DNA from: Labia minor
Lineage: Eukaryota > Arthropoda > Insecta > Dermaptera > Spongiphoridae
Reading direction: 5' to 3'
Assembly (NCBI GenBank): GCA_963082975.1
Contig: OY720347.1
Span: 30,397,398 to 30,461,397, forward strand
Length of the DNA stretch: 64,000 bases
The position numbers and the translations under genes are program-made. Shown here piece by piece: positions 1 through 64,000 of this stretch. The notes below the pieces were generated by a model. It saw nothing but the letters and a program-made list of their open reading frames with translations. It had not been told where the DNA came from and ran no database searches. Numbering within the stretch: position 1 is the stretch's first letter; the number at the start of each line of letters is the position of its first letter.

Positions 1-440
1 TGTATATTGTTACCTAATAAATAAATCATCAAAAAATATTTATATACCTTCCAAAAAATAATATTTGTCGAGGACATCAAAATAAATTTGTTTGTGGGAT
101 GATTTCTTCGTTGGAGTCGAATATCTTTCGGCCGAGCCATTTCTTCAGGCTTGGAAACAAGAAATAGTCACTCAGGGCGAAATCCGGAGAATACGGCGGA
201 TGAGGAAGCAATTCGTATCCCAATTCATGGATTTTCATAGAGATTCACTTTTTTCCATTTTCTTCTCTAATCACGAGGTAGTCTGCTATTAATGGATGTC
301 AAACAAAAACTAAAAGACCCAGTTGGTTAAAATTGCGACAGGAGTCAGCTGATCGTTGCCTGCTGATAGGATCAGTGTTGTCATTTCATTTAAGAAACGG
401 GAAATTCAAAAAGTCACGGATTTATTGATCTGCCCTCGTA
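1..440 (-). mobile_element. Internally deleted mariner-family transposon, cut by the window edge
   Basis: The right end (405-440) reads, on the minus strand, as a mariner-type terminal repeat starting TACGAGGGC and containing GTGACTTTTTGAA. After about 150 bases of leader comes an ATG at 258-256 followed by a peptide starting MEKSE, a common mariner transposase start. The sequence then jumps straight to the C-terminal catalytic region (238 down to about 60): HELGYELLPHPPYSPDF is followed by ALSDYFLFPSLKKWLG, which carries the third catalytic Asp of the DD34D triad. Most of the transposase, including the first two catalytic Asp residues, is missing, and the junction shifts frame and gives a stop (237-235). 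The left end lies outside the window. The family call is secure; that MEKSE is the original start is inference. Confidence 0.82.
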
Positions 441-445
441 GTATA

Positions 446-1548
446 CGTATTTTAATGTTGATTGATACATTTAGTAAACAGTTTATCTATATTTTTATTA
501 ATTAATTGGCGCTTTTAAACCTTGATGTTTCGATTATTTATCTTCTTATATACTCTTAAGTACAACTTTCCTTAATGTAAATACTTATGTGAAATAGACT
601 TATTAAAATACTTATTGTTCGAATATTTATCTTTTAGTGAAATTGAGTTATTACCCAAACCTTCAACAATTGTGTCCAGTTTAAGTATTTATAAATATTT
701 GAATAATTTTATTCATTTAATATGATAATATTATTATGGAAAATAAACCACCAGCCCCCTTCAAAACGATGTCATAATTTAAAGATATTTTAATCAGGGA
801 TAGAAAACTGACGACAAATGACCCGTGACTTGTCAAATGACTCACGAAAAGAGTGTCAATAGATTCTTTGCTCAGTAAATATGTAATATTTTTTTATCTA
901 TTTTTTCGAAGTGACATCTGGAGATGGCTCCCCGCGGAGTGAAAGCTTTCAAAAATGTGACCTCTCCGGAACTATAATAAACTTGATTAAGGGTGGTTGG
1001 AGGTTCAACACCCCTATATTCAATTCCCAAACGCCTCACCTCCCTCCAACCCGCTCCTTCCCCCATTGAGAGTGATGTTGTCGAAGTGCACGCGTGCAAT
1101 GGAACAATTTTGTGGGTTGCACACGGCAATAATTCTATTACCGGACCAATCGGAAGCTGACTCACAAGTCTGACAACCGGTGGCTTGATGAGTCATGGCC
1201 AATGACAAGCCAAGGTGGCATAGAGAGTCTGGCCAGATGTGGGACGATCAAAAATCCCAGGAACATTAACAAGTGATTGAGTGAGTGCAAGTTTTCCCAG
1301 GACCACAATAGTAACTAATTGAATTGCTTTATCTAATCAAATAGAAATTTATGAGAACATTTTCAAAATAAAGAAGAAAAAATAAATAAATTAAATTAAA
1401 ATAAATTGAAGAATTATTGTTTATATTTTAATGTTTATATATATACTTATTTTATTATTATTTAATATAAAATATAAATTAAATACAATTAAGATTGATA
1501 CTAAAATAAGCTAGATCTATTTCAGATCTATTTTAAAGAAAAAAAATC
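446..1548. other. AT-rich spacer with a balanced-composition island at about 890-1310
   Basis: The flanks are AT-rich with no gene seen. From about 890 to 1310 the composition is more balanced and looks unique within the window. Short open frames there (872-1165 and 1020-1208, minus) have no recognisable domain and no convincing start. It could be a host exon, UTR or conserved non-coding DNA; the sequence does not decide. Confidence 0.35.
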
Positions 1549-2056
1549 TGGAGTGTCTCCGCTCGACTATCTCGCAAATTTGAATTGGATTAAATAACAT
1601 ATATTAATTTAAATTAAATTAAATTAATTAAATTATAAATTAAAATTAATAAATAATATTTATTAAACCAGCGCATGTTTGGCTATTTGTTGATGGCATC
1701 ACGTCACGTGTTGGCGCGTGAGATTTGCAGTGTTACAAATGAATTCTGGTACTTTCAGCTATTCAATCAAGCTGAAATTCTATATATAGCAGTTTTATAC
1801 AATTTTTAATCATGTGAAAAATTATCAAACATATCTTTATTTTTACGGTCACTTTAGAAGAAAAAAAAAACAAAACGTTGTAGGTAATGACCCTCTTCCG
1901 GTTGAGCTACATTTCTCAAAAGTTGATAGAAGACTATGAATTTTGAATAATGCCCATGTACCAATTTTCATCATTCTAGCCGTTTTTGCGTAACCTTCAA
2001 AACGTATAAAAACATCAAAAGCTCAACATCGAAAATTTTCTCTGCCAAGGTAGTAA
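1549..2056 (+). mobile_element. HINE-like element, family A copy 1 (microsatellite lost)
   Basis: The head is TGGAGTGTCTCC, followed by the 5' subterminal repeat ACTATCTCGC at 1567-1576. The body (CATCACGTCACGTGTTGGCGCGTGAG, then the CTTCCGGTTGAGCTACATTTC segment) matches the other five family A copies. The central CA/TG tract present in some copies is deleted: the sequence passes from GCGTAACC directly to TTCAAAACGT. The 3' end is degenerate. No coding capacity. Confidence 0.75.
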
Positions 2057-3520
2057 TTAGAAAGTTTGCTTTCAGTTTCATTTCAATTTTTTTATATATT
2101 ATGAAATTTGTATTTCTAATTAACTTTAAAAAATATCATCCCTATTGTAAGTAATGGAGGTATCAAATCATTTTTTAGTATCTAGACCGGGTTGGGGAAT
2201 AACAAGTCAAGCAGAACGAGGTCTTTGAGATTATAGGAAATGAATTTATTAAAGTATTACAATTTAATGTTTTTATTTATGTTTGTTATTTCCTTTGAAA
2301 TATTTTTTTAATTTTTTATAGGTGAATGCAGAGAGAAGAAAGTGTATGTAATAATTAAAGATGATGAAAAATCGATTTCAATTTATCAAAAGAGCGAACA
2401 GACAGACAGAGAGACAGACGCCAAGTGAAGTTGAGAAAGACGTTACAATATAAAACAATTATAATAATTATTTATTTTGGTTGAATGAATAGGTGTTATG
2501 GCCTAAACACGTTTAAATTTTTAACATTTTTTGTGTCTGTCTCAATTTTCTTTTTGTTTATGGATAAATTCGGAGTACAGTTAGAAATTGTTTTTCTAAA
2601 AAAAATGGTTTTATTTTTAATTTAGATTTTAATTTAACTAAATTCATGTTTTATTATTGAATTTGATAGGTAAAATCATGGAAATGGTAAAATTTTCAAT
2701 GATGAATTAAAAAAAATGAAAAAAATAATATATTCTAAAATTTAATTAAGCATTTTGGAAAGATGTGATTACATTTTGTTTTTTATATTAATAAATATGT
2801 GTTTATTTTTTATTCATTAATACTTACTAAAATGGTTTGTTAAAGGCATTCTTAGTATAGTTGTGACTTAATTGAAGAACTCCTTTTAATATTTAGACAT
2901 AGGAACTTGTTTTGGGTTTTTGTACTACGTGCATACCTACTAAACATTTTAAAATACTGAACTTTAAATAAATCATATCCCTGACACTATTTAAATTGAG
3001 AGAATTTGAGATTAAGTTTTAGGCTAACAAACAAGTGGCGCATTCACTAGATAAAGAAAGAAAAAAACATCCAATAAATAATTATTAATATTGATAAATA
3101 GAATATTTTTATTGGAACAGATAGAATATTTTTATAATGAAAAAAATTTCCATTTCACTAGAACGATGAAAAGTTTTCAAAAAATATTGCTGATGGGATT
3201 CATAATGTAGACAGGCAGGCCTAAAACGTCTAGTCCAATTCCCAAAGTGGCAGAAGATAATTTCAAAATAAATTCCAGATGAAATAAAAGCATCTAGATA
3301 GAAAGTGTCCCTGAGAGCCAATTTCCTTCCCTTGTCTTTCTACATCGTAAATTGTTATCGTGTCTGAATATGCAATTTGAATTTTTAACTGCTAATGTGC
3401 AGTTGTGAAAACGTTTCACCATTTATAGACCATAAGTTGAGTATTATCATTTCTTTTTTTTATTTTAATTTTAATTAATATAAATATTACATAAAGTTAA
3501 ATAAATAATAGAAAATAGCT
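2057..3520. other. AT-rich spacer, nothing recognised
   Basis: Long AT-rich stretch. The only long frame (3109-3321, minus) has no recognisable motif. No RNA gene or transposon end seen. Confidence 0.4.
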
Positions 3521-3601
3521 TCTATCTAGCTATACCTGTGGCTCTAAGGTAATCGAAAACTCTTGGAAGCAGAAGCCACATTCCTCCAAAAACCTCTCTT
3601 A

Positions 3602-3851
3602 TAGTCTGGGAGCTCAGAGCATCCAGGGGAGGTAAGAGTTGGTGCATGAGCCGACCCCCACTGTCGGCCAAGCAGTTCCCGCGCTTGCCCCCACCATTCC
3701 AACAAAACCTCACTGCGCAACTTTGTTGCGCATAATAAATTTTTTATATTTCAGTTTGAGAGAGTGATGGAGGAGAAATCACTCTAGGAGGGGGTACCCC
3801 CGCCTCTCCTGGCTGCCACCCCTCACGCACCAACTCCTAGCTCCCGGACTA
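3602..3851. mobile_element. Foldback (MITE-like) element with TAGTC termini
   Basis: The ends are imperfect inverted repeats: TAGTCTGGGAGCT at 3602-3614 and AGCTCCCGGACTA at 3839-3851. The symmetry extends inward through AGAGTTGGTGCATGAG on the left and CTCACGCACCAACTCCT on the right. A TA flanks both sides. The interior is GC-rich compared with its surroundings and has no ORF with recognisable content. The superfamily is not assigned. Confidence 0.6.
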
Positions 3852-3937
3852 TAGTCACATCCATCCAATTCCTATTTTCTCCCATCTCCCTCTAGTGACT
3901 AAATAGATTATAAATAGAAAATAGAATACTATTAATC

Positions 3938-4029
3938 TTAACACACTTTAAGCGAGCGCTCTCAGGAATGTAACTTGATTGCGTAGCTTTCGACGGGTAC
4001 TAGTACCCGCCCCGCTTAAAGTGTGTTAA
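3938..4029. mobile_element. Short TTAA-flanked MITE (piggyBac-like), copy 1
   Basis: TTAA is present on both sides (3938-3941 and 4026-4029). The termini are perfect inverted repeats, CACACTTTAAGCG and CGCTTAAAGTGTG in outline. An internal palindrome GGGTACTAGTACCC sits beside CGCCCCGC, the same motif as in the larger element at 50981-51180. TTAA target choice points to the piggyBac superfamily; that is known of the family and not shown by any encoded protein here. Confidence 0.75.
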
Positions 4030-4162
4030 GAAGAAAAGTACCGAAATGAAGATTTAATCGTGAAACTTTTATACTTGTAGTGATTATTTACCTGGTCTCT
4101 TTTAAACAATAAATTTTAACAAATATGAACATTGAGAGAAGTTCTATGATTTTTATTAATAT

Positions 4163-4785
4163 ACTAGCTGCTCCGAGCGCCTTTGGCGCTCTCCACAACT
4201 GGACGGGGGCTCCGCCCCCTGTACCCCCCCCCCCCCCGAGTGTCCCTATTCTGAGCTATAACCATCTAACTCCTACCCTGTCCCATCTCTCTCACGTTCC
4301 TTCCTACATTGTCCACCCTGTTCACAATTGGTCTTCCAAACGGAAGTTTTCCAATCGAACTCCCCACCAATATATTTTTCCTCTCCCATTCTAGCCATGT
4401 GCCCTGCCGATCCCAGCCTTCTCTATTTTATGACCTACATCTAGAGATGCATAGAGGTCATGCAATTCCTTGTTGTGCAGTCTCCGCTATTCCCCGGTGT
4501 CCCCATCTTTCTTTGGCCCATAAATGCTGGGAAGAATCCTATTCTCAAATACTCTGAATCTACTCTCATCTCCCAGGGTTATAGACCATGCCTCCCACCC
4601 ATATAATACAACAGAAAACATAATTGTTTTATATATTTTAATTTTGATCCCCTTTGATAATAATTTCCCGATTGCAACCTCGATTTAAATTCTTTGAAAA
4701 TATTATTCGCTTTGATACTAATTATTTTGCATTATCACTATTAATTTCAAACCCCATCACTTTTCCTGCCTCGATTATTTTTTTT
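4163..4785 (-). mobile_element. 5'-truncated LINE, 3' tail and RT C-terminal remnant
   Basis: Reads on the minus strand as a decayed copy of the LINE at 43515-44745. Shared landmarks are the segment ATTGCAACC near 4675, the motif encoding LYYMGGRH near 4590, and the 3' terminus GCTGCTCCGAGCGCC / GGGGCTCCGCCCCC at 4163-4230. The 3' UTR carries two GC hairpins, on GCGCC..GGCGC and GGGGC..GCCCC, and a C-run. Stops and shifts are frequent, so it is a relic. Confidence 0.75.
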
Positions 4786-5149
4786 TATGCTACTTTAAAT
4801 GTTATTAATTTATTTAAAAAAAAAACAAAGTAAACAAAATAAAAATAAAATATAAAGAGATTAGCATAACACTAAACTACTATAAAAATAATATTAAAAA
4901 ATATATATTAAAATCTTACGTGAAAATTCAATTATGAGATCAAATTTTCTTAATTAAAATGATTTACTCACATAATCTTAAAAATTAATAGTATTAAATT
5001 ATAGCCTTAATGTGAATGTTTTCAAAGTTTAAAAGGCCAATAAGATCAATTGAGATATTGTAAATATCAATATATATATATATTAATAAATTAAATTAAT
5101 AAAAATAATTTATAGTTACAACTCAATAGTCGTTGATTTTGAGAACTCG

Positions 5150-5400
5150 ACTTACACTCAATGCTTGCTTTTATACCCTATAGTGAACGCTGGGGGTGGC
5201 AATTTGGGTTTTCCCAATAAGAGAAAGCAGATTCCCCTACATGGCTTCCCATCCGAGCCCCTAGTTCCAAATGTTCTCTCCCTAGCTGTGACGTCATCCA
5301 TATATAAGAAGATGTAAAGAAAAGGGCTGTTTTTAGGGTTTTCCCGACAATTATTCGATTATTTCTCGCCGTAAAAACCATCCTTGGACTTCAACGAACA
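5150..5400 (+). promoter_or_regulatory. Candidate promoter-like island: CRE palindrome next to a TATA-like box
   Basis: A perfect TGACGTCA (5289-5296) is followed 4 bases later by TATATAAG (5301-5308), in an island of more balanced composition than its surroundings. TGACGTCA is the consensus for CREB/ATF-type factors. No coding exon is recognisable downstream, and the island may belong to an old repeat, because TGACGTCA recurs in the repeat cluster near 24000. Treat as a candidate only. Confidence 0.3.
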
Positions 5401-5409
5401 TTTAAAAAA

Positions 5410-5556
5410 AAGAATTGTCAAAATTGGTCCAGGCGTTATTGAGTGATGCAATTACAAACTTTTTGCGATTCATTTTTATTTATAAGATTGCAAAATTTAG
5501 TATGATTTTATCACACCTATAATTGAACGATAAAAGCTGGGGAGGGAGTTACAAAC
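5410..5556 (+). repeat. Dispersed repeat, family I copy 1
   Basis: The segment from about 5487 (TGCAAAATTTAG) to 5551 (AAAGCTGGGGAGGGA) recurs nearly unchanged at 6818-6876. The preceding CAAAATTGGTCCAGGCGTTATTGAGTGATGC resembles the host-independent body of the HINE-like elements nearby. No coding potential. Confidence 0.6.
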
Positions 5557-6817
5557 ATCACTAAGTTCAAATTTATTTTTTTTTTTAAAAAAAAAATTAA
5601 TCATTGAAATAACAATTAAGATAATTTAATTATAAAAAAACAATATCTAGAGTGACTGAAAAATGAGTTTAAACTCAATTACCAAAAATAAAATTAAATA
5701 TGATTTGCATTTTTAAAAGGTAGAGAAAGAAGGTGAAATTTATTTTTTTCTGTTTGGAAATTTAATATTTATAATTAAATTAAAATTTTTAGAAATAATT
5801 TATTCTCGATTATATCCTATTTATATTAACCTTCTGATTTTCATTGACCACCTCCCTATCATCAAGTCTAAAGCTATATAATTTTCTCTTATCTGATATC
5901 TGAAAATTTAATGGGACATTCATTTTATAGGTGAGGCCGATCTATATTTTCTTGGCATTCTCTATAATCTCTTAATTAGTAATGGTTAGTAATAAAAAAT
6001 TGATGATATCAAGTTAATTATGTTATTAATTGTTTTTTAGGGTATGCAATCTAATATTTAATATATATATATATATATATATGCACAAACACGACAATAG
6101 TGATAGTAAAGTGGAGTGAGAATTTGATAATTTTATATAGATGAAATTTATATAATTAAGATAACTTATTTACAATTATTTTATAAAGAAAACATATATT
6201 TTTTGGTTATATTCAATTTTCTTCGATATGTTTATTTTGAAGTAAATCTATTTATTGACTTAATTCTTAATTCTTCTAGTCTTAATTCTCTTGTCTATAA
6301 TATATTATGACAGAAGATTATGATTATGTACTTTTGGAATGTGAAAGTGTAAATTTAATATATAAGTCAAGTAATTAAAATTAAATGAGAAAAAAAATGA
6401 AATAGAATATATTTTTAAATAATAATAATAATAATAATATTAATGAACTTTATTGATTATAATCAAATCGTTTGCATATGTATTATATATTAAATCGAAA
6501 AAAATAGAACCTATTCTGATCACGTAATGCTTTTTTTTTCTTACTCATTGTTTAAAATTAAAATCCCTCGAAATATCATTTTTATCGTTAAATGTTGTAA
6601 ACTAAATGGATTAATACTTGTTGGGTGAGGGCGCATAACGTTCAGTAAAAATAATACTCTACTTATTTAATTAGTAATTGAAAATTTGATTTTACCACAA
6701 TTTTTTTCCTAATAATCATTAAATAAAACAAATATAAAGATTATAATATTGTACATGTGTGATTTCAATGTTTTTTTTTTAAATTATTTACTTATCCTCG
6801 GACTTTTATTAATATAT
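5557..6817. other. AT-rich spacer with (AT)n
   Basis: AT-rich, with a pure AT-dinucleotide run at about 6059-6082 and short trinucleotide runs near 6420. No gene or transposon terminus seen. Confidence 0.45.
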
Positions 6818-6876
6818 TGCAAAATTTAATGATTTTATCACACCTATAATTGAACGATAAAAGCTGGGGAGGGACT
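6818..6876 (+). repeat. Dispersed repeat, family I copy 2
   Basis: Matches 5487-5551, ending in the same AAAGCTGGGGAGGGA. The upstream part of copy 1 is absent. Confidence 0.6.
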
Positions 6877-6894
6877 TGCGGACTTGTGTATGTA

Positions 6895-7080
6895 TAAAAT
6901 TTATATCGTATGAAACGACAGCTCTTAACATTCGGTTGCCGCATAAGCGGGGTAAATGGATTTTATAATCAGTATATCGGATCCTCTCAACCTTTATCTT
7001 GATTTTTTTGCTCTGAAGTCCTCCTTTTTCAAAGAACTTCCCAAGCTAAAAAGGCTGAGTCAGGCTGAGTATACCTCATT
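6895..7080 (-). repeat. Family H dispersed repeat (SINE-like), copy 4
   Basis: On the minus strand it reads AATCAAGATAAAGGTTGAG, then AGGATCCG, then a segment ending GCGGCAACCGA. It matches the copies at 17165-17430, 20860-21085 and 45560-45750. The tRNA-like head is not recognisable here. Confidence 0.5.
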
Positions 7081-7496
7081 CCCATAAACCCCAGATTTTT
7101 CTTATATTTTAATATTTTTTCTGAAACTAACTAACTAAATTGATTTAATTAATTAGAAAATAAAATTAAATGAGATATTTCAGATAATGATATTTTGGGA
7201 TGATATTTACTCAAATTTTAAATTAAAAAAATAATAACTTAATATGCAACTAATTAATTTAATTTTTTTTCGATACTAATCTACAATATTAAACTAAAAT
7301 TCATATACTTACCTACCAATTTCTAATAAGGTACTATTCAAATCAATTTAATTTTTATATAATTTATGTATTTTATCAATTTTTATAATATTTTATTAGT
7401 GAAATTTTTCTGAATTTAAGTTCTGAATCTCAGAGCTAATTAATTATATATAAAATTGTTTATAAAATTTCTCTTTCTATAATTTTTAATTAATTC

Positions 7497-8074
7497 TGCC
7501 GAGATAGTATTGCGATCACGAAAATTTTCGATGTTGAGCTTTTGATGTTTTTATACGTTTTGAAGGTTACTGAATCATTTTCAATAATGTTGAGAAAAAT
7601 GTCTGTGTGTGTGTGTGTGTGTTTATGTGTGTATGTATGTAACCAAGATTACGCAAAAACGGTTTGGGCTAGAATGATGAAATTTGGTACATGGGCATTA
7701 TTCAAAATTCATAGTTTCTATCAACTTTTGAGAAATGTAGCTCAACCGGAAGAGGGTCATTACCTACAACGTTTTGATTTTTTTCTTCTAAAGTAATCGT
7801 AACCGTTTGATAATTTTTCACATGATTAAAAATTGTATAAAACTGCTATATATAAAATTTCAGCTTGATTGAATCGCTGAAAGTACCAGAATTAATTTTT
7901 TAACACTGCAAATCTCACGCGCCAACAAGTGACGTGGTGCCATCAACAAAGATCCAAACATGCTCTGGTTTAATAAATATTATTTATTAATTTTAATTTA
8001 TAATTTAATTTAAATTAATATATGTTATTTAATCCAATTCAAATTTGCGAGATAGTCGAGTGGAGACACTTCAG
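7497..8074 (-). mobile_element. HINE-like element, family A copy 2
   Basis: The 3' end is at 7497 (CGAGATAGT subterminal repeat) and the 5' head is at 8061-8074 (GTGGAGACAC on the plus strand). The central TG/TATG microsatellite lies at about 7604-7641. The body matches the other family A members. The frame at 7542-7796 is a chance ORF inside the element. The 5' head abuts an hAT MITE at 8075. Confidence 0.78.
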
Positions 8075-8354
8075 ATTTTTTTACCGCGGCACACTTTTAA
8101 AGGTTTAAAAGAAAATGATAAGTGTAATAATCATACTTTTTGCCTTTTTTTTAGAACCATATTGAAAAAATTAAAAAAAAATTGTAAATGTTTAAGAGCC
8201 TGATCGCAAAAACATTTTACTTTTTTTTTACATACATATAAAATAAATAAGTATTTTTTCTTAATTTTAACTTTACATTTGTAAAATTTGGCGGCACATT
8301 TTGAAAATCTCGCAGCACTTTTGTGTGCCGCGGCACAGTGGTTGAGAATCACTG
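8075..8354. mobile_element. hAT MITE, family E copy 1 (left terminus eroded)
   Basis: The interior TTACCGCGGCACACTTTTAA and the right end GGTTGAGAATCACTG (8340-8354) match the intact copy at 30298-30517. The left CAGTGATTCTCAACC terminus is lost at the junction with the neighbouring family A element. The terminus sequence is typical of non-autonomous hAT elements. Confidence 0.72.
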
Positions 8355-8829
8355 ATCTAAAATATTTAATTTCCAAATGATTTTTTTATATATAAATTTA
8401 AATTTTTTAAAATTTGATTTATTAAAATTAAATAAAAAATACATTTCTCCATATTCGAAAAGAGAGGAGTGTAATCAATTGAAATAAATAAATAAAAAAC
8501 ATGTAGTTATAGGAAGTGGAAGTCTCTTTTAAATTGATTTGATTTTTCAATTATTTCATTAATGTTCCATTCATTGTGATGTACTATAAAAAACATGAAC
8601 ATATATATATATAAATTTGAACTTTATTAAATATTTTTTTTTAAAATCAATTACGAAACTTCATTAGATATTAATCCGCTTAAAATTATTTTGTCGAGTT
8701 TGGTGAATAATCATTAAATGTGTATCATAGCCATATGTTGTTGTATTAGAATCATAAAAGCCATCGTTGCTGATATTAAAGTCTGTATGCAAACTGGGAT
8801 TAATAAAAGCTCGTAGGAAAATGTAGACC
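8355..8829. other. AT-rich spacer, nothing recognised
   Basis: AT-rich sequence with short A and T runs. No gene, RNA or transposon terminus seen. Confidence 0.4.
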
Positions 8830-9430
8830 ACCGTACAATTTCAATGGCTCTAAGAGGCGAAGAGAGAGAAGCAGGTGGGGAGAAGGGGAAGAATGGAAAT
8901 GAGAGGAAGACTCCGTCGAGCTTCACCGCCACAAATGTCCAGCCCCAACAACTTTCTTTAACGCCAGTCTCTAATTATTTTGGTATTAATACTTTACGGT
9001 TTGGCTTGACTGAAGCCTGTCAGGGATTTTATTTTTTTTTTTCCAAAACAAAACAACAACAACAACAAAAAAAGTCAATAACTTCCAACCGGTCCATTTC
9101 TCAAAGCACAGATTCATCGAAAATAGCGCAGCTCGGTAATTTTTCGCCTTCTTCACAAAATAAATATCCCGGTGGGAGGAAACATGAAATAAGGAAAGGG
9201 TAGTGGGGCGGCAATTAGTTATATTAATGTCATGAAACGTCGAAAATAAGTCGGCGCAAATGATAGCCGAATGGTACAGTAGGAACAACGGATTAAGAGT
9301 AGAAATAGAAGGGTTCCTGGGTGGGTGACTTGAGGCGAGAAAGGGTTGAGGCGGATGTATTGGCATCCGACCAAATTCCCGATCACAGCTCAATGTGTGG
9401 GTGTGCCAACTGGCTTTGCAATATCAACAC
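8830..9430. other. Balanced-composition island of unknown nature
   Basis: Less AT-rich than both flanks, with purine-rich stretches (about 8850-8910) and a CAA run at 9050-9068. Frames at 8844-9203 (plus) and 8986-9393 (minus) are open but have no recognisable domain; the minus one contains a Val run from the CAA repeat. No copy elsewhere in the window. A host exon, UTR or conserved non-coding element is possible. Confidence 0.3.
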
Positions 9431-9647
9431 ACGCCTGACATCATATTAAAAATGTGATATGATATATTTTTTTCGCACGCGACCGATATACAACGATCAG
9501 ACATCTGATAGAAAAACTTGAAAAGTAAAAAAAAAAAAATAACAACAAAATAAAATCTAAGAAAAGATTTTATCTTTTTTTCAAACAGTTAAAGGAATTC
9601 TATTTAAATATTAATATAGATTGAAAAAACATCTCATCCTTTCATTG

Positions 9648-9689
<42 letters not shown>

Positions 9690-10063
9690 AATTTATAAGT
9701 TTTTTTTTTACTTATTCAAAACAGAATACACAACATAGTTCAAAGTTTTAATGTGAAGAAGTAGAATTTTTAAATATTCATAAGACGGTTTAAATAGCTA
9801 ATTGAAATCAACTTCAAAGAAGTCAATATTTCAATCAAAATAGTATGTTAGGTAAATGGAAAAAAGTCACATTTATATATTAATATAATAAAGGATGCTA
9901 AATAATATTTCAACGTGTAACGCTAGATATTTATTGCCAAAATCTCGAGTTCTAAAATTATACTAATTATACATGCATGTCAAATTCATAAATAATGTTG
10001 GGGCAATGGCATTTCATGAAGTGATGTTGCCTTATGAGCCTTAGGATAATAAAGAAAAAAATC
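9431..10063. other. AT-rich spacer with a long (AT)n
   Basis: Contains an AT-dinucleotide run at about 9649-9684. Nothing else recognised. Confidence 0.45.
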
Positions 10064-10670
10064 GGGAGTGTCCTCCCCTAGACTTTCCCGCATATAAATA
10101 GGTAATTAGGTTATTATTATTATTATGTTTTAACAACAATAAAAATAAACAAACTAATTAATTTAAATTATAAAGTAAAATGGTTTAACACTATTATATA
10201 TATTTATAATTTACACCTAACGCTACTTGTATAGGTAAAATGTCACTTCCGGTAGTCAGATCATGATGAAATTTGGTATCTGAATTTTTTTCATATTTTT
10301 AAATCTATATACAAAATAGGAAGCAAATATCTCGAAGCAAACTGGTACTTTACTTGAAAGGTAAACTAACCAGTGTAGGTAATGTACCACTTCCGGTTAA
10401 CCGATTTTGACGAAATTTTGATTTTAACTGTGAATAATATCGGTGTACCAAATTTCGAAGTCTTAGCTTGATTAGTTTCTGAGTAAATTTGCTCACAGAC
10501 AAACATTACATACATCCATACATCCATACATACACACATACAGACATCATTCGAAAAATGGTATTTTCCGACTCAGGGAGGTCTAAAACGTCAAGATCTA
10601 TCGAAATCTCGAAGTCGAAATTTTTAACGATATTCCAATACTTCCCTTATAGAAGTATGCGGGAAAGTAA
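10064..10670 (+). mobile_element. HINE-like element, family B copy 1
   Basis: The head GGGAGTGTCCTCCC can form a small hairpin. The 5' subterminal repeat ACTTTCCCGCATA (10082-10094) has a perfect 13-base inverted partner TATGCGGGAAAGT (10656-10668). Just before the partner is a hairpin with the stem ATACTTC / GAAGTAT. The body carries a CATA/CATC simple tract (about 10506-10547), then GACTCAGGGAGGTC and AAAACGTC. Non-coding; the frame at 10489-10680 is chance. Confidence 0.8.
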
Positions 10671-11989
10671 AAAATTATAAAGGATGTCTCGGTCGCCGTG
10701 TGAAAATTTGTTTTAAGAAATTAATTAACAAAACGCCATCAAAACAATTTATTATTTTTAATGTAAAAATCATTCAAATGTATGAGTGGTATATTAGAAT
10801 GAAATAAAAGATTATAAAATAGTTAGTTATATGTCCGCGTACATAAACATTTTCTCTTGTACGTGATCAGATCACACAATTGGAATAGTTTAACTTAGAA
10901 TTCTATTTTCACAAACTTTGGTTACTTTTAATTGCATACCTCACCACTTGTTAACAAAAGAAATTTGGAAAAAAAGGAAAAAATAATAAAAACAATTCGT
11001 ACCTGCAACTTAAATTATTATAAACAAGCTGTCTTGGAGACAGATAGTTTAGTATTGGGTTAATGTTAGACAAGATATAGTCAGTAGAGTTGACATAGAG
11101 ACAGAATGCAGTAGAGTCGTGATTCCTCGATACTCATTCCCCCCTTTCGGCCATTTAACGATTGTATTTAATTTCACAAATAAATTCTTTTCTTGAACCA
11201 AATAAATAAATCGCTTTTTATTCTAATTATATAATTGCCACAGTCGGTAATTAATTAATATATACTAATTATATAATTATATTAAATTTTAATAACTAAG
11301 ATTTGTATATAATTAAATATATTTTATATGAAATAATTATTAGTTTTATAATTTTTTATATAATTATATAAAAAATAGGTGTTTAATATATTAATATTAT
11401 TTATATGTATGTATATATGATTATATAAATAGAAACTGATATATAAATTTAAAAAATAAGTTAGGAGAGTATATTTGCAAAGAATGAGGAAAAAAGAAGA
11501 AACATATTCCTGGAAGAGATATAGATTCTAAACTATGTATTAATTAACCTGTCAGGTGGGCTAGAAATAATAAAGACCAAAATAACAGGGTGAATAAAGT
11601 ACAAAAAGCTAAATAAGTGAGCAAACGCTGTAGGGGAGAATAAACGGGTAGATCATATCTTGAAACAGTGAGAATTTTAGATATTAATTTATTTTTATTC
11701 ATAATAAAATAATAAACATAATTTTTTGAATAAAGCATATATAAAATATTTAAATGAAAAGACCATTTAAGATTTAAAAAATAAATTCTTTAGTTTTAAA
11801 AATTTAAAAAATATTTTTGGGTGAGAAAGCAGCTAGATTTTTTTTTCATTTAACCACGAGGCCATTAATTATTTTTATTTGTTTTACTATAATATTCTAT
11901 ATAGAATCATAGAAATATAGAATATTTACAGATGTTATATATAATATAGATATTATTCATAAAAAATGTAAATGAATAATATTGAATAT
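10671..11989. other. AT-rich spacer, nothing recognised
   Basis: AT-rich sequence flanking the first LTR retroelement. Short frames (for example 11544-11738, minus) have no recognisable motif. Confidence 0.4.
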
Positions 11990-12733
11990 TGTAAGGGGAG
12001 CCCCACGTTGGGTGCCAATTTGTAAGGGGGGGAGGCCCACAGTGGATGCCAACAGGCCCCTTACAAGGAGGAGGGAAGAAGGGGGAGAGAAGGGAGGGAA
12101 AATGTGATAGAAGAGAGAAGAGGGGAAATGGGAGAGGGAAAAAATGGATCTTATGTGGAGAGGGAAAAAAAGGAGTTTAAGGTCTCCACAGGTAAACAGG
12201 TGGATATCTTCTTGAAGGGGGAAAAAATTACCCGCAGCTGCAGAGAACAAACTACCTTTCCTCCAATGGTCCAGCAGAGATGAAGGTTAAATGGGCGCCA
12301 TGCTATACTCAGAGGTAAAGCAGATTTTAATGAGACTGGTCAATAAGGATGTAGTTTAAGTTAAATTGAAAAACGGTTGTTTAAAAGAAAATGTATAATT
12401 ATAAGAAATATTATATTACTTCTCCACCATGGGAGTCAAAGAAAATGTATAATTATAAGAAATATTATATTACTTCTCCACCATGGGAGTCAAAGAAAAT
12501 GTATAATTATAAGAAATATTATATTACTTCTCCACCATGGGAGTCACAAAGGATCCATCCAACATGGAGGATCATCAAAACACGTCTTTACACAAAGAAC
12601 GTGGAGATCATACTGGCTATATAATGCCAAGTCACCAACCGTCGTCGGAATCCCCTAGACGTTGCCATTCAGTCATGCAACAGCGCCTGGGGTGACTTTG
12701 TCATATATATATAATAAATATACATCCGTTACA
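11990..12733 (-). repeat. 3' LTR of the Ty3-like element
   Basis: Same length as the 5' LTR (15363-16106) and identical by eye. It holds three direct copies of a 54-bp unit (about 12385-12546), a purine-rich block (12060-12180), and at its right edge a TATATATA stretch. Its left 31 bases (11990-12020) contain a PBS-like sequence between two TGTAAGGGG motifs. The three plus-strand 'proteins' readable here are only shadows of the 18-codon repeat. Confidence 0.9.
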
Positions 12734-12745
12734 TCCTCCCCCTCT
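12734..12745 (-). other. Polypurine tract of the Ty3-like element
   Basis: Minus strand AGAGGGGGAGGA lies directly against the TGTAACGG start of the 3' LTR. This is where plus-strand DNA synthesis is primed in LTR elements. Confidence 0.85.
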
Positions 12746-12799
12746 GACTCCTGAAGAAGTCCCAACGAAGGAGTCAGAAAAAGAGAAAAGCGAAAAACA

Positions 12800-13082
12800 A
12801 TATTTAATAATACAAAAAAAAAAAATAATTCATAAAGATTAAAGAAAAGGATATAATAATTCTTAATACTTAACTAAACAATTAATAATATAAAAAAAAA
12901 AGTTCACAAAAATCAAAGAAAAATATACAATAATCTTAATAATTAATTAAACAATTAATAATATAAAAAAGTTCACAAAAATCAAAGAAAAATATACATA
13001 TATCTTAATAATTAATTAAACAATTAATAATATAAAAAAAATTCACAAAAATCAAAGAAAAATATACAATAGTTCTTAATAA
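12800..13082 (-). repeat. Minisatellite of about 70 bp in about four copies, between gag-protease ORF and 3' LTR
   Basis: Units share TTCACAAAAATCAAAGAAAA and AACAATTAATAATATAAAA, with small length changes in the A runs. The first unit (about 12800-12895) is the most diverged. It fills the space where pol would normally lie. Confidence 0.8.
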
Positions 13083-14843
13083 TTAATTAGAGTCACCCTT
13101 TCGAGGTCGACCTCTCTTTTTAGGAATATATCTCCTATACCAAGAGCAAGTTTGTATAGGAAATGACAATTGTTGAAGATTTTTATCATTGCAATTCTTA
13201 TTTTTTAATTGCTTAGATTCGATTCTTTCATTTATAAATTTCAAATTATTTGCGAATCTCTTTAGATAAGGGGTGATTTCTGGGACGAAGTTGTCATTGT
13301 AAATCACCTGTCCATTTATGTGCTCACCAAAAGGTGTAGGCTCTCCCCCTGCAGTAAAGATATTATTGCATTCGTTCAATAATGGATTCGATTTCTGCTT
13401 TTGGGAGACGTTTAACATTTTGTTAGTAATTAAAATATTCGATAAATAATGAATTTTGTGAGGTTCAGAGGCGATAAGTGGTTCCTCTTTCTCAAAGGGG
13501 TATTTTAATTTCATTCCATTATTAAAATACCACTGGTTAGAGCAAAGATCAATAATTAATCTTGCCTGTTTTAAAAAATCATTTCCCAATAAGGTTCTGG
13601 GGATTTTTTGATTTTGAAAAAACATCAGCCTGGTGGGCACTATTTTATTTTTAATATTTATAGGTAATTCAATTAAATCTACTTGATGCTCTTGGCTAGA
13701 GCCATCAGCTAAACTAATAGTTATTGATTTATTATAAAATGTAACATTTTTATTTTTTAAAATATTATATAATTTTTCACTCCCTATGGAATGAGAGGCA
13801 CCAGAGTCAGCACATGCCGTACCCGTGGCATCGCCTATTTGAATGGGGAGGAGAGGGAGAAATCCTTTTTGTTCATTTGAAGATATTTTGATAGTATTAC
13901 TAAAATTAAAAGTAGGATCTACTTTATTAGTTTTTAATTGGGGATTGCAATCAGTGCATTTGGGCTTAATAGTACCTATTTTCCCACATCCATAACATTT
14001 TTTTACATTTTTAACAGGTTTCTCCATAGAAACGGTATCAGTGCCACGGGGGGCTACTTTATTTACAATTTTGCCATCCGTATTTCGGAGGTTGTCATAA
14101 TTTTCAAGTTTTTTTATTAATTCAAGAGGCTTATTTAATGTTTCCCATTCATCTAAAAAGTGCTCACGACATTGTGATGACACGTGAGTTTTTAATTGAT
14201 TTGTAATAATTAAATCCTTTAATGCCTCGAAGTTATTGATATTCAATTCCTTTATCCATGATTCAAAATGAACCAATAAGCTATGATAGAAATCAGTCCA
14301 CGTGTGAGTGGGACATTTTTTACTGTTGTAAAATAATTGACGCATCTTTTCTTTAGTGATTTTAAATCTTTGCATCAAAAGGGTTTTAATATAATTAAAA
14401 TCCATTAAATTTTTATCCGATTCTCTATATAACAACCTTACTAGGTCTAAAGGGAGGGTTGTAGATAAATAAGATACCCAATTTTCTTGAGGTATTTTAA
14501 AAAAATTCATCTGTCTTTCAAAGACCATTAAGTATGAATTAATATCATCATTTTTATTAAGTTTTGGGAGGCGATTGGCTAAATCTATTTGGGGAAAGGG
14601 GGCTCCTACAGGTGGAGGGTTGTGATGAGGTGAGTTAAGTCTAATTTTTTCTAACTCTAGCCTTTCAACTCTCTGTTCTACAATAGAATTGAGGATACCC
14701 TGAGCTATCTCATGATCAAAATCATCATGTGCTAATAAAGCATCTTTAATTTGAATAATTTTCATTGAATTATTAATTTCAATGCCCAATTCATCAGCCA
14801 AAACTATTAAATCCTCCTTACGTGCTCTAGTGAGGAAAGCCAT
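13083..14843 (-). CDS. Gag-retropepsin polyprotein fused to out-of-order pol scraps
   Basis: 586 residues, starting at an ATG soon after the leader. Residues 1-60 are a charged helical N-terminus (RKEDLIVLADELGI) typical of arthropod Ty3-type Gag. Residues 90-250 resemble the SCAN-like capsid region (RLPKLNKNDDINSYLMVFER onward). The zinc knuckle at 283-296 is CYGCGKIGTIKPKC, with Thr where the CCHC box normally has His. The retropepsin has the active site DSGAS at 346-350 and the downstream motif RTLLGNDFL at 416-424. Residues 486-510 (IFTAGGEPTPFGEHING) look like the stretch just before RT. They are followed by an integrase C-terminal-like piece (521-550), an RT-thumb-like motif CSWYRRYIP (566-574), and a basic AT-hook-like end KKRGRPRK. 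RT, RNase H and integrase catalytic cores are missing. The order of the scraps suggests rearrangement; family identity is clear, and the fine matching of the scraps is inference. Confidence 0.88.
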   Translation of the reverse strand: MAFLTRARKEDLIVLADELGIEINNSMKIIQIKDALLAHDDFDHEIAQGILNSIVEQRVERLELEKIRLNSPHHNPPPVGAPFPQIDLANRLPKLNKNDDINSYLMVFERQMNFFKIPQENWVSYLSTTLPLDLVRLLYRESDKNLMDFNYIKTLLMQRFKITKEKMRQLFYNSKKCPTHTWTDFYHSLLVHFESWIKELNINNFEALKDLIITNQLKTHVSSQCREHFLDEWETLNKPLELIKKLENYDNLRNTDGKIVNKVAPRGTDTVSMEKPVKNVKKCYGCGKIGTIKPKCTDCNPQLKTNKVDPTFNFSNTIKISSNEQKGFLPLLPIQIGDATGTACADSGASHSIGSEKLYNILKNKNVTFYNKSITISLADGSSQEHQVDLIELPINIKNKIVPTRLMFFQNQKIPRTLLGNDFLKQARLIIDLCSNQWYFNNGMKLKYPFEKEEPLIASEPHKIHYLSNILITNKMLNVSQKQKSNPLLNECNNIFTAGGEPTPFGEHINGQVIYNDNFVPEITPYLKRFANNLKFINERIESKQLKNKNCNDKNLQQLSFPIQTCSWYRRYIPKKRGRPRKGDSN

Positions 14844-15289
14844 TTCTTAACAATAAATTATATACCACAATATACTACTAATTATAATAATTAATTAATT
14901 GTATGTAAAAAAACTATAATATAAAAATAAAAATATATAAATTGAATATTAAATTAAATAAATCCTAATAACTAAATAATAAATAAATACAATGAAAGTA
15001 AAAATAAAAAATAATAATAATAATAATACAATGTCAATGTAACTGAGAAAGAGAGAAAAAAAAATTCAATTCTCAAACAAAGTATAAATAATAGAAAGGA
15101 AAAAAAGTTTGTTTTTTTTTTTGAAAATAAAAAAAAATCGTAGGTTTTAAAACCAAAAGAAAAAAAAATATATATAAATGTACTTAAGTGTGGTTGTTCC
15201 TTAGGGCGAGTGTCACCATATGGTTGATTAATATTCACAAATTATTTGCACTAATATCACTTATTGCCTTCACAGGGGTGGGGAAAACA

Positions 15290-15390
15290 GGCCTCGACGT
15301 TGGGCGTCAATTTGTAAGGGGAGGGGGTGGGGAAAACAGAGCCCCGACGTTGGGCGTCAATTTGTAAGGGGAGCCCCACGTTGGGTGCCA
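15290..15390 (-). other. Triple tandem tRNA-Lys-type primer-binding sites
   Basis: The first site (15371-15390) reads GAGCCCCACGTTGGGTGCCA on the plus strand and differs by one base from the 3' end of arthropod tRNA-Lys with its CCA. On the minus strand it starts TGG three bases after a CA terminus at 15394. Two further copies at about 15340-15360 and 15290-15311 keep ACGTTGGGCGTCAA, each followed by TTGTAAGGGGAG. So PBS plus LTR edge is iterated three times, with GGGGTGGGGAAAACAG between the inner copies. Confidence 0.85.
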
Positions 15391-16106
15391 ATTTGTAAGG
15401 GGGGGAGGCCCACAGTGGATGCCAACAGGCCCCTTACAAGGAGGAGGGAAGAAGGGGGAGAGAAGGGAGGGAAAATGTGATAGAAGAGAGAAGAGGGGAA
15501 ATGGGAGAGGGAAAAAATGGATCTTATGTGGAGAGGGAAAAAAAGGAGTTTAAGGTCTCCACAGGTAAACAGGTGGATATCTTCTTGAAGGGGGAAAAAA
15601 TTACCCGCAGCTGCAGAGAACAAACTACCTTTCCTCCAATGGTCCAGCAGAGATGAAGGTTAAATGGGCGCCATGCTATACTCAGAGGTAAAGCAGATTT
15701 TAATGAGACTGGTCAATAAGGATGTAGTTTAAGTTAAATTGAAAAACGGTTGTTTAAAAGAAAATGTATAATTATAAGAAATATTATATTACTTCTCCAC
15801 CATGGGAGTCAAAGAAAATGTATAATTATAAGAAATATTATATTACTTCTCCACCATGGGAGTCAAAGAAAATGTATAATTATAAGAAATATTATATTAC
15901 TTCTCCACCATGGGAGTCACAAAGGATCCATCCAACATGGAGGATCATCAAAACACGTCTTTACACAAAGAACGTGGAGATCATACTGGCTATATAATGC
16001 CAAGTCACCAACCGTCGTCGGAATCCCCTAGACGTTGCCATTCAGTCATGCAACAGCGCCTGGGGTGACTTTGTCATATATATATAATAAATATACATCC
16101 GTTACA
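15363..16106 (-). repeat. 5' LTR of the Ty3-like element
   Basis: Same 744-bp sequence as 11990-12733. The 54-bp unit is repeated three times at about 15758-15919. If the LTR is taken to end at 15394, the remaining 31 bases (15363-15393) are a PBS copy that has become part of the repeated LTR. Confidence 0.9.
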
Positions 16107-16682
16107 ATATTTGAATAAATATGGAATATATTGGAAAAATAACATTTAAGAATTTCACTATGGGAAATAAAAAAAATCAAAGAATATCCCGCATTTCCGA
16201 ATCCATGGAATGGAATGCGCATCCAGCATGCCACTGTATCACATTTTATATCCATTTTTCCAATAAATATTTATATCAATACAATCTTTTTTTATAAATA
16301 ATATTTTATAAAACTAAGATAATAGTTATATTAAAATTTGTTCAGTACACAAAATTCATGATATTGATATTATAGAAAATATTGATAAATAAAAACAGAA
16401 AAAAATTTTAAAAAGAAATTCAGAGGAGATTAAATAGAATGTTGGCTTAACTTAATGGAATGCTGAGTTAACCGGGTAAATAAATTCACTTTTATTTATT
16501 TTTAGTTTTAGTTAAATTAGACTTTTTATCTATTTATGGATCTCTATAGTCTCTTTAGAAACAGATCATTGACTAACTAGATAATTTTGTGAAAATTACT
16601 ATATATTTTTTTAAAATGAAATATCGTGCAAAATCCCATACATACTTAATATAAATATTTGAATGTTATAAAAAAAGTGGTC
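16107..16682. other. AT-rich spacer, nothing recognised
   Basis: No gene, RNA or transposon terminus seen in this AT-rich stretch. Confidence 0.4.
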
Positions 16683-16960
16683 CTTAGGGGACGAGATTAG
16701 TTTCAGAGTATTTGAAGGATGCTTCGTAGAATTTATGATCCGAAAAAGATCAATTCTCAAGGGAATGGAGGGAGAATATATAATGATGAATTATATAGGC
16801 ACTATGAATCCTCAAACATAGCCAGAATTTTAAAGTTGAAAAGGTTGTGATCACACAGACATATGGATCGAATGGGTGAGGGTAAAATAGAGAAAAAATT
16901 TATTTATAGGGAAACCGATAGGTAAAAGACACCTGGGGTTAATATAAAGATAATATAAGA
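16683..16960 (+). pseudogene. LINE ORF2 C-terminal remnant
   Basis: Broken frames read RVFE, then MLRRIYDPKK, then GRIYNDELYRHYESSNIA and ARILKLKRL. This is the order seen after the RT domain in many LINE ORF2 proteins: a VFER..LR.IYGP motif, an E.Y..Y segment, and K..RL.W.GH. Frameshifts and stops interrupt it. The 3' end typical of the other two LINE copies here is absent, so it may be a different family. Confidence 0.6.
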
Positions 16961-17164
16961 GCTTTAAATAAAGAGTCTTTAGGATAGTTAAAGAAATGAG
17001 GCTGGTGGGACTAAGAACTTGTGAGTTCAGTAGTATTAGTTTTTTTTAAATAAATAAAAAATAATAATAAATAAACACAAAAATTTATTTATATTAGTTT
17101 TTACTTTAATTTTAATTTAATTTTATAACATTAAAATATTTAATTATGATATATGTATGTATAT

Positions 17165-17430
17165 TCCTTAAATACGCCATGCTTGACTTTGGGGTCAAGT
17201 CCCAGGTTGGCCAGGGAATCTCTTTCTGGCTTTAGTTAAAATGAACGTGAACTACCTAATCTATGTAATCAAAATTGGAAAGTTACATGAAAGAAGGAAA
17301 AGTCTCCAGAAAAACAAAATAATGATTAAGAGGATCCGTGGTACTGATCATACAACCCTTTTACTTTTCTCAAGCGGCAATTGAGTTGATATGCGCTGTT
17401 CTTTCATAAGTTGTCTAAAAGTCAGAGGTT
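17165..17430 (+). repeat. Family H dispersed repeat (SINE-like), copy 1
   Basis: Starts near a tRNA T-arm-like stretch GGGGTCAAGTCCCAGG, which fits the pol III B-box pattern. It continues with TTGGCCAGGGAATCT, ATCAAAATTGG, GAGGATCCGTGGTACTGATC and CAAGCGGCAATTGAGTTG. The same order is seen at 20860 and 45560. No clear A box. Confidence 0.45.
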
Positions 17431-18625
17431 ATATATATATATATAGATACTTGCATATAATAATATTTTTAATCCTTAATTTAATATGCTTTATAAATTG
17501 AATCATAAATATTCACATGTATATATACGTTTTCCATGAATTAAGACGACAATAATTTTTCTAACGAAAAGAGTAAAGGAAAGGGAATGGATAAAAAAAT
17601 GAAAACAATCTCATTTTATTTATTTATTTTTCTTGTTTCCTAAGTGGAGATGTTTAAAGTTTGAAAGTGTAACACAGCAGTGACATGTCTAAAAGGATCG
17701 AGCACGTACATAAAAATAAATATAAGACGAAAGTTTAAATATACGAATAAGCATATTATTTATTATTTTAAAGGAAATATTTATTAATGAAATTCAGAAA
17801 TTCTTTTTTTTAAGACACTAAACTATTCTTTCCAGACGAGAAACATCAATAAATATACTATAATTAAATGATAAATGAATAAATTAAATGGTAATATATG
17901 GTATATTCAATAAATGAAAGAAGGCATGTTATATAATTGGAGCATTTTAAAAGGAAACTTACTCAACTCTACATTTTAAATATTAAAATTAAATATAAAG
18001 AAATATAAAATAGTATTAAAAATATATTATAATAATATAGATGTGCATGTCTTTCGTTAGAAAGGTCATGATTTGTTCAATTTTAATTTTTCTAATATTT
18101 ATATTTATAATGTGATAATTTTTTTAATTAATTAAAATTAAAATAAGACAAAATATTTTCCTTCAGCTTAGTCTCCCTTCGAGTTAGGATATTGAACAAA
18201 TAAAATATGTAAAACAAGAAAAGCAATTACGATTATAAATTAAAAATTCTTGAATAAGTGAAAAATATTTGAATTCATTTTAAATATGAGGCGGAAAAAA
18301 AAATAAAGCAAAAAGACCGTTTTCATTAGCTCATATTATATTCATTTTTTTAATTATTTGCATAGATATTGGTTATTATTTAGATTATTAATGTAAGAAT
18401 ATAGAATTTTCTTTTATTCTAAAATTAATTTATTGGAAGGCGAACGATACACTTGATTGAATTATAAACAAATAGCTGTTAAGAGCAATGAAGACCACAA
18501 GATCAAAGATGTTAAAGTTATAAATTTCCATCAAAATATTTGTCTAATATAGAAAATCTCATACGTTTCAGTTAATATATCATTATATTTTTCTTATATA
18601 ATATAAATATAATAAAATAAAAATC
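17431..18625. other. AT-rich spacer, nothing recognised
   Basis: AT-rich with a short AT-dinucleotide run near 17433. No gene seen. Confidence 0.4.
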
Positions 18626-19250
18626 GGGAGTGTCCTCCCCTAGACTTTCCCGCATATAAATAGGTAATTAGGTTATTATTATTATGTTTTAACAACAATA
18701 AAAATAACAAACTAATTAATTTAAATTATAAAGTAAAATGGTTTAACACTATTATATATATTTATAATTTACACCTAACACTACTTGTATAGGTAAAATG
18801 TCTCTTCCGGTAGTCAGATCATGATGAAATTTGGTATCTGAATTTTTTTCATATTTTTAAATCTAAATACAAAATAGGAAGCAAATATCTTGAAGCAAAC
18901 TGGTACTTTACTTGAAAGGTAAACGCAACCAGTGTAGGCAAAGTACCACTTCCGGTTAACCGATTTTGACGAAATTTTGATAGAAATCTACAAACTGTGA
19001 ATAATATCGATGTACCAAATTTCGAAGTCCTAGCTTTATTAGTTTCTGAGTAAATTTGCTCACAGACAAACATTACATAAATCCATACATCCATATATCC
19101 ATACATTCACACACACACACAGACATAATTCGAAAAATGGTATTTTCCGACTCGGGGAGGTCTAAAACGTCAAGATCTATCGAAATCTCGAAGTCGAAAT
19201 TTTTGACGATTCCAATACTTCACTTATATACGAAGTATGCGGGAAAGTAA
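18626..19250 (+). mobile_element. HINE-like element, family B copy 2
   Basis: Same structure as 10064-10670: head GGGAGTGTCCTCCC, ACTTTCCCGCATA at 18644-18656 and its inverted partner TATGCGGGAAAGT at 19236-19248. The pre-terminal hairpin ATACTTC / GAAGTAT and a CATA/CACA simple tract (about 19068-19122) are present. The two copies are highly similar along their full length, so the family was active fairly recently. Confidence 0.8.
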
Positions 19251-20859
19251 AAATGAACAATAGTCTCAAGTGGACCCAAAGTACATACATCTAACTCTTG
19301 CTAATTAAACAAAATAATTGTTAATTGTATAAATTATAATATTGTTATATAGATAACGATATTAATTATTATTTTTTACCCGAAAAATAGGAGTATGAAA
19401 GATATAGGTTTTGTGTGTGGGGTGAGTTAATTTAAATAAATCTTCTTCTGATTTTGAACTTCACTCCTTTCAATCTTTCATACAACCGAAAAGTGTGTTC
19501 CTTATAACTATTAAATCTACACAGAAACACTTTGGTTTCACTTAGGTCCTGGGACTAATTTCAAAGTCACTTGTATTATAAGGGATAATAAATTTCAGGT
19601 GTGGAATTTGCTCGATTATATACCATATATATATTTGTATATTAAAATGATATATTGTTTTATAATATTTAAAGTATATTATATAAATATTTAAAAGGAG
19701 CAAAATAAATAAATAAAGGTTATTTTTATATATGAAGTTTGTATCGATTGTACAAATGTTTTAGGTAGTCATGTTAAAATAATTCGCAATTCGTCATTCA
19801 CCACTTGGTTGAATCAACAACTCGATGTAAAAGTATCGAAATTGGAGCTGAAATGTTTAGAGACGGAGTAAAATCAACATGGCAATTTGTGGAAGAGAAT
19901 AAATATTGTTCATTGTATAGTAGCTACCCTTTTTGAGGTGAGAGTAAAGTACAATTTGTAGGCCAAATAGCAAGAGCTCCATCATTATCGTCGTCTCATA
20001 TATTAATTCAAGTTCGTTTTATAATACAAAACTCACATAGTTTTAATCAAGAATTCTTTTTTAATGGAATATCAGAAAATCCTTGCGATACCTAACGTAA
20101 TTGAATTGTCCTCCTTTTTATCAAGAAAAAGTTTTAAAGAAAATTAAAAGGAAGAAAATCCTCTTCCACTAGAAAAAACATTTAAGCCAACAACATTCCT
20201 ACTAAACTTGAAAATAAATTCCTTTAGATTCGAGAGTTGATTTTCTATTTTCTATATGCTGAATATTCTTTATGTCTATTATTGATAATATTAAAAAAAA
20301 GAAATATAAATAAAATTAGAAAATAAATAGAAATTCATATTAATATAGCCTAAAAACGTTATATTTTTGTTTTTGTTTTAATTCTTATTTTATTTAAAAT
20401 TTTTAAATTTATTCTTAAAATCCCTATATATTTGTGATATTTTCAATTAAAATTAAAAAAAATCTTATTTTTAAAGGTTAGAGATGGAGGAGGAGGTTTA
20501 TTCCATGTTAATTTTTTTTTTCTTTTCATTTTAATTGAAAATATATTCAATCAATAAAAAGAGTTTAAAATAAAGCATTTAAATTACAAAAAGGAAATAG
20601 AAATTCAAGGTACCTATAAATAAATCATCTTATCAACGATCTAGAAAATAATAACAATAAAAAAAAATATATATTTATAAAAAAAATAGTTACACTGATT
20701 GAACAAATTTAACAAAATATTATCGGAATTAGAAGGTGAAATTAATATTAAAAAAATAAAATGAGAAATATTAAAAACCAAAAAAATAAATGAATCTAAA
20801 TTATTTTTATTAACCCTCAAATAAGGTAAGTAAATATTAAAAAGAAGATAATACGCAGA
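19251..20859. other. AT-rich spacer, nothing recognised
   Basis: No motif or terminus recognised; a frame at 20641-20886 (minus) is low complexity. Confidence 0.4.
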
Positions 20860-21085
20860 CTGAGAAGCAACAAGCTTGACAGCCAAACTCGTGGTTCTGA
20901 GTTAAAGTTCCGGGTCTTGCAAGGGAGTCTATAGTAACGAATTGTACTCAACCTCAATGATCACAATGGGAAAAAAAGTAGCGACCTTCGATCAAGAAAA
21001 TCAAGATAAAGGTTGAAAGAATTCGTTGTACTGATTATATATTACTTATACTCTGGTTAAGCGGAAGCCGACTTTAAATTATATT
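20860..21085 (+). repeat. Family H dispersed repeat (SINE-like), copy 2
   Basis: GGTTCTGAGTTAAAGTTCCG near 20893 resembles a decayed tRNA T-arm/B-box. It is followed by GGGTCTTGCAAGGGAGTCT, TCGATCAAGAAAATCAAGAT, GTTGTACTGATTATA and GGTTAAGCGGAAGCCGA. The gene relationship to tRNA is inference. Confidence 0.45.
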
Positions 21086-21269
21086 TTGTTAACATAGTTC
21101 TAGTATAATAATATAAAAAAAAATATATAAAAAATTGTATTTAAATTTTCTTTAGCATATTGTAGATTTAATCAAAAATAAAATTTAATAAGTAGGTATA
21201 TTATTATGGGTTTAATGAAAAAAAAAAAATTTTTATTGTTGATAAAATTTTTCACTTATTTTTAGTGTT

Positions 21270-21760
21270 CATTTAGGTTAGCAATACGTGGTTGTATACC
21301 GTTACGTTAATAAATTAAAAGCGTACGGATGCCGAGAGGAGATATATTCCACGCATGTAATCAACCCTTGGCAGGATCGTTTGGCTCGTTAGAGATCTTC
21401 GCTCTTCCTTGTTCCTTCTCCTTTACTATTTAGCTTTCTGTTCGAATAAACAAGAAACAAACACGAGGCATGTAATGCAATAAACAAGATAAATACAAGG
21501 CCGCGACACTGTCCGCCCAACAACCACAATTCAGGCAAAATCTTGTTCGATGCAATTCAAATATTCGATATGTTTCTAAATAGAATATACTCCGTTTTAT
21601 GTAAAGATACAATTTATTTCTTCGAATAAATGAATAATAAAGAAGGGTGAAGTTTTATTAACGAATACCAGACCTTGTCTTTTACCCTCCCATCGTCTTT
21701 TCGCCAGATTCCAAACATGCTCCAATATTACGGAAATGAAATAGCAACAATGATTTTATC
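21270..21760. other. Balanced-composition island of unknown nature
   Basis: Less AT-rich than its flanks, with no copy elsewhere in the window and no recognisable ORF (the frame at 21430-21612, minus, lacks motifs). AATAAACAAG occurs twice within 50 bases (about 21444 and 21479), a forkhead-like site pair. Possible conserved non-coding or UTR sequence. Confidence 0.28.
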
Positions 21761-21908
21761 AGCCCTAGATTAAATTTTCCATAAATCATTGAATATAAAT
21801 GGATTTCCTTCTTATTCTATCATTCATTTATCATTTTCCAAATGATAATACTAGAATAATTAAGAAAGAAATTGATTAAATAATGGAAATCGGCATTCCA
21901 ACATGAAA

Positions 21909-21945
<37 letters not shown>

Positions 21946-22750
21946 TAGTATAGTATAGAGTATAGATTATATATTCTAATAAAAAAAGATGATGAATAAG
22001 AAATTTCTATTCATGTTTTTGATTTTAAAGGGGAAAAAACTCTTATTAATGGGAGAGACACTGTTTATCTTCTTTTATTAAATTATGAGATGTATCTATG
22101 ACTTGCATTTGTATTACAATTATTTAAAAAAAAATAATAGACGTTAAACAAACTTTTAAAGATGGAAATAGGGGGGGAATGCCATATTTTTGACAAATTG
22201 AAAGGGGAACAAAACAATCTCCCCAACGTCGATAATGCTTTCTTATCTCCTGTTGTTTGAAAATATTCAAGGGAAGTGAAAATTGTTACGAAGAGATTAG
22301 AATTGATTTAGAATGTCTATAGAAACATAAACCGTAAAATAATTTGAAATTTATCTACCTCTCTTTAGGAATATAGAGGTTGGTGGAAGGTAGTAATTTT
22401 AATTAGACTGAATATTAATATAAGATGAAATGTATTATAAATGATATGTAGATTATAAATTTATACCAAAAGATTTAATCAAGTCTGATCCTGGGATTTA
22501 CATTGGAGGGGGTTTTAGCTGAATTAAAAATATATATATACATCACCACATAGATTTCTTTTTATTTCGAAATTTGATGATAATTCATTATTTTTGTTAT
22601 ATTATCTAAATAATTATATATTTCTAACAAAATGTGTTTTATTATTATTATTATGTATTTAATTAAATAAAATACTGAGTTAATTTATATTTCAATTTTA
22701 AATCAGATACAAAAATATTTACATTACTCTAAATTTTATATGTTTTATAT
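21761..22750. other. AT-rich spacer with (AT)n
   Basis: Contains an AT-dinucleotide run at about 21910-21941 followed by TAGTA repeats. No gene seen. Confidence 0.42.
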
Positions 22751-23105
22751 TTAAGTACCGGGACCCCGAGCCTCGGCTCGGTACTTAAGTTAAAAAAAAT
22801 GATTCATTATTATTGGGTTTGGCTGGTAATATTAATACCTGGGATACCGAGCTGTCGCTCGAAAAAATGTTTAGACATTATTATAGACATTTTCATTCTG
22901 TAAATTAAATAATTTTATTTCATTTAAATAAATATCTATTTTTAAATAATTTTTCTCTCTACATTATTTATCTAATTCTGACAATATATTAAGATCACAC
23001 CGGGACCCCGAGCCTCGGCTAGGTAATTAAGTTAAAAAAAAATAATTCATTATTATATTGGGTTTGGCTGGTAATATTAATACTTGGGACACCGAGCTGA
23101 TATAC
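22751..23105. repeat. Two copies of a hairpin-bearing repeat unit
   Basis: Each unit begins CCGGGACCCCGAGCCTCGGCT and ends about 105 bases later with GGGA(T/C)ACCGAGCT. The copies lie at 22757-22862 and 22999-23102. CCGAGCC and GGCTCGG form a 7-bp hairpin. In copy 1 the flanks TTAAGTACCG and CGGTACTTAA add a 10-bp outer palindrome (22751-22788). Non-coding. Confidence 0.6.
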
Positions 23106-23279
23106 AATTCTTTAATTATTGATTACAATTATTAAATGTTGCATCATTGCATCAATCTGATTAAAATGAATGGAACTTGGGGTCCTCAATAATACATAAA
23201 TATGTATTATTAGATATGTTTCTAAGTGCATGAATATTTTTTTTTTATTGGAAGAATGATAAATATATATCGTAATTTA

Positions 23280-24010
23280 TAATTATAAAATATTATTAAA
23301 ATATATATTTTTAATTTTATTTCGAAATTAAATAAAAAATTTTAAAATATTTTAAATATAAAAAAAATATTAATACAATATCTTTTAAAAAAAAGGCTGG
23401 AGTCAAATTTCAATATGAGTGTCATTTATCCATATATAAATTAATAATAAATAATATTAATAAATATTAAATTTAATAAAAGAACAATGAATAAATAAAT
23501 ATAAAATAGTAATTTATTAAAAAATAATAGATAAAAAAAAAAAAAAAATTTTTTTCCGCCGGTTTCGATCCTGCTAAGTTGACTATTCAAAACAGTGCCT
23601 TTACCCATTAGACTGATATATTTAGTTAATTATGATGACATTTTTACTCTCTTTGCAAGAATTATATGTTTTTTTGTTTTTGTTTTTGTTTTTTTTGAGA
23701 GTGATTAATAAATATATATATATATTTTATTAAAAATAAATATTTTTAATTTTATTTCGAAATTAAATAATGAATTTTAAAATATTTTAAATATAAAAAA
23801 ATGTTAATACAATTCATTTAAAAAAAAGCGGGAGTCAACCAACCGTATTTTATTTTGTTAATAATTAATTAATTAAGATTAATAAATATATATATATATA
23901 TATTATTAAAAATAAATATTTTTAATTTTATTTCGAAATTTATTTTATTTTAAAATATTTTAAATATAAAAAAAATATTAATTGAAGTAAAATTGATGAC
24001 GTCACACCCA
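23280..24010. repeat. Iterated AT-rich unit, three copies
   Basis: A unit containing TTTTTAATTTTATTTCGAAATT followed by TTTTAAAATATTTTAAATAT occurs at about 23300, 23740 and 23920. The first two are followed by an A run and (C/G)GGAGTCAA. A weaker fourth version lies near 24565. The tRNA-like sequence at 23556-23622 sits between units 1 and 2. Confidence 0.6.
23556..23622 (-). pseudogene. tRNA-like sequence (tRNA pseudogene or SINE head)
   Basis: On the minus strand, CAGTCTAATGG resembles a pol III A box and GGATCGAAACC fits the B box, at normal tRNA spacing. A D stem GTCT/AGGC and a T stem GCAGG/CCGGC with one mismatch can be drawn. A weak anticodon stem ACTG/TAGT with loop TTTTGAA would give anticodon TTG (Gln). 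The acceptor stem does not pair, and the sequence runs into A-rich DNA at its 3' side, so a working tRNA gene is unlikely. Confidence 0.5.
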
Positions 24011-24446
24011 TATATAATTTTCAATTAAGAAATTAATAATGAAGCTGTAAGTTTCAAGAGATGTGATCAATAAAACTCAATTTTTCTTTATAAATACTAT
24101 ATCTAGTGTGAATTTGAAAAAAATCGTTAGAGCGGTTTTTGAGAACCAATGGTTATAGATAAATAGAAAGAAATATAGATATATATATACAATTTTAGCT
24201 AGCATAATAAGATAAGATAAATTAGGTAATTTTAAATATCACAATTATAAATATAAATTATCTATAACATTTCTTTGTTTTTTTTTCATTAAAAATTATT
24301 TAAATATAATTTTAAAATTAGTATAATTAATGAATTCATCATTAGGGTGTATTTAATAAATAGTAATTTTGAAAGTTTTATCTTCTTAAAATTCTTTAAC
24401 CAAAGCAAACTTCCAATGAAGAAAGTTGACCTATGGCCAGGTCCGA

Positions 24447-25051
24447 ACCGACCGACGGTTTGAAATAAATTAATTTCCAGCTACAGAAACAATTTCAAAT
24501 AATTTTCATATATCTATTAATGTAATAAAAAACAGATATGGATACATAAATAATAAATATAAACATTTTTAATTTTATTTTATTTATAATATATATGCAA
24601 GACCAGGCTGTGACGTCATGAATGGCTGGATGACGTCATATAATTTTAAATCACGAAAAAACTAATAAATATGATTTTTCTCGAGGATAAAACCAATACA
24701 AAGTGCATGATTCGTGGTGATATATAAAAATATCTCCTTTGGTGTGAAAATAACCCTTTCCTTCCTATCGTCGATCGCTAATACTACCACTTCCGGCTTC
24801 CGGAATTGCACCAAAAGTTGATCAATTCATCCCACTGATGCATTAAGTAAATATACCAAATTTCATCAAAATCGGTTGAGCCGTTCAGGCTGTACACATC
24901 TATACGGACGGACGGACAGACGGACGGACAGACATCATGCTAAAAATACTTTTTTCGGTCAAGAAAATGCATGATTCGTGGAGATATGTAAAAATCTCCA
25001 CATGTGAAATTTGGTGTGAAAACAATACCTCCCTTACTATCGTCGGTCGGT
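24447..25051 (+). mobile_element. HINE-like element, family C copy 1
   Basis: The 5' subterminal repeat ACCGACCGACG (24447-24457) has its inverted partner CGTCGGTCGGT at 25041-25051. The body has CCAAATTTCATCAAAATCGG, a GGAC tetranucleotide tract (24904-24934), CATCATGCTAAAAATAC and GTGCATGATTCGTGG-type segments. A second, diverged 3' end occurs inside (24700-24786). Two TGACGTCA palindromes lie at 24611 and 24631, so this copy may be composite or nested. Confidence 0.75.
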
Positions 25052-25139
25052 AATAATGTAACATACAAGTTTATATGGATAAATTATTATAATCAGATTA
25101 GTTCAATGAAGGGGCATACTCTTGAAAGATAAAAGCATT

Positions 25140-25460
25140 AAACTATTTGGAGTGGTGAATGACCTTTGGCAAGTTGCTAATAGTGTCACTGACTCTAGGG
25201 ACCAATGACCATTCAAGACATATAGCATTAGGGTGAGCCATTGGCTGGTTACTGCCTTCCCTACAATATTGCCCAAAGGGCGTTAATATCGCTAGTCTCG
25301 GGCCTCCCACCCTTAAACACAAAACCCTTGAAAACGAGGCAATTGAGCTTCCACTCTTCCCAATCGAAAGATCAATGATAGCATCACTTAAATGAAGGCA
25401 CAAGGCATTTTCTTTTTATTCCAGTAGAGAACTCGACGCAAACGACAAGATAAAGAATTA
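25140..25460. other. Balanced-composition island of unknown nature
   Basis: More balanced composition than its flanks; no copy elsewhere in the window. The minus frame 25143-25403 is open for 86 codons but has no domain I recognise. Candidate exon or conserved non-coding DNA. Confidence 0.3.
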
Positions 25461-27181
25461 GAAACAATACAATCTTAAAGAAAACCAAGCTGAGAAGAAT
25501 AAGATGTAATACTTACCAAATTAAGACAGCAAGAAGAATAAAATTGACAATTGGCCAACTTACCTGTAACAAAATTCATTAAAATGATTAATAATAAAGT
25601 TAGAAAATATAAATGAATTCATATGTATTAACCAACTTTACTTTTTTTTCTTTTTGGTTTAAAAATTTAAAACAATTCTTGAAAATCCCTAAATATTTAT
25701 GATATTTTCAATTAAAATTAAAAATATCTTATTTTTAAAGGTTAGGAGGTGAAGTTTTCATTCCATGTAAATTATTGATTTTAATTAAAATAGAATATTA
25801 TACGCCGACAAAAGAATAAATTTTAAATATTAAAAAATATAATACTTATTAAAGTAATTATAATAAAAATAAAATTTTGTAATAAAAATGATTAATTCTA
25901 AAAAGATGTTAGATGTTATATTGTTTCAATCGGTTATAACTGTGAATGTGGTATTACATTTAAATACCCTTAAACTATTTATATTTTAATTGGTAGTTTA
26001 AGGATTCCTAAAAAAAATACTTTTATAGTGATAGATCAGTTGAAAAGAATAAAGCAATCACCACATACATCAGTACTCACCCCACCACTCCATGAAATTT
26101 TGTTAAATATGTATATCATTTATCGATGAGGCTTATGATCACATGATGTTGCAAAGATTATAAAATGTTCAAAAAAAGAAAAGAACAAAATGGTAATATG
26201 TTAATATTAGTTATTACTTATTACTTATTTCATTTCTTTCTCTCTTTTTGTTTACAAATATAAACAATACCTCCCTTACTATCGTCGGTCGGTAAAAACA
26301 TAACATAAACTTCAAAACGTGAAAAAGAAATGGAATAAAACAATAAAATAATAGAACCTTATGGTGAAAATAAATAATAAAGTTATACATCATGTGGTTT
26401 CATATATGTATAAAGTATATTATTAGTGGTGGTATACCCCTATAATCCAAGAAAGCTGTTTTTTAAATGTTTTAAGAGTTGATTTTTATAATATCATAAA
26501 AGAAAAGATAAACAATCAAAAATATTAAAACAAAAAAAAAAAAATGAAATAAAATAAAATAAAAATAATAAAGTAAATGTCCAATTTTTAAAAAGTTGAT
26601 TTCAAGCGCTAGTCTAGTCGATTTTCTAACCGTATCATATCAAAGATTTTTTTAGATTAAATAATATATTTAAGTAATCTTTATTAAATAAATTAAATTA
26701 ATTTTATAAATAAAATATATTTATATATAAATAAGCAAAATAATAAAAAGAATTTCTACAATAATCAGTTGTTGATGTGTGGGGGGGGGGATTTGCACTT
26801 TATCTACATATTTAATCAAATTTGATGTATAATCTATATTATTCAAACAAATCATAAAAATGTCAAAAATTGATTTTTAGAATTTAAAAACTAAATAAAT
26901 AATTAAATAGCATAATCAATATTATACAATATTTTTCTACACATTCTGTGAAGCTCATGAAAAGAAAAAAAAACTTTTTTAAAAGTTTCAAAAAATTATG
27001 AAATATGTATCGTTTATTCATTAAATTGTTCAAAAATATTTTTTATTTTATTTTCAGGTATGTGGTTTCATTGAAATAGATATATTGTTCATTTTCATTT
27101 TAATTAATTAAAATACCTAAAACTCCATCAATGAGCATTTTCATTTCATATGAATAATATAAACTGCTCAACTGTAAATGA

Positions 27182-27226
<45 letters not shown>

Positions 27227-29577
27227 TAATAATATAATAATTAATATTATTTATTTTTTATAATTCATCATTTATTTTAAATAAATTTTGATATTTTTTG
27301 AAGCGAGTTAAGATATTACATATGTAATTTATTTCTACGCCAAAGCTTGCATGTTTCTGTTTGAACGGTATTCATTTATTATTGACTGACAAATTGAATT
27401 GGTAATTTAACATAATAATTAATTTCTCTTTTATGTATATATATATATATATATATATATAAGAGTACGCAATTGCTAAGACCTGAAAGAGTACCAGGCT
27501 TATATTAATAAGCCTAAGGACTGTTAAAATATAGAAACCTATTAATAAGTTGACAGTTTAATAAGCCATTTATTTATATATTCTCTTACGATGACACTTA
27601 ACACTATCTATTGAAATGGTGTGTTGGCAGATTTTATCAACATACATTACATACCCCACGGCATTTTTAATCACAAGATAACTCCCCTCGGATCGTAATC
27701 ATCAATGAATTGGTTGGTTTTTAATACTCTACTAAAAATAAACACGTGTTTTAGTGATGGAATTTATTATTGAACTGACATGCCGATTGCTATAAACACG
27801 AAAAGAAATTGAATATTTATCTTGTTAAGAGATCATTCAGGAATAATAATAGGATTTGAAATCCTATGGAAAGGTGAGATTTCAAGTAAATATGATAACT
27901 TTGGAAAAGAAGTATCTTCTAAATTGGCTTTATTGCTTTTTAAAATATTATATGAGATAATATAAGATAAATACACTTTTTGTCCTACAGTCAATTGCTG
28001 TTTTGTTTCAGACTCCTATACATAAATACATATATGTTATACTCAACCTTTGATGGACGATGGACGTTAGACAATAATCGATACGAGCGTTCTATTGAAA
28101 ACTTGTCGGATTTTGTAGCATTCAACGCGAACAAATAATTTTTCCACCACAATATCTTATTAAAACTTGTTATTAGTGCCTCATGGTGAGTTACATGGCG
28201 ATCTTGATTTATCAGTTTGCAAACATACTCGATCTAGCATAACAACCGATTTTGAACAAGATCCACGAAATTCATTGTGGAGCAAATATTGAAATAGTTA
28301 TACCAGTATAATAGTTAAGTTAATCAATTCAGTATTTCAGTCTTGATAATATTTATACAAACTAAACCAGAAGAGACCGAGAAATATTGTATAAGGAAAG
28401 TTTCTTTGGAATTAAAAAAAAGGAATGCACTGGTCAAATTTCATCCAAATCTTGTTTTGTAAACAATTACCATAAACTATTATAGAATAATTGGTATATA
28501 ATAGTAAAATTAGATTAAAATGAAATATGTCATGATTCAACATTTCAATACATTCCTGTTTACTCAAAAGCAAAGTGAACAAACTTGAATGTCATATAAA
28601 ATTAAAAGATTATAGTAGTAAAAATATATATATACTATTAAATTAATAAAAAATTATATACTCAAAAATATAGAAATAATAAATAAATAATTCAATAAAA
28701 TAAAAATTAGATATACCTATATACCTATAAATATATTTCATAAGTGTTACAAATATGAATATGGATTGAATAGAGGCAAAAAAAAATATTAAAAACTATA
28801 GTAAAATAGTTTGGTTCTTTTAAAGAAGAAATTATTAAAGTATTAAGACAACATAATATTATGGAAATTTCCTTCAAATTCAAAATAAAAACGGCATTTT
28901 TTATATTTTTAAATATTTTATTTTATTTTAATTTTCATTTTAAATATTTAATTTCCATTTTAATATTTTTTTTTATTTGGAATATATATAAATATTATAC
29001 ACTAAATCACTAAGCATAGCATTATTTTGTAAGTTCAGTCAAAACAACTCATTTAATGTATTTTATTAAAAGACATTATTGTTTTTAATTAATTTTTTTT
29101 TTGTCAAGTTAAAATATTTATAGAAAAAACCCCTTAAGGTATCTAAGCTTTTTTTCAACACCTGCGGAAATCCTAAAAACACTGAAAAGCGTATCCATTT
29201 CCCGTTGAAAGGCAGTTTCTTTTGGTATTTCAACCCTCCCTAAGCACAAATTACTCAGGCAGCTCTAACTGTCACTGTTGTGTAAATAATTATCTTTTAA
29301 AAATCATTTATATCATGATTACAGCTTAACAGTATCAATTAATCTTATTTCTTTTGATCAATTTTCAAACAAGAAACTCTAGAAAAGAAAATATAAATAA
29401 CATTCTCTCAAATAAAATGAAAATTGAATCAATTTTACTCTAAAACAATATAGATTTATAAATATATACGAGTAAAATAAAAGTTTATTATCAAACTATT
29501 CAACTTGATTTAAACTATTATACAACCTATGTATCGAAATTGGGAAGCTATTTGAAATAAAAAAAAAATCTGGTGCT
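25461..29577. other. AT-rich spacer with microsatellites and one element fragment
   Basis: Contains a detached family C 3' end at 26262-26306, a G-run near 26780-26790, and AT-dinucleotide runs at about 27187-27222 and 27437-27462. No gene seen in 4 kb. The part at 28040-28290 is less AT-rich but has no recognisable ORF. Confidence 0.45.
26262..26306 (+). repeat. Family C 3'-end fragment
   Basis: Matches 25017-25063, including CTATCGTCGGTCGGTAA; the rest of the element is absent. Confidence 0.7.
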
Positions 29578-30008
29578 GGTGCGCGCATCACACAACTTTC
29601 ACTTACCGTGGATAACACCAAACTCATATTATAGATCACTTAATTTAACATCGATATAACGAGTTTAATCAAAATCGTTAGAGTCATTTTGGAGAAAACC
29701 ACAAAAAAGTGTAAAATCAATGATGTAAAGTGGTACTTACGGCCAACTGATTTTAACGAAAAAGTTGCTGTAACATCCCGGGTATATTCCTATTCTAAAT
29801 AAGGAGTTTAGTTTCGGACAGCTTCTCGTTTCTAAGCTACAGTAATCACATACACACAGACACACATAGACCATTTTGCGGGACTATGTTTTTTGGACTC
29901 AGGGGACCTCAAAACGTGTATTTCCGTTGAAAATTCAAAATCGAATTTTTGCACGATCGCAATACTTCCCCCTACTATATATTATATATATAGGTAAGTG
30001 AAAGTAAT
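29578..30008 (+). mobile_element. HINE-like element, family D
   Basis: The 5' subterminal repeat ACTTTCACTTACC (29595-29607) has a perfect 13-base inverted partner GGTAAGTGAAAGT (29993-30005). A CCTA..TAGG hairpin lies just before the 3' repeat. The body has a CACA/CAGA simple tract (about 29850-29870), GGACTCAGGGGACCTCAAAACG, and GATCGCAATACTTCC. These are in the same order as the matching motifs of families A and B. Single copy in this window; non-coding. Confidence 0.75.
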
Positions 30009-30010
30009 AA

Positions 30011-30135
30011 TGCCGTCCGATCAAGAAAAAAGAATCCGTTGTTCTATTAATACAACACCTTTACCCTGACCTTTAATAAAGAATAGGCGCTGTTCTTTTT
30101 TACGATAAATATACAAAAGCCAGAAAGGAAACCAT
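30011..30135 (+). repeat. Family H fragment (SINE-like), copy 5
   Basis: CCGATCAAGAAAAAAGAATCCG, ATTAATACAACACCTTTACC and AGGCGCTGTTCTTTT follow the order of the other family H copies. It abuts the 3' end of the family D element. Confidence 0.45.
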
Positions 30136-30297
30136 ACATCGATTGTTTTTCAAAATTGATCTTTTTGATTTTGGTATAGTAAATTTTTAGCTATAATATT
30201 ATTAATATTATAATTATTATAGTATATTATTATTATTATAAAATTTATATTATTTTATAAGATTACTTAAGTAATTAAGATTCTTAACATCTTAGGG

Positions 30298-30517
30298 CAG
30301 TGATTCTCAACCTTTTTTTACCGCGGCACACTTTTAACGGTTTAAAAATTTGGCGGCACACAAAGAAAAAGATAAGTGTAAAAGTAAAAAGTGGTCCCAA
30401 AAACGGTTTAACTTTTTGTTTTTAGAACGAAATTGAAAAAATTTAGAAAAAAGTTTGAGTCTCGTAATCTCGCGGCACACTTTGAAAATCTTGCGGCACT
30501 GTGGTTGTGAATCGCTG
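30298..30517 (+). mobile_element. hAT MITE, family E copy 2, with perfect 8-bp target duplication
   Basis: Begins CAGTGATTCTCAACC and ends GTGAATCGCTG, giving near-matching inverted termini. TCTTAGGG is repeated on both sides (30290-30297 and 30518-30525). The interior has several GCGGCAC motifs in both orientations. An 8-bp duplication and CAG..CTG ends are hallmarks of hAT. Confidence 0.9.
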
Positions 30518-30525
30518 TCTTAGGG

Positions 30526-33088
30526 TTATCGAACTAATAATGTCAATGTTAAAGTAAATTGAATATATATATATATATAATCTCAAATAACTAATGATAA
30601 ACTAAATCATTTTTGTTTGGAAATTTGAACCACATGATAAACATAAAAGACAGAGAAGAGATTTATAATAATAACTTTTTAGCTTCAAAAAAATAATTCA
30701 AGATCTTTAAAAATAAAAAATTAATTTGATTAATTTATTCAATTATATTGTATTTTAGTTTAAAATTGACTTTAAAAATATAATTTTTAGATCTTAAAAA
30801 TCTTTTCAAAGAGATTAGATCTTGAGCAAATGAAAGTTGATACTTTCCGGGTATTAAAAATCGTTTTAAATTAAATAAAGGTATCTTTTTAGTATTTAAT
30901 ATTAATTTTTATGATTAAATTTTCATTAATCATAAATAATTTAATTATATAGTGTATATACAATATAATTAATATAGAGTATAATGGTTCATAGATGAAA
31001 TATATAAGATAATCCAATCATTCCTTTAATAAAAACTTATATAAATATAAACTTAAATGAGTCCAAACTGATTTACTTTTTTGAAATTATTAATAATTAC
31101 CAATTTATGATTAGATTAGTTGATATCTTTGAAAATTGGTTTTTATTTATCCAGGAGGGCATAAATAAACGATGATTACGTTGAGAAGTCAGAACATATT
31201 ATGCGGCAGAGAGAGTAATCCAGGGAATGCGGAGTACCACATGCCTCTTAACTGGATAATAATCCTCCTTAGAAATATTCTATATAGAACGTTCACTAAT
31301 GGTTTGTAACTTAATTGAATCACCAACATGAAAAAGCCGAGTAGAAAACATATATAATCCTATGAAAGCACTTAAAGCTTTTTACAAAATGTCTCGCAGA
31401 ATATTTACTTAACTAAAGGAAAAATGTCATTACTAGATGAAAATAATTTCATAATAATCATATAGGAAATGTTTTCGAAAATAAATAAAGTTGGATTCAA
31501 CTAATCAAGATTTTTTAATAGTATTCAAAATTATATAAAAAGAATAGTGTTAGTTGACGTGTGTTTATTGATTTTGTTTAGAGCTAAAGCAGGGATGAGC
31601 AAATAATTTTATCAATGGACCAAACGAATGTTCAACATTTCTTAAGGGGCCACAGATAAATGAAACTCCTAATAAATTATAAAAATCTTAAATATTTAAT
31701 TAACAATACACCATGTCTCTTTCAAGGTTTCAAAAAATTGTTTTATTATTAAAATATATATATTGTTGGAAGTGAAAGTTGTGCCCGTAAGTTTGTATAT
31801 TTGTTGTATATAAACCGTTTTTATGAAATATATAGGCTTTTATTTAATTTATTTTATCTTCCTGTTGCTCTCAAAAAATTACCGAACCAATCCCCTCCAC
31901 ATTATTTATCTTAACAAGTGCTAGTAAGTAATCAAGTGGTCCGCGAAAAGTTTAGAGCACAGAGCATCCGTACCGTTTAGAGTACTAATAAAAGTGAAAA
32001 GAAAATTTACCTATACAAAAAATTATATTATTAATATTTTTATTAAATTAAATTAAAGAAACAATTTCTTAAAACTTGTTGTTAGTTGATTTTTAATGAG
32101 GAATGTATCAAAATATTTAGTTAAAATAAAATTCCTTTAAAGAGGAAGGAATGTAAAGTAGGGTCTGATTCTTCTCAATATGCAAGCATTTTGAACATGA
32201 ATGAAATGAAATGTTGAATCTTGACACATTTTTATTTCAATTTTTTAACTTTAATAATATAAATAAGATTTGTGAATACGAATCTAAGAAACATTAAAAT
32301 TAGTCTACTAAAGATAAGAACAAATCACATTAGTTTAAGCAACAAATATTTGCATACAATACTTTTGTGTTCTCACAATATCTCCTATTTAAATAATATG
32401 AAAAGTTTTATTCTTTAAGTTGACCTTTAATTAAATTTTAATTTTTGTTTACTTGAAAAGGTTTATTGACTTTATTTAAATCATATATAAGTATATTTAT
32501 AGGATTGTTAGGATTAATATTTATTTCTTGGTTATGTATATAATTCGAATAATGTCGATGTTTGAGCAGGTAAGGGCACTTGTAATATCGACATTAATTT
32601 TTCTTATTAATGCGCGATCGACCAGGTTTTGATCGACAGTAAGACAGTGGTTAATAAATTTTTTTTAATTTATTTTACCTATAATATGGAAAGAAAAAAA
32701 AAATCTAGGGAAAAAAAGATAAAAGGTTTCACATGATATTTTATTTGGATTACTAAAGTCTAATTATATCAATATAGACTAAATTTTTTTTTTATATTAG
32801 CTATAAAACTTTTTATGCACTTGTTTAACTCTCTCTTTTCAAAAAAAACAACAAATAAAAAAAAAATGTTTGTCAAACACTTTAATTTTTTTTCCATGTC
32901 AATAATTTTTATCGGAAAGATCAAGTGTACTTTTAACTTTTCAAGCATATCTACTCATCTAGATAGGTAAAAAATCACTCATTTACTTTATAAACACTAC
33001 ATTTCTCAGGCGTCCTATAATCAGGGACTCCTATAATTTCATTAATTAATTAATTCATTCATTATTAATAATATTTATTTATTATATA
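30526..33088. other. AT-rich spacer with possible hAT and Copia-like end fragments
   Basis: A sequence CAGGGATGAGCAAATAA at about 31610 resembles an hAT terminus and is followed by a GGGGCCACA motif near 31655; no partner terminus is found. Near 31763, TGTTGGAAGTGAAAGTTGTG resembles a Copia-type LTR start, again without a partner. Otherwise AT-rich with no gene. Confidence 0.35.
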
Positions 33089-33581
33089 TGTAGGGAATTT
33101 CGTTGTCTAGGGGTTGTTTAGCAAAAAATATCTGTTTTGTTTAAATGGTTGCAAAAATATCGTTTTATTGAATAAAGATGAACAAGATAAAAACAGTGTA
33201 AAAATAAATGAAATCGTAACTTCTTCGTTTCTTGAATACTTCTGGCGATGTACAAAAGACTGAATAAACTCTTAACTGTAAACTGTCTATAAAAACTAAA
33301 CTGGAATCGTGCCGGTGTCCCTTTTAAAAGGAAGTCCAAACAGCTGGAACTCGGTTGCTATTGGTCGGTGGCGTGGAGTGGGAGAATGGCGGCGACGGTG
33401 ATGGTAGCTCATGGTGGGGAGGCGGCGACGGCGTCTGGGGCGCTCGCTGCTTGGAGCGGCGTTGAGAGGAAGCACCAACTCCGATGATATTGTGGTTGAG
33501 AATGGCCGACTTTGAGGCAGTAAGATGCGCCAGGCTTTTGATGATTCGGACGGTGATGAGCCAAAAGGCTCCATTCCCACA
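33089..33581 (-). repeat. 3' LTR of the DEK/NASP-like element
   Basis: Same length as 35355-35847 with no difference noticed. On the minus strand it holds the last 95 codons of the ORF. An Inr-like TCAGTC (33258-33263) lies about 30 bases after a TATA-like A/T block (33288-33295). AATAAA follows at 33164-33169, a fitting poly(A) signal. The promoter calls are inference. Confidence 0.88.
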
Positions 33582-34996
33582 TTCGGCCGTCCTGCGATGT
33601 ATTCGGCCTCGAATACGTTAATCTTCTTTTCCTTATCTCTCCACTTCGCCTTCGTTTTTCGATATTTATCGATTTTTTTCTTCACGTAAAATAGTATATC
33701 TTGTGATTTGGATAAATCATTTATGCCTGTTTCTAAATTTAAATCCACATTAAAATCTTCATTTTCTTTATTTAAAACTCTATCTTCAGTTTCAACTTTA
33801 CTTGCAGTTTGTGTTTTATCATTATCGTTAGAACTTTCTTCTTTAATTTCGTCTAATTTTAAAAAAGCATTTTCTAACTTTAATTTTGTTTCTTTATTTC
33901 CTTCATTTGCTTGTTTTTCATAAATCACTTTTGCCAATTTTAAAACTTTCCAGGCGAATTTTAAATTAGTAACGTCATCTTCTTCACTGTCTTTCTCACC
34001 ATCTTCACTTTCAGGCATTGTTTCATCAAGATAAAAAATTTTATCATTGGGATCAATCTCTTCTTCACGAATTGTTTTATTTCGATCTTCTGAAGTGCTT
34101 TCATCCTTATCAACTTCCATTGATTCATCGTCATTTACTTTATCCTCTTCATTAACTTCACTTTCGGTCTTTTTTTCATTATCAGTCGTTAGAGATTCTT
34201 TATCTTCATTCTTTTCTTCTTTGACTTCCTGTTTTTCAGTCTCTCCTTTTTTATTAGATTCTTTCTTTTCAGTCTCTTCTTTTTTATCAGTCCCTTCTAT
34301 TTTCTCCGATTCTTTCTTTTGAGTTTTTTCTTTTTTATTAGATTCTTTCTTTTCAGTCTCTTCTTTTTTATCAGATTCTTTCTTATCAGTCTCTTCTATT
34401 TTCTCCGATTCTTTCTTTTGAGTTTTTTCTTTTTTATTAGATTCTTTCTTTTCAGTCTCTTCTTTTTTCTTAGATTCTTTCTTTTCAGTCTCTTCTTTTT
34501 TATTAGATTCTTTCTTTTCAGTCTCTTCTTTTTTATCAGATTCTTTCTTTCCAGTCTCTTCTTTTTTATCAGATTCTTTCTTATCAGTCTCTTCTTTTTT
34601 ATTAGATTCTTTCTTTTCAGTCTCTTCTTTCTTATCAGTCTCTTCTTTCTTATCAGTCTCTTCTTTTTCTTCTTCTTCATCATCTTCGTCCAGTGTACAT
34701 AACCAAGATAGAATGTTACCTCTGATTAGTTCGTCGCTGTCTTGCTCAGGAAGATTGAGTATATTAGATGTTCGACGTAGTTGCTTACTGGTAAGTTTTT
34801 CCTTTAATTCTTCATTTTTCTTTTCGTATTCCTCAGAACCTTCAACAAAGTTGAACCCTTCAAAGTTGAGTAGGGTTTTTCTACTGAGGCGGCATGTTGC
34901 GTCACCCGTTATTATCGTTTTTAATCCTTTCAATTCATATGGTTTGGCCTCAATGATGTTTTTTGCGATTTTTGGAAAAAAAAACAAATTCAACAT
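33296..34996 (-). CDS. Chimeric DEK-like / Glu-Lys repeat / NASP-like protein inside an LTR element
   Basis: 566 residues. Residues 22-100 resemble the pseudo-SAP/SAP module of DEK, a chromatin architectural protein and histone chaperone. Key residues are NFEGFNFVEGSEEYEKK (44-60) and the helical stretch LTSKQLRRTSNILNL..ELIRGNILSWL. Residues 103-260 are an acidic-basic tract built of an 11-residue repeat of the SNKKEETEKKE type. Residues 261-340 are acidic. Residues 341-390 (DVTNLKFAWKVLKLAKVIYEKQ onward) resemble the SHNi-TPR segment of NASP, the H3/H4 chaperone. Residues 434-452 may match the helix near the end of the NASP TPR domain. Residues 472-566 are encoded by the LTR and rich in Arg and Ser/Pro. 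The matches are from memory of the families, not a search. The DEK C-terminal domain and most NASP TPRs are missing. No introns interrupt the frame, as expected if copied from RNA. Confidence 0.62.
   Translation of the reverse strand: MLNLFFFPKIAKNIIEAKPYELKGLKTIITGDATCRLSRKTLLNFEGFNFVEGSEEYEKKNEELKEKLTSKQLRRTSNILNLPEQDSDELIRGNILSWLCTLDEDDEEEEKEETDKKEETDKKEETEKKESNKKEETDKKESDKKEETGKKESDKKEETEKKESNKKEETEKKESKKKEETEKKESNKKEKTQKKESEKIEETDKKESDKKEETEKKESNKKEKTQKKESEKIEGTDKKEETEKKESNKKGETEKQEVKEEKNEDKESLTTDNEKKTESEVNEEDKVNDDESMEVDKDESTSEDRNKTIREEEIDPNDKIFYLDETMPESEDGEKDSEEDDVTNLKFAWKVLKLAKVIYEKQANEGNKETKLKLENAFLKLDEIKEESSNDNDKTQTASKVETEDRVLNKENEDFNVDLNLETGINDLSKSQDILFYVKKKIDKYRKTKAKWRDKEKKINVFEAEYIAGRPNVGMEPFGSSPSESSKAWRILLPQSRPFSTTISSELVLPLNAAPSSERPRRRRRLPTMSYHHRRRHSPTPRHRPIATEFQLFGLPFKRDTGTIPV
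34225..34668 (-). repeat. 33-bp coding minisatellite (11-codon Glu/Lys repeat)
   Basis: About a dozen units of 33 bases, with some 15- and 18-base partial units, encode S(N/D)KKEETEKKE variants. Because the unit is a multiple of three, copy-number change keeps the frame. The same periodicity opens long frames on the other strand and in a second minus frame; these are shadows. Confidence 0.85.
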
Positions 34997-35059
34997 CTTA
35001 ATATATTTTTATTTTTTTAATCTTTACTGTATTAAATCTTGTATTTTCTTTCTTGCTGA

Positions 35060-35287
35060 TTATTCACAAAAAAATCTTGAAAGTGAATAAGTTTTCAATC
35101 TTAAATCTTGTATCTTTTCCTTGACAATTATTCACAAAAATCTTGAGAGTAAATAAATCTTCAATCTTGAATCTTGTATCTTTTCTTTAGAATTATTCAC
35201 AAAAATCTTGAAAGTGAATAAGACTTGAATCTTGAATCGTGTATCTTTTCTTGAAGTTTATTCACATAAAATCTTGAGAGTGAATAA
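35060..35287 (-). repeat. Four tandem hairpin repeats in the retroelement leader
   Basis: Units of about 65 bases each contain TTATTCAC, about 13 bases, then GTGAATAA or a one-base variant, an 8-bp stem. Between hairpins is TCTTGAATCTTGTATCTTTTC. The units lie between the PBS and the ORF start, where packaging or dimerisation signals sit in LTR elements; any such role is inference. Confidence 0.8.
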
Positions 35288-35354
35288 GTCTAGGAATCTT
35301 CTTTTGCCCGAACGATAAACGAGTTGTTTTCAATCACGGACTGAGCCTCCAATT

Positions 35355-35847
35355 TGTAGGGAATTTCGTTGTCTAGGGGTTGTTTAGCAAAAAATATCTG
35401 TTTTGTTTAAATGGTTGCAAAAATATCGTTTTATTGAATAAAGATGAACAAGATAAAAACAGTGTAAAAATAAATGAAATCGTAACTTCTTCGTTTCTTG
35501 AATACTTCTGGCGATGTACAAAAGACTGAATAAACTCTTAACTGTAAACTGTCTATAAAAACTAAACTGGAATCGTGCCGGTGTCCCTTTTAAAAGGAAG
35601 TCCAAACAGCTGGAACTCGGTTGCTATTGGTCGGTGGCGTGGAGTGGGAGAATGGCGGCGACGGTGATGGTAGCTCATGGTGGGGAGGCGGCGACGGCGT
35701 CTGGGGCGCTCGCTGCTTGGAGCGGCGTTGAGAGGAAGCACCAACTCCGATGATATTGTGGTTGAGAATGGCCGACTTTGAGGCAGTAAGATGCGCCAGG
35801 CTTTTGATGATTCGGACGGTGATGAGCCAAAAGGCTCCATTCCCACA
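35355..35847 (-). repeat. 5' LTR of the DEK/NASP-like element
   Basis: Same as 33089-33581. Inr-like TCAGTC lies at 35524-35529 and the TATA-like block near 35554. The open frame at 35562-35936 (minus) is an accident of the LTR-encoded tail joined to flanking DNA. Confidence 0.88.
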
Positions 35848-36059
35848 TATATATATCTATAGGAATTATTTTTATTAAGAATAAATAAATAAATACCTAC
35901 ATTTTTAAAAAATAATAAGTATAAACAAATTTTCATATAATAGAATTGTTTTATATAAAAACATGAGGCTCATTGAAGGATTATTTGTGATTCTCATTTT
36001 TGAGATTTATTTGAGTTCCTTATTCATTTTTGGATTATTATCTTTTAAAAAATAATTAA

Positions 36060-36836
36060 GGCTCCGTATTGTTTCAATATGTCTTTTAATTTGCTGACAA
36101 CAAATTTGAAAAACTAAATGCAAATTTGAAATCTATTTGTAGATTTGTTTAATCCGATAACTGAAATTCTAAAAGAAAAGTGATTACAAAACTTAATATG
36201 ACTGATGTCATGAAACATTTGCAAACATTGAATCCAGGGAAAAGATAAAAGAATATCTGACTTATTATACTGTATATGTAGTTTCCTAAACTAAACTTTC
36301 TAATATAATTATAACCACAAATAATATGCAGAATTAGAATTAATATAGATGCAAGAAGATCGAGCTCTACAGTTAAAATATATGTCGACGCCGATTAATA
36401 AATATTGGAAAATTGTACCAGACTTAAAGTATCCTAAATTGAAAATAGACTACATATCAAATTATTTCAATTTTCGGAACAACATACTCGTACTTATGTG
36501 AATCATTTTATTCCACTTTAAGATTCTTAAAATGCAAAGACTGATCAGCATTAACTAAGCAGCATCTGAAAGAATAACTGAGAAGTGATGTCATCAATTA
36601 TTCATCAAATTTTAAAGAATTATCAAGCAAAGTAAAATAAATGTGTTTAATTTTTAATATTTAAATTCAATACACATATTTTGTACTTTTATTTATATTT
36701 CAATAAATAAAATTTCAGTAATTTTTTTTAATACCATATTTGCATTCTTTTTAAACCTACATATTTAATTGCGATTTGAAAAAAATTACAAAATTGGAAA
36801 AAAGGCTCGGACTATCAAGGAGCTTGGTCACCCCTG
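36060..36836 (+). pseudogene. Decayed hAT transposase with its 3' terminus
   Basis: Broken frames between about 36390 and 36630 read YWKIVPDLKYPKLK, then TTYSYLCESFYSTLRFLK, then SALTKQHLKE and VINYSSNFKELSSK. This is the order of the conserved hAT C-terminal dimerisation region. An upstream piece near 36125 reads VDLFNPITEILKEK. The right end GGTCACCCCTG (36826-36836) fits an hAT terminus (CAGGGGTGACC). Multiple stops and shifts make it a dead copy. The left terminus is not found; the young LTR element at 33089-35847 lies nearby. Confidence 0.75.
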
Positions 36837-39564
36837 TTATATAATAAACATTTCCTATTCTAAGGTTGAGTATAGTTGAAATATTATTTTAGGAATAAAA
36901 TAAAATTGCAATATGAAAAAAAATTATCTATAGAAAATGGCGGATCTAATGATTTGAGATAAAAAAAAGAGTTGAAACATCTTTTTAACCTTTAGAAAAA
37001 ATAAATAAATAAACTGAATTGTAAAAAAGGGTCATTTAAAAAAGCGGTCAATGCAAACCCATAAACAGAAATGATTTTCAATTGAACAGACAATATTTCA
37101 GAAAATTCAAGTTCATGAATTTATGATTAAATCAGGACAATTTTCTCCGATATAAGATACTGGTGGATTCAGGGATGAAGAAGCGATAGTTATACTAATA
37201 AATATGAAAAAGCCCATGAATATTCAGAACCATTTTTAAACATATATATTGGTTTAATAAATAAATAGGTAAATATAATTATAATAAAAAATTATTTTAA
37301 AAAATAATAGAATATTAATATTTTTATATTGAAAAAATAAATAAAATTTTTCACAAATTCGCAATAATATGTGTAGAGAAATCTCATTAAATAACTAAAG
37401 AAGCAAATAAAAAAAATTATTTTTTACACTTTGTAATATATTTAATTAATAATAATGTCATACTTTACTATTTCCCTCTTGATAATTATTTCCATAATGA
37501 AGGTTTTGAACTGAAAAATTTTTTTTCAGTTGAAAATAATTAAAATGTTATATTAAAATTTATACTAAATTATAAAGATATGTGATAAAAATTTTAATTA
37601 ATTTTCAATTTACCCATTTCAGGGTGAAATATCAATTAATTTATATAATTAGATTTTTTTTGAAATATAAAATAGATATATCTTTATGTTATATTCAGAT
37701 CATTCATTTATTTATATTCATAATTAACAAGTTTTAAATTAAATGTTATGTTATGTAGTAGATGATTAAATTTTTGATTATAATTTAATATAATTATATA
37801 ATTTGAAAAAATTAATAGTTTTGTACTAGAATGCTTTAAATTATAAAATAATAAAAACAATTATGAGCTTTATTTTGTTCATTTGAGCTCTGAACTAAAA
37901 AATTATTAAAATAATACAAATAAAATTTGAAATTTTGTTCAAATAACAAATATGTATATCAAACTGATATATTCCTTGAGATATATTGTAAAATCATATT
38001 TTTGTAAATATGTAAATAAATATCTAATTAAGAAATATAAAGATTAGATAAAATAAAGAATAAATAAATAAAGGTTCAATTAAAATGGTTTATAAACAAG
38101 CTATAAATTAAATATATTTATTATAAATAATATAAAATTATAAATATGATAAAATTAAGATTTACTATAACGATAACTAAAACCTGAAAGACATAAATAC
38201 AATAAAATCCTTAATAATAATAATCAAAGTCTTGTTTTTCCTAATAAACAAAAAAAAGTAAATAAAAATTAAAATATGTATTTAATATAAAAAGAAATAA
38301 TAATTGTCTTAGCCATCTGACAAAATAAATAAAAAATTTTAATTTTCTACTCTAGGAAATATTTTCATTTTTTTAATCTATTTAAATAACGATAAACTTC
38401 ATCACTTTTTATTACTATAGACAAATTCATACTACAAACTTTTAATTGCTTGATCTATAATATTATACTCATTCCTTTTACTTTTAAATTGATCAAAACA
38501 TCACGGGAGATGGGTTTCAAGATAATTGAATTTCTACGAAGTAGAGACACAAAATAATTATTTATTTAATTATTTAATATATTTTCACATTTTTTAAACC
38601 CCTCCAGTATTGTTTACATATATACATATTGAAATTAAATTGATAAATAGTAAATAATACAATTTAATTTAATAATTGAAAATATAGTGATATAATGATA
38701 TTTAATTAGTTTGTATATGATTGATAAAATATGACTATCGTTTCGAGGATCATCAACAGTATAAAAAAAATTTATATTAAATTAAAGATTCATTAAGATA
38801 TTATAATTGTGTATCCAATTTTACAATTAATTATATAAAATGATAATAATAATAAAAAGTTAAAGATAGAATAAATTTACTGTAATAATGGCGATAAGGG
38901 TGAGTGAGATCTTATATAAAACAAAAATTATTTTAAAAAAGAATTATATTACTATGGATCATTTTCAATTAAAACATAATCATAAAAAAGATTTGAAATA
39001 GAAAAAAAAAATTGAAAATTCTATTTTTAAAAAACTTACATATAAAATGACTGGGAAATAGTAGTATATAATCTCCTCGATATCTTTACATACGATAAAT
39101 ACACAAGTAAAAGTAAAATTTTTGAATTTTATCCGAAATAGTTTATTCTATTTTATGATTGGAAACCATTCGGCAGTTTGAAACTTCATTCAATTTATAG
39201 ATTTTTTTTTCTCTTTTTAGATTTCCTTTTGAAAATTTCCTACCTTAAATCCGAATGAGATTCGTTTTGCTATCCTGTTATTTTTTTGCCTTGTGAGACA
39301 CATTTATTTCAATTTTATTCTTTCAGAGGAATAATGAAATATATTAGAATTTAGGGGTTTATAATAATTTATATTAAAAAATAAATTAAAGATTATTAAA
39401 GATAATTTAAAGATTTTTACTTCAAAACAATTAAGTTCATAAAAATATATCTCTGTTACTGTTGAACTAGAATCTCTAGCAAACTTGTTATTTCAATTAT
39501 TCTTGACCTAAGTCACCTCCAATATTGAAAAATAAAATAATTTTTTATTAAAAAACTTGTTTCA
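36837..39564. other. AT-rich spacer, nothing recognised
   Basis: Nearly 3 kb of very AT-rich DNA without a recognisable gene, RNA or element end. Confidence 0.45.
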
Positions 39565-39597
39565 TTCAAAAAGTCACGGACTTATTGCCCCCTCGTA
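39565..39597 (-). repeat. Lone mariner terminal repeat
   Basis: TTCAAAAAGTCACGGACTTA through CCCCTCGTA matches the terminus at 405-440. The partner terminus and the transposase are not found nearby. Confidence 0.6.
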
Positions 39598-39871
39598 TTA
39601 GAACTTACAACATATATAATATTAAATTCCTAGATATTAAAACAATATATCGATTTGAATTTGAATTAGTTTACATTGTTGCAGACCTTTGACTGAAATC
39701 AAGCAAATGGATTGTAATCGAAATTTCCATGAATAAAAAGATCATGCGACCACTTTCTGATTTTTAAAATAAGTTTCAAACTCGACCAAAATTTGATTGT
39801 AATTTTAAAATGGAATAATTTACCAAATAAATGAAATTTTATTCTTCATGTCAATAATTAAAAAAATTAGC

Positions 39872-40480
39872 TGGAGTGTCTCCACTCGACTATCTCGAAA
39901 TTTGAATAGGATTAAATAACATAATATATTATATTTAAAATAAATTTAATTAATTATAAATTTTAAATAATAAATATTAAACCAGCGCATGTTTGGCTTT
40001 TTGTTGATGGCATCACGTCACGTGTTGGCGCGTGAGATTTGCAGTGTTAAAAAATTAATTCTGATAATTTCAGCGAATCAATCAAGCTGAAATTCTATAT
40101 ATAGCAGTTTTATACAATTTTTAATCATGTGAAAAATTATCAAACAAATATCTTTATTTTTACGGTCACTTTAGAGGAAAAAAAATCAAAACGTTGTAGG
40201 TAATGACCCTCTTCCGGTTGAGCTACATTTTTCAAAAGTTGATAGAAAACTACGAATTTTGAATAATGCTCATCTACCAAATTTCATCATTCTAGCTCAA
40301 ACCGTTTTTGCGTAATCTTGGTTACATACATACACACACACACATACACACACATACACACACACAGACATTTTTCTCAACCTTAGTGAAAATGATTCAG
40401 GAACCCTCAAAACGTATAAAAACATCAAAATCTCAACATCGGAAATTTTCGTGATCGCAATACTATCTCTTACGAGATAT
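39872..40480 (+). mobile_element. HINE-like element, family A copy 3
   Basis: Head TGGAGTGTCTCCACTCG, ACTATCTCG at 39889-39897, and a CA/CATA tract at about 40323-40370. The 3' hairpin TATCTC-TTAC-GAGATA (40465-40480) carries the inverted subterminal repeat. This is the most complete plus-strand family A copy in the window. Confidence 0.8.
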
Positions 40481-40759
40481 TAATAAATAAAAATAAAAAT
40501 AAAATAAAAATAATTATTATTAATTATGAAATTATTGAATATGATAGGTATTATAATATTTAAACTTTTGTTAACATTAAATTTGATATTTTATTGTTAA
40601 TTAATTTAATTAATTAATAAAAGAATTAAAATACGAAATAAACAAATCAAATCAATATTATATTTATTGTTTCATTAATAAGTATTCTCTGATTCTACCT
40701 GACAATAAATACTTATCAATGATCAACTGATAATTAAGCTAATTAAATTTGAACAGTAC

Positions 40760-41170
40760 ATAAAGTATATGAAAACTTTTGAGTATTCAAGGGTGAATTA
40801 AACTCTTGGGTGGGGCAAGGGTGCCTGCAGGCACACAGGGCGATAAGCCAGTTTGTAGAGTTAAGCAAGTTTCGCCTAGATGTGTGTTTTATATTCAAAT
40901 TGATGGAGTGAATGGTTTTTACTCAAGTTTGTGTTTCTATAGCAAGAGACGGAGGAGTTATTCTTCAAACTTTTAAAATACTTCGGATGTGCTCTGTGTT
41001 TGTAGATGATGCATGATGAGGAGAATTTAGAAAACAAATGGAGGCAGTGGAAAGGAATCTGTCTCCAGCTTTTCACGAAGATCATATCGAGGTCGTTTCA
41101 TTGTTCTACGTCGAAGCCCTTTTTGATAGCACCCGGTGAATCTTTGATTTATTTGGAAAATAAAGAAACG
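40760..41170. other. Balanced-composition island of unknown nature
   Basis: More balanced than its flanks, includes the palindromic GTGCCTGCAGGCAC (40829-40842), and is not repeated elsewhere here. The minus frame 40876-41085 has no recognisable domain. Could be an exon or conserved non-coding sequence. Confidence 0.3.
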
Positions 41171-41427
41171 TGAAAAAAGTATCGACCTGAGATTCAAATT
41201 ATAATTTAAATCATGAAAAAAATGGCAGATACCTTATATATGTAGTGATTAGAATCAAATGTCAAATATAAACTAATCGATAGAAATCTTATTTAGTTTC
41301 TGTCAAAAATATAAAAGATATGCATTTTTCTTTTTTATAAAGAACCTAGTTAATATCTTTCTGTAATTTATTTTTTTTTTTTACTTTAAATATTAAAAAA
41401 AATAAATGCTATATACATTAATATATA

Positions 41428-41545
41428 CAAATCTATATATATAAAAAAAGGTTTTTGTCTGCACATTGCTCAGAATTTAAAAATTTTTGCATATCTTCGC
41501 GTTTCATGACCTCTAGAATCCAAAAGTGACTTTAGAATTTTTCAC

Positions 41546-41632
<87 letters not shown>

Positions 41633-41830
41633 CGGAAAATTACTATTTTATAGACTCAGAATTGGCTGAACCGATTTCTTTGAAATTACATCACAATATT
41701 CTTATATACCTCTAGAGTAACATAGGCTATAAATTTTATTAATATCTTATCAATAACCGCAGAAATTAATTTTTTAAAGTTTATATAATTCTCCGTGTTG
41801 TTCATTCAAGAGCAGCTCGCGGCTCACTGT
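41428..41830 (+). repeat. Dispersed repeat family G with a long (GTCT)n tract
   Basis: A pure GTCT tetranucleotide array spans 41546-41631, about 21 units. It is preceded by GTTTTTGTCTGCACATTGCTC and followed by AGAATTGGCTGAACCGATTTC. This is again an element body with simple sequence at its centre. Its termini are not resolved. The GC-rich part near 41805-41850 may belong to it. Confidence 0.6.
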
Positions 41831-43514
41831 CGGCCTAGCGGAATCATTTCAAACAATGAATTATCATAGAGATTCCCAATCGAAGAATTATTATAATATT
41901 TCCCTTTTTATTTTAAATTCTAATATACAAATATCAATTCAATTAAATAATTTATTCTAAAAGTTCTCAATTTAATTAAAATATTTATTAGATCATATTT
42001 TTATCTTAAATTATTTTTTATTTAATTGAATATTTCTTCTTTTCTATAATATATATATAATAATATATAAATTTTATCATTGAATAATAAAAAAAAATAT
42101 TATTTAACCTGAATTAAAATGACTGAATTATATTATCTTTGTTTTTTATTTTAATTTAATTACTCTATTATTAATTAACTATATATATATATATATATAT
42201 TATATAAAAATTAAAATATGATGATATAAAGTTGTTTTAAATTTTTGACATTTTTAAATTGGGTATATTTTTTAAATTTATTAAAATGTCTTTTTTATTT
42301 ATTATGTTTAAAAGATTCATTTTTATTATGTGATATTAATAAAAAATAACGATGCTCTGTGCAAGTCGAATCATGTTGCACATAATTAAATAACAATTGC
42401 CAAACAAAGAATATAATATTTTTTTAAATTCTTATATTTAAATATCATTTCAATTAAATAATTTATTCTAAAAGGTCTCATTTTAATTAATTTAATAAAA
42501 TATTTAAATCACCATTCAATTTTTTATTAATAGGCTTCTTTTTTTATTTTTAATTTTTAATAAATTCTCTTTTTTTGATATGATATTAATAAAAAATAAT
42601 ATTAAATTGTATATATAAATATAAAAATTAGAATATTTGAATTTTTTTAAATTTTAACACATGTAATCAATCATATGCATTAAGAATGGAAAATTTTTAA
42701 AATCAACTTGCTATTAAATTCAGAAAAATAATACTGATATATAGAATATATAGACTATTCGAATATAATTTAAAACTCTTTCTCTCCTTCTATTTTAAAT
42801 TAAAAAAACGGAGTTTTAAGAAATTTAGATGCCATATGCAACATGGGTGGGTAAATGAATTGGGCTGGAAGAGGAGGCAATTTATAATTTTCTTCTAATT
42901 CAGATTTAGGACTCAAATCTCGCTAAGAACATTCAATATTTTTGTACACAAAATATTCAGAGTATTGGCTAAGCGTATCACTCACAATCAGTGTAAATTG
43001 AAATTTATATAAATTAACAAAGTGAAAATTTTTATTTGTTTAAATTTTATTATAATGAATCAAAAAAAATTAAATATATAGATCACATGATTAAGAGAAG
43101 CAAAAAACTTAACAGAAAATAACTGTTGGATGGAGGTCGGACATGACAGAAACTGTAAGCGAAATCTTCATATTGCGACGAATAATTTTCAAATCCCCTA
43201 GCACCACAGAATTTAAGTTTCTTTTAAGGAAAATAACTATGATCTAAAAAAATTAATAAATGAACTTAATAATAAAAAAAACAAATAAATCAATTAATTT
43301 AAATTAATACTATTAATGAATGTATATATTGGTCATTTATCTATAGTTTTATACCGTTAATTTTTATAAATTGTCTCAAGTCTCTATTTTTGCATTTTCT
43401 CAAGTTTCATTATAATTAAAAATATTCAATAATAATCTAGCAATGAAAATAAAATACCAAAATGTAATGATCAAGAAATATTATACTCTATTATAACATA
43501 TACAATACTTATAA
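41831..43514. other. AT-rich spacer with (AT)n
   Basis: AT-dinucleotide run at about 42180-42201; no gene or element end seen. Confidence 0.42.
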
Positions 43515-44745
43515 ACTATAGGCGGAGGAAATATTAGGAGATATCATTGCGGGTTCAGGCCAAATCGACCAACATTAATTAAGATATTTTCATTATGACA
43601 GATATTAGGAACAAAACCGCGAATTCAATATTTCTGTTCACTAATTATTTGTAGACTTTAGTAAAACATACGCATAACTCAATAGATCCGGATAAACTTT
43701 TTCAAATTTTCAATCTTCAAATTTCTCTTGAAGGTAGTAAAGAAAGAATAAGATGCGGAAATCAATTGTAAAATATTAGGTTACTCAGACGACTTAAATA
43801 TAATAGGAGATTCGGCAATTGCAATTACAGATAGCGAGGAAAATTTAATGGAGGTTTGAAATTAATAGTGATAAGAAAAAATATTTAGTAACAATGAGGA
43901 AGAGTATTAACATACAAAATCTTAAGATACAAAATGTAGAATTTGAATATGTAGAAAAATTGAATGTAATCACGAAGGATAATAATATTTGAGAAGAATT
44001 TAAATCTGGGTTGCAATCGGGAAACGCCTGTTATCTGCAATAAAGAGGCTTATCTCTTCAAAATTATTATCAAAGGGAATATATAAAAAGATTATTTTGC
44101 CTGTTGCATTATATGGGTGGGAGGCATGGTCTATGACCCTTGGAGATGAGAGTAGATTCAGAGTATTTGAGAATAGGATTCTTCCCTGCATTTATTGGCC
44201 AAAGAAAGATGAGGTCACCGGGTATGAGGGAGACTGTATAACAAGAAATTGCATGGCCTCTCTGCATCTTCAGAAATAGTTAGGGTTATAAAAGGGAAAA
44301 AGCTGCGATAGGCAGGGCACGTGGCAAGAATGGGAAAGGAAAAAGATATTGGTGGGAAGACCGATTGGAAAACGTCCGCTTGGAAAACCAATGACGCGTA
44401 GGAAGGGACGTAAGAGAGATGGAATAAGGGCTCAGGATAGGGACACTTGGAGAAATGTGGTTGTTGCGGCTAAGAACTTTAGAGTATCTTTGAGCCACAT
44501 AGGTAGATAGATATAACATATACAATAATAATATATATAATTAATATAGTGATTAAATTAAAATATATTTTTTAAATAAGAACACAAAAAGAAATGAATG
44601 TTTTATGTAATATACTGATTGAAACAAAATGGATGAAAACCTTTTAATACTTTCAACCACCAAATACTATGTACAACTCGGGGGTACAGGGGGCGGAGCC
44701 CCCGTCTAGGTGTGAAGAGCGCCGAAGGCGCTCTGAGCAGCTAGT
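43515..44745 (+). pseudogene. 5'-truncated LINE with RT relic and 3' tail
   Basis: Broken frames give CGFRPNRP (about 43551), VDFSKTYA (about 43651), the catalytic box YSDD at 43784-43795 in GYSDDLNIIGDSA, then LPVALYGWEAWSMTLGDESR (about 44098), RVFENRILPCIYWPKKDE, KLR.AGHVARMGK and GKRPLGKPMTRR..DTWRNVV. This order (RT palm, then the LYG..W and GHVARM segments) is standard for LINE ORF2. The 3' end has GC hairpins GGGGGCGGAGCCCCC and GCGCCGAAGGCGC and matches the minus-strand copy at 4163. Ala to Ser in the Y-A-D-D box plus stops and shifts mark it as dead. The clade is not assigned. Confidence 0.85.
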
Positions 44746-45559
44746 TAATAATATAATAAATATTTTTTGTATTTGGATCTAGACAACACCATCAGAATAA
44801 ATATTACTAAAACCATTTTAAATTATTTTAGTTTTTTAATTAATCTAGACTTTCCAAATTTTAGATTCCTAATAAGGTCTTATTGAATATCAAGAATATC
44901 AAAAGTCCTATTTTAATCGGTGATATTTATATGGTTAAATTATAACTTTCTAAATTTGTGGTATTTTATAATAATAATAATAATAATAGCAATGTATTTT
45001 AAAACTTTCTGAGGAAAATAATTATAAATACATAGTTTCAGCTAAATTTAACCAAGAAAATAGGTGTGGAGGTGAGGGGAGGGAGTTAATTTCATTACGT
45101 TAAATTTATTGTCTATTAAAACTTGTCGAGTTATAAAATCAATTAAAAAAAAATTCTTGGAAATAAATAAAATTCCTCGTACAATCCTATTATAAGTTCC
45201 TATAAAACTTGGCACTGGTTCAGAACCAATCCTCAAAACAGTCAACCCTGTCTTATAAACAGAACTTGACCTTGTTTGGAGTTTTGAAAGTCAAAATAAA
45301 TGACACCTTCTATCGTAAAAATTTTTGGAAACTTAATAAAATCAAAAAGAATCGTTCAATAAGATGTTTTTTACTACACTTTAAAAAGTTCCTAGGTAGC
45401 GACCATGTTGAAAATTAGACCAGAAAAACAGAAAGATGAAAAATGAAACATATTTATTTTAGCATATAGAATATTTATTTGTATTAATCTTATTTGTATT
45501 ATAATTTATATTAATTAGGTTAAAATTATCAATATAAATTAATTTAATAAAGATGCCAT
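44746..45559. other. AT-rich spacer, nothing recognised
   Basis: A TAA run at about 44970-44988 and two short frames without motifs (45048-45245, 45209-45418). No gene supported. Confidence 0.4.
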
Positions 45560-45750
45560 TTAGTCTGGTGCCAACACTAAATTTATCTATAGGAGAACAA
45601 GATCCACAAGCTCCCAAGGACTACATGATCAAAATTGGGAAATGCAGCTTCCGATCAAAACAAAGATAAAGGTTGAGAGGATCCGTTGTACGCATCATAC
45701 AAGATGCCAACGGGCTTGATAAGCTGTCCTTTCACACACACACATAATAT
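45560..45750 (+). repeat. Family H dispersed repeat (SINE-like), copy 3
   Basis: ACATGATCAAAATTGGGAAA, TTCCGATCAAAACAAAGATA and GAGAGGATCCGTTGTAC appear in the family order, followed by a CACACA tract (about 45733-45747). The head is diverged. Confidence 0.5.
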
Positions 45751-45990
45751 GTTTTTTTTTATAAATTTACTAAATCTTTTATTTTAAATTTTAATAAAAT
45801 AATAACACAAATATTTGAAAAATTAATTATTATAATTAATAAATTGTAATTTTTGAGATCAAGTAAAACAATAAAATTTATGAAAAGTCAGAGCGAGTGT
45901 TTAATTGTCATTTGGAAATTAATGACAATTACTTATCATTTGCCAAGTGACATTTTTCTTCCTGTTTCTTTTCTTTTAGTTCTTTTTATC

Positions 45991-46191
45991 CTATTCATTT
46001 TTGAGCAAGTCTGTCTTGGAAGACCAGGCTCTTAAGCAACTTCCGGGCGGACAGTACGGCACTTGGCCTTCTGTTCGACGACGGAAACTAAGCTCGACTT
46101 CCGCCACAACTACAGAGCAAAGCAAAAAGGCGAAAAAAAGGAAAACAAAGGAAGTTAAACATTCTCTAGATGGCAAATAATTGACGATCAA
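45991..46191 (-). other. Open frame with a hydrophobic leader-like segment; uncertain exon
   Basis: The minus frame encodes FVFLFFAFLLCSVVVAEVEL followed by RRRTEGQVPYCPPGSC, which looks like a signal peptide and cleavage region. There is no ATG in frame (it would start at TTG), so it could only be an internal exon or chance. Composition is more balanced than the flanks between 46020 and 46150. I do not recognise the protein. Confidence 0.2.
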
Positions 46192-47334
46192 GAATCATTT
46201 AGTTAAGAAAAGAAAAGGCTGCATCAGAGAAAGATTCATAGTAATATGAAAAATAGACAAATGAACATTGATAACATTGTCTAAATTTTAATAGGCATAT
46301 TCATTTATTATTTTTATTTAGACTCCGTTTGGTTTTCTATCATAGCTTATATCAGGCAATAGAATAAAACGATATAATATAAAACTTCTATATACTTAAA
46401 TTAAATTTAAATTATAAATTAAAATATAATTTTATTTATTTTGTTCAAGTTTTATTATTGAATCAAATACAAAACTAACAAATTAACATTGTAAAAGACT
46501 TTTAATTTTTGACATAAAAATTGTTCGGAGTGCAAAGGGTTAATAAATATTATATAAAAATGTAGAAACAAATACGAAACTTTAATTAAAATAAATTTAA
46601 GAGAATTTCATTTGATAGTTCATAAATTCATATAATTTCATTAATAAAAGAATTCCACTTTTTATATTAATTTTATATTAAACATATATTTTCTTCTAGT
46701 TTAGTTTTTAAATTTAAATTTCTTAGAGTGTGGTAAAATAAAATTATTATTAATTCATTATCTATTGATCTTGAAGATACTAAATATGAAATATTATAAT
46801 ATAATTAAAATTAATCATAATAATTTGTAATTAAAATATTCAGCAAAGATATAAGTTAATTGTTAGATTTGCTTCGTTCTATTTAGTAGCTTGTAAAAAT
46901 GGTGTAAAAACCAAAATGTTTATAAAACAAATAATCTATCATTTAACTTGAAACTTTAATGAGTATTTTAATAAAAAATTATTATGATTAATTTTATATT
47001 TCAAAATTTAATTTTAATTTACATAACATTATATTTATCAAAAGAACCAATTTTATTTATGATTTATATTTATTTATTTATTTTCAAAATGATTGTTTCA
47101 TTATGGCTACATGGAACAAATTAATATTTACATTAAATGCAAACATAAAAAATATAAATAACAAAGATTTTTATTCTTGAAAGAAATTTAATATTTCTAA
47201 ATAAAATCTAAAAAAAAATTGTTTAAATTGTATTAAATTCAATTACTTATTTAAATATACATGTAAATAATATATTGCTATTTTAATTTAGAAATATTAT
47301 TACAGAGTTTTATTTAACTTGCTTCGTTGTCTGT
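46192..47334. other. AT-rich spacer, nothing recognised
   Basis: No gene, RNA or element terminus seen. Confidence 0.4.
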
Positions 47335-47625
47335 ATGGTTCAAATCTAGTAAATCATTTTTAACATAGTTGCCGTTGACCAAACGAACTAAAACTTTGCA
47401 TACTTTTCAGATTTGGATGTCAATACATGAATATGAAATAAGTTTTCATTTTCTTAGTTAATTAATTAATTAATTAATTCTTCTGTATTGTTCAAATCTA
47501 GTAACTCATTTTTAACACAGTTGCAGTTAACCAATCGAACTAAAATTTTGCACTTTTCAGATTTGGATGAGAAAACATGAATAAGTTTTCATTTTCTTAA
47601 TTAATTAATTAATTAATAATTTAAT
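47335..47625 (+). repeat. Diverged tandem duplication ending in TTAA runs
   Basis: Two units (about 47335-47480 and 47488-47618) share GTTCAAATCTAGTAA, TCATTTTTAACA, GTTGACCAAACGAACTAAAA or its variant, CTTTTCAGATTTGGATG and TAAGTTTTCATTTTCTTA. Each ends in a (TTAA)n run. Confidence 0.75.
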
Positions 47626-49051
47626 TAATAAATTTTAACCCATCATTAAATATAATTTATAATCTCAAAGTATATTCAAATAAAACTTAAAACCTTTAAA
47701 ATTTATTTCAAATAGGATAAAAATTAATTGCTTTATTGAATTAGATTGAGATTCATCTTAAAAAAAATATTAAAATAATTAAATCCTTACCAGAGAATTC
47801 TATTCATTTAATTGATTATTCATCTAAATTCGTTCATGTTGAATTCATTATTATACCTTTTCTTTTTTTTTTGTCTTTGTCTCGAACCATTTCCGATAAA
47901 TCTATACGTGAAAAAAATTCTAAAGTAAATTTAATTAAAGAATAATTAGCGCAATTCAATTTTTTTTTCTTTTGATAAAAAGCTACATCAGTGAATAAGC
48001 TTGTTTAGACTTATGATGAATGAATTATATATAATTGATATGTTAACAAATTTATATAATACAATTTATTTTTATTTTTTTTTTAAAAAAAAGATAATAA
48101 TTCAAATTTATTCGACTAGTATATAATTAGTATAAACAATGGTTTAAATAAACTAGTATATTTTGATATCACTTAATGAAGTATATTTTTAAAATTGTTT
48201 TTACGTTTCATTTTATGGCAAAGTATGATTTACTTATAATATTATAAAGTTGCTCTCCTACCACTAAAAATAGCTTGGAGTTGCTGGTAGGCTATAGGAT
48301 AAGTGAATTGGATTTGAATTTCTACCATGACAATACATTTATTAGATTTTCACTCAATAATATGTTTTTAAATTAGTTTTATTTTAAACATCATTTAATT
48401 TGTATTTTTAAAAGAAATGAGAATAATGTAAATATTTTCATACCATACATACACACATTTTCCAAAAAAAAAAAAAAAATACAACCCACACGCACACATT
48501 TTAATTAAACTATATAATTAATCATAAAGAAGTATATTATTTAAGTTTAATTTTAATTTGAATAACAGGATGCAGTTACATATTTTAATATTTTACACTA
48601 TGAAAAAAAAAAATGAAATTACTTTTTAAAAAGTTATAAAACATATAGAATACAAGATTAGTATTAAGTTGTTTGCATTCTTTGTATCATTTATAGGCCC
48701 AAAATACTAAGATTACAGAAAATAGAAAATCTCTGAAATTCCCTGAATATGTTGTTAATTATTTATAAAATCAAAGTTGTTGAAAATGGAGTTTAACAAA
48801 TTTATTTAGGGGGAAACCTACATGGAAACTATCACTAGAATATGAGAAAGGAAGAAGCTCAGAAAAGCCACTGTTGGAAGAAAATGGATGCTCAAGGTAA
48901 GTACGTTCCAGCTCGAAAGATTGATTGAAAACAGATAGAGGGGTTTTTTAGAGGAAGGCAAGTCCGAGATTGCTCACCTTTCTTGACTAATTTTTTTTAA
49001 TGTACTTTTTATTCCTTTCTTCATCAAAAAATTATTTGTGGTATAGTATTT
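47626..49051. other. AT-rich spacer, nothing recognised
   Basis: An A-run near 48465 and no recognisable gene. A less AT-rich patch at 48800-48990 has no motif. Confidence 0.4.
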
Positions 49052-49477
49052 ACCGACCGATGATAGGAAGGGAAGGTATTTTTTTCGCACTAAATTTACA
49101 TATCTCCACGAATCATGCATTTTGTTAACAGAAAAAAGTATTTTCAGCATGATGTCTGTTCGTCTGTCCGTCTATCCATTGTGTGTCTGCATAGACGTGT
49201 CAACGGTTTTTGATAAAATTTTTTATATTTAGTTAATGCATCAGTACCATGAATTCATCAACTTTTCGTGTATATCCGAAAACCAGAAACGGTAGTTTAC
49301 AAAGTATTAATTTTATATTTATTGTTGGAAAATATTTCACTTAAAATATAGTAGTAATTAATAATTGAGTAATTAAACTAAAAATAAAAACCAACATAAT
49401 ATAATTTAGCCATTTTAAAACTCGTGTATATATATAATGTTGTTTAAAAATTAATATATTTCAAATCGTCGGTCGGT
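49052..49477 (-). mobile_element. HINE-like element, family C copy 2
   Basis: Inverted subterminal repeats ACCGACCGATG (49052-49062) and CGTCGGTCGGT (49468-49477). The body reads on the minus strand with ATACACGAAAAGTTGATGAA, a diverged GGACAGAC tract and ATGCATGATTCGTGGAGATA, as in copies 1 and 3. Confidence 0.75.
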
Positions 49478-49849
49478 TCTCTGCCTGGGCGCAGCTCATT
49501 TTTTTAATTTTAAATTATCATTGATTTAATGAATAAATTAATAGCTAGTTCTTTTAATAAAATGAATTAAATATAGGCAGATGACAGGTATATAGGAACA
49601 CAAATGGAAAGTTTGAACAAGAGAAGAGGAGGGAGAGAGAGAGAGATAGAAATTGCCTATTAATCCTTTAAGAAAGCTATGAAAATTATCACCTCATTAT
49701 CATGTTTGCAGTATTAATCTCTGTTGATTGGTAAGATCGAATTCTAGTAAGTGAATTTAAGATCGTTTAAATGGATGAATATTGTTCTCAAGTTGCCGAA
49801 TATATCTATATATATATATATATATATATCTCCATTAAAGTTGTTCGTT

Positions 49850-50480
49850 TCGCCTGGCCGCATGTACATCTCTTTCAAAAGAAATGATAAGATAAATGCT
49901 TGGTAATATACGAAACACTAATGGGTGGGAGAGGGAAGAGGTTTCTCATTCCCTATACATTCGAAATGGTTAAGATTTGCGAATTGAAGTTTAAGCATAG
50001 TACTGCCGCAGGGTTTGAATTTCTAAATGTCGCATCCTTCGGGGTCTTAAAATCGCATTATGCAATTTTAGACCCGCGTGATAACGATGTTATTGTAATG
50101 ATTTTGGCCAACGATAAGAGGAGCACTTCCCCTTGGATCGTTTGTTATTGGCACTAACCCTTTCGGCTCGTTCCGCTTCTATAATTTATAATGACTAAAA
50201 TGAGCTTTTCACGGAAACAATGACAATGATTTGAATTTTGTTAAATCATAATTTAATTCGCAAGGCGTACCGAATTTGAATGTTTCCGAATTATAAAAGC
50301 CTTCTTAATGCAACCAAGAATTATCATTCGTGATAATTTTTTTTTTTTTTGTTTTTTCTTTTACCAAAACGAGAGAGATAATTTTCATTTTAATTTCTCA
50401 AATTAAATCGCTGACAAATTATATTTCCTACCTTATTCTACAAATAAAGGCCCGAATTCAATCGCGCTAATTATTCTTTA
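49850..50480. other. Balanced-composition island of unknown nature
   Basis: A stretch of about 450-600 bases less AT-rich than its flanks, not repeated in the window. The plus frame 49900-50157 (85 codons) has no domain I recognise. A candidate for a host exon or conserved regulatory DNA. It ends at T-rich runs near 50340. Confidence 0.32.
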
Positions 50481-50976
50481 ATTTACTTAAAAAAAATTTT
50501 TTTTTTTTACTCTAATGATTTATCGGAAATGAATTACTACTCAACAGAGAGACGAAGGGACTGATAATGAATTCAAGGCCATGGCAATTCAAGGCCTTGT
50601 AAAAAAAGATCAATTTAGTTGAAATGAACTTTTTTTAAAGACATTTAATTATTTCATAATACAAAAAAAAAAAGATTTAAATCGTTTGCTTTTGTTCAAA
50701 TGTAACAGAAGAGTTCAAGTAAAGCTAACGAATCTTAAAACCAATGATGAGTTTGTGAAGATTTTAATATAAATAAAAAATTATTTTCAATTGAATTAAA
50801 CTTTTCTTTTTATTAATTGATCTGAAAGTAAACATTAATTCTTTTCAATCTTTTTTTTTATGCTGTTGTAAAAATAAAGAAAATGAGATTAAATTTAAAC
50901 ATCTTATATTGATGTATTAAAATTAATTATTTATAAATTGTGAAAAAAAAAATATATAATAGATTAATAAATATAC

Positions 50977-51184
50977 TTAACACACTATGAGCGGGGCGGG
51001 TATTTATACCCGTTGCCACTTGTATGAGAGATATATATTAGTTATCGTTTAAAATAAGTAATTTTAAGTGACACAAGGGAAAATATATATTATATAAGTG
51101 GCAACGGGTATAAATACCCGCCCCGCTTATAAGTGGCAGTCCCCGCAACGGGTACAAATACCCGCCCCGCTCATAGTGTGCTAA
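50977..51184. mobile_element. TTAA-flanked MITE with nested palindromes, copy 2
   Basis: TTAA (50977-50980) on the left and CTAA (51181-51184) on the right, one change from TTAA. The outer inverted repeats start CACACTATGAGCGGGGCGGG and end CCCCGCTCATAGTGTG. An inner copy of the right arm (about 51099-51126) is an exact inverted partner of 50991-51021, so the right terminus is present twice. Each arm contains the self-complementary CGGGTATTTATACCCG. Related to the 92-bp element at 3938. Confidence 0.8.
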
Positions 51185-51393
51185 TAGATTGAATTAAAAA
51201 AAATTGATAAAAGTATCTATTAGAATGTTCAAACTTAATTAAATTAATATTTATATATATATAGAGGTCTCTATAGAGAGAATGAGAGAGGGAGTGAACT
51301 AAACTGAACTGAAAAATCTCTTACTCATGTTTCATATTCATTTTGAGACCCCATCCATATATATATTGTGACAAGTTATTTCCGGGTTATTTT

Positions 51394-51856
51394 TACCAAC
51401 CGACTATAGTAAGGGATGTATTGTTTTCACTCCAAATTTCACATGTGGAGATTTTTACATACCTCCACGAATCATGCATTTTCTTGACCGAAAAAAGTAT
51501 TTTTAGCATGATGTCTGTCCGTCCGTGTGTCCGTATTGACGTGTATAGCTTGAACGAGTCAACGGATTTTGATAAAATTTTTTATATTTAGTTAATGCAT
51601 CTGAACCATGAATTCATCATTTTTTGGTGTATATCCGAAAACCGAAAGTGATAGTTTACAAAGAATTAATTTTATATTCATTGTCCCAAAATATTTCAAT
51701 TAAAATATAGTAGTAATTAATAATTGAGTAATTAAACTAAAAATAAAAAAAGATATTATAATTTAGACCTTTTAATTCAAGTTTTAAATTTTTTTTTATA
51801 CTTTATATATATACAATGTTGTTCGGAAATTAATTTAATTGAAATCGTCGGTCGCT
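51394..51856 (-). mobile_element. HINE-like element, family C copy 3
   Basis: Inverted subterminal repeats near 51394-51404 (ACCAACCGACT) and 51846-51856 (CGTCGGTCGCT), each slightly diverged. The body is closely similar to 49052-49477, with a short GGACGGACAGAC tract on the minus strand. The frame 51343-51591 is chance. Confidence 0.75.
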
Positions 51857-54800
51857 CAAATTCTTACGTTTCGACTTTTCAGCACCATAACGGTTTGGCA
51901 CCATATTTAAAAGGAATTTCACAAGGGAATTTTTGGAATTCTGTCTTAGTTTGTATGACTAAGAGTCAATGTTGGTATTTTATGTTAAATGAATGGGTAA
52001 TCTTTGACGTAATGTTTGGATCTAGTTGATTGATAAAATTTTTCATTTGGAAGAGGGTGGTGTATTTTATTAGTCAAAATGAACGTTGTAACGATGAGAC
52101 TCAAATTTTAAAATAATCTAACAATAAAATGCGAAAATAATAATAATTATTATTATTTTTATTATATATTTTTAATATGATATATTTATTTAAAAAATAA
52201 ACTTGGAATAATTGGAATTTAGGAATATTGTTAATAAAACATTTTGCCTTTTTAATGATAATAATTAAAAATAAAGCACTAAATGGTTTGCAAAAAAAAA
52301 AAAAAAAAAATTCTACTAGAAAATGTGTATTGTATGAGTGATTGAATTAGAATTTAGGCTAATTGAGATTTTCATGAATTATTGATTGTAGTCGTAACAT
52401 ACAGTAACTAAATAAAAAAATTATCTACATATACACCTAGAATAAACAAATATATATATATATTTACAAAATAATTTAAAAAAATAATGTTTCTACTATA
52501 TCAAAAAGAAAAAAAATAACATTTGAATTCTAACGTGGGAAGCATCGTATTCTTTGATAAATCCTTTCAAAAACTATGAAAAGAATAGAAACGATTCTTT
52601 AAATTCATTGGTATTCATTGATTTTTTTTCTTATATATAACAAATTCATATATTATGAAACATTCTTTTTCAACTTATTTCGAGTTTTACTCAATCCATG
52701 TTATATGAAATGCATATCATTGAGGGAGTTTCTAGACTGGGATAAACTCCTCTACTATAAGAATCTTTTTTTATCATTTGATAAAAAAATAGCAAATAAA
52801 TATAGTTAAGTAAAAAAGGAAGTAAGGAACAATCTCATCTAATGTGAAATTCTCTCTCAAAATGTCTACACAATCATCGCTAATAGTTGCTAATTAAACA
52901 AGCCCTTATCTGGTAGTGAGGACATAATAGAACTAGTTATATAGTAGAAATTATTTGAAATAATCATAGGTAATAAATATAAAAATAATTTTTGGATTTT
53001 GCATAAAATTTTAGGATAAATATTTATTAAAAGATTTTTTATTTCTATTTTAAAAATAAGAAGAAATTTATTTATGAAATATTTTAAATGATAATGTATG
53101 TTAGTGTTGTGTTAAAATAAACACTGGTATTAGTAAATTATAATAATTACATCGTTTACCCTTTCGATAGGTAGTTGCCGGAGGTTACACGTTATGCGTG
53201 CGCGCGCACTACTACGCGCACACAGATACTCCAAATGAATAGAAGCCCCTCACATTTACGCAACCAGCAAAACTTGCTTCCAATACAATATAATACGAGT
53301 ATGTAATATTTTTATTTATTTATATATATACTTAGCCATATATAAACACAAATTTTTAAAAATTTACATCTCAGTTATATAATGTTTAAAAATTAATTTT
53401 TCTTCGATAGTGATGCAAATAATAGATTAAATATATACTTTTTTTATACTATAATTTTCAATCAATAACTAAATGTTATATCATTGTATACCCTTTACTG
53501 AATGTGTAGCATAGAATATGATTTTTTTGTTTAACTAAAATAACAACAAAATTAATTTTTATTTAATTTTATAACATAAATCATTAGCTTAGGAACAGAT
53601 CGAATGGTGAAAAGGGCAAAAACAATACAAATTAAGTAGGTTGTTGATTAAAACAGAAACCTGATAATGATTGGGTTTATAATAATATTAATAATAACCG
53701 CCATTTATTAAAAATACCTCCTTGAAATACGTAAGTATATTCCTAAATATTAATTATTTTAGGGCATATTTTAATCTATATAATTAAAGTAATGAATGAT
53801 TTTCGATTAAATTTTAAGCGAATTATTATATATTGTTAATGGAATAAAATAAAAAGTGAGGGAAGAAAAAACTCTCCAAGAAAACAATGAGAATATTTTC
53901 TTGTTGAAAATGATAATAGCTAATTACTTAAACTCTTCTCTTGAAGAAAAGCTTGATAATTTTCCTCGTTTTTCTTTTCTGACACGCCATCCCGAAGGCT
54001 ACAGCATCATTTTGTTTTTGTTTTTTTTTCCCCCATCTTATAAGGGAAATTTTAAAGAAAAAGTTTAACAATCGAGGATGATAACGAACATTGATGTCAG
54101 ATTATATGACGTGTAAAGAATGCATATTTATATTTTTCTTTTTCTTTAGTTAAATAGAAGAAAATGTTAGTAAAGAAATTAATTATTATTATTATTATAT
54201 ACATTTAAAGTTGTTTATTCTAGAAATTTACATATTTCATATTTAATCATATAATAACTATAACCATTGACTTTTTTATAGATATCTGAAAGGAAAAAAA
54301 TGATTCAAACATTTTTATTTTTCAGATGTTCCCACATTTTTTTAAATTTATTTACTGCAATAAGGTAATTAAAATTCAATTTAATAAATTCACTACAAAG
54401 TGATCATAATATGGATCAATTCGAAATTCATTCATTCATGAAAGATCGATCATCATTAAGTCCAATAACTCATTAAACTAAGAATGCATGATTCTAAATA
54501 ATTGAGAAAGGTAGCAAATATTTAATACAAAAAAAATAAAAAAAATAAAAAGATTTTATTTTATATTATAGCTTAATTAATAGTAAATTATATAATATTT
54601 GATCCTATGGTTAAATTTTTATTGTTTATCAATTTATTAAAATTTCAGTTCCAACAAAAATATGAAATTTAGTTATTTATTAGGCTGCATAACTATAAGT
54701 TATGTTATATATATAAATCTGAAATATGTTATTTCGGATTTAGCGCGCCTTGGATTGTTCTTATTGTTGCGCTGGATCATGTGATTGGCAACAATTCTAA

Positions 54801-54995
54801 TAACATGTTCTCGAGTTAAGGTTATAGAAATTATATATTGTATAAATTGTGTGTGTTTCACCATCAACCAAAGAATCTACAATTAATCAATTCTATTATT
54901 TTAGGTAAGAATTGATTTTATAAATATTGTAAATATAAATACTAATAAAGATCTATTATTTTAGCAATTGAATTATTGTAGTTTTAATTCGCTTA

Positions 54996-55038
<43 letters not shown>

Positions 55039-56677
55039 TAATTATTCAGTATATTATACTATTTTCACAAAAAATTAAATGATCTTAATCTAAAAGAAAC
55101 AATGTTTTTCGATTTTAATTATAATATTTTACCCTTTGATATTTGACAAACACTTAAAATTTTCCATATAGATAATTGAAGCTTGTAAAATCCATTAACT
55201 CCCTTTAAGCATCTATTAATTTTATTATTCATTTGTTATTGTAATAAACAAGTTTAAAGCCTTGTTATTATATTGTTAGATAGGGAGAAAGAGAAAACAA
55301 TTATAATAATTGTAAAAGGAAACAAAAAGGAAAATATAGCTAAACAATTGTATGTATGTACTTTTAAACAACAAACATCTTCATCAAATAAATATAAATG
55401 AATTGTCTAATATAAACAGAGTAAATTAATAATTTTATTAAATTTTATATTTATTGTTTATTTTATTGTTTTTGTTTTTTATTAATAATTCCATAAGAAG
55501 AAATGAAATTAATACATTTAAACTATTGAGGTAAGGAATAAAATCAATTTAAATAAAAATTATATATCTTCTAAATACAATAATACTTTGAAAATTTGTT
55601 TATTTTATAAATTTAATAAAATTTATGTAGATGAGAAAAAAATATATTTAATTTTAGGGCATTGTTTCATTTTTTACAAATCTAATTATCTATATATCTG
55701 AAATTTATAATATGGAAAAAATAATATTTTTTCTCCTCTGTAATATACACATATTAATGGTTAAAGAAATTAAATTTTAATTATGAAAAAAAACTTCTCT
55801 TTATACATTTCATTTATTTTACTCTTTTATTCATCTCATTTGACTCATTAAATTGACATTTAAAAAAAAGAACTTTGTCAAGTATAATCTCAATTTATTA
55901 TTATTATTATTTTTTTTTTATTTCATCAAAAAATTATTCTCTCTTTTATTTTCTCTTTTAGGAGGATTTACTCATCATGGACAGTAATTTCAAACTACCG
56001 CAAAAGGAATTTTTAAATCTATATAAAAAAGAATGAAAAAGAAAAAATATTTTTTTTTATTTTAAACATTTTATATTAATAGTAGGTAAATAAGTTTACA
56101 GTTTACTATATTATATTTGATACTTATAATTTTTACTATAAAAAAAAAATACATATTTCCAACAGTTTTGATTTCCAATTAATTTATTTTTTTAAGTGAA
56201 TCTAATTATTCCAATTAAAAATAAAGTCTAAAAAACTATGAGAAAGGTTATATATTCTACATGGAAGGGTCATAACAACTCCACTAAAAATGTTTCATAC
56301 TTATTTGCTCTAGAAATCAACAACCGAGAACCTATCATGGTTTGATCATTTTTTGATTATTGGCAAGTTCATAACTTTTTGATCAAAAAAATTGTAAAAC
56401 ATTCAATTTAATGATTTCTAGTTTTCAACTATTATGTGAAAACTCATCAATGCACTTGAATTATTTAAATAATAAAAAAATCCAATTAATTATATTTTTT
56501 AATTTAAATTTTATTTTCATCAGTGAATTATATATTGAATATTTAATATATGATTAATAAATATAAAATGTTTTTCTTCGATAATAATTTAGAAGTATAG
56601 TTGGAAAGATGTGAAACATCCAATCACTCGTTTATAAATAAATCAAAACTATGGAAATAAAATAATAACAACTTTAG
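51857..56677. other. Long AT-rich spacer with microsatellites
   Basis: Holds an A-run at 52292-52309, a CG/CA alternating stretch (GTGCGCGCGCAC) near 53199, an AT-dinucleotide run at about 54998-55037, and many A/T runs. Frames at 52618-52809 and 53856-54068 lack recognisable motifs. A patch at 54740-54900 is less AT-rich. No gene supported in nearly 5 kb. Confidence 0.45.
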
Positions 56678-56685
56678 TTTTAAGG

Positions 56686-56885
56686 CAGTGATTCTCAACC
56701 TATGGGGCGCGCCCCCCTAGAAGCGAGCATATCGAAGAGAATACTTCCGACTTTCAATATGGTTCTAAAATAAAGAAAAAAAAAGATAAAATGGTTTCAT
56801 TTTATTGTATGCGGTGGGAAGGGGGGGGCGATGAAAGTTATGGTTGAAAATTGGGCCGTGAATAGTAAAAGGTTGAGAAACACTG
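56686..56885 (+). mobile_element. hAT MITE, family E copy 3, with perfect 8-bp target duplication
   Basis: Begins CAGTGATTCTCAACC and ends GGTTGAGAAACACTG. TTTTAAGG is repeated on both sides (56678-56685, 56886-56893). Near the left end is GGGGCGCGCCCCCC and near the right GGGGGGGG, unlike the interior of copies 1 and 2, so it is a separate subfamily sharing the termini. Confidence 0.92.
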
Positions 56886-56893
56886 TTTTAAGG

Positions 56894-57947
56894 TTTAATT
56901 TACAAACAAGTATAAAAAAATACTACCTTAACCGACGTATAATAATAATAATATATAATGAAGTTTAAATATTTGTTCTATAAAGTTTAAATGACATATG
57001 TTTGATAACAAATAGGCATATATAAATATTAAGATTGATGTATAAATGTGTTTAATAATAGTGATTGTCATATGTAAAGGGTATCAAGCTCAAAGCTGAA
57101 ATTTATATATATTACTATAATACATGAGATTTATATTATAATAAAATAAAATAATAAAACTTAAATAAATAGTAGCCAAGATTATTTTATTCTACGGACA
57201 TACTTGATATAATATCATACAAATTTCAATTAGAAAAATGCATATTTTTTTCTTTAATTAGGTAATTAAGATTATTTTAATAAATAATTCAATCATTAAA
57301 CAAAAAATGATAAAATTGAAGTATTTTTATTTGAATCTTTAATAAAAAAGAAAAAATTATATTTTTTTCATCAAGAATTATATAAATATTTATCAAAGAC
57401 AATTAAATAAATTTCATACATTCGTGACTGTAACCAAGTAATAAAAAAAAAGATTTACACCTGAAAAAATCCTGAAGTAATTAACACCTTAAATTTATAG
57501 AGCATATATATTTTTTATTTTGCAATTATATTTATTTTACTTTATATTTAATTAAGTAATTTTTAATTTAAAAATATCTCTTTGAAACAAAACTAATTTT
57601 TTTATCTAAAAAAAGTCTTTATACTTGGATATTTTTCAGTAGATTACCGAAATTAAAGTAAATTGTATGATTTATCAATTTTAAGGAAATTAAAAGAAAA
57701 TTATCAAAATAAGAATTTAAAACTAAAATCTCGTTTTGGTTATTATGCATGTAAAGGTCTTTTTATTATTTATATTATATTATTAGCATGTATCATTTTA
57801 TAAAGGATTGAATATAAAAAGGAATAAATTTGTTTTTGTTTTTTTAATATTTAATTAAATAAATAATTTTATAGATATACATATTAGTACATATGGATAT
57901 ACATATTAGTACATATGGATTAACTTTAATAGATTTTCAAAGACTAA

Positions 57948-57994
<47 letters not shown>

Positions 57995-58480
57995 TACCGA
58001 AAGAATATTTTGTATATTTATATTTCGACTTATGAAATAATAATAAATAAATCTATATTGGTTTAATGATAAGAAAATACATATATAATTATCTATCTAT
58101 CTCTATCTCTTTCTCCCTTTCTCTATATATATTAAAAATATTATATTATCTAAAATTTTATAAATTAATTTAAATTTCACACAGCACACGAATATAATTT
58201 TTAAATTTTAATATTATAAACAAGTAGAATCAAAACATTCAATATTTATTTGAACAATAACATACATCATACATCATACATCTGATGAACAAAGATATTA
58301 TTATATATTAAAAAAATAAATAATTAAAAAAAATATTTTCTAAGATTCTATATTTCCATTTTATTTATAATTGAATTCTTTAAAGAATTGAAATATTGAT
58401 CATAAAATTGGTAGACCTTTATCATATTGCAAAACATTATATATTACTTAATTTCTATATTATTTATAAAACAAATAAGC
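56894..58480. other. AT-rich spacer with (AT)n
   Basis: AT-dinucleotide run at about 57953-57988, preceded by a short tandem of ATATGGATATACATATTAGTAC (about 57885-57920). No gene seen. Confidence 0.42.
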
Positions 58481-59014
58481 TGGAGTGTATCCACACGACT
58501 ATCTCGCAATTTGAATGGGATTAAATAACATATATTATATTTAAATTAAATTTAATTAAATAAATTATAAATTAAAATCAATAAATAATATTTATTAAAC
58601 CCCCCAACGCGTGTTTGGCTCTTTGTTGAAGGCACCACGTCACGTGTTGGCAAGTGATTTGGAGTTTTAAAAAATTAATTCCGATACTTTCAGCGATTCA
58701 ATCATATACAATTTATAATCATGTGAAAAACTATCAAACATATATCTTTGTTTTTACGGTTAGTTTAGAGGAAAAAAATGAAAATGAAGTAGGTAATGAC
58801 CCTCTTTCGGATGAGCTACATTTCTCAAAAATTGATAGAAAACTACGAATTTTGAATAATGCCCGTATACCAAATTTCATTATTCTAGCTCAAACCGTTT
58901 TTGCGTAATTACAAAGAGACATTTTTCTCAACAAGTGAAAATGACTCAGGCACCTTCAAAACATAAAAAAATCAAAATCTCGACATCGAAAATTTTCCTG
59001 ATCACAATATTATA
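58481..59014 (+). mobile_element. HINE-like element, family A copy 4 (microsatellite lost)
   Basis: Head TGGAGTGTATCC and ACTATCTCGC at 58498-58507. The body matches the family. The simple tract is missing (GCGTAATTACAAAGAGACAT). The 3' end is degenerate. Confidence 0.75.
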
Positions 59015-59859
59015 TTATATAAATTGTTAGTTAATTATAATTATTTACTATTTTTTTTATTTTACATAAGCAACAATTAGATAAGGACAGCAGATTATAA
59101 TGTTGTTCAAAATTATTTTCAAATTTATAGTATGTATCATATAATAATTATTTTTTGAAAGAAAAAATAATTTTTTACATTTATGAAATTGATGTTGGAA
59201 CCACAGGGTCCTAGTGTTACTGTCTTCTATTGCAACTAAGAAGTTGTGGCCTTATTATTGACTATCCCCGGGTTTATTATATTTTTGTTCTGTGATTAAT
59301 GGTAATTATCCATTAGCAGAACGCATTAACAATCTTTGTTTATATATTTATTGCCTGAATTACTATTTTTTATATGAGAAGAATCCATGCTAACCCCAAA
59401 ATATTATATTCATTTTAGAAGCCAAAAGAAAATAAAAATAAAAACTTGTGAAAAATGAACAAACGAAAAAAAAAAAGTTTTAATAAACATTTCGAAAATT
59501 AAATATTTTTCATTATAATAGTTTTTTAATTTCAATTAATTATAATAAATATATTTAAAATAAATTTATATAATTAATCTCAAAACTAATCAAACTAATT
59601 GAATAAATTTATATTAAATCACATTAATAGGATCAACTGAATTTTTTGTTTTTAACAATAAATTTATGTAATAGGTGAATTAATTAAAATAGGTGAATTA
59701 ATTAAAATCATTAGATTGTATTGAAAGAGGATGTTGAAATAGCTTAGGTATTATCTATTCTCTAAACAATCAAAGAATGAGAAGAAAATTATGAACAAAA
59801 AAAGAAAACAGAAAATGATTTGTGATTTATTGTTATTTATATTTCTAGTGACGGGGTGT

Positions 59860-60300
59860 ATATATATAAAATGAATGATCTATATATTTTCTTCCATCAA
59901 CTTAGTGGTAGTGTGGTGTGGGTGTGTTTGGTTTTGGGGTGTAGCAGGAGCAGGTGTGCATTGTCTTAAAGAGCTCATAATTAACGCAGTGTGTATTCCA
60001 CAGATATCAGGGCCAAGTTGTCGTCTATTGTTCTTAGAAACAGAGGAAGGGAAGGTTAACGCGAGCACGGTTCTTTAGTCACATACACAATGGCTAAAAT
60101 TCTAATGAACACAACTGGTATAAATTACGGGTGTTGCCGATTTGTAGCGGTGGTAGCAGCTAACAAAACAACCACTCGAGTACTTGGCTCCAACTTTCCG
60201 GTTGACAGTTCCAAATCTTATCAGTCTTTATGGCTCTTTGGAGTCTTAATAGTCGGACACCGAACTCATAGGGTGTAAACATGAGCAATTCCTTTTTTAA
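59860..60300. other. Balanced-composition island of unknown nature
   Basis: More balanced than its flanks, not repeated here. Overlapping frames at 59875-60078 and 60090-60278 (plus) and 59880-60068 (minus) are open but unrecognised. Candidate host exon or conserved non-coding sequence. Confidence 0.32.
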
Positions 60301-60978
60301 ATCTAGGTTAGCGGTTTTAGAATTGTTTTATTGTCTTTATAGTAGTCAAGACTCTTTAGTAACATACTAATACTAGACAAGCTTTTTATTCTCCAATCAT
60401 TTATCAGATGACAATTTAAAAGATAAATAAATAAACTAACAAAAAGTTTTTATATATTATTTATAAAAATTTGTCATTTAATAAAATTTTTTATTAGATT
60501 AACAAAAACATAATAATATAATATATATTTATATATATGAAATAAATGAAAAATGTATTGACTATTAATTACAGTGTTATTTAACCAAAAACGATTAGGA
60601 CGATTGATGGATTTTTTTTGATGTAAGATACATTTGGAATTGCCAATTTAAATTTTTTCATCAGATTATTGAAAATCAAATTGAAAAAGCAGGATCTCTT
60701 GTGAAAATTGATAGATAATTTAATAAAAAAAAATGTATGAAGAAATATATGATATTGCAAAGGTTATTTAAAAAAATAATATTGATTGGCAAAAAAATAA
60801 ATAAAAAAACAAACATTTTTTTAGCATAATAAAAAAAATAACTAGAGTTAAAGATCAAATCAAATGAAAGAATATTAATTGATATTTTTTTTTTTTCATT
60901 TTCTTTTTTGTTTTTTATTATTTAATTCTGAAAACAGTAATATACAATATTTAGAAAATAATAGTAGTTCACCTTTTT

Positions 60979-61759
60979 ACTATCTCGCCAGAGATATTAT
61001 TGCGATCACGAAAATTTTCAATGTCGAGATTTTGATGTTTTTATATGTTTTGAAAGTTCCTGAGTCATTTTCACTAAGGTTGAGAAAAATGTCTGTGTAT
61101 ATGTATATATATATGTGTGTGTGTGTATGTACCTAGACAAGATTAAGCAAAAAAGGTTTGAGCTAGAATAATGCAATTTTGCATACACGGGCTTTATTCA
61201 AAATTCGTAGTTTTCTATCAAATTTTTGAGAAATGTATCTCATCCTGAAGTGGGTCATTACTTACCACGTATTCATTTTTCCCTCTCATTTCACTACGGT
61301 TGAGAAAAATGTCTCTCTGTATATGTGTATGTAGACAAGATTACTCAAAAACGGTTTGAGCTCGAATAATGAAATTTGGTACACGAGCATTATTCAAAAT
61401 TCGTAGTTTTCTATCTACTTTTGAGAGATGTAGCTGATCCGGAAGTGGGTCATTTCTTTCCACGTTTTGATATTTTTTCTTCTAAACTGACCGTAAAAAT
61501 AAAGATATATGTTTGATAGTTTTTCACAGGATTAAAAATTGTATAAAACTGCTATATATAGAATTTCAGCTTGATTGAATCGCTGAAAGTACCGGAATTA
61601 ATTTTTTAACACGACTGCAAATCACGCGCCAGCTCGTGACGTGGTGCCATCAACAAAGAGCGAAACACGCGCTGGTTTAATAAATATTATTTTTAATTTA
61701 AATATAATATATGTTATTTAATCCAATTTAAATTGTGAGATAGTCGAGTGGAGACAGCT
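60979..61759 (-). mobile_element. HINE-like element, family A copy 5, with internal tandem duplication
   Basis: The 3' subterminal repeat ACTATCTCGC (60979-60988, plus strand) is followed by GAGATA, forming the terminal hairpin. The 5' head lies at 61741-61759. The segment with the simple tract and the neighbouring body occurs twice (about 61070-61283 and 61288-61490), making this the longest copy. Confidence 0.8.
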
Positions 61760-61854
61760 TATTTATTTTTATTTTTGTGTACATAACTTAAAAGTAAAAT
61801 GATGTATCAATGATCTTGAGAGAGAGATTCACAAAAATTGATAAAAAAAACTCT

Positions 61855-61960
61855 GTCTTTTGTTTATACTACGAAAGGACAACGCCTATCAAGTAAAGGT
61901 GTTCTATGATCAATAGAAGCGATATAAGCGACCTCCAGAATGCTTGGTTTCTTTTAAACC
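61855..61960 (-). repeat. Family H fragment (SINE-like), copy 6
   Basis: On the minus strand TTGATCATAGAACACCTTTA, then TTGATAGGCG and TTGTCCTTTCGTAGTATAAA follow the family order. Confidence 0.4.
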
Positions 61961-62969
61961 AACTTATAACTAATATCCGATATTATATATTTAATGTAAT
62001 AAATAATCATATGAAATGGGTTCAGATCTAAAGTGTCAAATTGTCAAATTATTATTATTATTTGTATTTGTATGAAAATAATATTTACAAATTACATTGA
62101 AATATCTATTTTTTATTAATAATCTCTGTTCTATATTATAATCTCAATCATTAATTAATAATTTGTGAATAAATGGATTTTTCAATAAATGAGATGTAAA
62201 TAAAATTTTTAAATTTTATGGAAAGTACTTAAATAATAATAATAATAAAAATAATAATTAAAAATATTTATTAACGTTATCCTTATTTAAATCCTTTCAT
62301 TCATAATTAAATTTTTTATATTATTTATATTATTTTTATGTACAATTATTATTATTATTATTATTTTCTAAATAATATGTCATTTTAGATAGATGTTTAG
62401 TCCCTTTCATTTGTGAGCAGAGAGAGAAAAAATAAAATACTCATTCATGATTCAACTTTAAAATCCAATAAAGAGAATTATTTAAATAGGAATAATGCCT
62501 CCTTTTAAATAAATATTGATTTTTGGTTCCATTTCGTTATATTTATTCATGGAATCCAGATCCTTCTCCAAATGATTCAAACAAAGAATTCTTTTCTTTC
62601 ATTGGAAATAGACAAAAAAAAAACTTCTGATCAACTCATTTGTACTTTATTGTAAGCTTGGAAAAAAGAAAAAAAACGCTATCCATTTAGTATTTTAGTT
62701 CATGATTTAATATTCATCAAATATTTAATAAATAATTGCAGCCCATCTGGGATTCATGGCGTTGAACAATTCCACCCTGGAAGGCTCATGATGTGCAACT
62801 GGCGTGGTTCAAATATGAAAGCAATTTGCTATATATATATATACATAAATATTTATGATCTAACAAACTGTTACATATATACACAAGCGAAAAATATTAT
62901 TTAAAAAAAAAAACAAAAAAATACATTTATAGTATTTTTTAAAGAAAAATTATGTTCTGAATAAAAATA
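61961..62969. other. AT-rich spacer with a short balanced patch
   Basis: ATT/TAA runs near 62050, 62237 and 62350. A patch of more balanced composition at 62740-62830 has no recognisable ORF. Confidence 0.4.
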
Positions 62970-63474
62970 AGCTGTAGTGTCTCCACTCGACTATCCTGCA
63001 ATTTGAATTGGATTAAATAACAAGATGATGGCACCTCGTCACGTGCTGGCGCGTGATTTGCAGTCTGGTTAAAAATTAATTTCGGTACTTTCGGCGATTC
63101 AATCAAGCTGAAATTCTATATATAGCAATTTTATACAATTTTTAATCCTGTGAAAAACTATCAAACATATATCTTTATTTGTACGGTTACTTTAGAGGAT
63201 AAAAATCAAAACGTGGTAGGTAATGTAATGACCCACTTCCGGTTGAGCTACATTTCTCAAAAGTTGATAGAAAACTACGAATTTTGAATAATGCCCGTAT
63301 ACCAAATTTCATTATTCTAACTCAAACGTTTTTGCGTAATATTGTCTACATACACACACGCAGAGAGAGACATTTTTCCCAACCTTAGTGAAAATGACTC
63401 AGGAACCTTCAAAACGTATAAAAACATCAAAATCTCGACATCGAAAATTTTCGTGATCGCAATACTATCTCTGG
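62970..63474 (+). mobile_element. HINE-like element, family A copy 6
   Basis: Head TGTAGTGTCTCCACTCGACT; the AT-rich segment after it is deleted. Simple tract at about 63346-63370 (CACACACGCAGAGAGAGAC). The 3' end GATCGCAATACTATCTCTGG lacks the final inverted repeat. Confidence 0.75.
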
Positions 63475-64000
63475 TGGTTTTTGAGTATCGTTATAAGTAC
63501 TGTGTACGTTGGTAACATAAGGAATTATAATGCCCGTTTATACATTTTGTTTTTTATAAATTTTTTCGTATAGAGATGTCGAAAAACAATTTGATGCAAA
63601 AAACGGGACGTGTAAACTGGCCATATCTATCCTGTCAACCCCAAATATCATTCCAATCGCATATTCGAGAATTGAAAAGTTGATATACTAACTGCTCTTT
63701 AGTTTTATTCAATTATATTTGGATTTGACTATCAAATAATTCCTTATCTAGTATTCAAGATTTCATAGGTTTAAATTAAAAACAATTTTAAAGATTGTAA
63801 ATTTGGATATTTGTTTCATTACACAATATTATTTTTGGATTGTCTAATTGAAATTTGAACAAAAAAAAAAAAAAATTCAACAACAACGATTATGTAATTG
63901 CAAATGCGTATGTGTCGAATAACCAACTAAATTAATTAGAAATTAAATCAATTTCAATTTCAAATTTGTATTTTTTTTTAATACTAATAAATGACAATTT
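63475..64000. other. AT-rich right edge with a possible old repeat fragment
   Basis: CTGGCCATATCTATCCTGTC and CATTCCAATCGCATATTCGA (about 63618-63668) have the flavour of the HINE-like bodies but match no copy here. No gene seen. Confidence 0.35.

What the first reader, a model, noticed from the sequence alone, without database searches (positions are those of the whole stretch)
33089..35847. LTR retroelement that appears to carry fragments of two histone-chaperone genes (DEK and NASP) in one ORF
Seen: matching 493-bp LTRs around a single open frame with no gag or pol. From family knowledge: residues 44-60 match the F-x-GF-x-F-x-x-GS-x-x-Y-x-KK block of DEK, with a SAP-like helix pair after it. 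Residues 341-390 match the SHNi-TPR of NASP (N-L-x-x-AW-x-x-L-x-LAK-x-I). Inference: an RNA-level capture of two unrelated host genes, like maize Bs1, which carries pieces of several cellular genes. Both source proteins bind histone H3 or chromatin, so the product might act on chromatin; alternatively the pairing is chance.
Basis: partly seen in the sequence, partly recalled or inferred. Interest (0 to 1): 0.88.

Follow-up and report, generated by a model that had tools for sequence, protein, structure and literature searches.

The report
Jumping gene carrying stolen host-gene pieces
This is a young, multi-copy, non-autonomous retrotransposon whose single protein joins an old DEK-like Gag start to a stolen piece of the host's own NASP gene, and relatives in the same genome have swapped polymerase genes for pieces of other host messages.

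Summary
Window 33089-35847 has identical 493-bp LTRs, a 4-bp TSD, a PBS and one 566-aa ORF on the minus strand. Its N-terminus is homologous to DEK (profile E 8.5e-16); its centre comes from this genome's NASP gene (65% aa, 83% DNA). They did not arrive together. The DEK-like domain opens Gag in nine divergent groups, two of them with intact DEK-Gag-PR-RT-RH-IN frames. NASP came later: L021 and L052 are DEK-Gag-PR-NASP with RT-RH-IN replaced; losing Gag-PR gave the window type (55 of 74 near-full NASP matches have frames of that size). A second host gene's piece follows NASP, then an unassigned piece. Other swaps in the clade: a coiled-coil gene (888 nt, 1 mismatch, introns gone), a PHF3-like TFIIS_M gene and an acidic gene (intron gone in each), a K/D/E-rich gene (99.7%). 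Likely mechanism: template switching onto host mRNA, mobilisation in trans by L034-like elements. DEK-Gag is constrained; NASP cargo evolves near neutrality and stops at the start of the SHNi-TPR, so a NASP-like chaperone role is unlikely. New variant of a known kind.

The parts
33085..33088 (.). 4-bp target-site duplication TATA (left)
   Evidence: sequence
33089..33581 (-). 3' LTR of the element (coding strand minus), 493 bp
33089..33633 (-). 3' end shared with the autonomous relative L034 (94% DNA), LTR included
33296..34996 (-). single ORF, 566 aa (P0001): DEK-like Gag start, K/E repeats, NASP piece, second-gene piece, unassigned piece, LTR-coded tail of about 94 aa
33644..33696 (-). unassigned piece (ILFYVKKKIDKYRKTKAKWRDK...), also carried by the L057-L060 elements
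   Evidence: weak Pfam Tudor_3 E=0.015
33697..33855 (-). piece of a second host gene (C2:84.13 Mb, L061), 82% DNA, 60% aa over 58 columns
33845..34686 (-). NASP-derived block: K/E repeats (repeat family D1) plus conserved acidic region and pre-TPR helix; 83% DNA over the main match 33845-34495
34694..34996 (-). DEK-like N-terminal domain, residues 1-101, 89% aa identical to the start of the Gag-Pol frame of L034
34641..35786 (-). most of the 5' LTR, leader and DEK start shared with L034 (94% DNA)
35334..35351 (-). primer-binding site TGGAGGCTCAGTCCGTGA, 3 nt inside the 5' LTR
35355..35847 (-). 5' LTR of the element, identical to the 3' LTR
35848..35851 (.). 4-bp target-site duplication TATA (right)
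   Evidence: sequence

Best explanation
A recently active non-autonomous member of a clade of Ty3/Gypsy-type LTR retrotransposons whose Gag begins with a DEK-like (SAP/SAF-box) domain. Shown: an intact relative (L034) encodes DEK-Gag-PR-RT-RH-IN and is 94% identical in LTR, leader and 3' end; L021 and L052 have RT-RH-IN replaced in frame by NASP plus a piece of a second host gene; the window type lacks in addition the rest of Gag and PR, the joint lying in GAA-rich DNA. Inferred: the order of these steps; capture by template switching of reverse transcriptase onto co-packaged host mRNA at short identities; movement with proteins supplied in trans by L034-like copies; the protein of the window element is mostly passenger, its DEK-like part perhaps keeping a chromatin- or nucleic-acid-binding role taken over from Gag.
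For: LTR pair identical in 13 of 15 scored pairs, 1 mismatch in 2; TSD in 15 of 15; 1 of 16 pairs not scored. L034 matches the window element only at its two ends, so the middle is the captured block. L034 Pfam: RVT_1 8.7e-36, RNase H, integrase and protease over cut-off, gag and zinc knuckle below cut-off. L021: protease over cut-off, gag and knuckle below, then NASP. NASP piece: 110 matches at E<=1 in 119 candidates, all scored; 74 near full length, 55 in open frames of 500-620 aa, 14 in frames of 880 or more, 5 others. Host NASP is the only SHNi-TPR place (1 match of 2 candidates). Spliced-mRNA capture in the clade: 888 nt of L036 cargo with 1 mismatch against five host exons, gt..ag introns missing; PHF3-like cargo lacks a host intron; L035 cargo lacks a host intron. 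Short identities at three joints: CGAAATT, AAAGATA, AGAG.
Against: The NASP source gene is one uninterrupted frame, so the window's own capture cannot be proved to be RNA-level. The gag-pro/NASP joint is decayed (J1), and for the Gag-loss joint only the L034 side was aligned (the L021 row of J3 is out of register). The joint identities were not tested against chance. No mobility, expression or protein evidence. Weak hints that the short ORF itself is kept: 0 stops against 2.7 expected and 20 synonymous to 35 nonsynonymous changes over three pieces, significant only in the tail piece (p 0.04).
Confidence: 0.86

Rival explanations
1. The DEK-NASP protein is itself functional for the element: the DEK-like part tethers it to chromatin and the acidic NASP part binds basic proteins, helping RNA or integration, so the short form spread because of its protein.
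For: Open frames of 500-620 aa in 55 of 74 near-full NASP matches; no stops in 18 DEK, 18 NASP and 19 tail pieces recovered from 19 copies; N/S below expectation (0.59, 0.64, 0.27); DEK-like domain constrained in the clade, dN 0.051, dS 0.193.
Against: Copies are very young, so frames had little time to decay; the pieces were found by motif, so damaged ones can be missed (L010 has a stop in the DEK piece); NASP piece against host is near neutral, 0.083/0.102; it ends within the first residues of the SHNi-TPR; one of three selection tests reaches p 0.05.
Confidence: 0.2
2. One event captured DEK and NASP together from two host mRNAs.
For: Both parts lie in one ORF and match DEK and NASP.
Against: The DEK-like start is in nine Gag groups at 29-51% identity and in two intact Gag-Pol frames; the host DEK exon is only 33% over 55 aa; intermediates DEK-Gag-PR-NASP exist.
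Confidence: 0.03
3. The DEK and NASP similarities are chance or low-complexity matches.
For: K/E-rich repeats fill much of the ORF; Pfam gives no family for the whole ORF up to E=1.
Against: Profile match to DEK 8.5e-16 over 98 positions; NASP 5.5e-48 and 83% DNA identity to the host gene, non-repetitive residues included.
Confidence: 0.01

Closest known systems
Maize Bs1, an LTR element with segments of three host genes (passages of review PMC13317346 seen)
   Same: LTR element with several host-gene pieces in one chimeric ORF
   Different: Here the genome also holds an intact relative, a DEK-like Gag start, intermediates, 74 near-full NASP-piece matches, and sister elements with other cargoes
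Crocodilian ERVs that took up KIT-ligand and nectin3 mRNA (passages of PMC4299795 seen)
   Same: Host mRNA in a proviral element, propagated in several copies, at the cost of an element gene in the nectin3 case
   Different: There env or no domain is lost; here pol is replaced and the host part is fused in frame behind Gag or Gag-PR
Acutely transforming retroviruses with gag-oncogene fusions (recalled)
   Same: Host coding sequence in place of pol behind gag; needs a helper
   Different: Endogenous retrotransposon copies; cargo near neutral; no oncogene-like cargo seen among those traced
LTR-mediated retroposition in metazoans (Tan et al. 2016, seen only in a passage and the reference list of PMC8232201; the paper itself is not held)
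   Same: Host mRNA joined to LTR-element sequence by reverse transcription
   Different: Those are mostly single retrocopies (recalled); here captured cassettes are in amplified element families, and one NASP/second-gene joint occurs in two Gag groups

Membership tests
Ty3/Gypsy-type LTR retrotransposon (non-autonomous) | Paired LTRs beginning TG and ending CA, with short TSD | tested here: met
Ty3/Gypsy-type LTR retrotransposon (non-autonomous) | Primer-binding site just inside the 5' LTR | tested here: met
   by position and TGG start; the primer tRNA gene was not looked up
Ty3/Gypsy-type LTR retrotransposon (non-autonomous) | PR-RT-RH-IN order in a relative with the same LTR | tested here: met
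   L034, (its 5' LTR is cut by the end of the fetched stretch)
Ty3/Gypsy-type LTR retrotransposon (non-autonomous) | Own RT and integrase in the window copy | tested here: not met
   so it is non-autonomous
Ty3/Gypsy-type LTR retrotransposon (non-autonomous) | RT placed in the Ty3/Gypsy clade by a tree | not tested
   rests on domain order and Pfam matches only
DEK | N-terminal SAP/SAF-box domain | tested here: met
   E 8.5e-16 over 98 positions
DEK | C-terminal DEK_C domain | tested here: not met
   none in the ORF; the 4 DEK_C places (one below cut-off) are not among the places
NASP / SHNi-TPR histone chaperone | Common descent with the host NASP gene | tested here: met
NASP / SHNi-TPR histone chaperone | SHNi-TPR motif and TPR array | tested here: not met
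   no PF10516 in the ORF; homology to NASP ends about where the motif starts in the host protein
Bs1-like multi-gene transducing element | Pieces of more than one host gene in one element | tested here: met
   NASP and the gene L061
Bs1-like multi-gene transducing element | Host introns removed in the captured piece | tested here: inconclusive
   NASP source has no intron in its frame; met for the relatives L036, L046, L035

The most novel reading that the evidence does not exclude
This genome hosts a clade of retrotransposons with a high standing rate of mRNA capture: DEK-Gag particles take in host messages, pol is repeatedly swapped for them in frame behind Gag, cassettes pass between Gag groups, and some of the fused host parts (NASP, a PHF3-like TFIIS_M domain) act as decoys of host chromatin or silencing factors that give the carrier an advantage.
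Probability: 0.12. Interest if true: 0.93.

Novelty: new variant of a known kind. Interest (0 to 1): 0.72.

Why it matters
Host-gene capture by LTR elements is usually met as isolated relics (recalled). Here an intact relative, Gag-PR-cargo intermediates, the amplified end product and host donor genes all survive in one genome. Within one Gag family (98-99% identical over the first 380 aa) four different foreign stretches follow at different points between protease and the start of RT, and for the three that were searched the donor gene was found (95.6-100% DNA identity by block). That makes the steps of oncogene-style capture (which RNAs, which joints, how often, what is kept) countable. The DEK-like start of Gag in nine groups also suggests that a host chromatin-protein domain entered a retroelement structural gene long ago.

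Tried and rejected
Pfam on the whole ORF gave no family up to E=1; PDB sequence comparison and own-genome searches showed DEK and NASP. Chromatin-themed capture as a rule was considered and not adopted: one sister cargo is a Girdin/CCDC88-like coiled coil (name recalled), and the traced cargoes are mostly K/E/D-rich, which short identities with GAA-rich tracts could explain as well. A host source for the third piece was sought: 41 matches of 41 candidates; 5 were looked at, 4 of them Gag elements (L057-L060) and the outlier C2:43384525 beside reverse-transcriptase-like remains (L069); the other 36 were not inspected. The second host gene (L061) was not identified: no Pfam up to E=1, no PDB match for its first 255 aa, 4 kb downstream uninformative. 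Cargoes of L037, L045 and L048 were not searched. Rfam: 0 matches in the window. Loci for the cargo survey were chosen by long open frames, so cargo being in frame is partly selection and is not used as evidence. In one search the DEK list was typed by hand and holds 149 of the 150 rows.

Full report
What is there. The window lies in a 604-Mb genome of 71 contigs; 2-kb bins of the window have 20-33% G+C. At 33089-35847 two identical 493-bp LTRs with a 4-bp TSD (TATA) bound a 2.76-kb element read from the minus strand. It has a primer-binding site 3 nt inside the 5' LTR and one ORF of 566 aa, whose last 94 or so residues are read from the 3' LTR.

DEK part. Residues 1-110 alone hit DEK in the PDB with E=3e-4. 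A profile of ten element N-termini hits DEK 2jx3 with E=8.5e-16, profile 3-100 against chain 10-108. A host DEK gene was found through its DEK_C domain; its N-terminal exon is 33% identical over 55 aa. The DEK-like start is not a fresh capture. L034 has an intact 1391-aa frame: DEK-like start, gag, zinc knuckle, protease, RT, RNase H, integrase (gag and knuckle score below the Pfam cut-offs); its start is 89% identical to the window's. L038 is a second intact frame of 1418 aa from another group. The first 380 aa of 13 ORFs fall into nine groups at 51% identity or less between groups (L048 aligns only over 65-221 aa). In one search, 150 of 261 candidates for the DEK piece were scored, so its copy numbers are lower bounds.

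NASP part. This genome has one SHNi-TPR place, in a 707-aa uninterrupted frame. The window ORF matches it at 65% over 157 aa and 82.9% DNA over 694 columns. The alignment is convincing up to LKLGEI, about where the SHNi-TPR starts; the TPR array is absent. From there the ORF runs into a piece of a second gene, L061 (60% over 58 columns; 82% DNA), whose N-terminal part has a single match in the genome (1 of 2 candidates). The two donors share CGAAATT at that joint. A last piece of about 20 residues is unassigned.

Order of events (inferred from the forms found). L034 and the window element share only two blocks apart from LTR and leader repeats, element positions 63-1208 and 2216-2760, each 94% identical; what lies between is the captured block. 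L021 (984 aa) and L052 (1116 aa) still carry gag, knuckles and protease between the DEK-like start and NASP, so RT-RH-IN was probably replaced first and Gag-PR lost afterwards. The joint of that loss lies in GAA-rich DNA where the acidic tract of L034 still matches. Copy numbers: 110 matches to the NASP piece at E<=1 among 119 candidates, all scored; 74 nearly full length, of which 55 in frames of 500-620 aa, 14 in frames of 880 aa or more, 5 others. These classes are by frame length. Of the 14 I read L021 and L052 in full, L054 in part, and L028, in which the DEK start and the Gag-PR-NASP part lie in different frames. Of the 55 I read three in full (window, L055, L056) and the two ends of 12 more. 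Of the 20 loci, five show one LTR only (L009, L011, L014, L019, L022). The NASP/second-gene joint is the same in L021, L057 and L058, and L057 and L058 carry a Gag of another group (L059 of that group is 34% to L034), which argues for exchange of the cassette between groups (inference). L059 and L060 have a different NASP/second-gene joint.

Other cargoes. In one Gag group with 98-99% identical starts (L036, L044, L045, L046) four different foreign stretches replace most or all of pol. L036: 13 matches, 9 of them element copies at 99-100% and 4 exons of one host gene. Five exons give 1 mismatch in 888 nt, with the gt..ag introns between them missing from the element; a sixth block is 95.8%. 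This copy has identical 553-bp LTRs and a TSD TTTA. By recall the gene is Girdin/CCDC88-like. L046: TFIIS_M, PDB PHD finger protein 3 E=1e-29; 4 TFIIS_M places in the genome, 2 of them tandem element copies and 1 the likely donor, whose intron is missing in the element (98.6% and 96.6%). L044: 99.7% over 584 nt and 95.6% over 252 nt to a K/D/E-rich frame at C9:46.66 Mb with no Gag frame seen around it. L045: donor not sought. In another group L035 carries an acidic cargo: 12 matches of 15 candidates, 6 of them near-identical in frames of 714-772 aa; the donor at C1:79.176 Mb matches at 95.6% and 97.2% on either side of an intron of about 80 nt (G|gtaaat ... ttattag|GTG) that the element lacks. 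L037 and L048 cargoes were not searched; L039 and L051 look like pol deletion or decay; L043 has only a short foreign-looking stretch.

Selection. DEK-like domain, window against L034: dN 0.051, dS 0.193; first 490 codons, L021 against L034: 0.035, 0.123; NASP piece, window against host: 0.083, 0.102, and dN/dS 0.52, 0.75, 0.57, 1.01 in L018, L021, L028, L052 and 0.94 in L057. Pooled pN/pS between copies is 0.38 (DEK, 13 distinct) and 0.61 (NASP, 11 distinct). Among 19 Gag-less copies the synonymous/nonsynonymous/stop changes are 9/18/0 (DEK, 18 copies), 6/12/0 (NASP, the 16 of 18 of modal length), 5/5/0 (tail, 17 of 19), N/S relative to expectation 0.59, 0.64, 0.27, p 0.14, 0.26, 0.04. So Gag with its DEK-like start is constrained and the cargo is close to neutral, with a weak hint of constraint on the short protein. 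Pieces were recovered by motif, so damaged ones can be missed.

Mechanism. Shown: anatomy, donors, missing introns in three sister cargoes, short shared sequence at three joints, an intact relative with the same ends, young insertions. Inferred: capture by template switching onto co-packaged host mRNA, and mobilisation in trans. That most traced donors are K/E/D-rich would follow from pairing with GAA-rich element tracts; this was not tested against chance.

Known work. Bs1 of maize carries segments of three host genes (passages of PMC13317346). Crocodilian ERVs captured KIT-ligand and nectin3 mRNAs (passages of PMC4299795). LTR-mediated retroposition in metazoans is cited in PMC8232201 (passages). 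Searches on NASP with retrotransposon capture ('nasp' occurs in none of the 15 listed of 57), on Bs1-type capture, on LTR-mediated retroposition, on SAP/DEK with Gypsy gag ('sap domain' occurs in none of the 7), on gene capture with insect, host mRNA and gag, on pol replacement with helper and on retrocopies with template switching listed nothing that by title or abstract start describes this clade. Only listings were seen, in an open-access library, so this is weak evidence of absence.

Noticed in passing
window 13083-14846 (-): A second pol-less retroelement-like ORF, 587 aa, with a zinc-knuckle-like stretch (CYGCGK...), an aspartyl-protease match (Pfam E 1e-4, below cut-off) and an AT-hook-like end KKRGRPRKG.
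   Followed up: partly
G000 C5:65615610-65623211: Four DEK-NASP units at an exact spacing of 2121 bp, apparently a tandem array.
   Followed up: no
L074 (C6:68798600-68808599): LTR-internal-LTR-internal-LTR tandem of the element with the PHF3-like TFIIS_M cargo, units 99.97% identical.
   Followed up: partly
L009 3526-4019: LTR 100% identical to the window's with no second LTR within the 7.5 kb read: probably a solo LTR; L011, L014, L019 and L022 also show one LTR only.
   Followed up: no
L021, L024, L028 just inside the 5' LTR: The primer-binding site comes in different forms: TGGGGGCTCGTCCGGGA (L021, L024) or a near variant (L028) against TGGAGGCTCAGTCCGTGA in the other 12 of 15 scored copies; the first looks like tRNA-Pro (recalled).
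   Followed up: no
L037, L045, L048: Further foreign-looking stretches in place of pol (coiled coil, acidic, short K-rich) whose donors were not sought.
   Followed up: no
L057, L058, L060: Copies of a second Gag group that carry NASP-derived cargo but lack the DEK-like start, so the domain is not always kept.
   Followed up: no
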